A model generated the notes under the pieces. The model saw only the letters and a program-made list of their open reading frames with translations, did not search any database and was not told where the DNA came from. Shown piece after piece: positions 1-64,000 of a DNA stretch of 64,000 nt (its first letter is position 1; each line of letters begins with the position of its first letter). Origin of the DNA: Blastopirellula sediminis (GTDB lineage: Bacteria > Planctomycetota > Planctomycetia > Pirellulales > Pirellulaceae). Position numbers and translations under genes: made by a program. Where the stretch lies: the NCBI RefSeq assembly GCF_020966755.1, contig NZ_JAJKFT010000010.1, forward strand, positions 558,001 through 622,000, given 5' to 3'.

Positions 1-142
1 GCGAGACGACGTCAACTTGCTGCTTGCGGAGGATTCCAAACAGTCGATGACGACCTGGGGCGAGCACGCCGACAAACTCGCCGTCGACAAAGTGCAGACC
101 CGCTTCGTAGGTTTGAATGAGAACTTGCTGGTAGAATTTCAT
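1..142 (-). CDS. SPFH/band-7 (slipin-like) protein, N-terminal fragment
   Basis: Only the first 47 codons are inside the window; the gene continues past the left edge. ATG at 142 is preceded by an AGGAG ribosome-binding site about 12 bases upstream. The start of the protein contains GLHFVDGEFVGVLAPGRHRL, which resembles the N-terminus of bacterial slipin/HflK-like SPFH proteins, where a short strand-turn segment with a conserved V-L-x-P-G-R-x-R precedes the band-7 domain. Such proteins scaffold membrane proteases or organise membrane microdomains. The assignment rests on this short motif alone and the membrane topology cannot be seen. Confidence 0.6.
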   Translation of the reverse strand, partial: MKFYQQVLIQTYEAGLHFVDGEFVGVLAPGRHRLFGILRKQQVDVVS

Positions 143-592
143 GGTCGTCATTACTCCTGTTCCGCTCGTCGATTAACGCATCGGAATCGGCTCCTAAAAA
201 AACAAATGGGTGAAAAGTACGAAATTCAATTCGGTCGTGATTGTGCGTGTACGAAAAATGCCTTCCAGGAGGCGAACGTTCGCCGCGATCCCATCTTTTG
301 CAACGGGGGATCGTCGGTGCGCACCGTGCGCCAACGGCGTCGTCCTGCTTGGTGCGCACCCGTCTCCTCGAAAGGAGAACCAGGCGTGCCGGCCGCAGAG
401 TTCGGCCAGAGGCGGCTTCGATGCGGACCGTTCGTCCCGCAGAGCCGCAAGCAAATGGCGCCGCCGACAAAGCGATCGTCATTCTCGGCATCTCCACCAG
501 GCGGCCGAAGCCAAATGGCGTAGTTGCGTTGACCGACAAGGCGCCGCGTCGACGACTGATCGTGGGAAAGTCGCATCCCTTCAGGCGGTTGT
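143..592. other. Intergenic stretch between SPFH gene and tRNA island
   Basis: No supportable gene. Long open frames exist on both strands but overlap one another, lack ribosome-binding sites and show arginine/alanine-rich composition typical of noncoding GC-rich DNA. A promoter for the leftward SPFH gene should lie near 143-230, but no convincing -35/-10 pair was identified. Confidence 0.6.
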
Positions 593-664
593 GAACCGTG
601 CAAGATTCGAACTTGCTACTTCCAGATTGCTTGTCTGGTGCTCTACCAATTGAGCTAACGGTAA
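593..664 (-). tRNA. Aberrant tRNA-like gene (anticodon-loop CAAGCAA, nominal AGC)
   Basis: The minus strand folds into a cloverleaf: D stem GCTC/GAGC with a TTGGTAG loop, anticodon stem CCAGA/TCTGG, T stem GCAAG/CTTGC with TTCGAAT loop, and acceptor TTACCGT against ACGGTTC. Two features are abnormal: the first two acceptor pairs do not match, and position 33 is A instead of the universal U. The nominal anticodon is AGC (Ala box), which bacteria do not normally use. No CCA is encoded. It is either a decayed tRNA or a noncanonical island tRNA; normal decoding function is doubtful. Confidence 0.65.
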
Positions 665-695
665 TGGTCTGGCGCGCTCTTGGCGCACCAGGGGA

Positions 696-762
696 GCAGT
701 GGGCGGGATTCAAACCCGCTACCGGCTTCCTTAGCCGACGTCCTCATATTGGACACCACACG
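696..762 (-). tRNA. Aberrant tRNA-like gene (anticodon-loop TAAGGAA, nominal AGG)
   Basis: T arm GCGGG/CCCGC with TTTGAAT loop and an anticodon stem TCGGC/GCCGG are clear. The D arm has a GTCC/GGAC stem but its loop lacks the G18-G19 pair, the gene is short (about 67 bases), and the outer acceptor pairs mismatch. Position 33 is A, as in the neighbour at 593-664, and the nominal anticodon AGG (Pro box) would carry A34, unusual in bacteria outside Arg-ACG. No CCA encoded. Probably a degenerate member of the tRNA island. Confidence 0.5.
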
Positions 763-868
763 AGAAACGCGACCGTCGAACCCGTATTCGCGGAACAGGG
801 TCGGCCCATCTGAACAAGAGGCCGCCGCGCCGCCGGAGCATCACGCTTCTCTATGCTTGCATCAAAAA

Positions 869-940
869 AACGTCGGCGGGAATCGAACCCGCGGTTCAAA
901 CCGTTTTGCAGACGGTCGGCTGGCCATCAGCGGCGACGTT
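869..940 (-). tRNA. tRNA-Cys (GCA)
   Basis: Acceptor AACGTCG/CGACGTT pairs fully; D stem GCTG/CAGC with a short loop; anticodon stem ACCGT/ACGGT with loop CTGCAAA giving anticodon GCA and U33; T stem GCGGG/CCCGC with TTCGATT loop. Positions 8-9 are CC rather than the usual T-A, and the base after the acceptor stem runs into a T tract with no CCA. Structure is otherwise complete, so this is the most credible tRNA in the left part of the island. Confidence 0.8.
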
Positions 941-950
941 GAAATAAAGC

Positions 951-1022
951 GGCTCACCCAGGAGTCGAACCTGGCCTACGACCTTCGCGGGATCGCGTGC
1001 GAATCCAACACACTCGCAAGCC
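951..1022 (-). tRNA. tRNA-Arg-like (GCG)
   Basis: Acceptor GGCTTGC/GTGAGCC (with G-T pairs), anticodon stem CGATC/GGTCG, loop CCGCGAA, T stem CCAGG/CCTGG with TTCGACT loop. The anticodon reads GCG, which would decode CGC; bacteria usually read this codon with the inosine-modified ACG tRNA. Position 33 is C instead of U. It lies only about 10 bases from tRNA-Cys, in tandem. Identity is moderately secure, function uncertain. Confidence 0.65.
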
Positions 1023-1030
1023 GAAAAGAG

Positions 1031-1066
1031 GAAATGACTAATGCCTAAGTCCTAATGTCTAACGAC
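1031..1066. repeat. TAATG-type short repeat, copy 1
   Basis: Short iterated words of the form 'actaatgcctaagtcctaat' sit between tRNA genes. The complementary words (cattagacatt, attaggcatt) recur at 1188-1221, so the two blocks form an inverted pair flanking about 120 bases. Simple reiterated TAATG/CATTA motifs of this sort may be slippage products or remnants of a mobile hairpin. Confidence 0.6.
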
Positions 1067-1187
1067 GTTTCGTAGCATCCTACGACTATTCGCTGCGGCA
1101 TCCCGAATATTGGAGACGAGCGAAAAAAGGCGGATTGCGGCGTCTAAAACAGAAGACATTTCGACGAAGCGCGGGGCAACAGCTCCG

Positions 1188-1221
1188 GCATTAGACATTG
1201 GTCATTAGACATTAGGCATTT
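1188..1221. repeat. TAATG-type short repeat, inverted copy 2
   Basis: Contains cattagacattggtcattag and attaggcatt, the inverse complement of the words at 1031-1066. It ends seven bases before tRNA-Met. Confidence 0.6.
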
Positions 1222-1227
1222 ATAAGT

Positions 1228-1295
1228 CGCGGACGCGGGAGTCGAACCCGCTGCCCGAAGCTTATGAGACTTCGTCGAGCTCCGGCTCGTCCGCA
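1228..1295 (-). tRNA. tRNA-Met-like (CAT), shortened D arm
   Basis: Acceptor TGCGGAC/GTCCGCG, anticodon stem GAAGT/GCTTC with loop CTCATAA (anticodon CAT, U33 present), T stem GCGGG/CCCGC with TTCGACT loop. The D region is only about 13-15 bases and folds at best into GAGC/GCTC with a four-base CGGA loop, several bases shorter than normal. CAT could be elongator Met, initiator Met or the lysidine-modified Ile tRNA; the truncated D arm prevents a decision. Confidence 0.7.
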
Positions 1296-1322
1296 ATGAA
1301 AAGTTGTGAAGGGAAGGGGAGT

Positions 1323-1403
1323 GCGCCGGGACGGAGTTGAACCGCCACAGTTCGAAAACGAGTGGTTTACAGCCACTGGGGCTCGCCGATGCCCAGCCGA
1401 CGC
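1323..1403 (-). tRNA. tRNA-Tyr (GTA)
   Basis: Acceptor GCGTCGG/CCGGCGC, D stem GGGC/GCCC, anticodon stem AGTGG/CCACT with loop CTGTAAA (anticodon GTA, U33 present), an extended variable arm as expected for bacterial tRNA-Tyr, and T stem GGCGG/CCGTC with TTCAACT loop. About 81 bases. All arms are intact, so this is a credible functional tRNA. CCA is not encoded. Confidence 0.85.
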
Positions 1404-1414
1404 ATAGTTGTAGT

Positions 1415-1491
1415 GGCACGAGTGAGAGTCGAACTCACAAAGTCACGAAGTTCTGAGCTTCGCCGCTTTGCCAAGGTTTGCGTACCGTGCC
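1415..1491 (-). tRNA. tRNA-Leu-like (CAG)
   Basis: Acceptor GGCACGG/TCGTGCC, TA at positions 8-9, D loop with TTGGCAAA, anticodon stem CGAAG/CTTCG with loop CTCAGAA (anticodon CAG, U33 present), T stem GTGAG/CTCAC. The variable region is only about seven bases, much shorter than the long type II arm normally found in bacterial tRNA-Leu, so leucyl identity is by anticodon only. Confidence 0.75.
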
Positions 1492-1540
1492 TAATTAATT
1501 GAGCGGAAACTGTTGCAATTTGTTACCGCTTTTTCTGCAG

Positions 1541-1616
1541 CGCCCCTGACGGGATTTGAACCTGCGACCTCCGCCGTGACAAAGCGGCGAGCACTCCGGG
1601 CTGCTCTACAGGGGCG
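1541..1616 (-). tRNA. tRNA-Asp (GTC)
   Basis: Acceptor CGCCCCT/AGGGGCG, anticodon stem CCGCT/GGCGG with loop TTGTCAC (anticodon GTC, U33 present), then a variable/T region whose order matches the well-known bacterial tRNA-Asp (GGAGGTCGC followed by a TTCAAAT loop). The best conserved tRNA in the island. CCA is not encoded. Confidence 0.85.
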
Positions 1617-1654
1617 TTTTTTTCGTAGGATCTCCGATGCGTCGCACCGCAGCA

Positions 1655-1794
1655 CACTAGCCCGAGGCGCGAGCCGAGGGAAAGCGGCCGTGACGCAATG
1701 TCGAAACCAGAATGACGAAAGCGGCGTCACTTTCTTTCTTCCGCTTTCAGCGATCTTCCCAACGCATTCCCTCGGCTTGCGCCTCGGGCTAGTG
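1655..1794. repeat. Inverted doublet of the dispersed ctagcccgaggcgcgagc repeat
   Basis: Left copy at 1655-1687 (cactagcccgaggcgcgagc...) and right inverted copy at 1762-1794 (...cttgcgcctcgggctagtg) flank about 75 bases of unrelated sequence. A second doublet of the same family is at 2759-2910 and single copies are at 49149-49177, 60521-60552 and 63977-64000. The paired inverted arrangement is the architecture of a REPIN or BIME-type element. Confidence 0.75.
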
Positions 1795-1825
1795 TTGGAC
1801 AAGAGTTAAATTGGTCATCGCATTT

Positions 1826-1847
1826 GGTCCGCACAGCGGATCCTACG
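1826..1847. repeat. ggtccgcacagcgga-type repeat, single copy
   Basis: A short near-palindrome (ggtccgc/gcggatc) followed by ctacg. The same word in complementary and direct orientation makes up both arms of the inverted repeat at 60867-60951, so this is a solo member of a second dispersed family. Confidence 0.55.
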
Positions 1848-1851
1848 AGGC

Positions 1852-1925
1852 TGCGAGAGCTGGAATCGAACCAGCGTCAACCTGATTCAAAGTCAGGCAT
1901 CACTACCAACAGCGAACCTCTCGCA
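1852..1925 (-). tRNA. tRNA-Gln (TTG)
   Basis: Acceptor TGCGAGA/TCTCGCA is perfectly paired, D loop contains TTGGTAG, anticodon stem CCTGA/TCAGG with loop CTTTGAA (anticodon TTG, U33 present), T stem GCTGG/CCAGC with TTCGATT loop. A regular 74-base tRNA lacking an encoded CCA. Confidence 0.88.
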
Positions 1926-2037
1926 ACATCAATCACGAACCGAATTGTCAAAGATCAAAATCGCCGAAACGTCGTTTCGGACCTCGCGGCGCGCTCCCCC
2001 CGCATCATCCCACCACTGGAGCGCGCCGCGTCAGTCG

Positions 2038-2328
2038 CTAAATCACGTCAAAGTAGTCGGCCGACACCTCTAAGGCGCGGCGTCCGCCGCCGAGTCGCAG
2101 TTCAAAGGCGTCCTCGCCGATACCGCTGGGACGCAGATCGACGTCCAACTCTTGGCCGCCGCGGAACTGTAAACGCTGCGGCTCGTCCGCTTCCTGCGGT
2201 CCCAGCACCACGGCGTAACGCTGATCAGCGCCGCCCCGGAAACGGATCCGAGCCGAGCGGATCGCCGGCCGGCTGGGAATTTCAAAGCAGGCGGCGATCG
2301 CTTGTTGAAACAGGGGTTGGCTATTCAT
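2038..2328 (-). CDS. Small hypothetical protein inside the tRNA island
   Basis: A 96-residue frame starting at ATG 2328, with AGGAG seven bases upstream; an in-frame TTG two codons earlier is less well placed. The protein is soluble with no signal peptide, cysteine motif or membrane segment. It has alternating charged and hydrophobic stretches (ARIRFRGGADQRYAVVLG) suggestive of beta strands. It lies between tRNA-Phe and tRNA-Gln on the same strand, so it may be co-transcribed with the tRNAs. I do not recognise a family. The good ribosome-binding site and balanced composition favour a real gene. Confidence 0.6.
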   Translation of the reverse strand: MNSQPLFQQAIAACFEIPSRPAIRSARIRFRGGADQRYAVVLGPQEADEPQRLQFRGGQELDVDLRPSGIGEDAFELRLGGGRRALEVSADYFDVI

Positions 2329-2346
2329 CGTCAATCTCCTGACAGT

Positions 2347-2417
2347 GGACGAGGGAGCGCTCGAATCTCCGTCTTCTGGTTTTCAGCCAGACGCTACTCC
2401 GTCTCAGCTACTCGTCC
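2347..2417 (-). tRNA. tRNA-Phe-like (GAA)
   Basis: Acceptor GGACGAG/CTCGTCC, TA at 8-9, D arm with GAGACGGAGTAGC, anticodon stem TCTGG/CCAGA with loop CTGAAAA (anticodon GAA, U33 present). The T stem GGAG/CTCC lacks the universal 53-61 G-C pair (A against G). It is the first gene of the island in transcription order and stands ten bases after an intrinsic terminator. Confidence 0.75.
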
Positions 2418-2426
2418 AAAGTGCAC

Positions 2427-2460
2427 AAAAAAAGCCCGGCGTCTAAGGCGACCCGGGCTT
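2427..2460 (-). terminator. Intrinsic terminator directly upstream of the tRNA-Phe gene
   Basis: On the minus strand AAGCCCGG and CCGGGCTT form a GC-rich stem followed by seven T residues. The orientation stops transcription coming from the right, although no minus-strand gene ends between here and 2993. It could close a long untranslated transcript or act as an attenuator in the island leader. Confidence 0.7.
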
Positions 2461-2758
2461 GTGCAGAACATCCGCGCAAGTCATCCGCGTCACCAGCGAA
2501 AATCGAGGTACAACGATTGCATCAGACAATTGCCTGAGGTCAGATCGCATTCGGGTTGTCGCTGCATAAACGTCATGGCGGAAAGTATTACTCGCAAAAG
2601 CTTTGGGTTTCGTTTTTAGGAGCCCGCTAGCGGCAGTCGCACAAGCGGTACGAATAGGTAGACGACGTAGCGGGCAAAAGGTTCGAGGCGAGTGGAAAAA
2701 AATTACGGAAATGCGAATCCGCGATTATTCCCCCGCGTGCGCAAGCCCCATTTCTTTA
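2461..2758. other. Intergenic stretch, possible tRNA-Leu remnant
   Basis: No protein gene seen. On the plus strand near 2641-2700 the words aagcggtacgaataggtaga and aaggttcgagg resemble the D arm and T arm of a leucine tRNA, but the anticodon and variable arms are missing, so at most this is a deletion remnant. Confidence 0.35.
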
Positions 2759-2910
2759 GTAGCCCGAAGCGCAAGCGAGGGAAATGCGGCCAAGAAGTAT
2801 CGACCAACGTTACCCTAAGAACGAAGAGTGAAGCGGCTCGTACTCTTTCTTTTTTTCGCACTCTATGTTTTTCCCACCGCATTTCCCTCGCTCGCGCTTC
2901 GGGCTATTAA
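2759..2910. repeat. Inverted doublet of the dispersed tagcccgaagcgcaagc repeat
   Basis: Left copy 2759-2790 (agcccgaagcgcaagcgagg then gaaatgcgg) and right inverted copy 2877-2910 (ccgcatttccctcgctcgcg then cttcgggctatta) are almost exact reverse complements and flank about 85 bases. Same family and arrangement as 1655-1794. Confidence 0.8.
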
Positions 2911-2939
2911 TGAGGAAGAACGAGCGGCGAAATGCGCAT

Positions 2940-2970
2940 AAAAAAAGCCTGCTCTTTTGGAGCAGGCTTT
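2940..2970 (-). terminator. Terminator of the cytochrome c peroxidase gene
   Basis: Minus strand: AAAGCCTGCTCC, a short loop, then GAGCAGGCTTTTTTT. It begins about 24 bases beyond the stop codon of the cytochrome c peroxidase gene. Confidence 0.9.
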
Positions 2971-2993
2971 CTCGTACGTTTCTCCAACCGAAA

Positions 2994-4232
2994 CTACTTC
3001 GGCAAGCGACTGGTTTCGACCGTGGGGAAATCGCCGGTCAACGCTTCCATGAACGCGACCAGGTCCTTCTTGTCCTGTTCGGTCAGGTCGAGCTTCTTCA
3101 CCTTGTCGCTCAGGTACGGATTCGGGTGGCCTCCCTTGGCGTACCATTCGACCACTTCCATCAGCGTCTTCTGGCTGCCGTCATGCATGTACGGGCCGGT
3201 CTGAGCAATGTTACGCAGGGTCGGGGTCTTGAAGGCGCCTTTGTCCTTTTCTTCCTTGGTGATTTCATAGCGGCCGAGATCCGGCTTTTCGACGTCCATC
3301 CCAACGCCCAGGTTGTGATACAGCTCGTCGGTAAAGTTAGCGCCGGCGTGACACGCGGTGCACTTTCCTTTTTCGCTGAAGAAGATCTCGCGACCGCGGC
3401 GAGCCGACTGGGACATCTCCTTGGCGCCTTTCACGGCGGCGGCATACTTTTCGTACAGATCCGGATCATCTTCCTTCAGGAACTTGATGTCGTCGCCAAG
3501 TTGGTTCTCGAAGGTGCGCTGCACTTCGTAGTAATCGTACGGCGCCGGACCGGTGACGACGGCTCGTTCAAACGTCGCAATCGCTTTGCCGACGTTTTCG
3601 ATCGTGATGTTGTCGTCGCCAAAGACCTTCTTGAACTCCAACTTGTAGCCGGGGATCTTGTTCAGATCGGCGACGCAGGCGTCATGCGTAAAGCCCATTT
3701 CGATCGGGTTGGCGATCGGTCCGATCGCTTGGTCTTCAAGCGTCGCAGCGCGGCCGTCCCAGAACTGCGGACCGCTCAAGATGCGGTTGAAGCTGACCGG
3801 GGAGTTGCGATTCCCTTCCTGACCCAAGACGCCGACGCCAAATTGCGTTTCCTTCGCCCAGCCATGGTTCGGATGATGGCAATCGGCGCAGCTGACCGTT
3901 TGATCGACCGAGAGACGCTTGTCGAAGTAGAGCTGGCGACCAAGTTCGATCTTGGCGCGGGTCATCGGGTTCTTGTCGAGCCCGGTGATGTTGCCGGCTT
4001 GAGCGGCGATGCCGTAGGGAAGCTCCACTTCCAACGTTTCGCTGTTGGCGGGATCAGCGAGGTACTTTTCGATGTCGGCGACTTCCAGCGGGCCTTCGCC
4101 CGGGATGCCGGCGGTCAGCGACGGATCGCCGAGCGTAACTTTGTTCGATTTCGCGGCCGGTTTGTCGGCAAATAGAGTCGTGGAACCAGCGATCAACGCG
4201 ATCGCTAGCGCGCCCGTTAGAAGGCGTTTCAT
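2994..4232 (-). CDS. Dihaem cytochrome c peroxidase (MauG/CCP family)
   Basis: A 412-residue exported protein. The start at ATG 4232 has AGGAG upstream and opens a signal peptide (MKRLLTGALAIALIAGSTTLFA). Two c-type haem motifs are visible: SCADCHH at about residues 114-120 and KCTACHAG at about 290-297. The PNHGWA and FWDGR segments are typical of the bacterial CCP family, which reduces hydrogen peroxide in the periplasm using electrons from small cytochromes; MauG relatives instead oxidise protein substrates. The gene is single, followed by its own terminator. A peroxiredoxin gene lies directly upstream on the same strand but behind a separate terminator, so the two peroxide-defence genes are neighbours without being one operon. 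Confidence 0.93.
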   Translation of the reverse strand: MKRLLTGALAIALIAGSTTLFADKPAAKSNKVTLGDPSLTAGIPGEGPLEVADIEKYLADPANSETLEVELPYGIAAQAGNITGLDKNPMTRAKIELGRQLYFDKRLSVDQTVSCADCHHPNHGWAKETQFGVGVLGQEGNRNSPVSFNRILSGPQFWDGRAATLEDQAIGPIANPIEMGFTHDACVADLNKIPGYKLEFKKVFGDDNITIENVGKAIATFERAVVTGPAPYDYYEVQRTFENQLGDDIKFLKEDDPDLYEKYAAAVKGAKEMSQSARRGREIFFSEKGKCTACHAGANFTDELYHNLGVGMDVEKPDLGRYEITKEEKDKGAFKTPTLRNIAQTGPYMHDGSQKTLMEVVEWYAKGGHPNPYLSDKVKKLDLTEQDKKDLVAFMEALTGDFPTVETSRLPK

Positions 4233-4321
4233 GGGAGAATCTCCTAGGCGGAACAAGAGAGGTCGGGTGGGGAGGGAATTGAGGAATATCCCCTGCGAGA
4301 ACTCGCTATTGGGATATAGGT

Positions 4322-4358
4322 AAAAAAAGGCGTCGGAGCAAATGCCGACGCCTTTTTC
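4322..4358 (-). terminator. Terminator of the peroxiredoxin gene
   Basis: Stem GGCGTCGGC/GCCGACGCC with T tracts on both sides. On the minus strand it lies about 60 bases after the peroxiredoxin stop codon; the symmetric tracts make it potentially bidirectional. Confidence 0.88.
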
Positions 4359-4415
4359 GTGGTTCATCCGTGACCGATACGTCGAATCGATTGCGGCGTG
4401 AGCCGCGCAATCGAT

Positions 4416-5009
4416 CTAGCCGGCGTATTCGGCGCCGAAAAATTCTTTCGAATCGTTCACGGTCGGTTTGATCGTGCGGGCGCCTTCTTTCCAGTTGGCC
4501 GGGCAGACTTCGCCGTTGATTTCGAAGAACTGCAGAGCCTTGACCATGCGGAGCGCTTCGTCGACGCTGCGACCCAGCGGCAGGTCATTGACCACTTGGT
4601 GACGGACGACGCCGTTTTTGTCGATCAGGAACAAGCCGCGAAGCGCGATGCCGCCCGGCAGCAAAACGTCGTACTTGGTCGCGATGCTCTTATCGAGATC
4701 GGCGATCAGCGGGTATTGAATGTCGCCGATACCCCCTTCCCCGCGAGGCGTGTTGCGCCAGGCCAAGTGCGAGAAGTGGCTGTCGATCGAGCAACCGAGA
4801 ACTTGGACGCCGAGCGCCTTGAAGTCTTCGATGCGATCCGAGAAGGCGATGATTTCCGTCGGGCAGACGAAGGTGAAGTCGAGCGGATAGAAGAAGAGCA
4901 GAACGTACTGGCCCTTGTAATCCGAAATGCTGACTTCTTTGAACTCGCCGGTTTCGGTCACCGCGGTGGCTTTGAAATCGGGGGCTTCTTTCGTGACCAA
5001 TACGCTCAT
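4416..5009 (-). CDS. Typical 2-Cys peroxiredoxin (AhpC/Prx1 family)
   Basis: A 197-residue cytosolic thiol peroxidase, the usual length for the family. ATG 5009 has a GGAGAC site; the upstream in-frame extension is noncoding. The peroxidatic cysteine is Cys49 in DFTFVCPTE and the resolving cysteine is Cys169 in GEVCPANW, so it reduces H2O2 and alkyl hydroperoxides through an intersubunit disulfide. The GEGGIG segment (about residues 90-95) and the C-terminal [10 protein letters not shown] tail resemble the GGLG and YF elements that make eukaryotic Prx1/2 sensitive to over-oxidation, though YF is FF here. No reductase gene is adjacent; electrons presumably come from thioredoxin. Confidence 0.96.
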
Positions 5010-5279
5010 GATACTTGTCTCCGTTTCCGAATGTGTTCTATTCGCCGGAACCTTCTCGCTACGGCGAGACTGGATTGGCTGTTGGATATGTCCTACTATC
5101 ATGACGCGTTGCAGACCGATCCGACAAGTGCCTAATGCGCTATGTCTGCGATAACTTTTGGTAATAGGAAAAACCCTGACGCAATTAAAGTGAATTAACG
5201 AACCAGCGGATGTGAAAAAAAGTCAATCGAGATACTCTAATTGCGTATCGCGAGCTCTTAACCGTCGGAGATTCTTCAC

Positions 5280-6224
5280 ATGACGAACGCGGATCGAAAA
5301 ATTGGTTGCCTGTTGGGACTCGCCGTCGGCGATGCGCTTGGCGCCGCCGTCGAATTCATGTCGCCTGGTTCTTTTCCGCCGGTTACCAAATATCGCGGAA
5401 ACGGACCGCATCGACTCGATCCCGGAGAGTGGACCGACGACACGAGCATGGCGCTCGCGCTGGCCGATTCGATCTTGTCGGTCGGCTGGGATCTGAATGA
5501 TCAGGCTGAGCGCTATCTGAAGTGGTATCGCAACGGCGAATACTCGGTGAACGGCCGCTGCTTCGATATTGGCAACGCGACCCGCGCGGCGCTGCAGCGT
5601 TATGAACGGAGCGCCGATGGCAGTACCAGCGGCGATCCTTCTTCGTACAGCAGCGGCAACGGATCGATCATGCGACTAGCGCCGGTGCCGATGGTCGCCG
5701 CCGCCTTGCTTTCGAAGGACGTTGCGCGTCTCGTTGAGCTGGCGGCCGAGTCGAGCTTGCCGACGCATGCCAGTGAACAATGTTTGTCGGCGTGTCGCTA
5801 TTTCGCGCTCGTTCTCGCCGGCTTGATTAATGGCGAAGATCGCGACGTCGTTTTGGCGAGCGACTGGGCGCCGCTGGAGACGTTGCGCAAACTTCATCCG
5901 CTGCACCCCGAAGTAGAAGCGGTAGCGGAAGGCTCGTTCCGCCAACTTCACCCGCCGCAGATCGAAGGTAGCGGGTACGTCGTCAAATCGCTCGAAGCGG
6001 CTCTCTGGGCGATGCATGACGCCGCCGACTTTCGCGAAGCGGTCCTGCGTGCGGTCAATCTCGGCGACGACGCCGACACGACCGGCGCCGTCTGCGGACA
6101 ACTAGCCGGCGCCTATTGGGGCTGGAGCGGAACGCCTGACGATTTGCGCGATGGACTGGCACAGTCCGACATGCTGCTCGACTTCGCGCAGCGACTGTCG
6201 GAAACGTCGGCCGAAAATTTCTAG
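5280..6224 (+). CDS. ADP-ribosylglycohydrolase family protein (DraG-like)
   Basis: A 314-residue cytosolic enzyme with GGAG nine bases before ATG 5280. The fold is recognised from GLAVGDALGAAVEF near the N-terminus, the metal-binding TDDTSMAL motif at about residues 52-59, and the GDDADTTGAVCGQLAGA segment from about residue 261, which together supply the binuclear magnesium site of the DraG family. Members remove ADP-ribose from proteins, nucleic acids or small molecules; the substrate here cannot be inferred and no ADP-ribosyltransferase gene is near. Divergent from peroxiredoxin, with a 270-base shared upstream region. Confidence 0.92.
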   Translation: MTNADRKIGCLLGLAVGDALGAAVEFMSPGSFPPVTKYRGNGPHRLDPGEWTDDTSMALALADSILSVGWDLNDQAERYLKWYRNGEYSVNGRCFDIGNATRAALQRYERSADGSTSGDPSSYSSGNGSIMRLAPVPMVAAALLSKDVARLVELAAESSLPTHASEQCLSACRYFALVLAGLINGEDRDVVLASDWAPLETLRKLHPLHPEVEAVAEGSFRQLHPPQIEGSGYVVKSLEAALWAMHDAADFREAVLRAVNLGDDADTTGAVCGQLAGAYWGWSGTPDDLRDGLAQSDMLLDFAQRLSETSAENF

Positions 6225-6313
6225 CAAGCTGGCGACCAAGAAAGACTAACGCCGCCCACACGAAAAAACTTCGCATGAGCGGCGGCGTAGTGCGTGCGCG
6301 AGTGGTGTGAATC

Positions 6314-7630
6314 TTAGCTGAAGAGCTCCGCGATGGGGTGTCCGCCGTCGGTGATCGGGACCGGGCGGTCGCCGGCGTACAATTCTTCGTAGGGGTTGAT
6401 GCCGAGGGTCTGGTAAATCGTCGCAAACAGGTCGGGGACCGAAACGGGGCGATCTTCGATCTTCATCGCCAGTTCGTCGGTCACGCCGATCGCTTTGCCG
6501 GTTTGTAAACCGCCGCCAGCGAGGACAACCGTGAAGGCTCCTCCATGATGACCTCGACCGCCGCCGCCGTCAAATTGGGCCGGGCGACCAAATTCGCTCG
6601 AGATGACGATCAACGTCTTGTCGAGCAATTTTTTCTCCTCCAGGTCGGTCACCAGCGTTGAAATAGCGCCGTCCAACTCTTGAATCAGCAAGTGCTGGTT
6701 CAGCTGGCCTTCGTTGTGCGTATCCCAGCCGGTGCCGTTGACGAAGTTCAAATTGTGCGACACTTCGATGAAGCGAACGCCCCGTTCGACCAGGCGGCGC
6801 GACAACAAGCAGCGTTGACCAAACTCGCCGCCGTACTTATTGCGGAGCGAGTCGGGTTCATTCTTCAGATCGAACGCCTTCATGAATTCGGGGCCCGAGA
6901 GTCGGAGCGCCGCCTGACCCGCTTCGGCGTAGTCGGTGACCAGCTTCTTCTCTTCGGCCTTAGTCAGATAACGGCTGCGGAGCTTGTCGAGAACGTCCTC
7001 ACGACGTGCGGCGCGAGTGTCCGAAATGTGCGGCATGCGAGCCAGGCCGTTCGGGCCTTGGTTGGTGTCGGTCAGATAGACGTAACCAGCGCTAGAGCCC
7101 AGAAAGCCGGGACCGCGAGTGACGTTCGGATAACCGATCAGCATGTAGGGAGGGGCGACATCGCTGGCCGCGCCGCGCTGGTACGCGACGACCGAACCAA
7201 TCGACGGATAGACGATCGTGCCGGAGGTGTTGCGGCCGGTGTGCATCTGATTGGTCGCCGCGGCATGTTCGTCGATCACGTCATGATTGACGGTACGGAT
7301 CGGATTGAACCGTTCCATCAACGGCGCACAGCGCTTCAGATGTTCGCAGACCTGCAGGCCGGGGACAGCCGTATCGATCGCGTCGTAATAGCCGCCGGCT
7401 TTCTTCGCTTTGGCGTCCCCTTTCGCCTTCGGATCCCAGGTATCAATCTGGGCGGCGCCGCCGCCGAGCCAAACCATGATGCAATGCTCGGCTTTCCCCA
7501 TCGGCACGACAGGATGCGCCTTTTCGCCTTCATTGGCGAACAGCGGAACTCCGCCGGCCATGGCGAGCGCGCCGGCCGCAGCGGCCGATTGCTTCAGGAA
7601 GTCGCGTCGATTGGTATTGTGCATGGACAT
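6314..7630 (-). CDS. DUF1501 family Tat-exported protein
   Basis: A 438-residue protein starting at ATG 7630 (AAGGA nine bases upstream). The N-terminus [19 protein letters not shown] is a twin-arginine signal. The body matches the DUF1501 family, related to the alkaline phosphatase/sulfatase superfamily ([39 protein letters not shown]). Planctomycetes carry many copies, nearly always next to a DUF1549/DUF1553 gene, as here: its start lies 53 bases downstream of the stop of the 1118-residue partner. The pair is probably one transcript. The biochemical role is not established; a link to polysaccharide or cell-surface processing is only inference. Confidence 0.92.
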
Positions 7631-7683
7631 CAGCAGGCGTCCTTGTTTTGATCTTGGTGGAAGGCGAATGGAGTGAGTAGCGA

Positions 7684-10600
7684 CTAAGGAACGAAGACGA
7701 ATTCCGGCGTATTCAACAACGCCCAGAGCGCGTCTTCCATTCGGGTGCGCCACTCGGGCGTCAGACGCTGCGTCGGCAAATCCCCTTTCCGCACGACATG
7801 TTCCAGTTCGACGACAATCTCGTTCGCACGAGGATTCAAGTGATTGGTCCAGGCGACCAGTCCGCGCGGCAACGGATCGCGTTTCACGATCGGCGCATCG
7901 ACGCGTCGCTCCTGAAAACCAGGCGAAAGCAGTTCGCGGAAAATCGCCAACTCTTCCGCGTCCGGCTCACGGGTCAACACCCGCAGGAAGAGCCGACGGG
8001 TCAACTCGTCCAGCGTGACGTCTTCCAACGCCATTTTGGTGAAGACGTTGTCGTCGCTCAAACGGGTAAAGCGTTCGCCCAACTCGCCGTTGGCCAGAAT
8101 CGCCGGTTGCAAAACGTTCGGTTCCTTTTCCCGCTCGGCAATCGGATTCTGACGAGATCCAGTCCAACCGAACGACTCCAACGTCACAACAAACGGAGCG
8201 GCGAACGGCTTGGCCAGGCTAGGGCGATCCCGCTCGTTCGTGAGCGAGACGAATTCCCACGCTCGTACCGGCACGCCGAAGTCGGTCGAAATATCGGCGT
8301 TTAGCGCGCCATCGATATCAATGTTCAGCGACCCCGCGTCGAGCGGTTTCTCGCACGCCGCGAAGAGGGAGTCGACGACCTGTTCGGCGGTCATTCGTCG
8401 CGTCGCAGGACCGGCAAAGTTAAATCCAAACGGCGACGGCTCAACCGTGCTCCGCTGATAGGCGTCGGACGAGACGATTTGTCGCGTCAGATGCTTCATG
8501 TCGTATCCATGCGCGATAAAGTCGCGAGCCAGGTACTCGAGCAGTTCCGGGTGAGTCGGATCGGCGTTTTCCCAATCGTCGACCATTTCAACAAAGCCGC
8601 GTCCCATCAGACGCTGCCAAACGCGGTTGACGATCACTTGGGCGAACCGGGAGTTCTCCGGAGCGGTCATCAGCAGCGCCAGTTGTTCGCGCGAATCGTC
8701 GGCGTCGTTCAGGTACGCTTCATCCGGAGCCGCTTTCAATTGCTCGAAGGCCCAGTGGGGCGAGATCTTTTCGCCCGGCTTCAAGACCGACTTTACGGTT
8801 CCTTGGCGTCCGCCGCCCGGCACGGTGCTCGATTTCGGCACCGAGATCTGGCTCCGGTTGAGCATCGCTCCCATGCCGAAAAGGTCGGCTTGGGCGATAT
8901 CGTGATACGGAGCGTCATGGCAGCGAGCGCACTTCATCTGCACGCCGAGGAACGCCTGACCAAGGACGAACGCTTTGGCCGCCATCGGCGAGTCGTTTTG
9001 CGAAGCGATTCCAAAGCCGGCCGCGCCACCCACACGAGCGCTTCCTTCCATCATCACCAGTTCCGTCACGATCCGATCGAACGGCTTGTTGTCGAGGAAC
9101 GCTTCGTACAAATACCAGCGGAAAGGCCCGGTGTTATTGAGCGTCGGTTTCACGAGGCTCGGGTTTTCGGCCAGCGTGTCTTGCCAGTAACCAACCCAGT
9201 TGTCGGCCCAGCCTTGGTCGGCCAACAGGCGATTGATCGCCCAGGTGCGACGCTCGCCTGCGGGTTGCTGTTGGTATTGGGCGATCAGTTCCGGCGAAGG
9301 AATCTGTCCGACGATGTCGAGCGACAAGCGGCGGAGGAACGCCAGGTCGCTGATCGGGCCGGTCGGCGGTTCTTCCGCTTCGGCCAACTTTACATTCAGG
9401 AAGTGGTCGATGTCGCCGTGAACCGCTTTCTTGTACGGATCGGCCAGATCGGCGAGCGACGGAACTTCAATCGCTTCGAGCCCGGCGACATATTCTTTCG
9501 CATGGGCGTGACGCTTTTCCCAGTAAGGACGGGCTTCGTCAATTTCGGCGCGACGGCGGAAATCAAGGTCGCGATACATTTGTCGCTGATCCGCGGCGAA
9601 CGGCAGCCACGTCTCATCGGTCACCGCGATTTGGAATTCGTCCAGCGGCGACAACAGGTGAAAGTCTCCCTCCGGCGTGGCGAGGCTGACCGACGATTCG
9701 CCGAAGGTCTGACGACGACTGCCGCCGCCGACGATCATCTCGTAAGCGACAACATGCTCTTTCCCGTCGCCGGTGATCGTGATCACTTTTTCCTGATCGC
9801 CACGAGCCAGGGGGCGGATGTTGGGCGCCAGCGATCGATCGGGATCGAACACCGTTCCATGGGCCGAGCCGCTGATGTTGTGGAACGGCGTCGTCGCTTG
9901 CAACTCGCCGTCGATAAAGACGCGAGCCGAATTGCGGGAGCGAACCAGCAGACGATGTTCCCCTTCGGGCAACGTCACTCGACCTGCCGCACGCAGCAAA
10001 TAAGGATTCGGACGATCGACCCGGACGCCGTCGCCATTGTACTTCTGACGAGCGTCGAGGAAGGCGAACGCCGGGATCTCATACGCTTCGATAAACCGGG
10101 GCTCACGGAAGTCCCATGACTTACGATTCGGGATTCCTTCGTACAATTCGACCCGCACGGCGTCGAGCGGAAGCTGAGCGACGTCGAAGGTCGGCTTCGG
10201 CGCTTCGTAGCGGAAACGCGTCTTGATCGCGTCGGCCGGAAGGACGCTGCGATAGAGCGCGACTTCGTCAATTTGACCATGGAACGAGCTGCCAGCCTGG
10301 CCACCCATCGCCGAACCGATCCAGACCTGGTCATCGTCGACCAGCGGCGCTGCGCCGGTGTCGCCACCCATGTCCCATTTGCCTTTGACCGGCTGACCGT
10401 CGACGTAGCCGTGCAGCGAACCCTTTTCGCCAAAGACGTAGGTAACCGCGACATGGTGCCAACCGTCGCCGACGGCGATCACTTGTTCGCTATCCCAACG
10501 GTGATAACTCGCGTTGTCGGCGTCGCGATACAAAAAGCTGATGCCGACCGAGCTGTTGCCGCAAAGGCGCAGCGACCAATTCTGGTTGTCGGGCGAAAAC

Positions 10601-11040
10601 CCGGCGCGGTGGGTGCGACCTTTGCCAATGATGTAGAAGTAGCTGCCGGCGCGATGCTGCGGCGAGACCCACGCTTCAATCGTGATCGGATCGCCGGCCG
10701 CAAAGTCGAGCGGGCTCTCGGCGCCGGGATCTTCAATCACATAGCGGCCCGGCTCTTTCGCCAGTTCGAGGGCCCGATTGTTGACGTCAAACAGCGGATA
10801 TTGCGGCGCCGCGGCGCCAACGGTCAGCTTGAGCGGGCCATGTTCGGCGGCCGAAAACTGGGGCCCCTCTGGCGCTTCGTTCTGGATCTTACCCAGCTCG
10901 TCCGCGTCAAAGGACAAGTACAAGACCGGACTATCCGTCTCGATCAGTTCTCGGTAGGTCGCTCCCTGGCTGACGACGGCTCCCAAAACGAGGAAGCAAA
11001 CGGAAGTCATAAGGAGGGATAGACGGCTTCTAAGCGGCAT
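7684..11040 (-). CDS. Large secreted DUF1549/DUF1553 protein with LamG domain
   Basis: About 1118 residues. ATG 11040 is preferred over a GTG two codons upstream; neither has a strong ribosome-binding site. Layout: signal peptide about 1-28; LamG/concanavalin-like domain about 45-285 ([32 protein letters not shown]); a PA14-like segment about 330-450 ([20 protein letters not shown]); DUF1549 about 540-745 with a c-type haem-like motif MKCARCHD near residue 702; DUF1553 about 775-1060 ([19 protein letters not shown]). This is the larger half of the planctomycete gene pair with DUF1501. The CxxCH suggests one covalently bound haem and an extracytoplasmic location. Substrate unknown; LamG suggests glycan binding. 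Confidence 0.92.
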
Positions 11041-11287
11041 AATCACTGCCCTGATGGTCAGATTCGGAACATAGGTGGGCTGTAAAGGCGGGCATCGCTA
11101 ATTTGGCGATGGTTCTCAATTCTATCAAAAATCCTTTCGCGTGACCAAGGAAAATCCTCTACAAACGAGGACAGATTTTCCGCACCGACCATCCGCTAGC
11201 GTCGGGTGGTTGACCCTGGGGCTGCCAAGGCCGTAAAAAGGCGAATTGGCACACCCCTTCCGTAGACGAGCAGGGAGCTCTGGAACG

Positions 11288-12853
11288 TTGAATCCTCCGA
11301 TCAAAAGCGCACTTATTAGCGTCAGCGACAAGCTTGGCCTGGCCGACTTCGCTCGCGGTCTTAGTTCCCTCGGAATCACGATCTATTCGACCGGCGGCAC
11401 ACGCAAACACCTGGAAGCGGAGGGAATCGCCGTCCGCGACGTTTCCGAATACACCGGTTTTCCGGAAATGATGGATGGTCGCCTGAAGACGCTCCATCCG
11501 AAAATCTTCGGCGGCATCCTTTGCCGGCATGACCGCGACGACGACATGCGAGCCATCGACCATCACCGCATCGAGGCGTTCCCGCTGGTCGTCGTCAACC
11601 TTTACCCGTTTGAAGCGACGATCGCCAAACCGGGCGTGACGATGCCCGAAGCGATTGAGCAGATCGACATCGGCGGTCCGAGCCTGGTTCGCGCGGCGGC
11701 CAAGAATCACGCGTTCACCTCCATCGCGTCGCGACCGGAACAATACGCCGAGATCCTCTCGCAAATCGAAGCGACCGGCAGCACGACGTTTGAACTGCGG
11801 CAGAAGCTCGCCGCCGAAGCCTTCTCGCACACTGCGGCCTACGACCGGGCGATCTCCGACTACTTCGCGTCGCAACTTGCTCCGGAAGCGTTCCCCGCGA
11901 CGATGCACATCTCGCTGAAGCGCGAAGAGATCCTCCGCTACGGCGAAAACCCGCATCAGCAAGCGGCGGTCTACAGCAACCCGCGCGAAGTGGGCGCCAA
12001 CCTGGTCACCGCTCGCAAGCTGAACGGCAAAGAATTGTCGTACAACAACCTGCTCGATCTCGACAGCGCGTTGGCGATCGCCCGCGGCTTGCCTGATTGC
12101 GGCGTCAGCGTGGTGAAGCACAACAATCCGTGCGGCGCCGCTTCGAGCGACAACATCGCCGACGCTTGCCGCAAGGCGATGGATGGCGACCCGGTCAGCG
12201 CGTTCGGCAGCGTCCTCGGCTTCAACCAGCCGGTCGACGCGGCGACGGCCGAGTATCTGTCGACTCCGGGCCTGTTCGTCGAAGCGATCGCAGCCCCCAG
12301 CTTTTCGGCCGAAGCGGTCGAGATTCTGACCACCAAGCCGAAATGGAAAGCGAACGTCCGCTTGATGCAGGTAGGCGAATTCACCGATCGCCGCCCTGAC
12401 TGGCAAACCCGCTGGATCGAAGGGGGCCTGTTGGTTCAAGGTACGGACTTCTGCGACGATCCCGAAGCGGAATGGACGGTCGTAACGGAAGCGAAGGTCG
12501 CTCCCGAATTGATGGCCGAGCTGAAGTTCGCGTGGGCGGTCTGTCGATACGTGAAATCGAACGCGATCGTCCTGTGCAAGGATCGCGCCCTGGTCGGCGC
12601 TGGCGCCGGTCAGATGAGCCGCGTCGACTCGGTCGAAATCGCGATTAAGAAAGCGGCCGATCGCGGCCCCGGCAGCGTGTTGGCCAGCGACGCGTTCTTC
12701 CCGTTCCCGGACTCGATCCACGAAGCCGCCAAAGCGGGCGTCGCCGCGCTGATTCAGCCGGGCGGATCGAAACGGGACCAGGAAGTGATCGACGCGTGCA
12801 ACGAGCACGGGCTGCCGATGATCTTCACCAGCCGCCGTCACTTCCGCCACTAA
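11288..12853 (+). CDS. purH: Bifunctional AICAR formyltransferase/IMP cyclohydrolase
   Basis: A 521-residue enzyme catalysing the last two steps of purine synthesis. TTG 11288 is chosen as start: AGGGAG lies ten bases upstream and the protein then begins NPPIKSALISVSDK, matching the family N-terminus; the longer frame from 11246 adds 14 unlikely residues. The N-terminal MGS-like cyclohydrolase domain has STGGTRKHL and DGRLKTLHPKIFGG; the C-terminal transformylase has KHNNPCGAA with the catalytic Lys-His pair and SDAFFPFPDSI. It is followed 22 bases later by trpC, so purine and tryptophan biosynthesis genes share a likely transcript. Confidence 0.97.
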   Translation: MNPPIKSALISVSDKLGLADFARGLSSLGITIYSTGGTRKHLEAEGIAVRDVSEYTGFPEMMDGRLKTLHPKIFGGILCRHDRDDDMRAIDHHRIEAFPLVVVNLYPFEATIAKPGVTMPEAIEQIDIGGPSLVRAAAKNHAFTSIASRPEQYAEILSQIEATGSTTFELRQKLAAEAFSHTAAYDRAISDYFASQLAPEAFPATMHISLKREEILRYGENPHQQAAVYSNPREVGANLVTARKLNGKELSYNNLLDLDSALAIARGLPDCGVSVVKHNNPCGAASSDNIADACRKAMDGDPVSAFGSVLGFNQPVDAATAEYLSTPGLFVEAIAAPSFSAEAVEILTTKPKWKANVRLMQVGEFTDRRPDWQTRWIEGGLLVQGTDFCDDPEAEWTVVTEAKVAPELMAELKFAWAVCRYVKSNAIVLCKDRALVGAGAGQMSRVDSVEIAIKKAADRGPGSVLASDAFFPFPDSIHEAAKAGVAALIQPGGSKRDQEVIDACNEHGLPMIFTSRRHFRH

Positions 12854-12875
12854 ACCGCAGCAGGAAACGTGCTCC

Positions 12876-13661
12876 GTGTCGACAGTTCTCGATAAAATCG
12901 TCGCTACCAAACGGGAAGAGATCGACGTCGCCAAGGAGCAATACCCGGCGGAATTGCTGGAGAAGATGCTGGAAAAAGCGCCCCCGGTGCGTGATTTCTT
13001 CGGGGCGCTGGCGGCGGAAGGTCCGATCAAACTGATCGCCGAAGTAAAGAAGGCGAGCCCCTCCAAGGGGATCATTCGCGAAGACTTCAATCCGGTCGAA
13101 ATCGCGCTGGCGTACGAAGCGGCCGGCGCGACTTGCATCAGCTGTCTGACCGATGAAGTCTATTTCCAAGGCTCGCTCGACTACCTCCGCGAAATTCGTA
13201 AAGCGGTCGGCATTCCCGTTCTGCGGAAAGACTTTATCCTCGATCCGTATCAACTGCTGGAAGCCCGCGTCGCCGGCGCCGATGCGGTGCTGCTGATCGC
13301 AGAGTGCCTGGATGACGAGACGTTGCGGACGCTACTCGACGGTACGCATGAGCTCGGCATGACGGCGCTGGTCGAACTCTACGAGCCGGAAAACATCTCC
13401 CGCGTGCTGGCCTCCGGCGCCAAGTTGATCGGCGTCAACAATCGCGATCTGCGAAATTTCGAGATCGACCTGAATCACACCGTCCGCTTGCGTCAGCAGA
13501 TCCCGAGCGAAAAGCTGCTGGTCGGCGAAAGCGGCATCTTCACGAACGACGACGTTCAACTGCTGGCCAACGCCGGCGTCGACGCGATCCTGGTCGGCGA
13601 GAGCTTGATGCGGCAGAAGGATATCGGCGCCGCAGTCAAAACGCTGCTAGGGACGAACTAG
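12876..13661 (+). CDS. trpC: Indole-3-glycerol phosphate synthase
   Basis: A 261-residue TIM-barrel enzyme of tryptophan synthesis, converting CdRP to indole-3-glycerol phosphate. GTG start at 12876 with AGGAA nine bases upstream. Signature motifs: AEVKKASPSKG with the catalytic lysine, GIPVLRKDFILDPYQ, GVNNRDLRNFEID, LLVGESGI and AILVGESLM for phosphate binding. Full length. It stands alone from other trp genes, which fits the scattered amino-acid biosynthesis genes of planctomycetes. It lies 22 bases after purH and is probably translated from the same message. Confidence 0.97.
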   Translation: MSTVLDKIVATKREEIDVAKEQYPAELLEKMLEKAPPVRDFFGALAAEGPIKLIAEVKKASPSKGIIREDFNPVEIALAYEAAGATCISCLTDEVYFQGSLDYLREIRKAVGIPVLRKDFILDPYQLLEARVAGADAVLLIAECLDDETLRTLLDGTHELGMTALVELYEPENISRVLASGAKLIGVNNRDLRNFEIDLNHTVRLRQQIPSEKLLVGESGIFTNDDVQLLANAGVDAILVGESLMRQKDIGAAVKTLLGTN

Positions 13662-13726
13662 TCGACTGCGATCTCTATCGAAGGTTAGCCGCGATAGCTC
13701 CGCTGTCGGGGCTAACCGTTAGTTAT

Positions 13727-14539
13727 CTAGTGCCCTGCCGATTCTTCGATGGCCTGCTTCTTCCCTTTCGCCACCGATTTCATCCGCAGGTTGAGCATTT
13801 CGACAATCAGCGCGAACGCCATTGCGAAGTAGACGTATCCCTTGTCGAAGTGGGCGCCGGTTCCTTCAGCGACCAGCATCACGCCGATCAAGATCAAGAA
13901 GCTGAGGGCCAGCATTTTCAGCGTCGGGTGACGTTCAACGAAGTTCGAAATCGGGTTGGCGAACGTGATCATCACGCCGACCGCAGCGATCACCGCCGCA
14001 ATCATCACGTAGATGCCGGGGATGACGCCGCCGATCGAGCCCTTCACCATCCCAACCGCGGTGATGACCGAGTCGAGCGAGAAGATGATGTCGAGCATCA
14101 TGATCTGCAGGATGACTCCCCAAAAGGTCACTTTCTTCTTCGGCAAGTCCTCGCCGTCGCCATGCGGCTCATGCTCCAGCTTCTCATGAATCTCGCCGAC
14201 GCTCTTCCAAATCAGGAACAACCCGCCCCCCAACAAGATCAGGTCCTTGATCGAGACGTGATTCAGCTCTTCGTGCTCCAGCAAATACTCCGATTGGATC
14301 CCCAGGTCGGTCCAACTGAAGATCGGGAAGGTCGCCTTCATCACCCACGAGATCGTCATCAGCAGTAGGATCCGCATCACCAGCGCCGCTAATAGCCCCA
14401 GCTGACGAGCCTTCGGACGCTCGGCCTCTGGAAGTCTCCCAGAGACGATGGCGATGAAGACGATGTTATCGATCCCCAAGACGATTTCGAGCGACGTCAG
14501 CGTTACGAGGGCGATTAGGGCTTCGATCCAAGCGTCCAT
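13727..14539 (-). CDS. TerC-family integral membrane protein
   Basis: About 270 residues, ATG 14539 (TTG one codon upstream is possible). Seven to eight hydrophobic segments are seen, with the family hallmark EIVLGIDNIVFIA near residues 18-30 and IFSLDSVITAVG near 150, each placing an aspartate inside the membrane. The TerC/YkoY family exports manganese or loads it onto exported proteins; tellurite resistance is a secondary phenotype. A long loop around residues 110-130 is acidic and lysine-rich (HEKLEHEPHGDGEDLPKKK). Convergent with trpC; the short GGTTAGCC/GGCTAACC hairpin between them lacks a T tract. Confidence 0.92.
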   Translation of the reverse strand: MDAWIEALIALVTLTSLEIVLGIDNIVFIAIVSGRLPEAERPKARQLGLLAALVMRILLLMTISWVMKATFPIFSWTDLGIQSEYLLEHEELNHVSIKDLILLGGGLFLIWKSVGEIHEKLEHEPHGDGEDLPKKKVTFWGVILQIMMLDIIFSLDSVITAVGMVKGSIGGVIPGIYVMIAAVIAAVGVMITFANPISNFVERHPTLKMLALSFLILIGVMLVAEGTGAHFDKGYVYFAMAFALIVEMLNLRMKSVAKGKKQAIEESAGH

Positions 14540-14743
14540 CAAGCGGCGATCCTGTTAGCGCGGATAGGAGTTTGAGCGGTTGTTCGTCGACGGAGCGGCG
14601 ATCTTGGCCCCCTCCGACGCGAGTATCATAGCCGAGACTCTCTGCTGCGCATACGGACGGCGGCGGCGTTGAAATCGCCCCTGCGTCGGTTCAGAATAGA
14701 ACGATTCCCACCTGACTTCCCGCACACCCTGGAAACGCCTGCG

Positions 14744-15694
14744 ATGTCCTACCAACTCGATCGACGCGACGCTTTTCGCTTGGCTGGCCTGGCCGGCGCC
14801 GGATTCTGGCTTGGCGCTTCAAGCTCCCTGGCGGCCGAAACTACGGCAGCCGGCGATCATGGCATTCGCTTTTGTCTGAATATGTCGACGATTCGCGGGC
14901 AAAACCTGCCGCTCGACCAGGAAATCGAAATCGCCGCCAAGGCGGGCTACAGCGGCGTCGAACCATGGATCAACAAGATCGCCGCCTACCAAGACGCGGG
15001 GGGCAATCTCGACGATATCCGCAAACGGATCGCCGACCACGGCATGCAGGTCGAAAGCGCCATCGGCTTCGCCCAATGGATCGTCGACGATGAAGCGGCC
15101 CGCAAGAAAGGGCTCGAAGACGCTCGCCGCGACATGCTGCTGGTCAAAGCGATCGGCGGCACGCGAATCGCCGCTCCGCCGGCTGGAGCGACCAAAGGAG
15201 AGAAGCTCGATCTATTGGTGGTCGCTGATCGGTATCGCGCATTGTGCGAAGTGGGAGAAGAAGTCGGCGTGACGCCGGAACTGGAGCTGTGGGGCTTTTC
15301 GGCCAACCTCAGCCGGTTGGGTGAAGTCGCGTGCGTGGCGACCGAAGCGGCTCACCCGCGCTCCTGCATCATGCCGGACGTCTATCACATCTACAAAGGA
15401 GGCTCCGACTTCGCCGGGCTTCGCGTGATCAACGGCGCCGCGATGCCGGTCTTCCACATGAACGACTATCCGGCCGCTCCGCCGCGGAGCGAAATCAACG
15501 ACAGCTTCCGCGTCTTTCCGGGAGACGGCGTCGCCCCGCTGACGCAGATCATTCAGGATCTGAATGCAGGCGGTTTCCGCGGCGCGTTTTCGCTCGAACT
15601 GTTCAACGCCGAATATTGGAAGCGGGACGCCCTGGAAGTCGCCAAAGAAGGGCTGACGAAGATGAAAGCGTCGGTCGATAAGGCGCTCAGCTAG
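14744..15694 (+). CDS. Tat-exported sugar phosphate isomerase/epimerase-like TIM barrel
   Basis: A 316-residue protein from ATG 14744; the 25 upstream codons are not coding. The N-terminus QLDRRDAFRLAGLAGAGFWL is a twin-arginine signal. The mature part is an AP-endonuclease-2/xylose-isomerase-like barrel: IRFCLNMSTIRGQNLP, IAAKAGYSGVEPW, GVTPELELWGF, IMPDVYHIYKGG, VFHMNDYP and GAFSLELFN supply the usual metal-binding Glu, Asp, His and Glu. Such exported isomerases are abundant in planctomycetes; the substrate (hydroxypyruvate, inosose or a sugar) cannot be told from sequence. Monocistronic. Confidence 0.88.
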   Translation: MSYQLDRRDAFRLAGLAGAGFWLGASSSLAAETTAAGDHGIRFCLNMSTIRGQNLPLDQEIEIAAKAGYSGVEPWINKIAAYQDAGGNLDDIRKRIADHGMQVESAIGFAQWIVDDEAARKKGLEDARRDMLLVKAIGGTRIAAPPAGATKGEKLDLLVVADRYRALCEVGEEVGVTPELELWGFSANLSRLGEVACVATEAAHPRSCIMPDVYHIYKGGSDFAGLRVINGAAMPVFHMNDYPAAPPRSEINDSFRVFPGDGVAPLTQIIQDLNAGGFRGAFSLELFNAEYWKRDALEVAKEGLTKMKASVDKALS

Positions 15695-15711
15695 GACGAT
15701 CGAGCGATCGC

Positions 15712-16425
15712 CTACTGATCGTTAGCGAAGCCGATATTCGAGACGTACCACTCGTAGTCGACATTGCTTTCCTTGCGCCCGGGCAACCGTCCCAACTCGA
15801 TCCCGATCTCGCGATGAGCGTCGCCGCTGGTCGCCTCAAAGACGCATGTCGGAAACGGCTTGCCGTCGTCGTAGCGGATTTGCGCCACACGCAGGAACCG
15901 GAAACGGGGCTTCGGCTCTTTGTGCTCTTGCAGCCACTTCACGGCGACATTCCCCATGAAATCGCCGTACTGTTCCAGCGCTTCCGGATTTTCGCTGTAG
16001 TAAACGTTTAGGTCGCTGTCGAGCGGTATGCGTCCGTTGGCCGAGATCGTCAGTTGGTGCGCCTCTTGGGGACTATCCACCGCCAACGGCAACCAGGCGG
16101 CGGCGAACTTCTCGGCGTTGCTTTCGATCGCTTGGGCGGTGATCAGACTATGAGCGACGCCGGCCGATCCCAGCACGCCGGAGAGAATCAATCCGAGCAT
16201 GGCGATTCCTTTGCCGGTCAGGTGATCGCTGTTATTGATGTTGCGCAATGCGATCAGCGCGACGATGATCCCAACGATCGGCACGAACCAAAAGATCTGG
16301 TTCGAAATCGCCAGGATCGATGCGAACCCCAAAACGACCGCTGCGATCGCAGCGCGGCTCGGCTCGCGATAGTTGACGAGGTCTTCGTTTCCGGCGGACA
16401 GTTCTGGCGAAGAGAATTCGGTCAT
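15712..16425 (-). CDS. DUF4190-like membrane protein
   Basis: A 237-residue protein. A polar N-terminus (about 1-24) is followed by two membrane segments (AAIAAVVLGFASILAI and FVPIVGIIVALIAL), then a short NINNSDHLTGKGIAMLGLIL third segment, as in DUF4190 proteins that form a helical hairpin anchor. The C-terminal 120 residues are probably outside the membrane and have no motif I recognise. It is the last gene of the apparent operon hisF-pilT-gspE-like-CvpA-like, 31 bases after the previous stop, so a role in the same envelope machinery is possible but unproven. Confidence 0.75.
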   Translation of the reverse strand: MTEFSSPELSAGNEDLVNYREPSRAAIAAVVLGFASILAISNQIFWFVPIVGIIVALIALRNINNSDHLTGKGIAMLGLILSGVLGSAGVAHSLITAQAIESNAEKFAAAWLPLAVDSPQEAHQLTISANGRIPLDSDLNVYYSENPEALEQYGDFMGNVAVKWLQEHKEPKPRFRFLRVAQIRYDDGKPFPTCVFEATSGDAHREIGIELGRLPGRKESNVDYEWYVSNIGFANDQ

Positions 16426-16456
16426 CAGTCTACAAACTTACAAGCGATGGAATCGA

Positions 16457-17041
16457 CTACGGCGTGTCGAACAAGCCCTTCTTCGTCTTCAGTTCGGCGT
16501 TGCGTTTCAGGCGCGACTCAATGTACTTGTCGGTCTCAAATGGCTTGCCGAGCAACCCCATTCCCAAGGTCGACGGAAGCTGAACGTACCAGCCGCCGAA
16601 AATGGCCCCGCTCGCACTGAAGGCGCTTCCGCGCATCATGTTTTGAAAGCCTTCGGCTCCAATCGGCGCCGCAAAGAACGAAAAAGCGCACCACGCTAAA
16701 AAGATGGAGGAGGCCCAACCGCAAAAGACGTAGTCGAGAATTTGTTCGCGGGTGCCGCCCCCGATCCGAACCGGCACCGGCGAAAGCTTTTCGGTAATCG
16801 CGCGGGTGATCGCAAAGAAGATGAGGAACAAAATCCACATCGACAAGAATTCGGAGAAGTAGAAGAGCCCATCGTACAGGCTGACCAGCAAATTCGCCAA
16901 CGGCGTCGCGTAATTCGCCGCCATAACCCCTGCGAAAGTGATGTTAAACATCATCAGGGCGCAGGTCCAAAAGCCTTGACTGAAAGTCAAGGCGAAGAAC
17001 GCCACCTGCAAAATCAGCAGGACGAGGTAGTTCATATTCAT
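16457..17041 (-). CDS. CvpA-like integral membrane protein
   Basis: A 194-residue protein with four hydrophobic segments: about 5-22, 26-45, 60-83 and 110-135. The pattern NMNYLVLLILQVAFFALTFSQG and the spacing of helices resemble the CvpA/colicin-V-production family, but similarity is loose. The C-terminus is charged (ESRLKRNAELKTKKG). The gene is 41 bases downstream of the degenerate GspE-like ATPase and 31 upstream of the DUF4190-like gene, on the same strand. It could be a membrane partner of the ATPase. Confidence 0.7.
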   Translation of the reverse strand: MNMNYLVLLILQVAFFALTFSQGFWTCALMMFNITFAGVMAANYATPLANLLVSLYDGLFYFSEFLSMWILFLIFFAITRAITEKLSPVPVRIGGGTREQILDYVFCGWASSIFLAWCAFSFFAAPIGAEGFQNMMRGSAFSASGAIFGGWYVQLPSTLGMGLLGKPFETDKYIESRLKRNAELKTKKGLFDTP

Positions 17042-17082
17042 GGCGTAAACGCCTTTCTGAGCGTGTTGGGCTCTGGGTTGTC

Positions 17083-18912
17083 TTATTCTTTAAGTGCGCG
17101 ACCGATTTCTTCCAGCGACGTAACGCCGCTGACCGCCAGCAGAATCCCTTCCTCCTGCATCGTGCGATTGCCGGCCTGTTTGGCGGCGGCTCGCAACGTT
17201 TCCAGTCGCGGCTGCGACACCAGCGCTTTGCGGAAGGCGTCGTTCACTTTCACGAATTCGAAGATGCCGACGCGACCGTAGTACCCAATGCCGCCGCACT
17301 TGGTGCAAATCGACTTCGGATCTTCCGGATTCGGCTTGCCGGCGCGATAGAGCGTATCGACGCGTCCGGCCGGAATCCCCAACTTCTGCAACATCTGCGG
17401 CGTCGGCTGGAACGGTTCACGGCACTTGTCGCACAAGCGACGGCAAAGCCGCATATTGAGCGAAGCGCTGATCGCCTGGGCGAACGCTTTCGGCTCGGCG
17501 CCGATCGCCATCACGCGCAAGATCGCTTCGACCGCCTCCTTGGCGCGGGTGGAAGTGAAGACCAAGTTCTTTTCAGCCGCTTGGTCGATCAGCACTTCCA
17601 TCGTCGTAGCGTTGTCGATCTCGCGAAACACCAGCACGTCCGGTTGCTTGCGAAGCAAGGTCGGCAGCAATTGCTCTTGCGCCTGGTTCTCCGGATCGTA
17701 GGTCATCAAGTTGACGTTCAGAATCTCCGGCTCTTTGGAGGTCGTCTTTTCGAGACCGGCGAAGTCGCGAATCAAACGGTCAGTCGAACCGATGCCCAGC
17801 GAATAGAGCGTCGAGAGACCGCCTTCCGGCCGCGCCGAAAAGATGAATAGCCCATGCGGCTCGAGCATCGCTTGCTTGACTTCTTCCAGCAGCTTTTCTC
17901 GCATTCCCAAGTCGATCAAGGTGGTCAGCTTCGGATCGTTGCCGGACAATTCCAGCAAGACTCGTTCGCCGGTCGGAACGCCTTGGCTCGAGATCTTGCA
18001 GGTGTACTTCGCCTTCCCGTAATTGGCGCCAAACGTTCCCTGCTGTCGCGAGCGGCGATCTTCCGGCTTCAGAGCCGAGATCAACTTCATCAGCGCCAGC
18101 ATCAGATCGCTCGATTCGCGATCCCGGGCTTCGCCGGCGTGCCAGACGCCGTCGATGAAGTACTTCATCTGTACGTTGTCTTTGCCGTAGTCCATCAAAA
18201 CCTTGGACGCGCGGCGTTCATGAATTTCGGCGATCAGCTCTTTGACCCAGACATAAGCGTCCGGCGCCTTCTTCGCGTTGTAGAGATTGGCGGTGTTCTG
18301 TTCGCCGCTTCCCCCTTTCGGGATCAGTTCGACGCTCGGTCCCATGTCCCACGGCTCTTTTCGCTCCGCCGCCACTTTTCCGCCCGACATTTGCGACATC
18401 ACAAAGCGGATGTGGTCCGGCGTCATCACGCGCAAGTGAGGATCGAGCATCGCGTTCCGCTTGTTGATATAAATCCAGAGCGGCACGACGTAGAGGGCGA
18501 CGGCGAAGAAGAAGCCGAGGAAAAACGGCACCAGCGCGATGAACGCCCAGCTCAACAGGAAGAAAGGCCAGAAGTTGGCCGAGACCCAGCCGGCTTGCGA
18601 CAGCTTCATGCGTTCGCTGTCGACGCTGACCCAGGTCGTCGAATAGACCCAGCAAAGATAAAGCCCCCACGCCATCAACAGCATGACCGGATTGACGAAT
18701 CCGTAGTCGCCCGGCTCGCCGATTCTTGGCCCCGATGGCGAAGCCGCCGGAGTCGATGCGGCCGGAGCGGGCGCTGGCGCAGCGGCGGGCGTTTCCGTGG
18801 CAGGCGCCGTCGCGGGCGCTGCGGCCCCTTCCTGGGCGGATAGGTAGACCGGCGCCGATAAGACGACCGCCAGTGCGGCCGTCGCAAGGATAAGCGAAGA
18901 GATGCGCTGCAT
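17083..18912 (-). CDS. Membrane-anchored GspE/PilB-like protein with degenerate Walker A
   Basis: A 609-residue protein. The N-terminus is a signal peptide (MQRISSLILATAALAVVLSA), then an Ala/Pro-rich linker to about residue 65 and two or three membrane segments (about 72-92 and 110-150), unlike cytosolic GspE. The rest is a type II secretion/type IV pilus ATPase fold. The P-loop that should read GPTGSGKTTTLY is SARPEGGLSTLY here, without lysine or GKT. The Walker B-like VLVFREIDN and the tetracysteine element (CDKC near 480, CTKC near 540) remain. ATP hydrolysis is therefore doubtful; it may be a regulatory paralogue of the intact PilT encoded immediately upstream, whose stop overlaps this start as TAATG. 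Confidence 0.9.
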   Translation of the reverse strand: MQRISSLILATAALAVVLSAPVYLSAQEGAAAPATAPATETPAAAPAPAPAASTPAASPSGPRIGEPGDYGFVNPVMLLMAWGLYLCWVYSTTWVSVDSERMKLSQAGWVSANFWPFFLLSWAFIALVPFFLGFFFAVALYVVPLWIYINKRNAMLDPHLRVMTPDHIRFVMSQMSGGKVAAERKEPWDMGPSVELIPKGGSGEQNTANLYNAKKAPDAYVWVKELIAEIHERRASKVLMDYGKDNVQMKYFIDGVWHAGEARDRESSDLMLALMKLISALKPEDRRSRQQGTFGANYGKAKYTCKISSQGVPTGERVLLELSGNDPKLTTLIDLGMREKLLEEVKQAMLEPHGLFIFSARPEGGLSTLYSLGIGSTDRLIRDFAGLEKTTSKEPEILNVNLMTYDPENQAQEQLLPTLLRKQPDVLVFREIDNATTMEVLIDQAAEKNLVFTSTRAKEAVEAILRVMAIGAEPKAFAQAISASLNMRLCRRLCDKCREPFQPTPQMLQKLGIPAGRVDTLYRAGKPNPEDPKSICTKCGGIGYYGRVGIFEFVKVNDAFRKALVSQPRLETLRAAAKQAGNRTMQEEGILLAVSGVTSLEEIGRALKE

Positions 18913-20057
18913 TAGACCATACCAGGTTGCGAAACATTGATGCCCTTGAGCGACATCTTCAAAGCTTCCAAATTCGGCGCGACGGCGAACGCAGTCTCGC
19001 GATCGATCAACTCCTCATCGATCAGCCCCTTCAGACTCATCGTGAAGTCCTGCATACCATCGTCCTTACCGACTCGGATCGCGTCAGGCAGCTTGCTGTC
19101 CTTCCCTTCCAGAATCAGCTTTTGAATCATCGGGCTGAGGGTCATGATCTCGACCGTCGGCACGCGGCCGACGCCCGGCTTGATCGACTTCAACAGCTTT
19201 TGGGCGACGATGCCGCGCATGTTGAACGCGATGGCGCTGCGAATCGAGCCATGCATTTCTTCAGGGAACAAGTCGAGAATACGACCGATGGTGCTCGGCG
19301 CGCTGGAGGCGTGAATCGTACCAAACACCAAGTGCCCGGTTTCCGCCGCGTGAATCGCCGTGAGGAACGTTTCCTGATCACGCATTTCGCCGATCAGGAT
19401 GATGTCGGGGTCTTCACGCACCGCGTGCCCCATCGCGATTTCAAAGTTCTTGACGTCCTGCCCGATTTCGCGCTGGTTAATCAAGCACTTGTCTTCGGTG
19501 TAGACGAATTCGATCGGGTCTTCCAGCGTCAGGATGTGCTTGGAATAGTTGCGGTTAATCCAGTTGAGCATCGACGCGATCGTCGTACTCTTACCGGAAC
19601 CGGTCACCCCGGCGAGCAGCACCATCCCCTGGTCGAACTTGCAGAGCGACTCCATCACCGGCGGCAAGTGGAGCCCTTCGAAGTTCGGAATCCAGTTGCT
19701 AATGCGACGAGCGACCAGCCCCAGGTTGCCGAGCTGCGTCAACATGTTCACGCGGAAACGCCAGCGAACGCCGTCGACGTCAATCGAATGCGCGAAGTCC
19801 GCCCCGCCGTTTTCTTCCAGAATCTTCTTGTTGCGTTCGTCGAGCAGCGGAATCAACAGGCGAACCATTTCTTCGCCGTCGACCGCTTCGCGATTCAACT
19901 CGCGCAGCGTACCGTTGATGCGCACGATCGGCGGGCGCCCGACTTTCATATGCAAGTCGGAACCTTCCAACTTCACGCAGGCTCGGAAGATCTTGTCGAC
20001 CTCCAGCTCTACTTTCTTCTTCAGGTATTTTTCTTTGAGTTCCGGGCCATCCGACAT
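18912..20057 (-). CDS. pilT: PilT/GspE-type twitching ATPase
   Basis: A 381-residue cytosolic ATPase of the PilT family, about the usual length. Visible motifs: LEGSDLHMKVGRPP (N-terminal PAS-like domain), Walker A AGVTGSGKST, Asp box TLEDPIEFVY, Walker B DIILIGEMRDQETF and His box GHLVFGTIHASSA. All catalytic elements are intact. PilT powers pilus retraction or an analogous secretion rearrangement. It is 23 bases downstream of hisF and overlaps by one base (TAATG) with the degenerate GspE-like gene, indicating translational coupling of an active and an apparently inactive ATPase. No pilin assembly genes (pilC, pilM-Q) are nearby. Confidence 0.93.
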   Translation of the reverse strand: MSDGPELKEKYLKKKVELEVDKIFRACVKLEGSDLHMKVGRPPIVRINGTLRELNREAVDGEEMVRLLIPLLDERNKKILEENGGADFAHSIDVDGVRWRFRVNMLTQLGNLGLVARRISNWIPNFEGLHLPPVMESLCKFDQGMVLLAGVTGSGKSTTIASMLNWINRNYSKHILTLEDPIEFVYTEDKCLINQREIGQDVKNFEIAMGHAVREDPDIILIGEMRDQETFLTAIHAAETGHLVFGTIHASSAPSTIGRILDLFPEEMHGSIRSAIAFNMRGIVAQKLLKSIKPGVGRVPTVEIMTLSPMIQKLILEGKDSKLPDAIRVGKDDGMQDFTMSLKGLIDEELIDRETAFAVAPNLEALKMSLKGINVSQPGMV

Positions 20058-20080
20058 CTGTTCGTTCTCCGACTAGTCCG

Positions 20081-20851
20081 CTAGATCCGCACGGCGACTC
20101 CGCGCTCGGCCATAATCCGTTTTGTTTCCGCAATCGAGTATTCGCCGAAATGAAAAATGCTGGCCGCAAGGGCCGCGTCGGCTTTCCCCAGTTGAATCGC
20201 ATCGGCCAGGTGCTCCGGCTTCCCTGCGCCGCCGCTGGCGACCACCGGAATCGAGACCGCTTCGCTGACCGCTCTCGTCACTTCAAGATCGTAACCATCT
20301 TTCGATCCGTCGCAGTCCATGCTGGTCAGCACAATCTCGCCGGCGCCGAGCTCTTCGACCCTTTTGGCCCACGAGACCGCTTCCAGTCCGGTCGGCGTCC
20401 GACCGCCGTTGATATGCACTTCCCAGATCTCTTCCCCCGCTTCGTTCTTCACCCGCTTCGGGTCGATGTTGACCACGATGCACTGGCTGCCGAAGCGTCT
20501 GGCCGCTTCTCGTACGAATTCCGGGTTCTTACAGGCCGCCGAGTTGATCGAGACCTTGTCGCTGCCTGCGTTGAGCAAGGCGCGGATATCTTCGATCGTG
20601 CGAATCCCTCCGCCGACGGTCAGCGGCATGAAGACTTGCTCGGCCGTTCGCTTCACGACGTCGAGCATGATCGCTCGCTCTTCGTGGCTGGCGCAGATGT
20701 CGAGAAAGACGAGTTCGTCCGCCCCTTCTTGCTCGTAGCGCGAAGCGACTTGCACCGGGTCGCCGGCATCGCGCAGGTTGACGAAGTTGGTTCCTTTCAC
20801 GACGCGACCGTGGTCGACGTCTAGACAAGGAATCACGCGATGAGCCAGCAT
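20081..20851 (-). CDS. hisF: Imidazole glycerol phosphate synthase, cyclase subunit
   Basis: A 256-residue TIM barrel closing the imidazole ring in histidine synthesis, using ammonia from HisH. Start ATG 20851. Signature motifs: [17 protein letters not shown] with the first catalytic Asp, [21 protein letters not shown] with the second Asp region, and [28 protein letters not shown]. Full length. hisH and other his genes are not adjacent; instead it leads an apparent operon into pilT. Confidence 0.97.
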
Positions 20852-21074
20852 CGGCGACTTTCGAGTTAAATAGTTGCGTAAACGGGAGTTCCGACCAGTC
20901 GCCAGCAGAAGTTTGGCGACCGAAGAGGTGCAAATCTACTGTAAGCCGGGCAAGGGAGAGGGTCAACTAACCCAGCCGCTCTACAGATGCCGATCTTTCC
21001 GATTTGCCGAGGGAGAATCCGGCGATTTGACGGCCAAACCCGCCGCGGCGACTCCCCCCGGTCGGAGCCGGCGC

Positions 21075-21113
21075 AAAAAAAAGGCTCGCGAGCGCCACCT
21101 GACGCTCGCGAGC
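21075..21113 (-). terminator. Terminator of the DUF1559 gene
   Basis: Minus strand GCTCGCGAGCGTC and GGCGCTCGCGAGC form a strong stem followed by eight T residues, about 57 bases after the DUF1559 stop. Confidence 0.88.
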
Positions 21114-21169
21114 TGAGTTGTCCATCGTTCGATATCGCCCGTTCGCTGGAAAAGGAACAGGCGAGCCGA

Positions 21170-22240
21170 TTAATATTCGCCGATCGTCTGACCGTCGTTG
21201 CGGATACCAAGCTTTTGGTAAACGCCGAGCACGGACGGGGTCGGGATCGTCGGCGACAGGTTCACCGGATCGCTCGGGGCTTCGATGCTGGTCAAAGCGA
21301 TGTCCGAGTTGCCGAAGTTGATCGTTTCCGCAATGAACTTCACCGAGCCGTCGCCGAAGGCGAACTGGGTGCCGCCCGGGTGGTTGCTGCTGAAGCCGTC
21401 CCACATGGTGCCGGCGGCGCCATAGGTGGTCGCGGTCTGATCTTTGTAGTTCGGCGGAACGCTGACCTTGCCCATCGAGTTGGCGTTGTAGCTGGTGGCG
21501 TTGGCGTTCATCGCGGCGACGCCAGCCCAGGTGCCCACCCCTTGGTATTCAGCACGTTCGCCGACCAGGAAGGTGTTGCTGGTGCCGTCGGTCATCGACT
21601 GGAAGCCGGTCTTGCTGTTGTTGAAGATGATCCCGTTGTTCTTGAACACCTGGGTGTCGTAAACGCCCGAGCAAGCGACGTAGTTGGTGGTGCTGGTCTG
21701 CAGGAAGACCGGAGTCGGGGTACCGCCCGCGAAGGCGCGGACCGAAGTGCCGGAGGCGCAGCCGGTCTGAGCGACGCCGGTCGTCGGGTTCTTGACGTTG
21801 CGGCAGCTCGGCAGAACGCTGGCGGTGTCGCTCGGGCAACGGAAGGCGTCGATTTCAGCGACCATGCCGAGGTTCGTCGCGCTGTTGACGGCGGTGCTCA
21901 GCGGGGTGTTCATGCTGTTCTTGGTGACGCCCATCAGGTCGTACAGGTTGTTTTGTTCGAGCTGCGGCAGGACCAGCGAGCCCCACGACCAAGCGTTGAC
22001 GTAGCCGTTGCTGCTGCTCTGGACGGCGCCCGACGGAAACGTCTTGAACGTGTCCGCGTAGTTGTGGCAAGCCAAACCGAGTTGCTTCAGATTGTTGGTG
22101 CAGGACATACGACGAGCAGCTTCACGAGCTTGCTGCACGGCCGGCAACAGAAGGGCGATCAAGACGCCGATGATGGCGATCACGACCAGAAGTTCGACGA
22201 GCGTAAAACCTCGACGGCGCATACCTAGAGCGATAGACAT
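21170..22240 (-). CDS. DUF1559 type IV pilin-like secreted protein
   Basis: A 356-residue protein, the signature planctomycete family of pseudopilins. ATG 22240 has GGAGAGG upstream. The prepilin-type N-terminus [20 protein letters not shown] carries the G-F cleavage/methylation site and Glu5 of type IV pilins, followed by [14 protein letters not shown]. The remainder is the DUF1559 domain with [13 protein letters not shown], an FPSGA segment and the C-terminal [14 protein letters not shown] motif typical of the family. Most likely surface-displayed or pseudopilus-associated; exact function is unknown. Preceded by a long AT-rich leader with a plausible sigma-70 promoter. Confidence 0.95.
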
Positions 22241-22768
22241 TGCCTCTCCAAAAGAAAGCGAAGGGAAGAACTGTTCCGTGTGTGCGGATGATTAAACGAC
22301 GAGATGCGTTTTAGGTTCCGTTGGTGCCTCTCAGATTTCGCTGAAGAATCGGACCCTATTTGGTTAATTCAAGATTTGAACCCCAGGTATGTCAAGCGAG
22401 CGGTCGTGAAAAAACTTTAATATGCAATCCCCAATAAACGCTGCGAATTCTTACGTTTTTTCTATCCACAGTCGCCGTGCCCTGAATTAATAATTCTTTG
22501 CTGAAACGGACGCGAATTTCGCACATATTGCTGGCTTGGTCGCCACTAGGACCGCTAGATCACGCGGAGCGAAACTGGGAATTACGGGAACCCGAGAGAC
22601 GAAAAATACTTTTTTTCTGTCATGCAAATGAGGGGGTCGCAATCGCTTAATTTCAACGCCAAAACGACGATTTACCCCGTTAGCTAGCTCGAGGAGGCGA
22701 TCAACGGAAAACCGGCGGCGTGATCGAACGCAAGCTTATCCCAGATCGTTTCGCCTAATTCGGCGCAT
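22241..22768. other. Long AT-rich upstream region of the DUF1559 gene
   Basis: About 530 bases without a gene, the most AT-rich stretch in the window. It holds the proposed DUF1559 promoter at 22367-22395 and several A/T tracts (aaaaaactttaatatgcaat) that could bind nucleoid proteins. Further right to 22768 I see nothing identifiable. Confidence 0.6.
22367..22395 (-). promoter_or_regulatory. Candidate sigma-70 promoter for the DUF1559 gene
   Basis: Minus strand has a perfect TTGACA at 22395-22390, a 17-base spacer, and TTGAAT as -10 (4 of 6 consensus matches). The start codon is about 125 bases downstream. Motif based only. Confidence 0.5.
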
Positions 22769-22805
22769 AAAAAAAGCCCGGCGAGCCGTCGCCAGGCGTT
22801 TTTTT
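22769..22805 (-). terminator. Terminator of infC
   Basis: Stem GCCTGGCGA/TCGCCGGGC with long T tracts on both strands; minus-strand orientation ends infC about 40 bases after its stop, and it could also work on the plus strand. Confidence 0.88.
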
Positions 22806-22843
22806 GAGATCTGCGACTCGCTCGAAGGCGAGTCAGTCGCACG

Positions 22844-23383
22844 TTAGCTCGCCTTGGGAGCGATGGTGCACATCATGCGGCGTCCCATCTGCTTCGGCGT
22901 CGACTCGACCTTGCCGTATTCCTCCAGCAGCTCGATCACTTGATTCATGACGCGCTGACCTTCGTCAACGTGCGCCATTTCGCGACCGCGAAATTGGATC
23001 GAGACTTGGACTTTGTCTTTGTGCTTCAGGAAGGTAATCGCCTGCTTCACTTTGAATTCGATGTCGTGATCCCCGGTCTTGGGACGCAAGCGAATCTCTT
23101 TGGTTTTCGCGTGATGCGAGTGCGATTTGTGTTGTTTCTTGTTTTGCTGGTATTTGTATTTGCCGTAATCCATGATGCGGCAAACAGGAGGATTCGCCAT
23201 GGGGGCGACTTCGACTAGGTCCAGTCCAGCAGTACGCGCACGACTCAGCGCTTCTTCCGTGGGAATGATCCCGAGTTGTTCTCCTTCTTCATCAATGACG
23301 CGCACGGGAGACTTACGAATTCTCTCGTTAATGCGCGTTTGATCGCGTTCACGTTCGCGATCCCGTGAATTCCGGTCTAAGAT
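22844..23383 (-). CDS. infC: Translation initiation factor IF-3
   Basis: A 179-residue protein (E. coli IF-3 is 180). Binds the 30S subunit and enforces start-codon fidelity. Conserved N-terminal segment [20 protein letters not shown], then [20 protein letters not shown], the lysine-rich linker [10 protein letters not shown] and the C-domain [31 protein letters not shown]. No ATG/GTG/TTG suits the N-terminus. ATC at 23383 is preceded by AAGGA nine bases away, and infC in many bacteria starts with a rare AUU/AUC codon for autoregulation, so ATC is chosen. The usual rpmI-rplT partners do not follow; a terminator does. Confidence 0.95.
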
Positions 23384-23769
23384 GGCAGTTGATCCTTTTT
23401 CGTGGATAGAAATGGGAAAAGCTGGGCGCACAACCCAGCCGCTAGTTTTGACAAGTCTAGCATTGTAGCTATTTTCGGTACAGTTTGCCTCCCGTTTTTA
23501 AGCTCCCCCAAAAATAACGAATTTTTCGACCTTTCTTGGTGGGAGGGGGGCCTCGGCCGTCGGATCGACGGCCGCCTCTACTTGAGGGAATCTTGGGCAA
23601 TTCCCCGCGATTTCTCAAAATTGTCTTCGATTGACCTTGTCCGACTTGCCCCGGAACCCGACATTGGTCCGACCTCGCGAACGATCGAGGCAAGGATGCT
23701 ATCACGTTCGCACGTTTCAGGTACCGCATTGGGCGTCTTTTTCGCCCCCACGATCCAGGGAGGGACGCG

Positions 23770-25143
23770 ATGAACGCAGTCTCCGCGCTATTGTTGTCGG
23801 TTGCGCTGGCCGCCGCTCCGGCTGATGATTCTCAATCGCCAGTTCTCTACTATGTGACCGCCGATTGGTGCGTCTACTGCCGCGAAATGAAACCGACCGT
23901 TGAGCGGCTCAAAGCGGCCGGCTACCCGGTCGTGATCGTCGATCAGACTCGTGAACCGGACATGGCGCAGCGTCTCGCGGTTCGCGGCCTCCCCGCGTTT
24001 CGCATGGTCCACCAGGGCAAAATCATCGCCCAAACCGAAGGGCGAACCAGCTATGACGAGTTGGTCGCCATGTTCCCGCAAAAACCGGTCGCCAACCCCA
24101 ATCCGGCTCCGCAGCCAGCCGCTGCGTCGCAAGTCGTGCGGGGGCAATCTCCTGGCGCCATGATGACTTCCGGCAATTCCTCAGCCGCTCGCCAAAAGGC
24201 CCTGGCCGCGACGGTTCGCCTGAAGGTGATCGACCCCAACGGTTTTTCCTACGGCACCGGCACCGTGGTCCACTCGCATCACGGCGAAGCGCTCGTCCTG
24301 ACGTGCGGTCACTTGTTCCGCGATTCCAAGGGCGCCGGCGAGATCGAAGTCGAATCGTTCGCCCCCGGCGCCAGCGGCGCAATCTCCGGTCGCCTGCTGA
24401 GCTATGACCTCGATCGAGATGTCGCGCTACTCACTTTTAAGCCGAATTTCCCGCTCGAAGCGGTCACGATTCGCACCCCGGATCAGCCGGTTACCGTCGG
24501 CGAAAAGGCGTTCACCGTCGGCTGCGACAAAGGGGCGGACGCGACGATCCGCGAAAGCCGCATCAACAGCATCAACCGCTACCAGGGTCCGGATAATCTG
24601 CAAGCCGCGGGCGCTCCGATTGACGGACGTAGCGGCGGCGGTTTGTTCAACGACGCCGGCCAATTGATCGGCGTCTGCAACGCAGCCGACCCCGAATATG
24701 ACGAAGGTTACTACGCCGCGCTGAAGACGATCTTCTCTCTGCTCGAAGAGAAGCAGATCGCCCACCTCTTCACCGGCCATGCCGCCCAGCCGCAAGTGGC
24801 GCAGAACGCCCCGAGCCGCAACCCGGCCGGTCCGTCGATGCCGGAAATGCCGCGGTCGCAGCCAAGCATGCCGTCACCCTCTGGCGCCGACGTCGCCATG
24901 GCCAGCGGGATGATCTCGGGAAGCAGCGATCTGACCCCGGCCGAACGAGAAGTCCTGGAATACATTCGCCAGCACGGCGGAGAAGCGAACATCACGCTCT
25001 TGTTCCATTCCAAATCGAACCCCAGCGCTCAGCCGGCCGCGTTTACCCTCCCGAACCGTCCGTCGCCCCAGTTTTTGCAGCACGTATTGAGCGCTGCGGC
25101 GGGGCAAAACGGGGGAATGGTGGTCCGCGGACAGAGCCAATAA
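23770..25143 (+). CDS. Exported thioredoxin-fold/trypsin-like protease fusion
   Basis: A 457-residue protein with a signal peptide (about 1-19). Residues 23-105 are a thioredoxin-like domain with the redox motif WCVYC (Cys34, Cys37) and the cis-proline segment RGLPAF. After a Pro/Ala linker, residues 140-330 are a chymotrypsin-fold protease with His181 (LTCGHLF), Asp217 (DLDRDVALL) and Ser288 in GRSGGGLF. The C-terminal 130 residues are low-complexity Pro/Ser then a small domain. A redox domain fused to a serine protease suggests envelope protein quality control; this is inference. The 300 bases upstream include a TTGACA but no convincing promoter. Confidence 0.87.
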   Translation: MNAVSALLLSVALAAAPADDSQSPVLYYVTADWCVYCREMKPTVERLKAAGYPVVIVDQTREPDMAQRLAVRGLPAFRMVHQGKIIAQTEGRTSYDELVAMFPQKPVANPNPAPQPAAASQVVRGQSPGAMMTSGNSSAARQKALAATVRLKVIDPNGFSYGTGTVVHSHHGEALVLTCGHLFRDSKGAGEIEVESFAPGASGAISGRLLSYDLDRDVALLTFKPNFPLEAVTIRTPDQPVTVGEKAFTVGCDKGADATIRESRINSINRYQGPDNLQAAGAPIDGRSGGGLFNDAGQLIGVCNAADPEYDEGYYAALKTIFSLLEEKQIAHLFTGHAAQPQVAQNAPSRNPAGPSMPEMPRSQPSMPSPSGADVAMASGMISGSSDLTPAEREVLEYIRQHGGEANITLLFHSKSNPSAQPAAFTLPNRPSPQFLQHVLSAAAGQNGGMVVRGQSQ

Positions 25144-25332
25144 TTCGGGTTATTTTGCCCGCAAATCCCCACTGAATTGCGCGGACCTGTCAAATATTCC
25201 GCGCGTCAGCCAGATTTTAGGGAAACGGTTTCCCGTATGGCGCAATTTGGGCAACCTCGATACCTGCGAGCTATGTTTTCTTCGCAGCCTACCTAAGTAG
25301 CTCGATAAAACAGCCCGTCTCGAGGACATCCG

Positions 25333-26136
25333 TTGCTCCTGTTTGCGCTAATCTCCGTTCTGAATCTCGCCCTGGGCTTCGCCGCTGCTGTGGCGCTCGG
25401 CTATGGCCCGCGCCCCTGGTGGGGAATCTTCGCCGAAGCGGGAACGACGGGAACGGTGCGGATTGAGAAGCTTGAGGACGAACCGGCCCCTCCGACCGAC
25501 GAATCAAACGAAGCGGAGCCGGAAGAGGACGACGAGGAGGACCACCTCGACGACGAAGACGATTCCGAACCAGGGGACGACCTGGATGAGGAGCCGGAAG
25601 AGGACGACGAGGCTCTGACCAAGGCGAAGTTGGCCAAGCTCCAGGAAATCAACGCCAACAAACTGGCGAAACGTCTCGAAGAAGAACAACGCCGCGCGCC
25701 GACCAAGAACGCCAAAGACAAGGCGAAGTCTCCCCCAGCGGCCGAAATTGCGAACGCGCCGGAAGCGGTCGACGAAGAGGAAGCGGCGGAAGAAGATTCC
25801 TTCAGCGTCTCCAGCATCATCGACGATGACGATCTGTCGTCCATGATCGGAGAAGCGGCGGACGAGGAAGAGGTCATCGTCCCCGATGACATGGAAGAAC
25901 TGCTGGGCGCCTCCGAGTCGCACTTCGCCGACGATGACATCGACGAGTCTCTGGACGAAATCGAGTCGCTGCTGAAGGCCGCCGGCCAACTGGAATCAGA
26001 CATCGCGGCCGCAGCGGAAGAGGACCTCGAGACCGAGGAAGACCCGGTCATGGAAGTCGCCGAGCAAGACGAATCGGAGCCCGCGGATATAGAACTGACC
26101 GCGGACGAAATCGAAGCGATGTTCAAGCTTCAGTAG
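25333..26136 (+). CDS. Highly acidic membrane-anchored hypothetical protein
   Basis: A 267-residue protein starting at TTG 25333 with GAGGA eight bases upstream. Residues 1-26 form one hydrophobic segment (LLFALISVLNLALGFAAAVA), after which the protein is dominated by Asp and Glu (runs such as EPEEDDEEDHLDDEDDSEPG) with a short basic, coiled-coil-like patch at about 95-130 (KAKLAKLQEINANKLAKRLE). Predicted pI is very low. No family is recognised. Composition alone cannot indicate function; a disordered scaffold or cation-binding role is possible. Monocistronic, between the protease fusion and the acyl-CoA synthetase. Confidence 0.75.
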   Translation: MLLFALISVLNLALGFAAAVALGYGPRPWWGIFAEAGTTGTVRIEKLEDEPAPPTDESNEAEPEEDDEEDHLDDEDDSEPGDDLDEEPEEDDEALTKAKLAKLQEINANKLAKRLEEEQRRAPTKNAKDKAKSPPAAEIANAPEAVDEEEAAEEDSFSVSSIIDDDDLSSMIGEAADEEEVIVPDDMEELLGASESHFADDDIDESLDEIESLLKAAGQLESDIAAAAEEDLETEEDPVMEVAEQDESEPADIELTADEIEAMFKLQ

Positions 26137-26392
26137 TGCGCGACGGCTTCCGTTCAGTTCGTAGTTAGCGAATCTGCGCGATTTCTCTTTTAAAACTCTA
26201 TTTCGGCCGACGTTTTACGGTGACCCGTTCCGCACAATTCCTGCGGAAAAACAAGGCTAAAATCCGCCAAACGCCTGCTTCCGCACTTCGTCGGGATATT
26301 TCAACCGCCGCCTAATCGCGGTAGTTTAGTACGCGCCCCGGTTGATCTTGATTTACTGTCAAACCTCATTGGAAAAACGAGGTCCAGGCGGA

Positions 26393-29080
26393 ATGGCGAT
26401 TCGTAATCTCTCCAAGATTTTCCACCCGAAATCGGTCGCGGTGATCGGCGCTAGCCGCACTCTGGGGAGCGTCGGCAACACCGTCGTCAAAAACCTGATC
26501 AGCGGCGGGTTCCAAGGGAAGATCTATCCGATCAATCCCAAGTACGACACGATCGAAGAGCTCCCCGCCTTTGGCAAAGTCGCCGATCTTCCGGAGGCTC
26601 CGGATCTGGCCGTCATCTGCATTCCGGCCGCCGGCGTCCCTGCGTTGATCGAAGAGATCGGCGCCAAGGGAACTCGCGGCGTGGTGATCATCTCGGCGGG
26701 GTTCCGCGAAACCGGCGCCGCCGGCATCGAACTGGAACGTCGGATTCTGGCCGCCGCCGACAAGTACGACGGGCTCCGGATCATCGGTCCCAACTGCTTG
26801 GGCGTGATGTCGACCGCCGTGAATCTCAACGCCAGCTTCGCGGCCAGCAGCCCGCGGCCTGGTCGCGTCGGGTTCATCTCGCAATCAGGCGCGCTCTGCA
26901 CGTCGGTCCTCGACTGGTCGCTGCAAAAGAACATCGGCTTTTCGCACTTCATCTCGGTCGGCAACATGCTCGACGTGCAGATCGGCGACTTGATCGACTA
27001 CATGGCGAACGATCCGCACACCGACTCGATCATCATGTACGTCGAGTCGATCAGCGACTCACGCGAGTTCATGTCGGCCGCGCGGGCATTTGCGCGTCAA
27101 AAGCCGATCATCGCCTACAAAGCGGGGCGGTTCGCCGAATCTGCCCAAGCCGCCGCTTCGCATACTGGGGCCTTGGCCGGGGTCGACGCCGTCTACGAAG
27201 CCGCCTTCAAACGGGCCGGCGTCGTCCGCGTCTTCGACAGCGATAACATGTTTATTTGCGCCGAGCTCCTCTCCAGCAAAAAGCTGCCGACCGGCGATCG
27301 CTTGGCGATCGTCACCAACGCCGGCGGGCCCGGCGTGATGGCGACCGACATGCTGCTCGACCGGAACGGCCGTCTGGCGAAGCTAGCCCCGGAGACCATC
27401 GACTCCCTCACGGCGATCTTGCCGGCCGCCTGGTCGCACAGCAATCCGATCGACGTACTGGGAGACGCCGACGCCCATCGCTATGCCGAAGCGCTGAAAG
27501 TCACCTTGGCCGACAAGAGTGTCGACGCCGCACTGGTGATCCTGACGCCGCAAGCGATGACCGATCCGATGGGAACCGCCATCGAGGTCGCCAAGATCGT
27601 GCAAAAGAGCCCAAAGCCGGTCCTCTGCGTCTGGATGGGTGGAGAAATGATCCGCGCCGCGGTCAATCATCTCGACGAACATGGGGTGCCGACCTTCACT
27701 TCGCCGGAACTCGCGGTTCGCTCGTTCATGCATCTGGTCTCGTACGCGCGGAACCAGGAAATCCTGTACGAAACGCCCCGCGATATGCCGGTCAAGTTTC
27801 CGCTCGATCGCCAGAAACTACGGGCCGTCTTCAACACGATCCTCAGCGAAGGACGCGAGATTCTCTCAGAAAGCACTTCCAAGGCGCTGCTGGAAGCGTA
27901 CGAGATTCCGGTCACCAAGCCGCATGTCGCCTGGTCGAAAGAAGATGCGGTGATCCTGGCCGAACGGCTCGGCTATCCGGTGGTGATGAAGATCTTCTCG
28001 CCGCAGATCACCCACAAGACCGACGTCGACGGGGTGAAGCTCAATCTGTCGAGCGCCGCCAAGGTCGAAGCGGCCTTCGACGCGATGATCGCCTCGGCGA
28101 AAGAAAAACGCCCGGACGCGATGATCGAAGGGGTGACGATCCAAAAGATGATCTCGGCGCCCAACGCCCACGAGCTGATCGTCGGCGCCAAGCGCGACGA
28201 CGTCTTCGGGACCGTGCTGATGGTCGGCGCCGGCGGCATCGCAGCCGAGATCTTCCGCGACAGCGCGCTCGAACTGCCGCCGGTCAACGAACGCCTTGCG
28301 CGGCGGATGCTTGAATCGCTCCGTAGTTGGCCTTTGCTGGAAGGGTATCGCGGGCGAAAAGGGGTGAACGTCGATCGCTTGATCGAAACGCTGATGCGGA
28401 TTTCGTACCTGGTCGCCGACTATCCGGAGATCAAAGAGCTCGACATCAATCCGCTCTTGGCGACCGACAAAGACGTGGTCGCGCTCGACGCGCGGATCAT
28501 CCTCGACCGCAAAGCGTTCCTCGATCCGCCGCGGCCTTACTCGCACCTGGCGATTCGCCCTTATCCGGAAGAGCTGACCCGCACCGCTTATTTAAGCGAC
28601 GGGACCGAAATCCTCCTCCGCGCGGTCAAACCGGAAGACGAACCTCTCTGGATCGATCTACACGAGAATTGCTCGGAGCAGACGATCTGGTTCCGCTTCC
28701 GTTACTTGTTTAAAGAAACGACGCACGAGATGGCGTCTCGCTTCTGCTATATCGACTACGACCGCGAACTGGCCCTGGTCGCCGAATTGAACGAAAACGG
28801 CCAACGCAAACTGATCGGCACCTCCCGTCTAGTCGCCGACCCCGATCGCCGCGAAGCCGACTACGGCGTGCTGGTCTCCGACGCCTACCAAGGCCGCGGG
28901 CTAGGCTCGATCCTGACCAACTACAGCCTCAAGATCTGCAAAGACTGGGGAATGAAAGAAATGGTCGCCGAAACGACGCCGGATAACTCGCGGATGATCG
29001 AGATCTTCCGAAAGTGGAAGTTTGAACTCGATTTTAAAACGGCGGACGACGCGGTGCTGGCGCGCAAGCAAGTGAATTAA
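26393..29080 (+). CDS. NDP-forming acyl-CoA synthetase fused to GNAT acetyltransferase
   Basis: An 895-residue protein from ATG 26393; the upstream 17 codons lack a start signal. Domains: CoA-binding Rossmann about 8-135 (FHPKSVAVIGASRTLGSVG), succinyl-CoA-ligase-like about 150-290, second ligase domain about 305-450, ATP-grasp about 490-705 (VVMKIFSPQITHKTDVDGVK), and a GNAT domain about 735-890 (YQGRGLGSILTNYSLKICKD). This order is that of bacterial protein acetyltransferase Pat. In E. coli Pat the phosphorylated histidine of the synthetase is lost, but here AAASHTGALAG keeps His257, so the synthetase half may be active. It could link acyl-CoA formation to protein acylation. Confidence 0.92.
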   Translation: MAIRNLSKIFHPKSVAVIGASRTLGSVGNTVVKNLISGGFQGKIYPINPKYDTIEELPAFGKVADLPEAPDLAVICIPAAGVPALIEEIGAKGTRGVVIISAGFRETGAAGIELERRILAAADKYDGLRIIGPNCLGVMSTAVNLNASFAASSPRPGRVGFISQSGALCTSVLDWSLQKNIGFSHFISVGNMLDVQIGDLIDYMANDPHTDSIIMYVESISDSREFMSAARAFARQKPIIAYKAGRFAESAQAAASHTGALAGVDAVYEAAFKRAGVVRVFDSDNMFICAELLSSKKLPTGDRLAIVTNAGGPGVMATDMLLDRNGRLAKLAPETIDSLTAILPAAWSHSNPIDVLGDADAHRYAEALKVTLADKSVDAALVILTPQAMTDPMGTAIEVAKIVQKSPKPVLCVWMGGEMIRAAVNHLDEHGVPTFTSPELAVRSFMHLVSYARNQEILYETPRDMPVKFPLDRQKLRAVFNTILSEGREILSESTSKALLEAYEIPVTKPHVAWSKEDAVILAERLGYPVVMKIFSPQITHKTDVDGVKLNLSSAAKVEAAFDAMIASAKEKRPDAMIEGVTIQKMISAPNAHELIVGAKRDDVFGTVLMVGAGGIAAEIFRDSALELPPVNERLARRMLESLRSWPLLEGYRGRKGVNVDRLIETLMRISYLVADYPEIKELDINPLLATDKDVVALDARIILDRKAFLDPPRPYSHLAIRPYPEELTRTAYLSDGTEILLRAVKPEDEPLWIDLHENCSEQTIWFRFRYLFKETTHEMASRFCYIDYDRELALVAELNENGQRKLIGTSRLVADPDRREADYGVLVSDAYQGRGLGSILTNYSLKICKDWGMKEMVAETTPDNSRMIEIFRKWKFELDFKTADDAVLARKQVN

Positions 29081-29133
29081 AAACTGGTGCCATGCTCTTG
29101 CGGCGTCTTCGCCGGATGAGCATGTCTTCGCCC
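29080..29133. repeat. REP hairpin flanking the RAYT gene, left copy
   Basis: Contains catgctcttgcggcgtcttc and gccggatgagcatg, folding as CATGCTC/GAGCATG with an inner GGCG/CGCC stem and a bulge, a REP-type imperfect palindrome. It starts at the stop codon of the acyl-CoA synthetase gene. The reverse complement recurs at 29788-29842 with only a few mismatches over about 50 bases. Confidence 0.88.
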
Positions 29134-29179
29134 CGCCGCTACCGCAACAAATCCGAACCAATATCGTCATCCAAGTAAG

Positions 29180-29728
29180 TCAGCGGCGGAAATCCAACGT
29201 CAACAAGCCGTCCGCTCGCGAGTCCCAAGCCAGGGCGCTCGACCAAGGCCAATCGATCGTGCGTGAAACGAGTCCGCGCCTTACCGGGTTTTCATGGACG
29301 TACCGAAGCTTCCGGTGAACTTCTAAAACGGAATCGATGTTTCGATCATAGCCGCCTCCTCGCTGCCAAAACCGAAATGTACGAGATCCGTTTGGCTGCA
29401 CGTCCTCTAGTCGCGGTAAGAAATCGGGAGCGTTGTTTCGTAACCAAGTGATCGCCTGACGCGAAGTTGACATCTTCGTCGTCTTCAGAATATCGCCGAC
29501 CAAAGTTCCCGGATGCGGCCAGAGAAGCAAATGAACATGCTCCGGCATAATCACATATCCCCACAGATCGAACGGATGCTGCGACCGACTGCTGTTGATG
29601 GCGTCGAATAGAAACCCTCGCGAGCGGTCACGAGTGAGGAGGGGTAATCGGCGAAAACAAGAAAAGGTGAGGAATCGGGCGTCGCCGGGAATCTCGTAGC
29701 GACGGAGAGTTTTTCGATGCTCTTCCAT
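29180..29728 (-). CDS. REP-associated tyrosine transposase (RAYT, Y1-type)
   Basis: A 182-residue single-strand DNA transposase of the Y1/HUH family. ATG 29728; the open frame continues upstream only through the REP itself. The HUH motif is PEHVHLLLW (His64, His66) and the catalytic tyrosine is probably Tyr143 in HRKLRYVHENPVRRGLV, both characteristic of the TnpA-REP group. RAYTs cleave and join REP hairpins and are thought to disperse them through chromosomes. The gene is bracketed by two inverted REP copies, so the unit 29080-29842 is a complete element. No frameshift, so probably functional. Confidence 0.93.
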   Translation of the reverse strand: MEEHRKTLRRYEIPGDARFLTFSCFRRLPLLTRDRSRGFLFDAINSSRSQHPFDLWGYVIMPEHVHLLLWPHPGTLVGDILKTTKMSTSRQAITWLRNNAPDFLPRLEDVQPNGSRTFRFWQRGGGYDRNIDSVLEVHRKLRYVHENPVRRGLVSRTIDWPWSSALAWDSRADGLLTLDFRR

Positions 29729-29787
29729 GCGCCCAGTATTGTGGTGGGGGTAGGAGAGTGCAACAGTTTTCTTTGGAGGTAATGAGC

Positions 29788-29842
29788 GGGACGAAGACAT
29801 GCTCATCCCGCGAAGACGCGGCAAGAGCATGGCACCAGTTTT
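29788..29842. repeat. REP hairpin flanking the RAYT gene, right copy
   Basis: gacgaagacatgctcatccc, then gcgaagacgcggcaagagca and tggcaccagttt: the near-exact inverse complement of 29080-29133. A degenerate third copy is at 60806-60855. Confidence 0.88.
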
Positions 29843-30188
29843 GGGAAAAATCCGCGTTCCCGTCGTCTCCGTCCCTCTAACCCGCAATCGCACAAACCGC
29901 CTCAATCGCCGCGGGCACACTGGTCGAGAATAGCTCCTACGGAAAGTCTTCACATTAGCCAAGCTGCTCCGGTTGCAACAACTCTGGGCAGGTTTATGCC
30001 TGATTTAATGCACCGTCCGGGGCGAGGTACGCGCGAAAGTCGCTCCCTGCCGAGCGAACGCTCCCTTCCGCGGAGATTGGCATATCGTTTGCTTTCCTAA
30101 TCCCCCGGAAACGCCGAATGGATGCGTCCGGTCGTTCGTCTTCCCAGGCGACGCCGCCGACCTAAACCAAGCTTCATCAAGGAAAGAC
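29843..30188. other. Intergenic stretch right of the RAYT element
   Basis: No gene, terminator or known repeat is seen here. The region leads into the proposed promoter at 30189-30219. Confidence 0.5.
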
Positions 30189-30219
30189 TTGACATCGCTT
30201 GCGTTCCATTCGCTACACT
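30189..30219 (+). promoter_or_regulatory. Candidate sigma-70 promoter for the 481-residue conserved protein
   Basis: TTGACA at 30189-30194 and TACACT at 30214-30219, separated by 19 bases, longer than optimal. It lies about 83 bases ahead of the chosen start codon and supports that start over the upstream extension of the frame. Confidence 0.42.
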
Positions 30220-30301
30220 GAGGGCGGCGCATTTGCCATACGTCAGATACGGTTTCCTCTCCCACTCTCCGACAAAACCGAGTTCGAACGTGCACAAACC
30301 G

Positions 30302-31747
30302 ATGATCGAGTCTTCCGACATCAAGACGATGGAAACGCGCCAAAAGGCGCTCAGCGTTAACCTCGACCCCCGCCGCTACGGCACCTTCGCCGAAATCGGC
30401 GCAGGCCAAGAAGTGGTTCGCTGGTTCTTCCGCGTTGGCGCCGGCGCCGGCACCATCGCCAAAAGTATGTCCGCCTACGACATGCAAGTTAGCGACGCGA
30501 TCTACGGACGCGCCGCTCGCTACGTCTGTCGCGAACGCCTCCAGGCGATGCTCGACCAAGAGCACGCGCTCAACCTGGAACGCTTGACCGAAGCTCGCGG
30601 CGAAACGAGCACCTTCTTCGCCTTCGCCGACACGGTCGCCGCTCGCGGCTACAAAGGAAACACCGACTGCCACGGCTGGATGGGGATCAAGTTCCAAGCC
30701 CATCCCCGCGACGAAGATAGCCAGATCATCATCCACGTCAAAATGCTCGACAACGAGACCGCGCTGCAGCAAGAAGCGCTCGGCATCGTCGGCGTGAACC
30801 TGATCTACGGCGCGTTCGCCTTCAACCACGAGCCGGAACTGCTGGTCGATTCGCTCCTCGACGGGCTGTCGACCTCCCGCATCGAAATCGACATGATCGA
30901 GTTCTCCGGGATCGCCTTCCGCCGCGTCGACAATCGCTTGATGAGCTTGAAACTGGTCGAGCTGGGCCTCAGCGGCGCCGCAATGTTCGCCGCCAACGGC
31001 ACCGTGCTCCAGCCGTCCGAATTCCTCTACCGCAAACCGATCCTGGTCGAACGCGGCAGCTTCCGTCCGGTCTGCAACGTCAATGTCGACATGCTCCGTT
31101 GCGCCCACGAGAAGTTCTCGGAACTGCCCGACGTCAAAGGGAAAGAAGTCGCCCAGGTGATGGAAATCACGATGCGGAATCTGAAAGCGCAAGGCGAAAT
31201 CGATCGCCGCGACTTTCTCGCCCGCGCCGACGTCATGGCCGCGTGCGGCATGAACGTGCTGATCTCCGACTACTTTGAATACTTCCGTCTGGGCGCCTAC
31301 CTTTCGCAATGCACGAAAGAAAAGATCGCTATCACGATGGGCGCCGCCAGCTTGAAAGAGCTGTTTGAAGAGAAGTATTACACCGAACTGCCAGGCGGCA
31401 TTCTCGAATCGTTCGGCCGCCTCTTCAAGAACGACCTGAAGATCTACTGCTATCCGTTCCTCGATCCCAAGACCGGCGAATTGACGACCGCCGACAATCT
31501 GGAGATCAAACCGGAACTCGCGCCCTTGTACAGCTACCTGCTGGGACGAGGCGGGATCAACAACATCGACAACTACGACAGCGAATGCCTTGGGATTTTC
31601 TCACGCGAGGTGTTGCGCAAGATCGGCGAATGCGATTCGAGCTGGGAAAAGATGGTCCCCGAACCGGTCGCACGGGTCATCAAAGAACGGAAGTTCTTCG
31701 ACTACCAATGCCCCGACACCGAAACGTGCGCCGTCCCGTCGAAGTAA
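30302..31747 (+). CDS. Conserved protein of unknown function (often misnamed in databases)
   Basis: A 481-residue protein, start taken at ATG 30302 because the upstream 60 codons are arginine/proline-rich and contain the candidate promoter; an alternative ATG lies nine codons further in. No signal peptide or membrane helix. Conserved-looking blocks are SVNLDPRRYGTFAEIGAGQE, VRWFFRVGAGAGTIAKSMSA, YDMQVSDAIYGRAARYVCRE, and YKGNTDCHGWMGIKFQ. From memory, homologues occur in Cyanobacteria and Bacteroidota and are labelled 'TonB-dependent receptor' or 'NMN adenylyltransferase'; nothing in this sequence supports either name. It lacks barrel strands, a plug domain, and the HIGH-type nucleotidyltransferase motif. 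Function unknown. Confidence 0.85.
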   Translation: MIESSDIKTMETRQKALSVNLDPRRYGTFAEIGAGQEVVRWFFRVGAGAGTIAKSMSAYDMQVSDAIYGRAARYVCRERLQAMLDQEHALNLERLTEARGETSTFFAFADTVAARGYKGNTDCHGWMGIKFQAHPRDEDSQIIIHVKMLDNETALQQEALGIVGVNLIYGAFAFNHEPELLVDSLLDGLSTSRIEIDMIEFSGIAFRRVDNRLMSLKLVELGLSGAAMFAANGTVLQPSEFLYRKPILVERGSFRPVCNVNVDMLRCAHEKFSELPDVKGKEVAQVMEITMRNLKAQGEIDRRDFLARADVMAACGMNVLISDYFEYFRLGAYLSQCTKEKIAITMGAASLKELFEEKYYTELPGGILESFGRLFKNDLKIYCYPFLDPKTGELTTADNLEIKPELAPLYSYLLGRGGINNIDNYDSECLGIFSREVLRKIGECDSSWEKMVPEPVARVIKERKFFDYQCPDTETCAVPSK

Positions 31748-31778
31748 AACCAGCAAACTAAACTCGAAGGTCTAGCGT

Positions 31779-31843
31779 GTAGGGCAGGCCGTGCCTGCCG
31801 AGGTGGAAAACGTCTCCATTTCGGCAGGCACGGCCTGCCCTAC
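31779..31843. repeat. Perfect 23-base inverted repeat (gtagggcaggccgtgcctgc)
   Basis: Arms 31779-31801 and 31821-31843 are exact reverse complements around a 19-base loop. Related words occur at 47175-47203 and 47789-47819. It sits between two convergent genes; the right arm supplies the TAG stop codon of the DUF1569 gene. It may act as a two-way terminator-like hairpin, though it lacks T tracts. Confidence 0.85.
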
Positions 31844-32289
31844 CCATTTCGAACGCGAACAAACTTCAAATGATGTTCGCTATGCCGCAAGTGAAAGCCG
31901 ATCCACTGGTCGTGCGAAAAACCGCCCAGCACAGGATGGGGCGGATGCGGTCCTTCATGACGCTCAAATCGCTCAATGGCTTGAAGTAGCCGCGCGTGTT
32001 GCTCCGCCAGATCGGCGTCCTTGGGGGGCGCGAGTTTGTCGGCGATCGACGCTGGGATCGGAATCCCCCACGGAAAACGAACCCGCGTCACAAACCAGCG
32101 AAACGGCCGCAGCACCGACCGCGCGAAAAAGTTGTACCCGGGCGGCAACCCTTCGACCGAACCTTCAAACGCCGCCGCCAGATGATAAAAAATCTGCGCC
32201 GCAGTCCAGCGACCGGTCATTTCATGCGGCGACTGGGCGATTTCCGCCAGACGCGTTTTGAGTTGGTCAAGATCTTTGATTTGCGACAT
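31840..32289 (-). CDS. DUF1569/DinB-like protein
   Basis: A 149-residue cytosolic protein. Four-helix DinB-like fold suggested by the histidines expected for metal binding: WTAAQIFYHLAAAFEG near the N-terminus and FHLRHSEHHLKFV at the C-terminus. This pattern matches DUF1569. Members are related to mycothiol- or bacillithiol-dependent transferases but have no proven activity. The stop codon TAG is embedded in the inverted repeat at 31821-31843, so its C-terminus may have been redefined by the repeat. Confidence 0.8.
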   Translation of the reverse strand: MSQIKDLDQLKTRLAEIAQSPHEMTGRWTAAQIFYHLAAAFEGSVEGLPPGYNFFARSVLRPFRWFVTRVRFPWGIPIPASIADKLAPPKDADLAEQHARLLQAIERFERHEGPHPPHPVLGGFSHDQWIGFHLRHSEHHLKFVRVRNG

Positions 32290-32528
32290 ACCAGGATCAG
32301 CTCGACAAAAAACCTTGCGCTATTGAGTATAGAAGCGATTCGCCGGCTGACGACAGCACCGTCATATTCGCGCAAGCGATTGGCCGAATCGCTGCGGATT
32401 GGGGAACCAGCGAGAATTCCATTGGCGATCGCGTCGCAGAAGGTAATACTACGTCGAGTAGCCCCTTTTCTGCTTGGCCCGTCCACCAGCGGCGCAATAC
32501 TTCGCCCCCTAACGCAAGCGAGAGCCCC

Positions 32529-33290
32529 ATGAACGCCAAAGTTCGCAAATTTCTTTCCGATACCGACGACTACCGGGTCGCGTTTGAAACCTTTCTCGCC
32601 AACACCGATCAAAAGGTGAACGCCCGGGCCTGGATGGATGCGGAGATTCAGAAGCTGGACGACACCGACGTCTTGGTTGACGCGGGCGCAGGAAACGGCG
32701 AGCTGACCAAGTACCTGGTTGATCGCTTCGGGTCGGTGATCGCCATCGAGCCGAATCCGTATCTGCTGGAGCAACTGAAAGTCGATTGCCCCGACGTGCT
32801 GACGATCGCCGATGGCATCCTCGGCGCCAAGGTTCCGCCGCAGTCGGCGAGCCTGGCCGTTTGCTCGCATGTCTTCTATTACATTCAGCCAGAGCTGTGG
32901 CAAGACAACCTGCAGCAGATCGCGTCGTGGCTAAAGCCGGGCGGCAAGGCCTGGATCATCCTCCAGCGTCCCGACACCGACTGCATGAAAATGCGTGATC
33001 ATTTTGGCGAGCAAACGTTTTCGCTGCAGCCGCTATGCGATCAATTTGTAGAGTCGCACGGCGAAGACTTTGACGCCGTCATGCATTCGATCGACGCCTT
33101 CATCACCACCAAGAACTTGAAGGACGCTTATGTGATCGCCGAGTTCATGATGAACATGCTGCCGCTGGAGTCTCCGCCGGACGCCGCCGACTTGGAAGCC
33201 TACGTCGAACAATACTTCGCTGAGTCGCCGACCAGCTATCGGTTTTCCTGCACGCAGAATGTGTTGGAATTGACGCGAAAAAACAGCTGA
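32529..33290 (+). CDS. Class I SAM-dependent methyltransferase
   Basis: A 253-residue cytosolic enzyme. Motif I VDAGAGNGELTKYL at about residues 50-63 with the acidic ribose-binding residue in VIAIEPNPYLLEQL, motif II-like ASLAVCSHVFYYI and the post-motif LKPGGKAWIIL. The substrate cannot be deduced. Twenty bases upstream of the DUF1963 gene and probably co-transcribed with it. Confidence 0.86.
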   Translation: MNAKVRKFLSDTDDYRVAFETFLANTDQKVNARAWMDAEIQKLDDTDVLVDAGAGNGELTKYLVDRFGSVIAIEPNPYLLEQLKVDCPDVLTIADGILGAKVPPQSASLAVCSHVFYYIQPELWQDNLQQIASWLKPGGKAWIILQRPDTDCMKMRDHFGEQTFSLQPLCDQFVESHGEDFDAVMHSIDAFITTKNLKDAYVIAEFMMNMLPLESPPDAADLEAYVEQYFAESPTSYRFSCTQNVLELTRKNS

Positions 33291-33309
33291 TGTCTTCCAG
33301 AGACTGACA

Positions 33310-34206
33310 ATGCCCAAGTCGACCGAACCTGCGAAAATTAATATCGAGACGATGATTCCGGGAATCGCTTCACAGGCGAAAGTCGCGATACGTCTTCATC
33401 CGACGCCGTGCGACAACGTGCCGGAGGACGTCTCCAAGATCGGAGGTCGCTTTGTCTGGCCGAAGGCGGAAGCCTGGCCCCAATGCCATGACTCACGGCA
33501 CGAATATGCAACCAAGCCGCCCATATTGGCGCCGGTCGTTCAACTTCGCGCGGCCGATTTTCCAGAGGTCGAATTTCGCCCAGGCAGCGATCTGTTTCAA
33601 CTTTTGTGGTGTCCCGTCACCGAGGACGCCTGCGACGAGCTGATGGCGCCAGCGCCGTTCGCATTCTGGCGCAGTCTGGACGATATCGTCGAACGACTTG
33701 ACTTTGAACCGCCGACTGACGCATCCGACGTAATCGAATCATACCTTCTGTTTCAGCAATGCATTCCGCAACCTTGCGCTATTTCCCCGGAACGTGTGCG
33801 AGAGTATCCGGTAATCAGCATGTTGCCCGACGAACTGCTCGATCCGCTGCCGGAAGAAATGTGGGATACCTATCAGCAAGAGGAAGTCGGTCCTTGTCCT
33901 GCGACGAAGATCGGAGGACATCCCTATTGGATTCAAAACGATGACACGCCGACTTGCGACTGCGGCGCGAAAATGGATTTCTTGCTGCAACTGCCCGACT
34001 GGGAATACACCAATATGGACGCATACCAGCGCTGGATCCCGTTGGAAGATCGCTGGGCCGTCAACGCATATCACTCCGACCGAACGCAGGAAGCTATGCT
34101 CGACGTTTTGAAACCGATGCGGTTCGACTTCAATCATTTCACGAAGTACGTGTTCGTATGTCGAGCGTGCGAGTCATGGCCAGTCAAACTGATTGAGCAG
34201 CACTAG
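33310..34206 (+). CDS. DUF1963 (YwqG-like) family protein
   Basis: A 298-residue soluble protein. Two copies of the family's K-I-G-G element are present: SKIGGRFVWPKAE near 43 and TKIGGHPYWIQNDDTP near 200, the latter followed by TCDCGAKMDFLLQL, a CxC-type motif; FVCRACES near the C-terminus could complete a zinc site. DUF1963 proteins act in some systems as immunity proteins and as regulators of competition, but function in this context is not known. It follows the methyltransferase closely. Confidence 0.82.
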   Translation: MPKSTEPAKINIETMIPGIASQAKVAIRLHPTPCDNVPEDVSKIGGRFVWPKAEAWPQCHDSRHEYATKPPILAPVVQLRAADFPEVEFRPGSDLFQLLWCPVTEDACDELMAPAPFAFWRSLDDIVERLDFEPPTDASDVIESYLLFQQCIPQPCAISPERVREYPVISMLPDELLDPLPEEMWDTYQQEEVGPCPATKIGGHPYWIQNDDTPTCDCGAKMDFLLQLPDWEYTNMDAYQRWIPLEDRWAVNAYHSDRTQEAMLDVLKPMRFDFNHFTKYVFVCRACESWPVKLIEQH

Positions 34207-34324
34207 ACTTGGCCGATGCGATTCTCCCACAGCTTTACCTTCGCCTAGGCCGCGAACCTGACGCTCCCTTTTCCGCTCCGAAGCACGTGGTCCCCACGTT
34301 CTAATTCTTCGCCGGGAAACGTCG

Positions 34325-34747
34325 ATGTCCATTCGCCAGGTCGATGCGCTCTGCGAAGCGCAACTCGTTCAGCTCACAGAACTCTTTCAAAACCTCTGGT
34401 GGACGCCCGGTCGTCAGCTGGAAGACGTTCGCATCGCCGTGGGCCACAGTTCTCTGGTTATCGCCCTGATTGACGAAGCGGCTGACGACCGGCTGGTCGG
34501 GTTCTGCCGTTTGCTGACCGACTTCACCTACCGGGCGATGCTGTATGACGTCGTCGTCGATCCCGCCTACCGCGGAAAAGGGCTCGGACAGCGTCTGATT
34601 AATGCGGTAATTGCGCATCCGCGACTAGCTAGCGTCGAGACGATTGCCCTGGCCTGCGCCGCGGATATGGCCCCGTTTTACGAGCGTTTTGGCTTCCAAA
34701 CGCAGGATTCGGAGCTTCTGACGATGCGGCGAAAAAAAATCTTGTAA
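34325..34747 (+). CDS. GNAT family N-acetyltransferase
   Basis: A 140-residue protein with the compact GNAT fold. The acetyl-CoA pyrophosphate-binding motif A is VVVDPAYRGKGLGQRLI at about residues 76-92, preceded by the beta-4 strand and followed by ACAADMAPFYERFGF, the usual motif B. Such small GNATs acetylate amino groups of antibiotics, polyamines or proteins. The substrate is not predictable. ATG 34325. Likely independent of neighbours. Confidence 0.85.
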   Translation: MSIRQVDALCEAQLVQLTELFQNLWWTPGRQLEDVRIAVGHSSLVIALIDEAADDRLVGFCRLLTDFTYRAMLYDVVVDPAYRGKGLGQRLINAVIAHPRLASVETIALACAADMAPFYERFGFQTQDSELLTMRRKKIL

Positions 34748-34879
34748 CAAACGCCGACCTCTTTCGCTTCGCGAGATAGGCCCTGAAGGCGGGCGAAAAC
34801 CCGACGTATCCGGCCGCAAGCGAACTGGCCAGCTTCGCTGCGGTCAGATCCGTCGCCAAATCGTGAACGGGAGAAAGTG

Positions 34880-35956
34880 ATGTCGACAGCGATGGAATTG
34901 GATTCGGCGAAAATGGAATCGTTCGCCGCTCGTTTTTTGGACGCGATGAACGGCGCCGCGATGATGCTGATGTCTTCGATCGGACATCGGACCGGGCTAT
35001 TCGACACGATGGCCGAAATGCCGCCGGCGACCAGCGAAGAAATCGCGTGGGCCGCAGGGCTGAACGAACGCTACGTCCGCGAATGGCTGAACGCCCTCGT
35101 CGCGGCCAAGGTGATCGACTTTGATCGCGCAGATCGTAGTTATCGCTTGCCGGCCGAACATGCGGCGCTGCTCACCCGAGCCGCGACGCCGTCGAACCTG
35201 GCGTCGGTCGCCCAGTGGATCGCGGTCCTTGGTTACGTCGAAACGCAGGTCGTCGACAAGTTCACCCACGGCGGCGGCGTCTGTTATCACGAGTTCCATC
35301 GCTTTCATGACGTGATGGCCGAAGAGAGCGCCCAGACGACCGTTTCGGCGATGATCGATCATATCCTTCCGCTGGTCGACGGCTTGCATGACAAGCTAGA
35401 GCAGGGGATCGACGTCCTCGATATCGGCTGCGGCTCGGCCAAAGCGCTGATCCTGTTGGCCGAACGGTTTCCGAACAGTCGCTTCGTCGGTTATGACCTC
35501 TGTGCCGACGCAATCGTCGCCGGTCGCCGCGCAGCGGAAGAGAAAGTCTTACCGAACCTGATCCTGAAAGTCCGCGACGTATCGCAACTGGAAGAAAAAG
35601 ATCGCTTCGACCTGATCACCGCGTTCGACGCAATCCATGATCAGGCCTATCCCGACAAGGTGCTGCGAAACGTATCGAGCGCCCTGCGTCGCGACGGGAT
35701 CTTTTTGATGCAGGACATTCGCGCTTCGAGCTTCGTCGAAAAGAACATCGACCAGCCGCTGGGCGCGTTCATTTATACGATCTCGTGCATGCACTGCATG
35801 AGCGTTTCCCTCGCCCAGGGCGGCATGGGACTAGGCGCCGCCTGGGGCGAGGAATTGGCGGAAGAAATGTTGATCGCCGCGGGATTCGCCCAGGTCGACA
35901 TCCGCCAACTGGACCACGACATCATCAACAACTACTACCTCGCACGATTGGGATAA
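34880..35956 (+). CDS. Winged-helix plus SAM-methyltransferase protein
   Basis: A 358-residue protein; ATG 34880 has GGAG at a spacing of seven. The N-terminal 100 residues form a winged-helix-like domain (GLNERYVREWLNALVAAKVI) as in Rv2258c-type O-methyltransferases, and residues 160-330 the class I methyltransferase fold with motif I VLDIGCGSAKALILLAERFP. Family members methylate small hydroxylated compounds; none of the residues visible fixes the substrate. Ends with a strong terminator. It could be a standalone gene. Confidence 0.85.
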   Translation: MSTAMELDSAKMESFAARFLDAMNGAAMMLMSSIGHRTGLFDTMAEMPPATSEEIAWAAGLNERYVREWLNALVAAKVIDFDRADRSYRLPAEHAALLTRAATPSNLASVAQWIAVLGYVETQVVDKFTHGGGVCYHEFHRFHDVMAEESAQTTVSAMIDHILPLVDGLHDKLEQGIDVLDIGCGSAKALILLAERFPNSRFVGYDLCADAIVAGRRAAEEKVLPNLILKVRDVSQLEEKDRFDLITAFDAIHDQAYPDKVLRNVSSALRRDGIFLMQDIRASSFVEKNIDQPLGAFIYTISCMHCMSVSLAQGGMGLGAAWGEELAEEMLIAAGFAQVDIRQLDHDIINNYYLARLG

Positions 35957-36005
35957 CGAGGAAAAAGACTGCATACATCTCGGCGCTTTGGGGGAAGGCC
36001 GGTTG

Positions 36006-36043
36006 AAACAAGGGGGAGCTGCAAAGCTCCCTCTTGTTTTTTT
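36006..36043 (+). terminator. Terminator of the winged-helix methyltransferase gene
   Basis: Stem AACAAGGGGGAGCT/AGCTCCCTCTTGTT with a CAA-rich loop then seven T residues, about 50 bases after the stop. Confidence 0.92.
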
Positions 36044-36173
36044 ATGAATTCGCCCAAAAGCGACTTTTCGCCGCTCGCTTCGTCTGCTCGAATGCCGCTA
36101 GAGCCCCTTTTTCCGGGTCGCTGCGCCGGATTCGGACCAACCCGCGGCGCGAGAATCTGTTGCGAGTCGAGCG

Positions 36174-36821
36174 ATGCGAAAATATATCATCATGGGCGTC
36201 CAAGGGTGCGGCAAAGGGACCCAGGCCAAGCTCCTCTGCAAAGCGTACGATCTGGCGCATATTAGCGTCGGCGACATCTTTCGCTGGAATATCGCCAACC
36301 ACACGAAGTTGGCGGCCCGCGTGCAGCGATTGATCAGCCATGGCGAACTGGTCAGCGATGATATCGTCGCCGACGTCGTCAAAAGCCGCCTGGCCGAACA
36401 TGACTGGAACTTTGGGTATATTCTGGACGGCTTTCCGCGAAACGCCGTTCAGGCCGAATTCTTTCTCGAATCGTACGACATCGACGCGGTGATCCATATC
36501 GTCGTGCCGGACGATGTGGTGCGCGAGCGCGTGCTGTCGCGGCGTCTCTGCAGCGGCTGCGGGCTCGACTACAACCTGATCCACCATCGCCCCCGCAATA
36601 TGGACATCTGCGACGTTTGCGGCGCTCCGCTGACGCAACGTCCGGACGATACGCCGGGCGCCGTCGCCGATCGGCTGAAAACCTACCACGAGAAAACGGC
36701 GCCGATCCTCGATCTGTTTCGCCGCAAGGAGCTGGTCCTGGAAGTCGACGGCATGCAACCGGCCGACGCGGTCCACCAAGAAATCCAAATGCAGCTCGGC
36801 CTCAAGTCTTCCTGGCGGTAG
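36174..36821 (+). CDS. adk: Adenylate-kinase-like nucleoside monophosphate kinase
   Basis: A 215-residue enzyme of the adenylate kinase family (ATP + AMP to 2 ADP). The P-loop is MGVQGCGKGTQAK, with QGC in place of the usual PGA, at residues 7-19. The AMP site (ISVGDIFRW and DGFPRN) is recognisable, but the DMLR-type motif has Phe-Arg-Trp, which can alter nucleotide preference. The lid has four cysteines (126, 129, 146, 149) as CSGC and CDVC for structural zinc. The divergent loop and start suggest a second paralogue rather than the principal enzyme; symbol use is tentative. Confidence 0.85.
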   Translation: MRKYIIMGVQGCGKGTQAKLLCKAYDLAHISVGDIFRWNIANHTKLAARVQRLISHGELVSDDIVADVVKSRLAEHDWNFGYILDGFPRNAVQAEFFLESYDIDAVIHIVVPDDVVRERVLSRRLCSGCGLDYNLIHHRPRNMDICDVCGAPLTQRPDDTPGAVADRLKTYHEKTAPILDLFRRKELVLEVDGMQPADAVHQEIQMQLGLKSSWR

Positions 36822-36826
36822 CGCAT

Positions 36827-36867
36827 AAAAAAAGGGAGTTCTCATCGGGGAAAAGAGAACTCCCTTG
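36827..36867 (-). terminator. Terminator of the 24-residue-repeat protein gene
   Basis: Minus strand AAGGGAGTTCTC and GAGAACTCCC pair around a short loop and are followed by seven T residues; about 50 bases beyond the stop at 36917. Its plus-strand face could also end the adenylate kinase transcript. Confidence 0.9.
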
Positions 36868-36916
36868 CAGCAGCAGAGCGTGACCTCCGGCCGCTGTTTT
36901 CACTCTTCGTTGTCGG

Positions 36917-38581
36917 CTATCGCAACATCGCTCCCGAAATCTGGCGGGCGATCGCCTGCTGATCTTCTCCGAAAGAGAGGTCAGCCATGTTTTGCAGTTC
37001 GTGCGGGCGAATCGTCACGACGACGCTGCCGCCGCTCGCCAAGGCGCCGCTGACCGCTTTCGCCCACGAGTAGAACCCTTCGCGGGACGGCGCCGAAGAC
37101 TCCAGCACTCGATCCTTCAGCGTCATCAGCTGGCGAAGCGAAGCCAACGCCGAGTCGACGTCGCGGCTGCTGGCCGAAATCTCGCTCCGAAGCGAAACCA
37201 GTTCGTCCAGCGTTTCGCGGGCTTCGTAGCTGTCGCCGGCCTGGCAAATGAGTTCCGCTTCGATTCGCATCATGTCGCCGGCCACCTGGCGAGCTCGCAT
37301 CGTCATCGGCGCGGCCATCACCAGCTCTTGTTGCAGGGCGAAGATGTTCTGTTGGGCGATGTCGGCGGCGATCGCATTGGTGCGCGACTGGACGATGTCG
37401 TCGTTCAAGCGAAGCATGTTGCCGAGGACCATGTCCGCTTTCCGGGCTTGCGGCGCCGCGGCGACGATTTCATCCTGAATCCCCAGCATGTTGTGCAAAG
37501 CGTTGTCGGCCTGACGCGACTGGGGGAGTGCAGCGAGCAAATCGCCTTGCAGGCCCAACATGTTACCCAGGACCATGTCGGCCCGACGTCCTTCGTTGGC
37601 CGAACGAATGATTTCTTCCTGGCGAGCGAGCATGTTCTCTAGCAACATGTCAGCCTGACGCGATTGCGACTGCGAAGCGAGCACCTTGTTGAGCAGCTGC
37701 GACAGCGAACCAAGGTTGTTTTCCAGGCTGGCGACGTAGTCATGCTGCGAGACCTTGGCCAACTCAGCCGGAATCGCCAGCACGTTGTCGATCAGCATAT
37801 CGGCCTGCTGCATATCGCCGGCGGCGCCGAGCGTTTTGCTCTGCAGTCGCAGCAAACCGTTTACGGCGCGGTCGGTCGCGGCCAGATCACGATTGGCCAT
37901 CGCGATTCGCGACTGGGCGTTCAGCATTTGGTTGAGCGTTTGTTCGGCGGCCAGGGCGGCCGGGTATTGATCCTGCATGCGGCGATGCAGTGACGCAACC
38001 CGATCGAGCGTCACTTCGGTACGAGCCAGATCGCTTTCGACTCGCTGGGCCTGGCTGCGAAGGTTGTCGGCGTTGGTTAGGGCCGCGATCGCATCGAGGG
38101 TGAGCGCATCTTGTTCGAGCAGGGTGCGGTGGATGTAGTCGATGTTCTCGACGACGCGGACGGACGCGGCGGCGGCCTTAGCTTGATCATTTAAGCGTTG
38201 CTGCAGGCGATCAAGCCTTTGAAGGGCCACCTCGACTTGTCGGAAATCAGTTTGGCTGGCGGCCAGTTGGCAGCGGATGTTCTCTAGCGATTCGAGCGAA
38301 GCGCGAGCGGCGGCATTTTGCTCGGCTTGCTGTTGGAGCGACGACATCAGGTCGTTCGTCTCCTTCACGCTCGACTTAAAGGCGACCAATTCCTTTAAGG
38401 TGCGATCGAGTCGCGAGATCCGCATTTCCAGGGCCTGCGAATCGCTTTGCGCCGGACGCACAATCACGATGTAGAGCAAGACCACGCCAAAAATGATTCC
38501 GAACGAAAAGGCGCCCCACGAAAAAGGCTCCTGCTGGTTGACATTCTCGCTATGTCGTCCTGCCTGGTTTTCCGCCGCCAC
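36917..38581 (-). CDS. Membrane-anchored coiled-coil protein with eight 24-residue tandem repeats
   Basis: A 554-residue protein. GTG 38581 has AGGAG seven bases upstream. Residues about 23-42 form one membrane helix (GAFSFGIIFGVVLLYIVIV); the rest is periplasmic or cytoplasmic coil. Residues 45-300 are a heptad-like Leu/Ala/Gln-rich region. Residues 308-499 are eight tandem units of exactly 24 residues, starting RQADMLLENM, RRADMVLGNM, RQADNALHNM, RKADMVLGNM, IAADIAQQNI, MRARQVAGDM, YEARETLDEL and DSALASLRQL, decaying towards the C-terminus. A further imperfect unit is at about 258-281. No homologous family is recognised. An extended helical envelope or cytoskeleton-like scaffold is a reasonable guess. 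Terminator follows. Confidence 0.88.
   Translation of the reverse strand: MAAENQAGRHSENVNQQEPFSWGAFSFGIIFGVVLLYIVIVRPAQSDSQALEMRISRLDRTLKELVAFKSSVKETNDLMSSLQQQAEQNAAARASLESLENIRCQLAASQTDFRQVEVALQRLDRLQQRLNDQAKAAAASVRVVENIDYIHRTLLEQDALTLDAIAALTNADNLRSQAQRVESDLARTEVTLDRVASLHRRMQDQYPAALAAEQTLNQMLNAQSRIAMANRDLAATDRAVNGLLRLQSKTLGAAGDMQQADMLIDNVLAIPAELAKVSQHDYVASLENNLGSLSQLLNKVLASQSQSRQADMLLENMLARQEEIIRSANEGRRADMVLGNMLGLQGDLLAALPQSRQADNALHNMLGIQDEIVAAAPQARKADMVLGNMLRLNDDIVQSRTNAIAADIAQQNIFALQQELVMAAPMTMRARQVAGDMMRIEAELICQAGDSYEARETLDELVSLRSEISASSRDVDSALASLRQLMTLKDRVLESSAPSREGFYSWAKAVSGALASGGSVVVTIRPHELQNMADLSFGEDQQAIARQISGAMLR
37085..37660 (-). repeat. Eight tandem 72-base units encoding 24-residue repeats
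   Basis: The period is exactly 72 bases at the protein level over residues 308-499 of the preceding gene. Nucleotide identity between units is modest, which indicates an old duplication with protein-level conservation. Confidence 0.8.
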
Positions 38582-38811
38582 GTTCCGTCTCCTACCGGTA
38601 ATTCAGCTGTTGCGCATCTCCACGCAAACTTCCCTGCTTACCTTATCGACTCCCTATCACCAATTTTCCACCCTTTCTTATTCGATTAAGTCGGTGCTAG
38701 CACAATTGCGGGAATTCGACTCGGAATACGATTCGTCTAGGCGCGCTTTCCAGAGGTTGCTACGCTCCCGGGCCGATTGAATCGGGCGACTTTGCAAACA
38801 AGGGAGCGAGC

Positions 38812-39081
38812 ATGACAAATAACTTCAATTTCTTTCAGTGGATGCGCGACGGCGTGAAGCAGGCGGTCCTGCTCGGCGTGAACGACGCGGTTGAGCAAAT
38901 CGGAATGCCGGTCGAACAGGAACAAGGGAAGAGCGACTTCCTGGGCCTGATGGGCAATGTCGGCGAAACGGCTGCGGCGCGTAAGTCGATCAGCGCTTCG
39001 ACGACCGGTACCGCCACGGCTGGCCCGCGTACCAAACGTCTGGGACGCAGCTTGAAAGACATCAACACCGACAGCAAGTAA
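38812..39081 (+). CDS. Small hypothetical protein (89 residues)
   Basis: ATG 38812 has AGGGAG upstream at good spacing. The N-terminal half (NNFNFFQWMRDGVKQAVLLG) is amphipathic and the C-terminal half is Ser/Thr/Arg-rich and probably disordered. No family recognised. The presence of a ribosome-binding site and a following hairpin supports expression. It is divergent from the 24-residue-repeat protein gene. Confidence 0.68.
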   Translation: MTNNFNFFQWMRDGVKQAVLLGVNDAVEQIGMPVEQEQGKSDFLGLMGNVGETAAARKSISASTTGTATAGPRTKRLGRSLKDINTDSK

Positions 39082-39101
39082 GAAGGCTGTCGCAAGAAAA
39101 T

Positions 39102-39135
39102 GAAAAGGGCGCCGCAGCACATCGACGCCCTTTTC
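39102..39135. terminator. Bidirectional terminator between two small genes
   Basis: Stem GAAAAGGGCG/CGCCCTTTTC with short T runs on both strands between convergent 38812-39081 and 39180-39374. Confidence 0.78.
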
Positions 39136-39179
39136 ACACACACATCAGAACCCGGCAGAAAAACCTGCGTTCTGGAAAC

Positions 39180-39374
39180 TTAGTTCTGCGAAGGCGGTCG
39201 TCGCTCCAACGGATGGACGATCGCGATCTCATCATCTTCGTCCAATTCTTGGCCGCAATGATCGCAGTGAATGTGATCGTTAACAGGTCGCATCGAAGCG
39301 ACGACAGTCTGGCATCGATGGCATCGATACCACGCGGGAGAACGATCCCGCTTCCCCACAGTTACAATCCGCAT
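39180..39374 (-). CDS. Small zinc-ribbon protein
   Basis: A 64-residue protein from ATG 39374 (an upstream ATG would add 11 residues). Two CxxC pairs, WYRCHRCQTVV and HCDHCGQELDED, form a zinc ribbon; the tail is acidic. Small zinc ribbons of this type serve as accessory nucleic-acid or protein-binding modules; no partner is identified. It is adjacent to ligA but separated from it by about 105 bases. Confidence 0.7.
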   Translation of the reverse strand: MRIVTVGKRDRSPAWYRCHRCQTVVASMRPVNDHIHCDHCGQELDEDDEIAIVHPLERRPPSQN

Positions 39375-39513
39375 GCCCCTATTCCCCAAAAGAGCCATTT
39401 GAATCAATTACGAAGTTGGCTTCCGTGTGGCCTACTTATCTAAGCGGATCCGCAGGGAGATGGCGGACAAAAAAATTTGTCCGCAGGGGAAAATACGGCG
39501 AATTTATATAAAA

Positions 39514-41583
<2,070 letters not shown>

Positions 41584-41964
41584 TTACTCAGCGCATTCCG
41601 GCTTGGCGACGAACTGGGCGTTGTTGGCCGCGTTCGGAACCAGGCAAAGGAACTTCAGGGGAGTTTCTCCCACGTTCTGGAATTGATGGACTTCGTCCGG
41701 AGCGACGTAGATGACGTCACCTGCTTTAATCTCGCGCGGCTGTTCCCCTTCCATCACCACGCCGTTGCCGGCGATCACGTAGACTTCGTGCTCGTAGGGA
41801 TGATGGTGCTTCGGCGTGTGACCGCCGGGCGCCACTTCAAACTGACGCATCGCAAAGTTGGGGGCGCCATCTTTGTCGTTGATCAACTGCCGAACCTGGC
41901 AGCCGGTCGCCCCTTCCATGTGAACCGGATTGGCGGTTGATTGCTCGAAGTGCTGAACTTTCAT
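41584..41964 (-). CDS. Cupin domain protein
   Basis: A 126-residue single-domain cupin. Motif 1 GGHTPKHHHPYEHEVYVIAG supplies three histidines and a glutamate for metal binding; motif 2 is AGDVIYVAPDEVHQFQN. Such small cupins bind metals and have diverse roles, for example as dioxygenase-like enzymes or sensors; no substrate is suggested by the sequence. It is immediately upstream of ligA. Confidence 0.9.
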   Translation of the reverse strand: MKVQHFEQSTANPVHMEGATGCQVRQLINDKDGAPNFAMRQFEVAPGGHTPKHHHPYEHEVYVIAGNGVVMEGEQPREIKAGDVIYVAPDEVHQFQNVGETPLKFLCLVPNAANNAQFVAKPECAE

Positions 41965-42437
41965 TCTGTTTCTCGCTGGTAGTGGTCCGTGGAGGGGTCC
42001 GCGGCGGTTTCTGGATTTCGTTTTCGGGACGCAATTTTGGTAATGCCCCTAGCCGAGGACTGGTCGGTCATGATCGCCAAGACGCTGCAAATCGCCAAGA
42101 TCCCCGTTTTGGCCAACACTCGCGTAAACCCGTGCGGCTGGACGAATCGGCCCCTTTCCGCCACCCATTTAGCCACCCGGCTGGGCATGGCCCTGTAGCC
42201 GCAAGCAGCGACAGGGAAAGCGGTTCCGACGAATAGCAACCTGACGAGACGCGGGCATTGCGTTTGGACGACGCGGGTCCCGACCAGACCCTCTCTGCGA
42301 CACTCTATCGGACTGCCGGGGGGCGGGCAATATGCGGGCCCAGTGCGCTACTATCTTGACCGCCGAGCCGGGGGTAAGATGAAGGATTCTATGGTCGCCG
42401 CCGACGCGCGTTGAGAGAGAGTGGGGAGGAGCCAGAG
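41965..42437. other. Intergenic region before the uvrA-like operon
   Basis: About 470 bases between two divergent genes. A 42424-42431 purine-rich GGAGGAG site precedes the uvrA-like start. I see TTGACC at 42356 without a properly spaced -10, and no terminator or repeat. It should contain promoters for both directions. Confidence 0.55.
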
Positions 42438-45287
42438 TTGCCCAACACGTCGATTCAACTCCGAGGCGTCGAAGTCCACAACCTGAAAAAAGTGGACCTC
42501 GATCTCGAACATCGCAAGCTATTCGTCTTCTGCGGCGTCAGCGGCAGCGGCAAAACCAGTATGGCCCTCGATACGTTGTATGCGGAAGGGCAGCGCCGCT
42601 ACATCGAAAGTTTTTCGGCCTACACGCGGCAGTTTCTCGAACGGCTGGAAAAGCCCGCCGCCGAATCGATCGAAGGGATCCCGCCAGCGCTGGCCGTGAC
42701 CCGCGGTAACGATTCGCGATCCAATCGCTCAACCGTCGGCACCGCGACCGAAACGACCGACTACCTCCGCCTGCTGTTCGCCAAGATCGGCGAGATCATC
42801 TGCCCGTGCTGCGGCGCGAAGATCCAGCGCGACACCCCGCAAGACGTCGCCCAGCGCATCCTGGAAATGAACTTCCCCGGACGGATGATGCTCACCTTCC
42901 CGGTCGCCCCCGACAAAGAAGAATCGTGGGACCAAGTCGTCGCCGATCTCCGCGAAGATGGCTTCGTCCGCGTCATCTCCGGCCAGAAGACGCTCAACCT
43001 GACCAGCGATTCGCAGCAACTGAACGGCGGCCCGGTCCAAGCGATCGCTGACCGCCTCTCCGGCGAAGGGCTGAAAGCGGAGCGTTTGCAGGAATCGCTC
43101 GAGACCGCCTTCCTGCATGGCGAAGGGGTCTGCCAACTGCTAGTCGAGTCGGAAGAGCAGAACGGCGTCGCCGACGCGAGCTCGCTCCAAGAGATCGACG
43201 GCCGTCCCTGGCGTCGACACGTTTACAGCAACCAGCTCCGCTGCGAGACGTGCAACAAAGAATTCATCGAGCCTGAGCCGCGGCTCTTCAACTTCAACAG
43301 TCCGCTCGGCGCTTGCCAGGCCTGCGAAGGCTTCGGCAATGTGATCGACATGGACATGGACCTAATCGTCCCTGACGTCAGCAAGTCGCTGGCTGACGGC
43401 GCGATCGCGCCCTGGAACACGCCGGCCTACCATCACGAGCTGGAAGAGCTGCTGGCGCTCGCGCCTGACTATGGCATTCCGACCACCGTTCCGTTCCGCG
43501 AATTGACCGAAGACCATCTCCGTCTGATTCGCGAAGGGGTGCCGGAGCGTGAATTCGGCGGCCTGAAGGGCTTCTTCCAATGGCTGGAACGGCGCAAGTA
43601 CAAGATGCACCTCCGCGTCTTCCTCAGCCGCTGGCGCAGCTTCCGCGATTGCGAAGCGTGCCATGGGCAGCGTCTCCGTCCCGAATCGCTCGCAGTCCGC
43701 ATCGGCGGTAAGAACATCGCCGAAGTCTCGACGATGAAGATCCGCGACGCCTACGAGTTCTTCAAGTCGCTCCCGATCTCGCCCCGTGATCAGGCGGTCG
43801 CTCGCCAGGTCCTGACGCAGTTGCTCGATCGCTTGAAGTACCTGAACGTCGTCGGCCTTGGCTACTTGTCGCTCGACCGGACGATTCGCACCTTGAGCGG
43901 CGGCGAAGCGCAACGCGTCGCTTTGACCAGCACGCTCGGTTCGAGTCTGGTCAACATGCTCTACGTCTTTGACGAACCGTCGGTCGGCTTGCATCCGATC
44001 GACGTCGAACGTCTGGCTGGCGCGATTCAAGATTTGAATCGCCGCGGGAATACCGTCGTGCTGGTCGAACACGAAGAGTCGATGATTCGTCGTGCGGACG
44101 AGATCGTCGAGTTCGGCCCCGGCGCCGGCGAACGTGGCGGCGAAATCGTCTTCCAGGGAACGCCGCAAGAGCTGCTCACCTCCGAAGAAACGCTGACCGG
44201 CGACTACCTGATGGGACGCCGTAAGGTGATCCATCTCGAAAAGCGCCGCGACACCACGCACGGACGCGTCCGCATCAAAGGCGCCCGCGGCAACAACCTG
44301 AAGAACATCGAAGTTGAGTTTCCGCTCGGCGTTCTCTGCGTCGTGACTGGCGTCAGCGGCGCCGGCAAAAGTACGCTGGTCGATAACACGCTCTACCCGG
44401 CCCTTTGCCGCCGCAAGCGAAAAGAGGCGCCGAAGCCGCTCGACTGCGACGACGTCTTTGGCGACGGTCAGATCGACGACGTCGTGCTGGTCGACCAAAG
44501 CCCGATCGGCCGTTCGCCGCGTTCGAACCCGGTCACCTACATCAAAGCGTTCGACGAAATCCGCACCGTCTTCGCCGCGACCGTCCAGGCCCGCACCCAC
44601 AACTTCACCGCGAGCCACTTCAGCTTCAACGTGGCCGGCGGACGCTGCGACGCGTGCGACGGCGATGGTCACATCGCGATCGACATGCAGTTTTTGGCCG
44701 ACGTCTACATGAAGTGCCCCGAGTGCAAAGGGCGGCGCTACAAGAAGGACGTGCTGGAAGTTTTGTACCGCGGCAAGAACATCGCCGAAGTGCTGAACAT
44801 GACGATCCGCGAAGCGTTCGTCTTCTTCCGTGGTCAGCCGAAGGTGCAAGCCAAACTGCAACGTCTGATCGACGTCGGGCTCGATTACCTGCGACTTGGC
44901 CAACCAGCCAACACGCTCTCGGCGGGGGAAGCGCAGCGTTTGAAGTTGGCCGGCTATCTCGCTTCTTCGAAGCGCGGTCGCACCCTCTTCCTACTCGATG
45001 AACCGACCACCGGTTTGCACTTCGCCGACATCGCGCAGCTGCTCGACTGCTTCAACTCGCTGCTGCAAGTCGGTCACTCGCTGATCGTCGTCGAGCATAA
45101 CCTGCACATGATGATGGCGGCCGACTACATCATCGACATGGGCCCTGGAGCCGCCGACGAGGGTGGCATGGTCATCGCAACCGGCACCCCGGAAGAGATC
45201 GCCCAGAACCAGAACTCCCCCACCGGACGCGCCTTGGCCGAAGCGCTCTTGTCGCGCTCCGGCGTACGGCTCGCTCCCAGAGAATAG
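42438..45287 (+). CDS. Divergent UvrA-like ABC excinuclease ATPase
   Basis: A 949-residue paralogue of the nucleotide excision repair subunit UvrA. TTG 42438 follows GGAGGAG at six bases; the upstream nine codons are disregarded. Features: first Walker [10 protein letters not shown] (about 33-41), ABC signature [11 protein letters not shown], second Walker [12 protein letters not shown], a zinc module CDAC...CPEC, a first cysteine pair CPCCGAKIQ, and a second signature [15 protein letters not shown] in which the canonical LSGGE has Ala. The segment [17 protein letters not shown] is UvrA-like but altered from the usual QKTTS. It heads the operon uvrA-like, unknown, ThiF-like. Probably UvrA2-like; repair or drug-related role uncertain. 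Confidence 0.9.
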
Positions 45288-45298
45288 AAGGAGTCGCG

Positions 45299-46135
45299 AT
45301 GACTCCCGATTCGCTCGCCAATCCTTGGACCATCCGCCAAGGAGCCACCTCCGAGGCCCGCGTCGAACTTTGGATCGACGGTCCGGTAAACGCTGAGACG
45401 CGGATCGAAGGCCCGACCAACATGCGGGCCCAAACGCTGACCGCCAAGTATCGGGTCGAAAAGTTTGAGGGTGGACCAGCGCCGTTTCGCGCGGTCCTGC
45501 CCGAGCCGAACTTCTGGACGCCGCGGACGCCCAACTGTTATCGCTTGAGCGGTGCGCCGCAGCCGTTCGGCCTGCGCGATCTGCATGTCCGCGGATCAAA
45601 TCTCTGGCTGGAAGATCATCGCTTCGTCCTCCGTGCCGCTGCGGCGACGCAAGAAGATCTGAACGACTTCGAAGCGTGGCGTGAAACCGGGCTTGCCGCG
45701 ATCGTCGAACAGCCGACGCAAGCGCTTTGCGAGCGTGCTCTGCGGGAAGGCCTTTACCTGATCGCCGATCTCTCTGACGCTCGGCATGCTGATATCCGCG
45801 GTGAAGTGGCTCGATTAGCCGCGTGGGCGTCGGTCTCGATGGCGATCTTGCCAGGCAGAATCGAACTGCACGACGCCAAACAGTTCGCGCCTCACTTGCC
45901 GCTGGCTTGCCTGGGAGAAGAAGCGACGCCAGACTGGGCCGATGTGGTGATCAATTGCCTGGAAAATAACGAAGCGATCGCGACGCCAACGGTCGACGCG
46001 CCGGAGATCTTGTGGCGCTGTCAATCGGCGGCGGCGGTTACTCCGGCCGAGTTGCGACTGGAATGCGATCGATTGGCGGCCGAAGTCGTCGGGGCGTCGA
46101 ACTTTAGCGGCCTCTGGGTCGGGAGCGTGCGATGA
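45299..46135 (+). CDS. Conserved hypothetical protein in the uvrA-thiF cluster
   Basis: A 278-residue protein with GAAGGAG just before ATG 45299, 11 bases after the uvrA-like stop and overlapping the ThiF-like start by four bases (ATGA). No signal peptide or membrane helix. N-terminal half is beta-rich (ARVELWIDGPVNAETRIEG; NFWTPRTPNCYRLSG), the C-terminal half helical with Leu/Ala/Glu. I do not recognise a domain. Translational coupling to the ThiF-like enzyme suggests a stoichiometric partner or substrate. Confidence 0.75.
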   Translation: MTPDSLANPWTIRQGATSEARVELWIDGPVNAETRIEGPTNMRAQTLTAKYRVEKFEGGPAPFRAVLPEPNFWTPRTPNCYRLSGAPQPFGLRDLHVRGSNLWLEDHRFVLRAAAATQEDLNDFEAWRETGLAAIVEQPTQALCERALREGLYLIADLSDARHADIRGEVARLAAWASVSMAILPGRIELHDAKQFAPHLPLACLGEEATPDWADVVINCLENNEAIATPTVDAPEILWRCQSAAAVTPAELRLECDRLAAEVVGASNFSGLWVGSVR

Positions 46136-47178
46136 GCGAAGAGGCCGCCAAACCGGATGATCGATATGCCCGGCAGACCGCGTATTACGCGATTGGCGCC
46201 GAAGGACAGGCGAAACTTGCCGCCGGTACGGCGCTGGTCGTCGGACTCGGCGCGCTCGGAAGCGTGATTGCGGAAACGTTAGCTCGCGCCGGCGTCGGCA
46301 CGTTGCGGATCGTCGATCGCGACTTCCTCGAATGGAATAACCTTCAGCGTCAGGTTCTCTACACCGAGCAAGACGTCCGCGATCGTCTGCCGAAAGCGGT
46401 CGCCGCCGAAAAGCGTCTTCGTGAGATCAACTCCGAGATCACGATCGAGCCGCACGTCTGCGACGTCGACTACCACAACATCGAAGATCTCGCCGCCGGC
46501 GTCGACGTGATCATCGACGGCACCGACAACTTCGGCGTTCGCTTTCTGCTGAACGACGCGTCGCTGAAGCTGGGCGTTCCCTGGATCTACGGCGGCTGCG
46601 TTGGCGCCGAAGGGCGAATGATGGTAATCCTGCCAGGCGAAACTCCTTGCTTCCGCTGCTTGATGCCGGAACCTCCTCCGGCCGAAATGACCCCGACCTG
46701 CGACACGGCCGGCGTCGTCGCGCCGATCGTCAACGTCGTCGCATCGCTCGAAGCGCTGGAAGCGATCAAGCTCCTCTCCGGCAATCGCGACGCCGTGCAG
46801 CGCGACCTGGTGGTGATCGACCTCTGGGAAAACCGCTGGCGCCAAGTAAAACTCGACAACTTGCAGGACAACGCCGATTGTCCCGCGTGCGGACAGCAGA
46901 AATATGAGTGGCTCCGGGGCGAACTCGGCGGCCATTCGACCGTCCTCTGCGGCCGCAACGCCGTCCAAATCAGCTTTCCCGATCGCCCGAGCGTTTCGCT
47001 TGAAGCGCTCGCCGAAAAACTCGCCGGCGTCGGCCGCGTTGAAAAGAACCCATATCTTCTCCGCCTCCACGTCGACGACTACGTCCTGACGATCTTCCCC
47101 GACGGCCGAGCGATCATCGCTGGCACGACGGAGCCGACCGTCGCCAGAACGCTCTATTCACGCTACGTTGGAGGGTAG
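46132..47178 (+). CDS. ThiF/MoeB/E1-like adenylyltransferase
   Basis: A 348-residue enzyme of the E1-like superfamily, which adenylates the C-terminus of a ubiquitin-fold sulfur carrier or modifies a peptide. Nucleotide loop GLGALGSVIAET at about 38-49, followed by Asp in RIVDRDFLEWNNLQRQ, then TDNFGVRFLLNDAS; candidate catalytic cysteine Cys190 in TPTCDTAGV; zinc pairs CFRC (173, 176) and CPAC (250, 253). The C-terminal 90 residues are an additional domain. No small sulfur-carrier gene is near. The TAG stop lies inside the dispersed gtagggcaggccatgcctgc repeat. Confidence 0.9.
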   Translation: MSEEAAKPDDRYARQTAYYAIGAEGQAKLAAGTALVVGLGALGSVIAETLARAGVGTLRIVDRDFLEWNNLQRQVLYTEQDVRDRLPKAVAAEKRLREINSEITIEPHVCDVDYHNIEDLAAGVDVIIDGTDNFGVRFLLNDASLKLGVPWIYGGCVGAEGRMMVILPGETPCFRCLMPEPPPAEMTPTCDTAGVVAPIVNVVASLEALEAIKLLSGNRDAVQRDLVVIDLWENRWRQVKLDNLQDNADCPACGQQKYEWLRGELGGHSTVLCGRNAVQISFPDRPSVSLEALAEKLAGVGRVEKNPYLLRLHVDDYVLTIFPDGRAIIAGTTEPTVARTLYSRYVGG

Positions 47179-47203
47179 GGCAGGCCATGCCTGCCGAAAT
47201 GCG
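47175..47203. repeat. gtagggcaggccatgcctgc repeat, copy A
   Basis: Near-palindromic word gcaggccatgcctgc preceded by gtagg. It provides the stop codon of the ThiF-like gene. Other copies: 31779-31843 (inverted pair) and 47789-47819. Confidence 0.8.
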
Positions 47204-47336
47204 GACGCATTACATCGATGGGCGGCGTCGCGATTACGCCTCCTTAAATACCAAATCGTTGCGACTTTTCGTAATCCCGTGGTAGCTTCATGGGCAAGCC
47301 GGTCCAATTAAATCGTAATCTCTGGGCGCAGACCTC

Positions 47337-47786
47337 GTGGCGAATCGAGTAATCAACTCCGTGATGCTCCTATCGACCGTGCTGTTGGTCATCTCCGTTA
47401 CTCTCTTTCTCCTCGGCTACGTCGTCCCCACTTCGCAAGGATTCGTCTCCTTGCAAGATGATTTTCACGTGGGCGTTTGGGGGCATGGTCTCAATTCGGA
47501 GATCATCTTCTTTAACGATGCCGAATATGGCCCGTACCACGGCAGCATCATCGCGCTGGTCGACGCGGACGGGAACACGTATCCGAACTTCATCCGCAAT
47601 GAACGGTTCGGCCCCATCGCAGGCATTTACTATCGCTACTTTGAAACGGTCGAATGGAAGCTATGGACTTTGATGGTGAACCTCTGGCATCCGATACTAT
47701 TCTTCTCGTTCGTTGCGGCGGCGACCTTCGCCTTAAAGGTCCTTCGCCCCATCCAAAAATCGCGAAGTACTGACACTTTCCGTTGA
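47337..47786 (+). CDS. Small membrane protein with two transmembrane helices
   Basis: A 149-residue protein taken from GTG 47337; the ribosome-binding site is weak, so the start is approximate. Helix 1 is about residues 8-28 (VMLLSTVLLVISVTLFLLGY) and helix 2 about 112-133 (LWHPILFFSFVAAATFAL); the central 80 residues are likely outside the membrane. No conserved domain is recognised. It lies between two copies of the gtagggcaggcc repeat. Confidence 0.65.
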   Translation: MANRVINSVMLLSTVLLVISVTLFLLGYVVPTSQGFVSLQDDFHVGVWGHGLNSEIIFFNDAEYGPYHGSIIALVDADGNTYPNFIRNERFGPIAGIYYRYFETVEWKLWTLMVNLWHPILFFSFVAAATFALKVLRPIQKSRSTDTFR

Positions 47787-47788
47787 AG

Positions 47789-47819
47789 CGTAGGGCAGGC
47801 CATGCCTGCCGCAATGCGT
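47789..47819. repeat. gtagggcaggccatgcctgc repeat, copy B
   Basis: Starts just after the TGA of the small membrane protein gene. Right of it, 47820-47955 carries words of a second common family (gtaggtcgggtacagcgcag; ccacccaccctacg). Confidence 0.75.
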
Positions 47820-48069
47820 TAGCCCAGTAGGTCGGGTACAGCGCAGCAAAACCCAACAATACGCTGGCAAGCGAAAGGTGGGTTGCACAAGCGATTCCCA
47901 GCAAGACAGCTAAATCCAGCTCTGCGCGCTTGTTCCACCCACCCTACGTTTCTTAAAAAAGGCGAATTGACGAAAACGCTCCCCCTCGCTGCTTCGTCTC
48001 CAACTACATAAGCCTTGCTGCGCGCCAAACGCAGATTCCCGATCTGCTCCCTTTTCGAGGAGAAAATCG

Positions 48070-49134
48070 ATGCGAGTGATAGCCATTTCCCTGGTTGCTA
48101 TCGGCGGCCTCTTGGTCGCGGGACTGCTGGTCTCCCTGTCGATTTCGCCAAGCGAGGCCCCTGCGGCCGAACTGGCCAACCCGCTGATCGACTACGACGG
48201 CTTTGCGAAAGAGGCCGAAGTGGTTCGTGGGATCCGGGAAAATCGTCGCGTCTCCGAGGACCAGTTTATCGAAATGGCGAAGGATCCGCAGACGGTCGTG
48301 CTCGATTGCCGTAGCGCAGAGAAATACAAACTGCTGCATGTAAAAGGGGCGGTCAGCCTTCCCTTCTCCGAAATCACCGCCGAAGCGTTGGCCAAGGTGA
48401 TTCCGACCAAAGAGACGCGCGTGCTGATCTACTGCAACAACAACTTTGAGAACGCTCCCGAAGCGTTCGCGTTCAAGCGGCCGGTCGCTTCGCTCAACCT
48501 GCATACCTACAACCAGCTCCATAACTACGGCTACACGAACGTCTATGAGCTGAAACCCCTCTTGGATCGACATGCGACCAAAATCGAGTTTGCCGGACTG
48601 GAAGTGGAGGTGGAGAAGTATCGACCCGAACAGCCGCGAAGCCTGCTCGCACTGCAACCTTCTGGCGGTTTTGGGGACGCGTCGCTTGAGAACCCACGCA
48701 TCGACGTCGATGGCTTCTTGAAAGAAGTGAAATTGGTCCAGGAGATCCGCGAACTGCGCCGCGTTTCGGAAGACGACTTCATCCGGATGTCGCATGATCC
48801 GGAAACCGTCATCCTCGACGCGCGGAGCGTCGAGAAGTACAAACTGCTCCACGCAAGAAGAGCAGTCAATCTGACCTTTCCTGACGTGACCGAAGAAGCG
48901 CTCGCCAAGGTCATCCCGACCAAAGATACCCGTGTGTTGATCTACTGCAACAACAACTTTAAGAACGCGCCGGTCGCCTTCGGCCCCAAGGGATTTCGAG
49001 CCTCGCTCAACATTCATACATTCATCGTGCTGCACAATTACGGCTACACGAATGTGTATGAACTCAAGCCGCTGCTCGATCGAGAGACGACCAAGATTCA
49101 GTTCGAGGGAACGGAAGTCGACGCGGCCAAGTAG
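48070..49134 (+). CDS. Exported protein with tandem rhodanese-like domains
   Basis: A 354-residue protein. Hydrophobic residues 5-24 form a signal or anchor. Two copies of a rhodanese-like domain follow, at about 45-175 and 215-345, which are strikingly similar: RRVSEDQFIEMAKDPQTVVL versus RRVSEDDFIRMSHDPETVIL, and LIYCNNNFENAP versus LIYCNNNFKNAP. The active-site cysteine (Cys122, Cys293) sits in CNNNF, an uncommon loop. The copies thus arose by a recent internal duplication. Both halves end in YGYTNVYELKPLLDR. A role in sulfur transfer or redox sensing in the envelope is possible; substrate unknown. Confidence 0.88.
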   Translation: MRVIAISLVAIGGLLVAGLLVSLSISPSEAPAAELANPLIDYDGFAKEAEVVRGIRENRRVSEDQFIEMAKDPQTVVLDCRSAEKYKLLHVKGAVSLPFSEITAEALAKVIPTKETRVLIYCNNNFENAPEAFAFKRPVASLNLHTYNQLHNYGYTNVYELKPLLDRHATKIEFAGLEVEVEKYRPEQPRSLLALQPSGGFGDASLENPRIDVDGFLKEVKLVQEIRELRRVSEDDFIRMSHDPETVILDARSVEKYKLLHARRAVNLTFPDVTEEALAKVIPTKDTRVLIYCNNNFKNAPVAFGPKGFRASLNIHTFIVLHNYGYTNVYELKPLLDRETTKIQFEGTEVDAAK

Positions 49135-49148
49135 GTCTCTCTTCCAAC

Positions 49149-49177
49149 CAGCCCGCAGCGCAAGCAAGGGAATGCGG
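49149..49177. repeat. Dispersed agcccgcagcgcaagcaagg repeat, single copy
   Basis: Family member of 1655-1794 and 2759-2910, located between the rhodanese and SUMF1-fold genes; single, without an inverted partner. Confidence 0.7.
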
Positions 49178-49183
49178 TCGCCG

Positions 49184-50200
49184 CTACTTCACGCAGCGAA
49201 AACCGGTGAAATTGTTCGGCGAGCGCGGCGCGGCGTGCGAGCGGTACCAGACCATCGCTTCGCTCACCCCTTCCTGTTCGCTCGATAGCCAACTGCCGCC
49301 GCGGATCACGCGCTCTTCACCATCGAGCGGGCCGGCCGGGTCGACCCGATCGGCCAGTTGATAGGCGTCTTCGGCGTAGTGGTCGCCGCACCATTCAGCG
49401 GCGTTGCCCGCCATGTCGTACAGTCCATAGCCGTTCGCGGCGAACTTGCCGACCGGCGCGAGATCGCCGTAACCGTCGCTCGCCGCATCGGCGAATGGAA
49501 ATCGTCCTTGCCAGACGTTCCCGACTTTTCCTTCAGCGTCCGACTGCGGATAGTCGGCGTCAATCTGACCGCCGCGGGCCGCGTATTCCCATTCCGCTTC
49601 GGTCGGCAGACGTTTGCCGGCCCATTCGGCGTAGGCGCGGGCGTCATACCACGAGACTTGCAGCACCGGGAAGTTCTCGCGGCCGATGATCGTGCTGTCG
49701 ACTCCGGTCGGATAACGCCACTGGGCGCCGTCGACGATCGACGCTTCGCCGGTCTTGGCGTCAAAGACCCACGAACGCCCGCGCCGTTCGGCGTCGGTCA
49801 GATACTGCGTCGCTTCGACGAACGCGGCAAACTGGGCGTTGGTCACTTCATGCTGATCAACGCGCAGCGGCGAAATGGTGACCTTCACCACCGGCTGCGC
49901 ATCGACCGGACCGCCGGTTTTTCCGAGCAGAAACTGTCCGCCGGCCAGCGCGATCATCCCGTCCGGATCAGCGACGTCGAGCTGCGCAGACGGCGCATCG
50001 GATTCCGGCGCCATACCAGTCAGGCCGGCGATGTTCAGCTTGGGAAAGCCACCTTCAGGCGGAAAGAAATAGAAGCCGACTCCGAGGCTGAGAATCGCCA
50101 GACCGACGATCGGCAGCAAGTAAGAGCGCGAAGGCTTGTTCGGCGGCTTGCCTGCCGCCAGGCTTCGCATGTACTGCAGACGGTCGGGTTGTTTCGTCAC
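49184..50200 (-). CDS. Membrane-anchored SUMF1/formylglycine-enzyme-fold protein
   Basis: A 338-residue protein. GTG 50200 with GGAGG five bases upstream. A membrane helix at about 27-47 is followed by a periplasmic domain of the FGE-sulfatase fold: VDQHEVTNAQFAAFVEATQ, VSWYDARAYAEWAGKRLPTE, AEWEYAARGG, GLYDMAGNAAEWCGD and RVIRGGSW. The cysteine pair that true formylglycine-generating enzymes have near the C-terminus (in the xCxRYRxAARxxxP region) is absent here: the equivalent stretch is MVWYRSHAAPRSPNN. So the protein is probably a non-enzymatic or differently acting relative. It is distant (11 kb) from the sulfatase gene. Confidence 0.87.
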   Translation of the reverse strand: MTKQPDRLQYMRSLAAGKPPNKPSRSYLLPIVGLAILSLGVGFYFFPPEGGFPKLNIAGLTGMAPESDAPSAQLDVADPDGMIALAGGQFLLGKTGGPVDAQPVVKVTISPLRVDQHEVTNAQFAAFVEATQYLTDAERRGRSWVFDAKTGEASIVDGAQWRYPTGVDSTIIGRENFPVLQVSWYDARAYAEWAGKRLPTEAEWEYAARGGQIDADYPQSDAEGKVGNVWQGRFPFADAASDGYGDLAPVGKFAANGYGLYDMAGNAAEWCGDHYAEDAYQLADRVDPAGPLDGEERVIRGGSWLSSEQEGVSEAMVWYRSHAAPRSPNNFTGFRCVK

Positions 50201-50237
50201 AACGGCCTCCTTGCCGCGAGTGCGCTAGAAGCGCGGT

Positions 50238-51140
50238 TTAGCTATGCTTCTGCTTCATTCGCCGGCTGTACGCTTCCAGCTTCCGCTTTTCGGCCGGAGT
50301 CAAACTATCCAGTCCGTGGTCTCGAACCTTGTCCAAGACCTGCTCCGCTTCGTCGTTCGAGTCGAGATAGGGATCTTCATCCGGAGGCGTATGCACTTTC
50401 AAATTCGGCTTACGCTTCATCGATTGGCGGATTCGATCGGGCAGCCCGCCGAAGCTGAGATAGCCAAAGTTCCAACCGCCATAGAAGTAGGCCAAACCCA
50501 ACGCCGCGCCAGCCAGGTGCACGGTAAACGCGACATTGCTTTGTCCATTCCCAAAGGCGCCCAGCACGTTCATCCCGATAATGATCACCCCCAACAACCA
50601 GGCCGGAATCGGGATGAGCAATTGGAAATAGATCGTGACGCGGGGGAAATTGCAGATGAACAGGATCAGGATCGTCGTCACGGCGCCCGAAGCGCCGACG
50701 ACCGTACCGGCCGAACCGGTCGCCAAAGCGATGGCGGACCAGAGTACGCCGCCGAGGACGACGCTCAGCAAGTAGATGCGGAGGAACTCGGCGCTGCCGT
50801 AGCGGTCTTCGATCTGCCGTCCGAACATCCACAACACGAACATGTTGCCGATGATGTGAAAGATGTCGGTCGGGCTATGGAGAAAGCCGTACGTCAGAAA
50901 CTGCCACCAGAGAAGCGGGTGAAGCAAGGTATCGCTGTGACATGCCGCCCAGCCCCCCACGTCACCGCCGATACGCGGATCGAAAGAACTGGCCGCCAGC
51001 CTTCCGCCGAAGAAGATGAAGTCGACGAAAAAGACGATCACGTTGATGATGACCAACGTGTTGACGATCGAACGCCCGCCCAGGCTGAAATTAAGCGAGC
51101 GCGGTTCGTCTTGGTAATACTCGCGGTCGTAAATTCCCAT
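50238..51140 (-). CDS. Rhomboid-family intramembrane serine protease
   Basis: A 300-residue integral membrane protein with six or so helices between residues 25 and 235. Catalytic Ser151 lies in the GASG motif (VVGASGAVT) and His208 in FTVHLAGAALGLAY; HIIGNMFVLWMFGR is the conserved rhomboid segment of helix 2 and the W-R motif region. Cleaves membrane-spanning substrates within the bilayer. The C-terminal 60 residues are a charged cytosolic tail (HTPPDEDPYLDSNDEAEQVL) with unknown function. Neighbour of the SUMF1-fold gene on the same strand, but with about 40 bases between them, so possibly one transcript. Confidence 0.93.
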   Translation of the reverse strand: MGIYDREYYQDEPRSLNFSLGGRSIVNTLVIINVIVFFVDFIFFGGRLAASSFDPRIGGDVGGWAACHSDTLLHPLLWWQFLTYGFLHSPTDIFHIIGNMFVLWMFGRQIEDRYGSAEFLRIYLLSVVLGGVLWSAIALATGSAGTVVGASGAVTTILILFICNFPRVTIYFQLLIPIPAWLLGVIIIGMNVLGAFGNGQSNVAFTVHLAGAALGLAYFYGGWNFGYLSFGGLPDRIRQSMKRKPNLKVHTPPDEDPYLDSNDEAEQVLDKVRDHGLDSLTPAEKRKLEAYSRRMKQKHS

Positions 51141-51280
51141 ATTCCGTAACGTGCTTCAGCCACTGAAGGTCGCGCCGCCGGCATAATCGCTACCAGCGGC
51201 CGCGCTAACATCATCTTAGGCGCGAGTTCGCTCTAAGTGCAGTCCAGTTTAGCACGTTCGTACGATTAGGGCGGAGATCG

Positions 51281-52510
51281 TTAATCGCCGACGCCTAGGG
51301 TCACCGGAACGTCGACCTTTTTTCCCTCGCGTAAAACGCTCAGTTTGACGACTTCGCCAGGGTTTTTCCGCTCGATGGCGGTCAGCAGGTCGTCGGCCGA
51401 CTCGATCGCGGTCCCGTCGACTGCGGTAATTACGTCCGCTTTGCTCCGGTCGACCCGCGTCTCCTCATAGACATACGGTCCGCGGCGCACTTGCTGGCGG
51501 ACCAATTGGAAACCTTGCAGGCCTGCCTGTTCGGCGGGTCCCCCTTGGACAAGCGACGCGACTCCCAGGCCATCGTCGGTCAAATAGACGCGAGAGACGC
51601 CCAGATCAGGCCGGGTAATCTTCCCCTCCGCAATCAACTGAGGAGCGACGCGGCGAATCGTGGCGACCGGAATGGCGAAACCGACGCCGGTGTTTTGACC
51701 GGTTCGGCTCGCGATCGCGGTGTTCATCCCGATCAAACGACCGTTGCTATCAAACAGCGGCCCGCCCGAGTTCCCCCGGTTGAGCGCGGCGTCGATCTGA
51801 ATGATCGCCTTCATGGTTCGCCCGCTCCGCGACGGGAGCATGCGGTTCAAGCTGGAGATAATACCGATCGTCATGGTCCGTTCCAAACCGAACGGATTGC
51901 CGATCGCGAACGCCTTTTGGCCGACGCGCAGATTCGACGAATCCCCCAGTTCCACAGGGACCAGCAGATCGGCCGGCACATCGATCTTCAGCACCGCGAT
52001 ATCGTTCACCGGATCCTGTCCCACCAACTCGGCGGGATAACTTTCGGCGTTGAACAGGGTGACGTCGATTTCGGTCGCCCCTTCGATCACGTGGTAATTC
52101 GTGAGGATATGCCCCTGCTTATCCAGGACCGAACCTGACCCGGAACCTTCCGACGGCGTCTCGGACATCAGCAAACCGAACGTCGTATCGCGCTGCACGC
52201 TGCGGGTCATGATGTGGCAGACGCTGCGGTTCCCTTTGTCATAGACGTAGATGTTGCGCTGCTCATCCGGGGTGAGCCCCATTTCGCTGCTGTCGGCCGG
52301 TCGCAATTGCTGCATCGGCCGCGCATCACTGACGCGGGGATCTTGGCCGGGTGAACGCCACTGGCCGGCTGTCGGCAAAGTCGCCATCGGCGACGTTGGC
52401 AACGGGGCCATCGGCTGTTGGGCGAATAAGAACGGGCCGCAAACGGCCATGACGGAAAAAGCCAGCACGCCTGGAATGAGCGAGCCGGCGGAAAACGAGG
52501 TTTTCGGCAT
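51281..52510 (-). CDS. HtrA/DegP-like periplasmic serine protease
   Basis: A 409-residue protein. ATG 52510 has GGGAG eight bases upstream; a further ATG at 52543 is less well supported. Signal or anchor segment at about 12-30. Trypsin-like domain with His140 (LTNYHVIEG), Asp170 (NDIAVLKIDV) and Ser248 (NRGNSGGPLF). One PDZ domain at about 300-400 (GLGVASLVQGGPAEQAGL). Single-PDZ layout is like DegS or HhoB rather than DegP. Degrades misfolded envelope proteins or triggers regulated proteolysis. Located between the rhomboid and ppk genes but with its own spacing of 140 bases to both. Confidence 0.94.
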   Translation of the reverse strand: MPKTSFSAGSLIPGVLAFSVMAVCGPFLFAQQPMAPLPTSPMATLPTAGQWRSPGQDPRVSDARPMQQLRPADSSEMGLTPDEQRNIYVYDKGNRSVCHIMTRSVQRDTTFGLLMSETPSEGSGSGSVLDKQGHILTNYHVIEGATEIDVTLFNAESYPAELVGQDPVNDIAVLKIDVPADLLVPVELGDSSNLRVGQKAFAIGNPFGLERTMTIGIISSLNRMLPSRSGRTMKAIIQIDAALNRGNSGGPLFDSNGRLIGMNTAIASRTGQNTGVGFAIPVATIRRVAPQLIAEGKITRPDLGVSRVYLTDDGLGVASLVQGGPAEQAGLQGFQLVRQQVRRGPYVYEETRVDRSKADVITAVDGTAIESADDLLTAIERKNPGEVVKLSVLREGKKVDVPVTLGVGD

Positions 52511-52645
52511 AGGGCTGACTCCCACTCGAGCGGAAGAATACATTTGGAAATTCCAGCAAGCCTGTCGGCTTGCGCATGTCCAATCGTACGCAGTCTCGCG
52601 GCGGATGGTTCTAGGGGTGCTAGCAGCGCGCTATCGCACATCTGC

Positions 52646-54775
52646 TTACGCCAGACGATCTTTCGCCCGATGCAGCGTCAACGCCATCAGCGCCTGATGC
52701 GTCCCCAGTCGCGCGACTTCTGGGTCGTCTTCGCTCGGCATCAGCATCTGGTACGAGCCGTCAGGCTGCATCATCCACGCCTGGCGACGATCCTTCAGAC
52801 AGATGTCGAGGATCTCCCACAACCGTTCCTTCAAGGGGCGAGCTTCGATCGGCACGATCGCTTCGACGCGCTTCGTCAGGTTGCGCGACATCCAGTCGGC
52901 CGAGCCGATGTAAAACTCGCCGTCCAGCGGCGTTTCGGCGCCGTTGGCGAAGTAATAAATCCGCGAGTGTTCAAGGAATCGTCCCACGATCGATCGGAGC
53001 CGCACGTTGTCGGTCACCCCTTCGACCCCCGGCCGCAAACAGGCGAAGCCGCGGACGATCAATTCGACCTGCACGCCGGCTTGCGAGGCTTCGACGATCG
53101 CGCGGCACAGCTCCGGGTCTTCCATCGCGTTGAACTTGGCGACGATCAGCGCCGGCAGGCCTTGCTGGTGATTGTCGATTTCGCGCTGCACCATCTGCAG
53201 GAATTTCTCCCGCATGTTGATCGGCGCGACCAGCAGTTTGTCGAAAGACGGCGAACGGGATCGCCCGGTCAGCATGTGGAACAGATTGACGACGTCGTTG
53301 CAAATCACCGGATCGCAGGTGAAGAGCCCGATGTCGGTATAAATGCGGGCCGTTTTCACGTGGTAGTTGCCGGTGCCGATGTGCGCATAGCAGCGGAGAC
53401 CGTCCGCCTCTTTCCGGACGACCAGCGCGATCTTGGTATGCGTCTTAAGTCCCAACACGCCGTAAACGACGTGAGCGCCGATCTTTTCCAGCTCTTTCGC
53501 CCAGTGCAAGTTGCGCTCTTCGTCGAAGCGAGCTTTCAGCTCGATCAAACAGGCGACTTGCTTGCCCGACTCGGCCGCTTGGATCAGCGAGCGCACGAAC
53601 GGCGTGTCGTCGCCGACGCGATACACCGTCATCTTGATCGCGACCACCTTGGGATCGCGAGCGGCGCGGCGAATGAAGTTTTCGACCGTCGCGTCAAAGC
53701 TGTCGTACGGATGGTGAACCATCAGATCGCCCGCTTTGATGACCGAGAAAATATCGGCCTCGTCGTCAAGCAGCGCGTTCGGAATCACCGGGTTCCACGG
53801 TTCGTCGCGGAGCGCCTTGAGGTCGAGATTGGCGATCGGCATCAGTCCCGAGTAATCGAGTTCCGACGGCAGTTCGTAGACGTCCTCTTCGGTCAACTCG
53901 AACTGGCGCATCAGCAGCCCGCGAACCCACGGGTTCGGGTTGCTTTCAATCTCCAGGCGAACGACCGGCTGGAACTTGCGTTGGCGCAATTCTTCGGCGA
54001 CGACCGTTCGCAAGCTTTCGGTGTCGTCATCGTCGTCGAGTTCGACTTCCGCGTTACGCGTGATCCGGAACGAGGTCGAGTCGACGATGTTCATGCCGGG
54101 GAAGAGGGTCCCCGCGTTGTGATGAATCAGATCCTTCAAGCCGAGGTAGAACCACTTCGACTTGTCTTCGTCTTCCAGCGCGATCCACTGCGGCAGAATG
54201 TTGGGAACCTTGACCCGCGCGAAGAGGTTTTCTTCGGAGTCCGGAACCCGCAGCACAAAGCCGAGCGAGATCGACAAGTTCGACATGTAGGGGAACGGAT
54301 GTCCCGGGTCGAGCGCCAGCGGCGTCAGCGCCGGATAAACGTTGCGGGTGAAGAACTCGTGCGCTCGCGTTCGCTGCGCGTCGGTCAGATCTTCCCATTG
54401 CAAAAGGTGAATGCCGTTCTCGGCCAGTTGGGGCAAGATCGCATTGTCGTACGCTTCCCCTTGTTGGGCGTACATCTCGGCGACCGCTTGCCGCAGCGCC
54501 TGCAAATGAAGTTCGGTCGCTGGGGCGCCGATCGAGTGCGAAAGTTCCGCCCGTTTGCGCGTCCGGAGTAGCGCAAGCCGCTTCATGAAGAACTCGTCCA
54601 AGTTCGACGTGAAGATCGCCAGGAACTTGACCCGCTCCAGCAGCGGGGTCCGGTCGTCCAGCGCTTGCTGCAATACGCGGCGATTGAACTCGAGCCAGCT
54701 CAGATCTCGGTCGAACCAGGCGTCGCGCCAGGTCTTAGGTTCATCAGCGACAGGAACTTCCGGTCGATCGAGCAT
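52646..54775 (-). CDS. ppk: Polyphosphate kinase
   Basis: A 709-residue PPK1-type enzyme, polymerising ATP gamma-phosphate into polyphosphate. The N-terminal segment FDRDLSWLEFNRRVLQQA, the LLERVKFLAIFTSNLDEFFM box, the middle FPYMSNLSISLGF, VVAIKMTVYR, and the catalytic phosphohistidine His446 in GLKTHTKIAL are all visible; CYAHIGTGNYH and the C-terminal FYIGSADWMSRNL complete the pattern. Full length (E. coli PPK1 is 688). A monocistronic gene, ending against the divergent HAD gene; the region right of it is a 200-base promoter. Confidence 0.97.
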   Translation of the reverse strand: MLDRPEVPVADEPKTWRDAWFDRDLSWLEFNRRVLQQALDDRTPLLERVKFLAIFTSNLDEFFMKRLALLRTRKRAELSHSIGAPATELHLQALRQAVAEMYAQQGEAYDNAILPQLAENGIHLLQWEDLTDAQRTRAHEFFTRNVYPALTPLALDPGHPFPYMSNLSISLGFVLRVPDSEENLFARVKVPNILPQWIALEDEDKSKWFYLGLKDLIHHNAGTLFPGMNIVDSTSFRITRNAEVELDDDDDTESLRTVVAEELRQRKFQPVVRLEIESNPNPWVRGLLMRQFELTEEDVYELPSELDYSGLMPIANLDLKALRDEPWNPVIPNALLDDEADIFSVIKAGDLMVHHPYDSFDATVENFIRRAARDPKVVAIKMTVYRVGDDTPFVRSLIQAAESGKQVACLIELKARFDEERNLHWAKELEKIGAHVVYGVLGLKTHTKIALVVRKEADGLRCYAHIGTGNYHVKTARIYTDIGLFTCDPVICNDVVNLFHMLTGRSRSPSFDKLLVAPINMREKFLQMVQREIDNHQQGLPALIVAKFNAMEDPELCRAIVEASQAGVQVELIVRGFACLRPGVEGVTDNVRLRSIVGRFLEHSRIYYFANGAETPLDGEFYIGSADWMSRNLTKRVEAIVPIEARPLKERLWEILDICLKDRRQAWMMQPDGSYQMLMPSEDDPEVARLGTHQALMALTLHRAKDRLA

Positions 54776-54978
54776 CGCAATTCTCTAGGGTGGCTAAATA
54801 GGGAATTAAGGACTCCTAGCTGAATCCTACACGTTCTAGGGGGAACATCAACAGAGGTTTCGGCCCCAACTTTTCCAGAAAACGGCCCGGCTGGTGGGAA
54901 CGATTGGTCTTGGGAACTTGGGGGGCCGCCTGCTAAAACCGCGGTTTAGCACGCAGTCCCATTCCCCGAGAGAGCGAG

Positions 54979-55578
54979 ATGTCGAACGCTGGCGGCGCCC
55001 TGTTTTTAGATCGCGACGGCACCATTAACGTCGAACGCGAATATCTCTCCGATCCGCAGCAGCTCGAATTGCTGCCGGACGCCGCCGCCGCAATCGCCGC
55101 CGCCAACCAGGCCAAAGTGCCGGTGATCGTCGTCACCAACCAGTCGGGCGTCGCCCGGGGGATGTTTCCCGAGTCGCGAATCGCCCAGGTTCACCGCCGA
55201 TTAGACGAACTGCTTGCCCAGCAGGGCGCCGCCATCGACGCCTATTACTACTGTCCGCACCATCCGAAGTCGGCCAGCGCCGTCTATCGGGTCAATTGCC
55301 AATGTCGCAAGCCGCGAGCCGGGATGCTGTTCGCCGCGGCCGCCGAACTCGGAATCGACCTGCGTGAAAGCGTGGTGATCGGCGACAAAGCGTCCGACCT
55401 TGGTCTCGGTCCCGCCGCCGAGTGCCAAACGATACTGGTCCGCACCGGTTACGGACGCGAAACCGAACAGCAACTTCCGGCGGCGGTTCCGTCGCTGATC
55501 GGGCGTTTTGACACGCTGCTGCCGGCCGTCGAATATTGGCTGCACTCCCGGCTGGAACGTTCGATCTCGGCGGCTTAG
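54979..55578 (+). CDS. GmhB-like HAD phosphatase (heptose bisphosphatase family)
   Basis: A 199-residue HAD enzyme. Motif I FLDRDGTINVEREYL with the nucleophile Asp, motif II VVTNQSGVARGMF, zinc-binding segment CPHHPKSAS with CQCRKP (Cys-His-Cys-Cys), and motif IV VVIGDKASDLG. This matches D,D-heptose-1,7-bisphosphate 7-phosphatase, which acts in LPS-core heptose synthesis; other members are histidinol phosphatases or phosphoglycolate-like enzymes. No other heptose pathway gene is near, so assignment to GmhB proper is tentative. Confidence 0.88.
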   Translation: MSNAGGALFLDRDGTINVEREYLSDPQQLELLPDAAAAIAAANQAKVPVIVVTNQSGVARGMFPESRIAQVHRRLDELLAQQGAAIDAYYYCPHHPKSASAVYRVNCQCRKPRAGMLFAAAAELGIDLRESVVIGDKASDLGLGPAAECQTILVRTGYGRETEQQLPAAVPSLIGRFDTLLPAVEYWLHSRLERSISAA

Positions 55579-55766
55579 CCTTGGCCGAGGTCAATCAAGA
55601 CTACCGCGACATGGCGGAAGCGCAACAGGCCTACCGCATTCGTAACGGCCGAACGGCACTGTTTGCGAACCTTCGCCGATCCTGCATTGCACAAGACGCC
55701 CCCCTTGCGCGTACTTCTTCTAGCTCCACCAGCGTCGGGGCATACCGTGAACGTTGAGATCACGCG
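55579..55766. other. Intergenic stretch after the HAD gene
   Basis: About 190 bases. No convincing gene; the open frame on the plus strand (LAEVNQDYRDMAEAQQAYRI) lacks a start signal. Together with 55839-55939 it makes a gap of about 360 bases around the small frame at 55767-55838. Confidence 0.5.
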
Positions 55767-55838
55767 TCATGCGTCGCCGTTCCATGCAAAACTGACGTCG
55801 AATGTTGCGTAGGATTTGTTTGCAGATGCGTCGGACAT
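55767..55838 (-). CDS. Candidate very short ORF (23 residues)
   Basis: ATG 55838 is preceded by GGAGG at a spacing of seven, the best ribosome-binding site in this region. The frame encodes 23 residues (MSDASANKSYATFDVSFAWN and three more) before TGA. It stands alone on the minus strand. It is either a small peptide gene or the truncated head of a lost gene. Nothing beyond the ribosome-binding site supports it. Confidence 0.35.
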   Translation of the reverse strand: MSDASANKSYATFDVSFAWNGDA

Positions 55839-55939
55839 GGTACGTCCTCCAAACAGAATGAGAGATGAAAACAGATGACGGGAGGCTTTTACCTGCTCGC
55901 GAGCAAATTAGCGAATCAGACGACAACGGCGAATGCCAT

Positions 55940-56650
55940 CTAACCCAAGAACGCCTTGCGACAATTCCCAACATGATCGGCGATCATATGCATCAGTCGC
56001 CGCAGCGAATCATTGTCGCGCAGCTTGCAATCGCATTGATCCAACAGGCCCCGGTCCACTTCCGCAACAAACCGGAAGAAAACATGGCAGGCCAAGACTT
56101 GATCGTCGCCGCTTCGCCAGGACCAGGCCTTGATCTGCTCTTGATGCTCCGGGCACGTTTCCCTCAAAAAAGCGAACTCACGATCCAGCACGCCGGACAA
56201 ATCGCCCGTCACGCGGAGGAACTCGTCGGCGATCCGCCGTTCGGGAGCAATAACGCGCGTCCACTCCGCTCCCAGTTTCTGCGACGTCTTTCGACAAGCC
56301 TCATCGGCCGCATGGACCAGTCGCTTCTCCCACTCGATTCGGTCGGCCGAACTATGGATTTCGGTCCAGTGCCGCTCTGCGTCGCGTTCTAACAGAAACA
56401 TCAGGTCCAAATCACGAATCGAGACGCATTCATCATGGTCAAAATGCTGGATGGCGCTTAGCGCAGTCTTTGCATACAGCACCTCCGAGAACCTCCCTTG
56501 TCCGCAGACATGCAGGTGCTCAAAAACGGCCGGAAAGACCGAGGGCCGAGCAAATCCCATCTCGAACTGCCCGAGATCGTAAGCGTGATCGAATCCATAC
56601 ATCGCCAACTTGCCACTCAACCGCTGCCTGTTTGGGAAGTGAATTCGCAT
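55940..56650 (-). CDS. Hypothetical protein in the accessory strip (about 236 residues)
   Basis: ATG 56650 gives MRIHFPNRQRLSGKLAMYGF; an upstream extension of the frame is arginine-rich and unlikely. Soluble, helix-rich, with His/Asp/Glu-rich stretches (FDHDECVSIRDLDLMFLLER). No family recognised. No ribosome-binding site, so the start is uncertain. Codon use is plainer and GC slightly lower than in the housekeeping genes. Same strand as three following small genes, all with short spacings. Confidence 0.55.
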   Translation of the reverse strand: MRIHFPNRQRLSGKLAMYGFDHAYDLGQFEMGFARPSVFPAVFEHLHVCGQGRFSEVLYAKTALSAIQHFDHDECVSIRDLDLMFLLERDAERHWTEIHSSADRIEWEKRLVHAADEACRKTSQKLGAEWTRVIAPERRIADEFLRVTGDLSGVLDREFAFLRETCPEHQEQIKAWSWRSGDDQVLACHVFFRFVAEVDRGLLDQCDCKLRDNDSLRRLMHMIADHVGNCRKAFLG

Positions 56651-56733
56651 GCGTTTTATTGATGAGAGAAGAAGGGGCCAGGCGTATTTTAGTTGCTCGG
56701 GTGGAACTGACTGCCGGGCGCCATGGCGCCTGG

Positions 56734-57258
56734 CTAGGCGCTTGGCGTCTCCCTGGGGTGCGGCTCTTGTTTGTAGTGGCACGCGCTACTTTTACCCACG
56801 CCGGGATCTTCTCCCACGCGCGTCAACGCCTCCTGAACCGACTTGCCAACATGAACGGCGACCAAGGACAACACATAGTTGTCCAGCAATAGGAGGGAAG
56901 GCTCGATCACGTTGCGCATCATCTGCTCGGTAAGCTCCTGACGCCAGAAGTACACGCTGTTTTTGAATCGCAACTCGCCATTTTCTGGATTGAACGCGAA
57001 ACAGCCTGACGGAATCCGCACGTTGTGCAGCGTGCAGAGATCCTTCATGTTGCCGTAGTACTCTCGGTCCAGCGGAGCGCCTCCCATGATCGCGCGAAAC
57101 AGGAACGCCTCCATGTTCGGATTGATCTCGGCATAGCAGTGAAACGGTATCGAACCAGCCAGGTAGGGAAAAGAAAGCGACCATTCGTCCAGGGGCTGGG
57201 TACGCCACCTTCTTTCCAGCAGATCAAGCAAACAATACATCGCCTCTTCGTGACTCAT
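56734..57258 (-). CDS. YbjN-like domain protein
   Basis: A 174-residue protein starting at ATG 57258 with AGGA eight bases upstream. The middle segment NPNMEAFLFRAIMG, then FAFNPENGELRFKNSVYFWR and MRNVIEPSLLLLDNYVLSLV, has the pattern of YbjN/type III-secretion-chaperone-like domains, though not unmistakably. Soluble. The gene is followed 84 bases later by the previous hypothetical and preceded 113 bases earlier by a TPR gene, all on the minus strand. Confidence 0.55.
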   Translation of the reverse strand: MSHEEAMYCLLDLLERRWRTQPLDEWSLSFPYLAGSIPFHCYAEINPNMEAFLFRAIMGGAPLDREYYGNMKDLCTLHNVRIPSGCFAFNPENGELRFKNSVYFWRQELTEQMMRNVIEPSLLLLDNYVLSLVAVHVGKSVQEALTRVGEDPGVGKSSACHYKQEPHPRETPSA

Positions 57259-57370
57259 CCGCTGTATCCTGAATTTCGCTTGGCGTGATGGCTTGCCGGA
57301 CCGGCGGCAATCACATTGGCTTGAACTCGTCCCGACCGCCGACTCAGCGCGCATCCGCCTGTTGTCGCCC

Positions 57371-57793
57371 CTAGCACTTCATTAGTGCCGTTCGGATTCG
57401 TTCACAAATCTCCTCATTGGGGAGAGCAAGAGATTGTGCCGTCTCATAAGCGTCCTTTGCACCTTGCACATTTCCAGAACTGTACAGGGCATCTCCGAGA
57501 TCGGCAAAGTAATCCGGCTGATTTTCCCACAACTCGGTCGCTTTTCTGAGGCTCAAGATCGCCGCTGAGTTTCTTCCCAGTTGCAAGTTGAGTATTCCAA
57601 TTGCATGAATTGACTCATGGTCCTCCGGCTCCAAGAGAACAATCGACTCAAATCTCGATAAAGCTTCCTCGAACCTCCCGATTGACTCCAACGCTCGCCC
57701 CAATTCGTAGAGCGTATCAGTATTGGTCGGATCGTTCTCAATCGCTTGAGAAAGCTCTAAGATCCGACTCTCAATCTTCTCCTGTTCGGCCAT
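57371..57793 (-). CDS. TPR repeat protein
   Basis: A 140-residue protein with three tetratricopeptide-like repeats: about residues 10-43 (LSQAIENDPTNTDTLYELGR), 44-77 (ALESIGRFEEALSRFE) and 78-125 (SAAILSLRKATELWENQPD; LGDALYSSGNVQGAKDAYE). Small TPR proteins bind partner peptides and occur next to immunity or effector-type genes. The neighbouring small genes are of unknown function, so the partner is not identified. Confidence 0.8.
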   Translation of the reverse strand: MAEQEKIESRILELSQAIENDPTNTDTLYELGRALESIGRFEEALSRFESIVLLEPEDHESIHAIGILNLQLGRNSAAILSLRKATELWENQPDYFADLGDALYSSGNVQGAKDAYETAQSLALPNEEICERIRTALMKC

Positions 57794-57858
57794 CTGTATA
57801 TCTCCCGAATCAGCAGACGGAGGTCAACGGAGCGTTACCTCGCCGCTTCGCCAACTGG

Positions 57859-58281
57859 CTACTCATCATCGGAACTTGGTCGCATCGGCCACCAATCGAG
57901 TGACTCGCAGTCAAAATCTCCGCTTTCAGCGCTATATCCCCTATCGCGAATGTGCTGCACAAACTCGTCAGGAAGCGCAATGTTATGTGCCATGAGCATG
58001 TGGGGCAAATCGGACGACCATAACCAAATTCCATCGCTCCGCCAGGCACGTCCAGCGATGTTTTTTTGGCGACAGTATCGACAGTCGATCCATACCGGTG
58101 AAACGGCGACCGTCTTGCCATTCGCTAGAAACGAAGCGACTAGTTCTCTATCGTCCAGCTCGTAGCCATTGCGTATCGCCTCATTTAGGTCTTGATAGTC
58201 GTCACTCTTGCAATCGACCCAAACCCCAAAATACTTGTGTGGATAGCTCGCATCCCTGCCATCACGTCGTCTAGTATTCAT
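57859..58281 (-). CDS. Hypothetical protein, accessory strip (140 residues)
   Basis: ATG 58281 follows AGGG at a reasonable distance. Soluble. Tryptophan-rich at the C-terminus (IWLWSSDLPHMLM; DWWPMRPSSDDE), with CRYCRQ in the middle, a possible metal-binding pair. No family is recognised. Its size, strand and location beside the TPR and YbjN-like genes resemble small orphan immunity-type genes, but this is inference only. Confidence 0.55.
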   Translation of the reverse strand: MNTRRRDGRDASYPHKYFGVWVDCKSDDYQDLNEAIRNGYELDDRELVASFLANGKTVAVSPVWIDCRYCRQKNIAGRAWRSDGIWLWSSDLPHMLMAHNIALPDEFVQHIRDRGYSAESGDFDCESLDWWPMRPSSDDE

Positions 58282-58646
58282 TACTTCGCCCTAGGGAAGA
58301 GTGGTTTGAAGTCACCCAATTCCTCATGCATCGCGTCCTAGGGGCATTTCCGAATTGTGAAGAAAAGGGGCGGGGGGCTTGTTCGGCGGCGCGGCGCTTT
58401 CGACCAGTATAACCTCGGAGAGCCGCTGGTTTTCAGCCCGTCTATTCCGCGAAAGCGATCAGGAGATTAACGCTCTAGGCGACAGGAACACAACGGATTG
58501 GCACGACTAGAGGAGCACTGACTGCGGCCCGTGCCAACTCGCCGTTCGGGAAAAGAGCACTTTCGCCAACGACCTTGGCGCCCGAAGATAGAAAATCGGC
58601 CGGCGGCAGCCCGACATCCACGAGTAGTTCGAATTGAGATCCGCGA
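58282..58646. other. Intergenic stretch before the channel-like gene
   Basis: About 365 bases. On the minus strand 58475-58620 has an open frame with protein-like composition (FELLVDVGLPPADFLSSG; LVVPIRCVPVA) but no start signal and it runs into the channel gene; perhaps the remnant of a lost gene. Otherwise nothing is seen. Confidence 0.4.
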
Positions 58647-59372
58647 ATGCACCAACCCAATCCGTCCCTTGAGACGCCGTGCACGGAACTTGCTGATGGT
58701 GAGCGGCAGACTTCGGGCCCCACGACCTACCCGGCCGTGATCTTCCTGGTTGCACTTTTGCTGTTGATCAGCCTTTCGCCGATTCTGGAAGAGACGACGC
58801 TGGGGGCGTTGATCGAGTCGCTGGTGCTGACCTTTGTGCTCGTCGCCGCTGTCCCGGCGGTTGGCGGGAGTTGGCGAACCACGCAAATCGCCGGCTTATT
58901 GGCCTTGCCGGCCATCGCCGGTAAATGGTTGCATTTTCTTTCGCCAAGCAGCGTTCCGCCCCATTTGTTTTTAGCGGCGGCAATCATTTTCGCCGTGTTT
59001 ATCGCCGCGCATCACTTGCGATTCATTCTGTGGGCGCCGGAAGTCGACACCCAAGTCTTGTGCGCCGGCGTTTCCACGTTTCTGGTGATCGGGCTCCTCT
59101 GGGCGTTCGGCTATTTGTTATTGGACGCGTTTACTCCCAACGCCTTTACGGTCAGCACCCAAGCGGATCCGAGCGACCGGCTCAATGGATTCGACGCCGT
59201 CTATTTCAGCTTCGGCATGCTCTGCGGCGTCTCGTTCGGAGAAATCACGCCGGCAACCAATGTGGCGCGCATGATGGCGGTGATCGAATCGATGATGTCC
59301 CTGTTCTATTTCGCGATTCTCATTTCCCGCATCGTGGCGCTGCACACCGAACGAGCGAGCGGGCAAAGCTGA
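58647..59372 (+). CDS. Potassium-channel-like membrane protein with altered selectivity filter
   Basis: A 241-residue protein with four to six hydrophobic segments: about 30-48, 58-72, 80-96, 107-125, 138-160 and 208-232. The last two segments bracket FDAVYFSFGMLCGVSFGEIT, which lines up with the pore of two-TM potassium channels (F-S-F-x-T-x-x-x-G-Y-G-D-I-T). The filter should read TVGYG; here it is GVSFG followed by Glu instead of Asp. A conserved inner helix (MMAVIESMMSLFYFAILISR) follows, as in Ion_trans_2 channels. Selectivity for potassium is therefore doubtful. Confidence 0.75.
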   Translation: MHQPNPSLETPCTELADGERQTSGPTTYPAVIFLVALLLLISLSPILEETTLGALIESLVLTFVLVAAVPAVGGSWRTTQIAGLLALPAIAGKWLHFLSPSSVPPHLFLAAAIIFAVFIAAHHLRFILWAPEVDTQVLCAGVSTFLVIGLLWAFGYLLLDAFTPNAFTVSTQADPSDRLNGFDAVYFSFGMLCGVSFGEITPATNVARMMAVIESMMSLFYFAILISRIVALHTERASGQS

Positions 59373-59460
59373 GGTGATTTGCCTGGGATGGGAATGGGAC
59401 GACGTCAAGGAAGGGCGACGTTGTGTTGATGTTTGACCCGAGTAGCCACGCCCCCTTTTC

Positions 59461-59826
59461 TTACTCCGATTGGGTATTCGCCTTTGTTTCGAAACCTACC
59501 AAGAAGACATTGTTGAGGTCCGCACATTCGCAACTTACCGGTTCAACATGCATGACGGTAAACCACTCTTCAGGATCCGGGTGCCCGTGTGCCATCGCGG
59601 TACAGACAAATCGAACGGCTTTACTGGGGTCTTTACCAACTTGAAATAGCTGTCCTTCAACAAATCGATCGAGACCCTGTATATAGCCAATTCGAAGTCC
59701 GATCCGTCCTTTCCTACCAGGGATTGCTAGGAAACTGAAAACCGCCGCCGCAGGTGTTTCACTTGTTGTATTTTCCCCATCGCTCCAAAAATCGTAGAAG
59801 TCATTCGGGGATACTTGATACTTCAT
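59461..59826 (-). CDS. Hypothetical protein, accessory strip (121 residues)
   Basis: ATG 59826 follows GGGGAA at about nine bases; the frame can also be started at GTG 59880. Soluble, beta-rich (VFSFLAIPGRKGRIGLRIGY), with an acidic/aromatic N-terminus (NDFYDFWSDGEN). No family recognised. Same orientation as the next small gene, 80 bases away. Confidence 0.5.
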   Translation of the reverse strand: MKYQVSPNDFYDFWSDGENTTSETPAAAVFSFLAIPGRKGRIGLRIGYIQGLDRFVEGQLFQVGKDPSKAVRFVCTAMAHGHPDPEEWFTVMHVEPVSCECADLNNVFLVGFETKANTQSE

Positions 59827-59906
59827 TTTCGGGTATTCCCCGTCGATTTGGATACGAAAAGGGGTGCGGGCATTTCTCACGCATCTACGTCGTCACGCGT
59901 ACTAGT

Positions 59907-60158
59907 TCACGACTCGTTGGGCGCAGCCTTGTGAGCAACGTTGAATACCACCTGAAAGTGATGATTATCTAACGGACAGACGATTCCAGGGTGAATGCCA
60001 AATTCGTTCGCGGCCTCCCACGTGAATGCCACGATGAGGTCGCTGCCGCACTTTGGGCAGACGGCGATCTCTCCCGACTTCCATCGCTCGCAAATTACGT
60101 TGACGCTCGCATTCGCCCCTAGAGCCGTGAATCTCGTTTTTCCATCGCTTGCACTCAT
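59907..60158 (-). CDS. Small zinc-ribbon-like protein (83 residues)
   Basis: ATG 60158 with TAAGG upstream; an earlier start adds 11 residues. Contains CPKCGSDLIV and, further on, VCPLDNHHF, giving a CxxC plus C-x-H arrangement that could bind zinc. Resembles small ribbon proteins found near immunity-type genes. No further function can be inferred. Confidence 0.5.
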   Translation of the reverse strand: MSASDGKTRFTALGANASVNVICERWKSGEIAVCPKCGSDLIVAFTWEAANEFGIHPGIVCPLDNHHFQVVFNVAHKAAPNES

Positions 60159-60520
60159 TGCCTTAGCCCTCCCAATCTCATCGCCGGCCATTCTATTTCG
60201 CCCGGCGTCCGCTTCCTAATGTTTTGCTGGGCCTCGGTTGCTGAATTTTCTTCGCGACATCAGTTGGAACGCACCCGGCCGCCAACAATTGTCTCTTGAC
60301 AAAGCGCACGGAATCATGGTCGGTTGCGGGGTGGTTTTTGCGCGGGCGAGTTCGCAACCGTGTGTGCGAAGGGCCGGCCGGTTTTCGGTTTTGGCGATTC
60401 GTGCCGGCGGTCGCGGCTGCGCCGTGTCGATTTGGGACGTATCAGGGATGGCGAAATAAAATGTGCGCGGTCCAGTCCAGTCTTTGCGGGTCCTGAGATT
60501 GGGTTCGTCATTCAACTTGC

Positions 60521-60552
60521 GGCCGCATTCCCTTGCTTGCGCTGCGGGCTAG
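60521..60552. repeat. Dispersed gcattcccttgcttgcgctg repeat, single copy
   Basis: Same family as 1655-1794 and 49149-49177, here in inverse orientation (gcggccgcattcccttgctt then gcgctgcgggctagt). Confidence 0.7.
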
Positions 60553-60805
60553 TTTTTTTTGTGCGCGGTCCAGTCCACTCCGTTGCGAAAAAAAATTGGC
60601 GCTGCGGTCCACATGCTGGGCGAACTGGGTAACTGGCGGAGTAGCGAATGGGGCGGGGTTTGATCCGGGAAAGGGTTGGTGAGTGGACGAGACAGCGATT
60701 CGAAAAAAAATGCTGCAGTCCAGTCCACTGTCCGTTTGAGCGCGAACGAATTGAGTGGGTCCAGTTGGAAAAAAATCGACGGCGGTCCGGTCCACTCCCG
60801 GGAAT

Positions 60806-60855
60806 CGAAGACATGCTTCTAGCGCACGAAGACGCGATAAGAACATGGCGCCAGT
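60806..60855. repeat. Solo, degenerate copy of the RAYT-flanking REP
   Basis: cgaagacatgcttctagcgc, then acgaagacgcgataagaaca and tggcgccagt follow, base for base, the right REP at 29788-29842 with about eight changes. No transposase gene is near, so this is a mobilised or decayed element 31 kb from its putative source. Confidence 0.75.
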
Positions 60856-60866
60856 CCGGGGAGCCG

Positions 60867-60951
60867 TAGGGTCCGCTGTGCGGACCAGGGGAAGCGTTCG
60901 TAGGTTGGCCAACTTGGTTGGCGCTTCGGCGGTCCGCATAGCGGACCCTAC
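60867..60951. repeat. 21-base inverted repeat with palindromic arms
   Basis: Arms gtagggtccgctgtgcggac and gtccgcatagcggaccctac (60867-60887; 60931-60951). Each arm is itself a short palindrome (ggtccgc/gcggacc). The arm word recurs at 1826-1847. Confidence 0.75.
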
Positions 60952-61181
60952 GCGGAAATTGCGGTGCAAAAAAAATGCGCAAGGGTCCGGTCCTACTTTT
61001 CAGGGCTGGCGACTCGTTAGGAAAAAACTCGGGTTTTGTTCGTCATTCGAGCTTCGACATTCGTCATTCTTCCAAAATTCCGCGACGGGCCGTAAACGTT
61101 GACCGGCCTTAGAATTCGGTCGATACTGGGGGACTCTTACGCTTGTTTCCTCCCGCCGACGTCTCCGATCTGAGATACCTC

Positions 61182-62636
61182 ATGCACACGTTCCGTCCCC
61201 CCGTTTTCGTTCGCCTTGCCCTGGCGGCATTACTGACGACGCTGACTCTTACCAATTTCGCCGCCGCGGCGGAAAAGAGCCCGCCGAACTTCGTCTTCTT
61301 TTTGGTCGATGATCTGGGCTGGGCTGATCTTGGTTGTTACGGCAGCACTTATCACGAGACGCCGAACATCGACAAGCTGGCCGGCGGCGGGATGAAGTTC
61401 ACCAACGGTTATGCGGCGTGCCCCGTTTGCTCGCCGACGCGGGCCAGCATTATGACCGGCCGCCATCCGGTGCGGGTCGACATCACCGACTGGATCCCGG
61501 GCGCACGCAACAACAAGGGGCGTTTCAAACACATCGACGATCGCGATGACCTGGCGCCGGAAGAAACGACGATCGCCGAGACGCTGCACGAGAACAACTA
61601 TCAAACCTTCTTCGCCGGCAAGTGGCACTTGGGGAACGAAGGGAACTGGCCGACCGAACAAGGGTTCGACATCAACATCGGTGGGCACGACAAAGGTTCG
61701 CCCCCTGGCGGTTACTACTCCCCTTGGAAGAATCCGGTGCTGCAGGCCAAGCATGACGGCGAGTACCTGACCGAACGACTGACCGAAGAGTCGATTCACT
61801 TCCTCGAAACGCACGACAAAGCGAAGCCGTTCCTCCTTTACCTCGCTTACTACAACGTCCACACGCCGATTCAGCCGTACAAGAAACGCGTCGATCACTA
61901 CCAGGAAAAGGCGCAGCAGTTTGCAGGAAAGACGCCGGTTCAGGCCGAAGGGGGCGGCAAGTCGCGGATGCGGCAGGACAATCCCGAATATGCGTCGATG
62001 GTCGCCGCAGTCGACGACAGCGTTGGCGCAATTCTCGACGCACTCGATCGTTTGAGCCTGGCCGATAACACGGTCGTCATCTTCTTCTCCGACAACGGCG
62101 GTCTGTGCACTGTCGGCAACATGGGCCCGACCTGCAACTTGCCGCTCCGCAGCGGCAAAGGTTGGTTGTACGAAGGGGGCGTTCGCGAACCGATGATCAT
62201 CCGGGCGCCCGGCGTCACCAAGCCGGGAAGCGTCTGCGATACGCCGGTCGTCAGCATGGACTTCTTCCCCACCATCCTGTCGCTGGCCGGACTGCCGGCG
62301 ATGCCGCAGTTGCACGTCGACGGCGAAAGCCTCGTGCCGCTGCTGGAAGGAAAAGAGCCGACCGAAGCGCGAACCTTCTATTGGCACTATCCGCACTACC
62401 ACGGCTCGAAATGGACGCCGGGGGCGTCGATTCGCGACGGCGACTGGAAGCTGATCGAGTTCTACGAAGACGACCGGGTCGAACTGTTCAACCTGGCCCA
62501 AGACCCCGGCGAACAGCACGACCTGAGCAAGTCGAACCCAGAGAAAACGGCCGAGCTGCGGCAGAAGCTGAAAGCCTGGCAGACGAAAATGAAGGCGAAA
62601 ATGCCCCAAGAAAATCCCAACTATAAGAAAGGTTAG
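61182..62636 (+). CDS. Secreted type I sulfatase
   Basis: A 484-residue enzyme hydrolysing sulfate esters. ATG 61182; signal peptide about 1-30 ([20 protein letters not shown]). The active-site signature PVCSPTRAS is at about residues 81-89, where Cys83 becomes formylglycine; metal-binding Asp in [16 protein letters not shown], substrate segment [19 protein letters not shown], and FFSDNGGLC. Planctomycetes carry many such genes to degrade sulfated algal polysaccharides; the exact substrate is unknown. A dedicated formylglycine-generating enzyme must act on it, but the SUMF1-fold protein at 49184-50200 lacks the necessary cysteines. Confidence 0.95.
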
Positions 62637-62736
62637 CTGGCTTACACGCCATGTACCTGGGGTGAACTATCTTTTTTTGACGGGGAATCGGGGCGAATTT
62701 ACGCCCCGATCGATGCATTGGGGAAAAGGGCAAACT

Positions 62737-63972
62737 ATGAAAATCTCGCGACTGGTCGGTCTCGGTATCGTCTTCTTCGCTGCGGCGGGCGCCTTACAGG
62801 CCGGCGATTGGCTCCATTGGCGCGGCCCGCAAGATCTAGGGATCGCCGAACCGGGACAAAACCCGCCGGCCGAGTTCAGCGATAGCGAGAACGTCGTTTG
62901 GAAAACCGCGGTTCCTGGCCGCGGGCACTCTTCTCCCACCATCATCGGCGACAAGGTGATCCTGACCACCGCCGACAAAGAAAAACAGACGCAGTCGGTC
63001 CTCTGCTTCGATCGCAAAACAGGCAAGGAGCTCTGGGCGACCGTGGTCAACAGCGGCGGACTGCCGCGCGAGATCCACTCGAAGAACACGCACGCTTCGC
63101 CGACGGTCGCGTGCGACGGCAAGGAGCTGTTCGCCGTCTTCAACAACAACGACTCGGTGCAACTCGCGGCGCTCGACTTGAACGGCAAACTCCTTTGGAA
63201 GAAGCAGGGGCCGTTTCTGCCGGAGCAATACAAGTTCGGCTACGCTCCTTCGCCGCTTTTGTACGACAACCTGGTGATTCTGGCCGCGGAGTACGAAAAA
63301 GGGTACATTGTCGCGCTTAACAAGAAGAATGGTTCGATCGCGTGGAAGATTGATCGCCCGCAGATCAGCTTCTCTTCGCCGATCGTCGCCAAGATCGGCG
63401 GCCGCGATCAGATGCTGATCAGCGGTCTCGGCAAGGTGAGCAGCTTTGATCCGAAGACCGGCAAGCTGCTCTGGGCGGTTGACGGTCCGGCGGTCGCAAC
63501 TTGCGGCACCCTGGTCTGGCTGGGCGATACCGTCTTCGCCAGCGGCGGCTATCCCGAGAAAGAAACGATCGCCGTCAAAGCGGACGGCTCGGGCAAGGTG
63601 TTGTGGCGGCAAGGGGTGAAGTGCTACGAGCAGTCGATGCTCGCGTCCGACGGTTACGTCTATGCGGTCACCGACGAAGGCATCGCCTATTGCTGGAACG
63701 CCGAGACCGGCGAAGAGATGTGGAAGCGCCGTTTGGGCGGTTCGGTCAGCTCGTCCCCGACGCTGGTCGGCGACAAGATCTACTTGTTCAACGAACGGGG
63801 AAAATGCTTCGTCTTCAAGGCGAACCCGGAGAAGTTCGAGCTACTCGCCGAAAACCAGCTCGGCGACGAAGCGTTCGCGTCCCCTTCGTTCTGCGAAGGG
63901 CAAATGTTCATGCGAACCGCCGATTCGAGCAGCGGAACGCGACTGGAAACGCTCTACTGCATCGGGCAGTAA
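62737..63972 (+). CDS. Secreted PQQ-type beta-propeller protein
   Basis: A 411-residue protein starting at ATG 62737 (AAAAGGG upstream). Signal peptide about 1-22 (ISRLVGLGIVFFAAAGALQA). Repeating W-R-G/W-K-like blades (WLHWRGP, TGKELWATVV, NGKLLWKKQG, NGSIAWKIDR, TGKLLWAVDG, TGEEMWKRRL) give about eight WD-like blades, a PQQ_2 propeller. Such planctomycete proteins are exported and may bind quinones or protein partners; no catalytic residues of an alcohol dehydrogenase are seen. It lies 100 bases after the sulfatase and could be co-transcribed with it. Confidence 0.93.
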   Translation: MKISRLVGLGIVFFAAAGALQAGDWLHWRGPQDLGIAEPGQNPPAEFSDSENVVWKTAVPGRGHSSPTIIGDKVILTTADKEKQTQSVLCFDRKTGKELWATVVNSGGLPREIHSKNTHASPTVACDGKELFAVFNNNDSVQLAALDLNGKLLWKKQGPFLPEQYKFGYAPSPLLYDNLVILAAEYEKGYIVALNKKNGSIAWKIDRPQISFSSPIVAKIGGRDQMLISGLGKVSSFDPKTGKLLWAVDGPAVATCGTLVWLGDTVFASGGYPEKETIAVKADGSGKVLWRQGVKCYEQSMLASDGYVYAVTDEGIAYCWNAETGEEMWKRRLGGSVSSSPTLVGDKIYLFNERGKCFVFKANPEKFELLAENQLGDEAFASPSFCEGQMFMRTADSSSGTRLETLYCIGQ

Positions 63973-63976
63973 CTTA

Positions 63977-64000
63977 CACTAGCCCGCCGCGCAAGCAAGG
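63977..64000. repeat. Dispersed ctagcccgccgcgcaagcaa repeat, cut by the window edge
   Basis: Fifth occurrence of the family described at 1655-1794; only the first 24 bases are inside the window. Confidence 0.65.

What the first reader, a model, noticed from the sequence alone, without database searches (positions are those of the whole stretch)
593..2417. tRNA island with structurally aberrant members
Ten tRNA or tRNA-like genes sit in tandem on one strand within 1.8 kb. Four are normal (Tyr, Asp, Gln, Cys); others have A or C at position 33, nominal anticodons AGC, AGG and GCG that bacteria rarely use, mismatched acceptor ends, missing G18-G19, or truncated D arms. None encodes CCA. Dense tRNA arrays with unusual members are known from mobile elements and phages in other bacteria, so this may be a horizontally acquired or decaying array. 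The seven-base loops CAAGCAA and TAAGGAA in the first two are alike, suggesting duplication from one parent rather than random decay.
Basis: partly seen in the sequence, partly recalled or inferred. Interest (0 to 1): 0.75.

Follow-up and report, generated by a model that had tools for sequence, protein, structure and literature searches.

The report
Emergency tRNA operon with switch
The cluster is half of a split, complete spare tRNA set that looks held silent behind a translation-sensing switch, and its two oddest "tRNAs" belong to a large conserved RNA tied to a membrane scaffold gene of the RNA-repair kind rather than being tRNAs that read codons.

Summary
Ten tRNA or tRNA-like units do sit on the minus strand at 591-2417. 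They are two different things. (1) Eight (Phe, Gln, Asp, Leu, Tyr, Met, Arg, Cys) look decoding-competent. With sixteen more on another contig, beside RNA ligase, Ro60 and RtcB genes, they cover all 20 amino acids. Discriminator bases match the housekeeping tRNAs in 22 of 24: not decaying, not recent copies. (2) The two strangest units ("AGC" 591-664, "AGG" ~691-766) are domains of a ~600-nt structured RNA upstream of a slipin (SPFH/Band-7) gene that starts at 151. The RNA is found at 70 of 74 slipin loci in several phyla, with strong covariation. Its "anticodon" is free: 32 triplets in 70 seven-base loops, changing at the neutral rate within the genus while the frame is frozen.

In 20 of 24 arrays a terminator and a leader ORF precede the tRNAs, and the leader's stop region can pair with the terminator's 5' side: suggested leader-peptide attenuation. 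In Anabaena (PMC10272220) a tRNA array, rtcB and a slipin share one stress-relieved repressor. Best reading: a stress-induced spare tRNA set bundled with an RNA-repair scaffold RNA. Function is untested.

The parts
2490..2576 (-). leader ORF, 28 codons (MTFMQRQPECDLTSGNCLMQSLYLDFRW), stop TGA at 2492-2490
   Evidence: same length and end in G018 and B. marina; three codons longer in G076
2485..2494 (-). proposed antiterminator 5' arm GGTGACGCGG, overlapping the leader stop codon
   Evidence: own-partner pairing beats permuted partners over 20 leaders (0 of 50000), modest in the window itself
2427..2460 (-). intrinsic terminator hairpin (one bulged base) and T-run in front of the first tRNA; 2456-2447 is the proposed antiterminator 3' arm
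   Evidence: read by eye; hairpin with upstream bases folds at z -3.16; missed by the scans, which allow no bulge
2345..2417 (-). tRNA-Phe(GAA)
2038..2328 (-). small ORF (96 aa) inside the array, found in three other genus members
   Evidence: no Pfam or NCBIfam match
1849..1925 (-). tRNA-Gln(TTG)
1540..1615 (-). tRNA-Asp(GTC)
1413..1491 (-). tRNA-Leu(CAG), without the long variable arm of housekeeping Leu
1321..1403 (-). tRNA-Tyr(GTA)
1227..1295 (-). tRNA-Met(CAT)-like, minimal D arm
   Evidence: not called by ARAGORN; 7-bp acceptor, 5-bp T stem, A73
949..1022 (-). tRNA-Arg(GCG), C33
   Evidence: Arg(GCG) recurs in other arrays
868..940 (-). tRNA-Cys(GCA), reduced D arm, U73 kept
210..862 (-). 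slipin-associated structured RNA: 5' domain (about 862-767), tRNA-like 2, tRNA-like 1, 3' domain (about 590-210); ends approximate
691..766 (-). tRNA-like domain 2 (loop TAAGGAA)
   Evidence: R1 hit 700-854, 51.2 bits, full model; genus alignment
591..664 (-). tRNA-like domain 1 ('Ala-AGC', loop CAAGCAA), not a decoding tRNA
   Evidence: R1 hit 597-681, 66.8 bits
1..151 (-). start of the slipin (SPFH/Band-7) gene, 371 aa, running left out of the window
   Evidence: (Band_7 E 2e-29)

Best explanation
The locus is one half of a split, complete spare tRNA set that is normally silent and is switched on when translation fails, bundled with an RNA-repair scaffold module. Proposed steps: (a) a transcript starts upstream of a short leader ORF; while the leader is translated to its stop codon, the ribosome covers the antiterminator arm, the terminator forms and the array stays off [inferred from covarying sequence]. 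(b) When ribosomes stall in the leader, for instance because tRNAs are cleaved or translation is inhibited, the antiterminator forms and the array is read [inferred]. (c) The array tRNAs are processed, charged and replace damaged ones [supported by kept identity elements, not shown]. (d) Downstream, the ~600-nt RNA with tRNA-like cores and the slipin form a membrane-bound platform that works with RtcB-type repair [inferred from linkage]. The tRNA-like cores mimic tRNA shape and do not decode [well supported].
For: Two arrays of G000 together cover all 20 amino acids; discriminator matches 22 of 24, 0 of 100000 shuffles; Ala G3:U70 and His G-1 kept. Another genome has all 20 in one array of 36 tRNAs (L202). 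RNA: 21 of 33 pairs with double-sided change, 90.9% paired, 0 of 500 shuffles, slid controls 30-46%; P1 helix own 19.9 vs swapped 13.1, 0 of 5000; found at 70 of 74 slipin loci with at least 600 nt upstream, 30 of which trained the model. Attenuator: terminator plus leader ORF in 20 of 24 arrays examined; own pairing 23.4 vs 18.0 over 20 leaders, 0 of 50000; the six scored last, own 22.0 vs 17.9, 610 of 50000; penultimate Arg in 16 of 20. No RtcR over NCBIfam's cut-off in G000 (18 matches, best 337.5 of 650 bits), so another control is needed. Precedent: Anabaena TrcR represses the 26-tRNA operon, rtcB and slipin alr0740, relieved by translation inhibitors (PMC10272220, passages and section 9). 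RtcB within the fetched stretch of 12 of 80 slipin loci; rtcR beside slipin in Citrobacter.
Against: No expression data. The window's own antiterminator is modest (20.5; 10 of 100 shuffles reach it), as are several others one by one (L062 20 and L048 17 of 100; L072 173 and L198 238 of 1000). The same-genus G076 has lost the stop at that spot. Four of 24 arrays examined (L086, L088, L103, L140) lack the leader pattern. Leaders were picked by eye. No sigma-70-type promoter was found in 1-3000. No RtcB gene lies next to the window's slipin; it is on contig C2. The RNA's minimum free energy is not unusual for the window (z -1.17). The 3' domain structure was predicted from the same alignment that was used to test it. 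Ordinary tRNAs score up to 68.9 bits with R1, so the window hit alone does not discriminate; position and the genus alignment do.
Confidence: 0.55

Rival explanations
1. The tRNA-like cores (and perhaps the array) are bait: sacrificial or sensing substrates for anticodon nucleases, cleaved in place of real tRNAs and then repaired or signalled through RtcB/RtcR.
For: Anticodon stem is kept (all 5 pairs with double-sided changes, 99.3% paired) while triplets vary widely (32 in 70); link to rtcR and RtcB elsewhere; that RtcR's CARF domain binds 5' tRNA fragments ending in cyclic phosphate is recalled from the abstract of PMC7790460, of which one search showed only the beginning.
Against: The loop changes at the neutral rate, not measurably faster (5 of 7 vs 96 of 164 fourfold sites, p 0.7), so diversifying selection is not shown; no one triplet dominates (commonest 8 of 70); no RtcR over the cut-off in this genome. 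In Salmonella the tRNA-like YrlA is not cleaved by the nuclease (PMC7790460 passage).
Confidence: 0.2
2. The tRNA-likes are only RNA-processing punctuation or a cis-acting leader of slipin mRNA (RNase P/Z sites or a tRNA-mimic translational switch).
For: They mostly lie 400-750 nt upstream of the slipin start on the same strand.
Against: Acceptor stubs are short; covarying 5' and 3' domains flank them; in three Desulfocapsa/Desulfobulbaceae-type loci (L125, L126, L135) an RtcB match lies between RNA and slipin, and in L076 and L089 the RNA is nearly 3 kb upstream.
Confidence: 0.12
3. A horizontally acquired, decaying tRNA array with no function.
For: Odd members, patchy distribution (57 of 198), divergence from housekeeping tRNAs (0.67-0.79 best identity).
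Against: Identity elements and stems kept; order and leader conserved across the genus; complementarity of the two arrays.
Confidence: 0.06

Closest known systems
Long stress-induced tRNA arrays (trn operon of Anabaena sp. PCC 7120)
   Same: Supernumerary near-complete tRNA set beside a housekeeping set; co-regulated with rtcB and a slipin in Anabaena (PMC10272220).
   Different: Here split over two loci, each below 20 genes, physically joined to slipin or to RtcB/Ro60; a leader-peptide attenuator is proposed instead of the TrcR repressor.
SPFH/Band-7-linked 'novel tRNA-like molecule' of RNA-repair systems (Burroughs and Aravind 2016, recalled; not held)
   Same: Band-7 gene with a cognate tRNA-like RNA in an RNA-repair setting.
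   Different: I could not compare sequences. Added here: ~600-nt architecture with 5' and 3' domains, tandem cores, free anticodon loop, tRNA arrays and their leader.
Rsr/Ro60-YrlA-RtcBA operon under RtcR (Salmonella)
   Same: tRNA-like RNA, ligase and scaffold logic; Ro60, YrlA-like RNAs below the gathering score and RtcB beside the second array.
   Different: The window's RNA is not YrlA (YrlA scores 21 bits against a cut-off of 69); SPFH scaffold instead of Ro60; no RtcR over the cut-off in the genome.
Leader-peptide transcription attenuators (trp type, recalled)
   Same: Short ORF, mutually exclusive antiterminator and terminator.
   Different: Leaders show no run of one codon (13-18 residue types in 10 of the 11, 20 in the longest reading of the other); the commonest feature is a penultimate Arg (16 of 20); it would control tRNAs, not a biosynthetic operon.

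Membership tests
tRNA array unit (20 or more tRNAs, 2 or more per kb; definition quoted in PMC5966550) | at least 20 tRNA genes | tested here: not met
   10 units in the window and 16 at the second locus; met in relatives L066 (36), L202 (36), L208 (37)
tRNA array unit (20 or more tRNAs, 2 or more per kb; definition quoted in PMC5966550) | density of at least 2 per kb | tested here: met
   10 in 1.83 kb, about 5.5 per kb (and two by eye)
stress-induced tRNA operon (Anabaena trn type) | silent normally, induced by translation stress | not testable with these tools
   needs RNA-seq; only the attenuator-like leader is seen
stress-induced tRNA operon (Anabaena trn type) | separate complete housekeeping tRNA set | tested here: met
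   45 tRNAs called in 40 fetched stretches, all 20 amino acids; three further listed places, one below the cut-off, not fetched
SPFH/Band-7 with cognate tRNA-like RNA | Band-7 gene next to a tRNA-like RNA | tested here: met
SPFH/Band-7 with cognate tRNA-like RNA | same RNA family as the published one | not tested
   paper not held
RtcB RNA-repair operon | RtcB ligase in the same gene neighbourhood | tested here: not met
   RtcB is on contig C2 beside the other array, not beside the window; within the fetched stretch of 12 of 80 slipin loci elsewhere
RtcB RNA-repair operon | RtcR activator | tested here: not met
   18 matches to NF038308 in the genome, none over the cut-off, best 337.5 of 650 bits; in the same of 14 control genomes is over it
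leader-peptide attenuator | terminator with an alternative pairing that overlaps the end of a leader ORF | tested here: met
   sequence level only:
leader-peptide attenuator | read-through depends on leader translation | not testable with these tools
   needs a reporter assay
decoding tRNA (for the two tRNA-likes) | conserved anticodon and 7-bp acceptor stem | tested here: not met
   5 of 7 pairs in both; 32 triplets in 70 loops of the slipin-proximal core

The most novel reading that the evidence does not exclude
Bacteria of many phyla carry a large RNA with a tRNA-shaped core that has shed its anticodon and works with a membrane slipin in RNA repair; in planctomycetes it closes operons holding a complete spare tRNA set that is released by a general-purpose attenuator reading the health of translation itself rather than one amino acid.
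Probability: 0.4. Interest if true: 0.87.

Novelty: new variant of a known kind. Interest (0 to 1): 0.7.

Why it matters
If right, cells keep a second full tRNA set behind a switch that opens when tRNAs are attacked, and couple it to a scaffold RNA for repair. That makes the purpose of 'cryptic' tRNA arrays directly testable, gives a general sensor of tRNA-pool integrity, and turns a widespread structured RNA with no Rfam match beyond tRNA in the scans made into an accessible object of study: a stretch that looks like a reduced form of it, with its slipin, is in 1624 of 5426 complete E. coli genomes.

Tried and rejected
Rfam at the gathering score found nothing beyond tRNA (and group II introns at one locus) for the large RNA; lax scans gave only weak sub-threshold matches. 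Pfam gave no name for three small array ORFs, NCBIfam and PADLOC none for the one of the window. Phage records hold no full-length slipin (4 matches covering at most 42%). A sigma-70 scan found none in 1-3000, and its terminator scan did not list the array terminator. Free energy of the whole RNA was uninformative for the window. Considered and dropped: recent duplication of housekeeping tRNAs; the loop as a target under positive selection; missing CCA as an aberration. At first I set arrays L095 and L112 aside as lacking the leader pattern; scoring them showed that they fit, so the counts here replace that. An earlier count said 'every array examined' and gives rough leader coordinates, and entry 6 says four codons for G076; those are superseded. 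Literature: nine full-text searches listed no paper on a tRNA-array attenuator or on this RNA; the library lacks many papers.
Full report
WHAT IS THERE. The window is the stretch 558001-622000 of contig C10 of a 7.05-Mb genome in 10 contigs. A same-genus genome (G075, slipin 92% identical) has a contig of the same length as the Blastopirellula marina DSM 3645 record hit. On the minus strand, 2417 to 591, lie ten tRNA or tRNA-like units: eight called by ARAGORN, a Met-CAT at 1295-1227, and a second tRNA-like at about 691-766. Downstream, from 151 leftwards out of the window, is a 371-aa SPFH/Band-7 (slipin) gene (Band_7 E 2e-29). A 96-aa ORF of unknown family lies between Phe and Gln.

A SPLIT, COMPLETE SET. 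On contig C2 a second array holds 15 tRNAs plus a tRNA-His, next to an RNA ligase (PF09414), YrlA-like RNAs below the gathering score, a Ro60/TROVE protein and RtcB. The eight decoding tRNAs of the window and the sixteen of C2 share no anticodon and together cover all 20 amino acids. The genome also has housekeeping tRNAs for all 20: in 40 fetched stretches ARAGORN called 45, one without a clear anticodon; three further places listed, one below the cut-off, were not fetched. In none of the 45 does CCA follow the discriminator; one pattern match (Lys-CTT) lies two bases further on. All 24 array tRNAs have 6-7 acceptor pairs, G-U counted. 22 of 24 carry the commonest discriminator base of the housekeeping tRNAs of the same amino acid, against a mean of 10.0 and a maximum of 20 in 100000 shuffles. 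The exceptions are Arg-GCG (G, which one housekeeping Arg also has) and Glu-TTC. Ala keeps G3:U70 and His keeps G-1 (read); the roles of these elements are recalled knowledge. Best identity to any housekeeping tRNA is 0.67-0.79 for the 24, so these are old, divergent tRNAs. The four array Leu tRNAs lack the long variable arm. In relative L202 one array of 36 tRNAs covers all 20 amino acids; L208 covers 19; the other 11 arrays counted cover 10-18, some of them cut by contig ends.

THE TWO ODDEST UNITS ARE PARTS OF A LARGE RNA. Of 60 genomes sampled from the family, 21 have a slipin match with E below 1e-100. In 18 of these 21 a tRNA-like core lies within 850 nt upstream; of the other three, two are cut by contig ends and one has the core about 1.7 kb upstream. 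Around the core the sequence is conserved for roughly 600 nt. A scan of genome contigs with the slipin alignment found 578 relatives and kept the best 80 loci, from Planctomycetota, Desulfobacterota, Acidobacteriota, Verrucomicrobiota, Sumerlaeota and others. Model R1 (5' domain plus core, built from 30 of these loci) hits the same strand within 3 kb upstream of slipin at 70 of the 74 loci that have at least 600 nt upstream, 67 of them above 70 bits. The 30 training loci are among the 70. Six loci have too little upstream sequence. Of the four misses, L111 and L131 have weak hits of 31.6-31.7 bits at the right place, L085 has none and L096 only weak hits of the kind that array tRNAs give. Ordinary tRNAs reach 68.9 bits, so the window's own hits (66.8 for 597-681, 51.2 full-length for 700-854) rest on position and on the four-species alignment, which shows the 5' domain, both tRNA-likes and the 3' domain conserved.

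STRUCTURE. In 30 sequences 90.9% of cells pair, 21 of 33 pairs show double-sided changes, 0 of 500 shuffles reach any of the five measures, and slid partners pair in 30-46%. The closing helix P1 pairs far better with its own partner than with other species' partners (19.9 vs 13.1, 0 of 5000). The 3' domain, with a structure predicted from the same 18 sequences, has 92.5% paired cells and 42 of 57 pairs doubly changed, against a shuffle mean of 23.6 and a maximum of 29 in 200. Against this: the window RNA's folding energy is ordinary (z -1.17); that of L066 is lower (z -2.28).

A FREE ANTICODON. Among 80 slipin-proximal cores (70 of the loci above, eight, the window and G018), 70 have seven-base loops with 32 different triplets; ten have 5, 6 or 8 bases; 23 of 70 have A at 34. 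In four species of the genus (G000, G076, G018, B. marina) 5 of 7 loop positions vary against 6 of 66 elsewhere in the core (p 5.5e-4). Fourfold sites of slipin vary in 96 of 164 (0.59): the loop does not differ from that (p 0.7), the rest of the core does (p 8e-13). So the fold is selected and the triplet is not. Seven positions cannot exclude mild diversifying selection.

THE SWITCH. In the window a bulged terminator hairpin with a T-run (2460-2427) lies just before the first tRNA and a 28-codon ORF (2576-2490) before that. I examined 24 arrays or small tRNA groups with at least 489 nt upstream: 20 show a terminator with a leader ORF ending roughly 25-35 nt before it, and L086, L088, L103 and L140 do not; six more (L064, L067, L084, L093, L101, L106) are cut by contig ends. 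In some (L071, L095, L097, L112) the terminator is more than 200 nt before the first tRNA that ARAGORN calls. Leaders were picked by eye; in four loci another short ORF was also in range. In the 20, the stop-codon region can pair with the 5' side of the terminator: mean score 23.4 for own partners against 18.0 for all pairings, 0 of 50000 permutations; without three genus sisters of the window, 17 leaders, 0 of 50000; the six that I scored last, 22.0 against 17.9, 610 of 50000. An earlier set of ten divergent leaders gave 5 of 50000. The change can include the stop itself: GGTGACAC with GTGTCGCC in L202, GGTAACAC with GTGTTACC in L208, and TAG with a quite different stem in L095, L112 and L119. 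Of 20 terminators found in eight sources, two of which overlap, the five best-pairing are array terminators and the next reaches 20 (best eight seen). Arg is the last residue but one in 16 of 20 leaders (14 of the first 14; not in L095, L096, L112, L119). Caveats: the window's own pairing is modest (10 of 100 shuffles reach it), as is that of several others, and G076 has lost the stop at that place and ends three codons later. In L208 a group II intron lies between the terminator and the first tRNA.

LINKS TO REPAIR AND REGULATION. RtcB matches lie within the fetched stretch of 12 of 80 slipin loci; in three of them the match is between RNA and slipin. Five or more ARAGORN tRNAs, tRNA-like cores included, are upstream on the same strand at 16 of 80. 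The window's genome has no RtcR over NCBIfam's cut-off (best 337.5 of 650 bits over the ATPase part). In Citrobacter the slipin gene is divergent from rtcR and followed by a nucleotidyltransferase gene. Upstream of slipin in Citrobacter, E. coli and Burkholderia the sequence reads TGGCACG-N4-, a sigma-54-like site by recalled consensus, followed by a CGGCAC...GTGTTCCG element and a T-arm in Citrobacter and E. coli, or by tRNA-like elements in Burkholderia and Photobacterium. R1 scores 16.4 bits in E. coli and nothing in Citrobacter at E 10, so that membership rests on reading by eye. The E. coli stretch with slipin is in 1624 of 5426 complete genomes, 1621 with at least 80% of the query. In Anabaena the repressor TrcR controls the 26-tRNA trn operon, rtcB (all3526) and alr0739-alr0740 (hypothetical and slipin), and translation inhibitors relieve it (PMC10272220; I saw passages and section 9).

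WHAT IT MOST LIKELY DOES. Shown at sequence level: a complete spare tRNA set with kept identity elements; a conserved structured RNA with a non-decoding tRNA mimic; a covarying leader. Inferred: induction by failing translation, use of the spare tRNAs, and a slipin-RNA platform for repair. Rivals are bait for anticodon nucleases, processing signals, and decay.

STATUS. Stress-induced tRNA arrays are known. A Band-7-linked tRNA-like RNA was, as I recall, reported by Burroughs and Aravind in 2016, a paper I could not open. The attenuator, the domain architecture, the free anticodon and the split set I did not find in the held library. Hence: new variant of a known kind.

Noticed in passing
window 1654-1798 (by eye, similar stretches near 2740-2910): A palindromic repeat (AGCCCGAGGC...GCCTCGGGCT type) inside the array region accounts for 115 of the 118 matches to window 1-2700 in the own genome.
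   Followed up: no
L009 8517-13885 (G000 contig C2): RNA-repair island beside the second array: tRNA-His, RNA ligase (PF09414), YrlA-like RNAs below the gathering score, Ro60/TROVE protein, RtcB.
   Followed up: partly
L146 5620-7000: Slipin with its upstream RNA-like stretch is in 1624 of 5426 complete E. coli genomes, on chromosomes only in that collection; the next gene is a nucleotidyltransferase.
   Followed up: partly
L208 about 6000-7961: A group II intron lies between the array's terminator and the first tRNA.
   Followed up: partly
L009 16851-17121 and window 1413-1491: All four array Leu tRNAs lack the long variable arm that the five housekeeping Leu tRNAs have.
   Followed up: no
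L009 16294-16746 and 17150-17437; window 2038-2328: Small ORFs of unknown family embedded between array tRNAs; the window one is in three other genus members and matches to the 150-aa and 95-aa ones occur at L092 and L067.
   Followed up: no
L112, L119, L132, L148: Tandem tRNA-like cores upstream of slipin seem to occur also outside the window's genus, including in Photobacterium.
   Followed up: no
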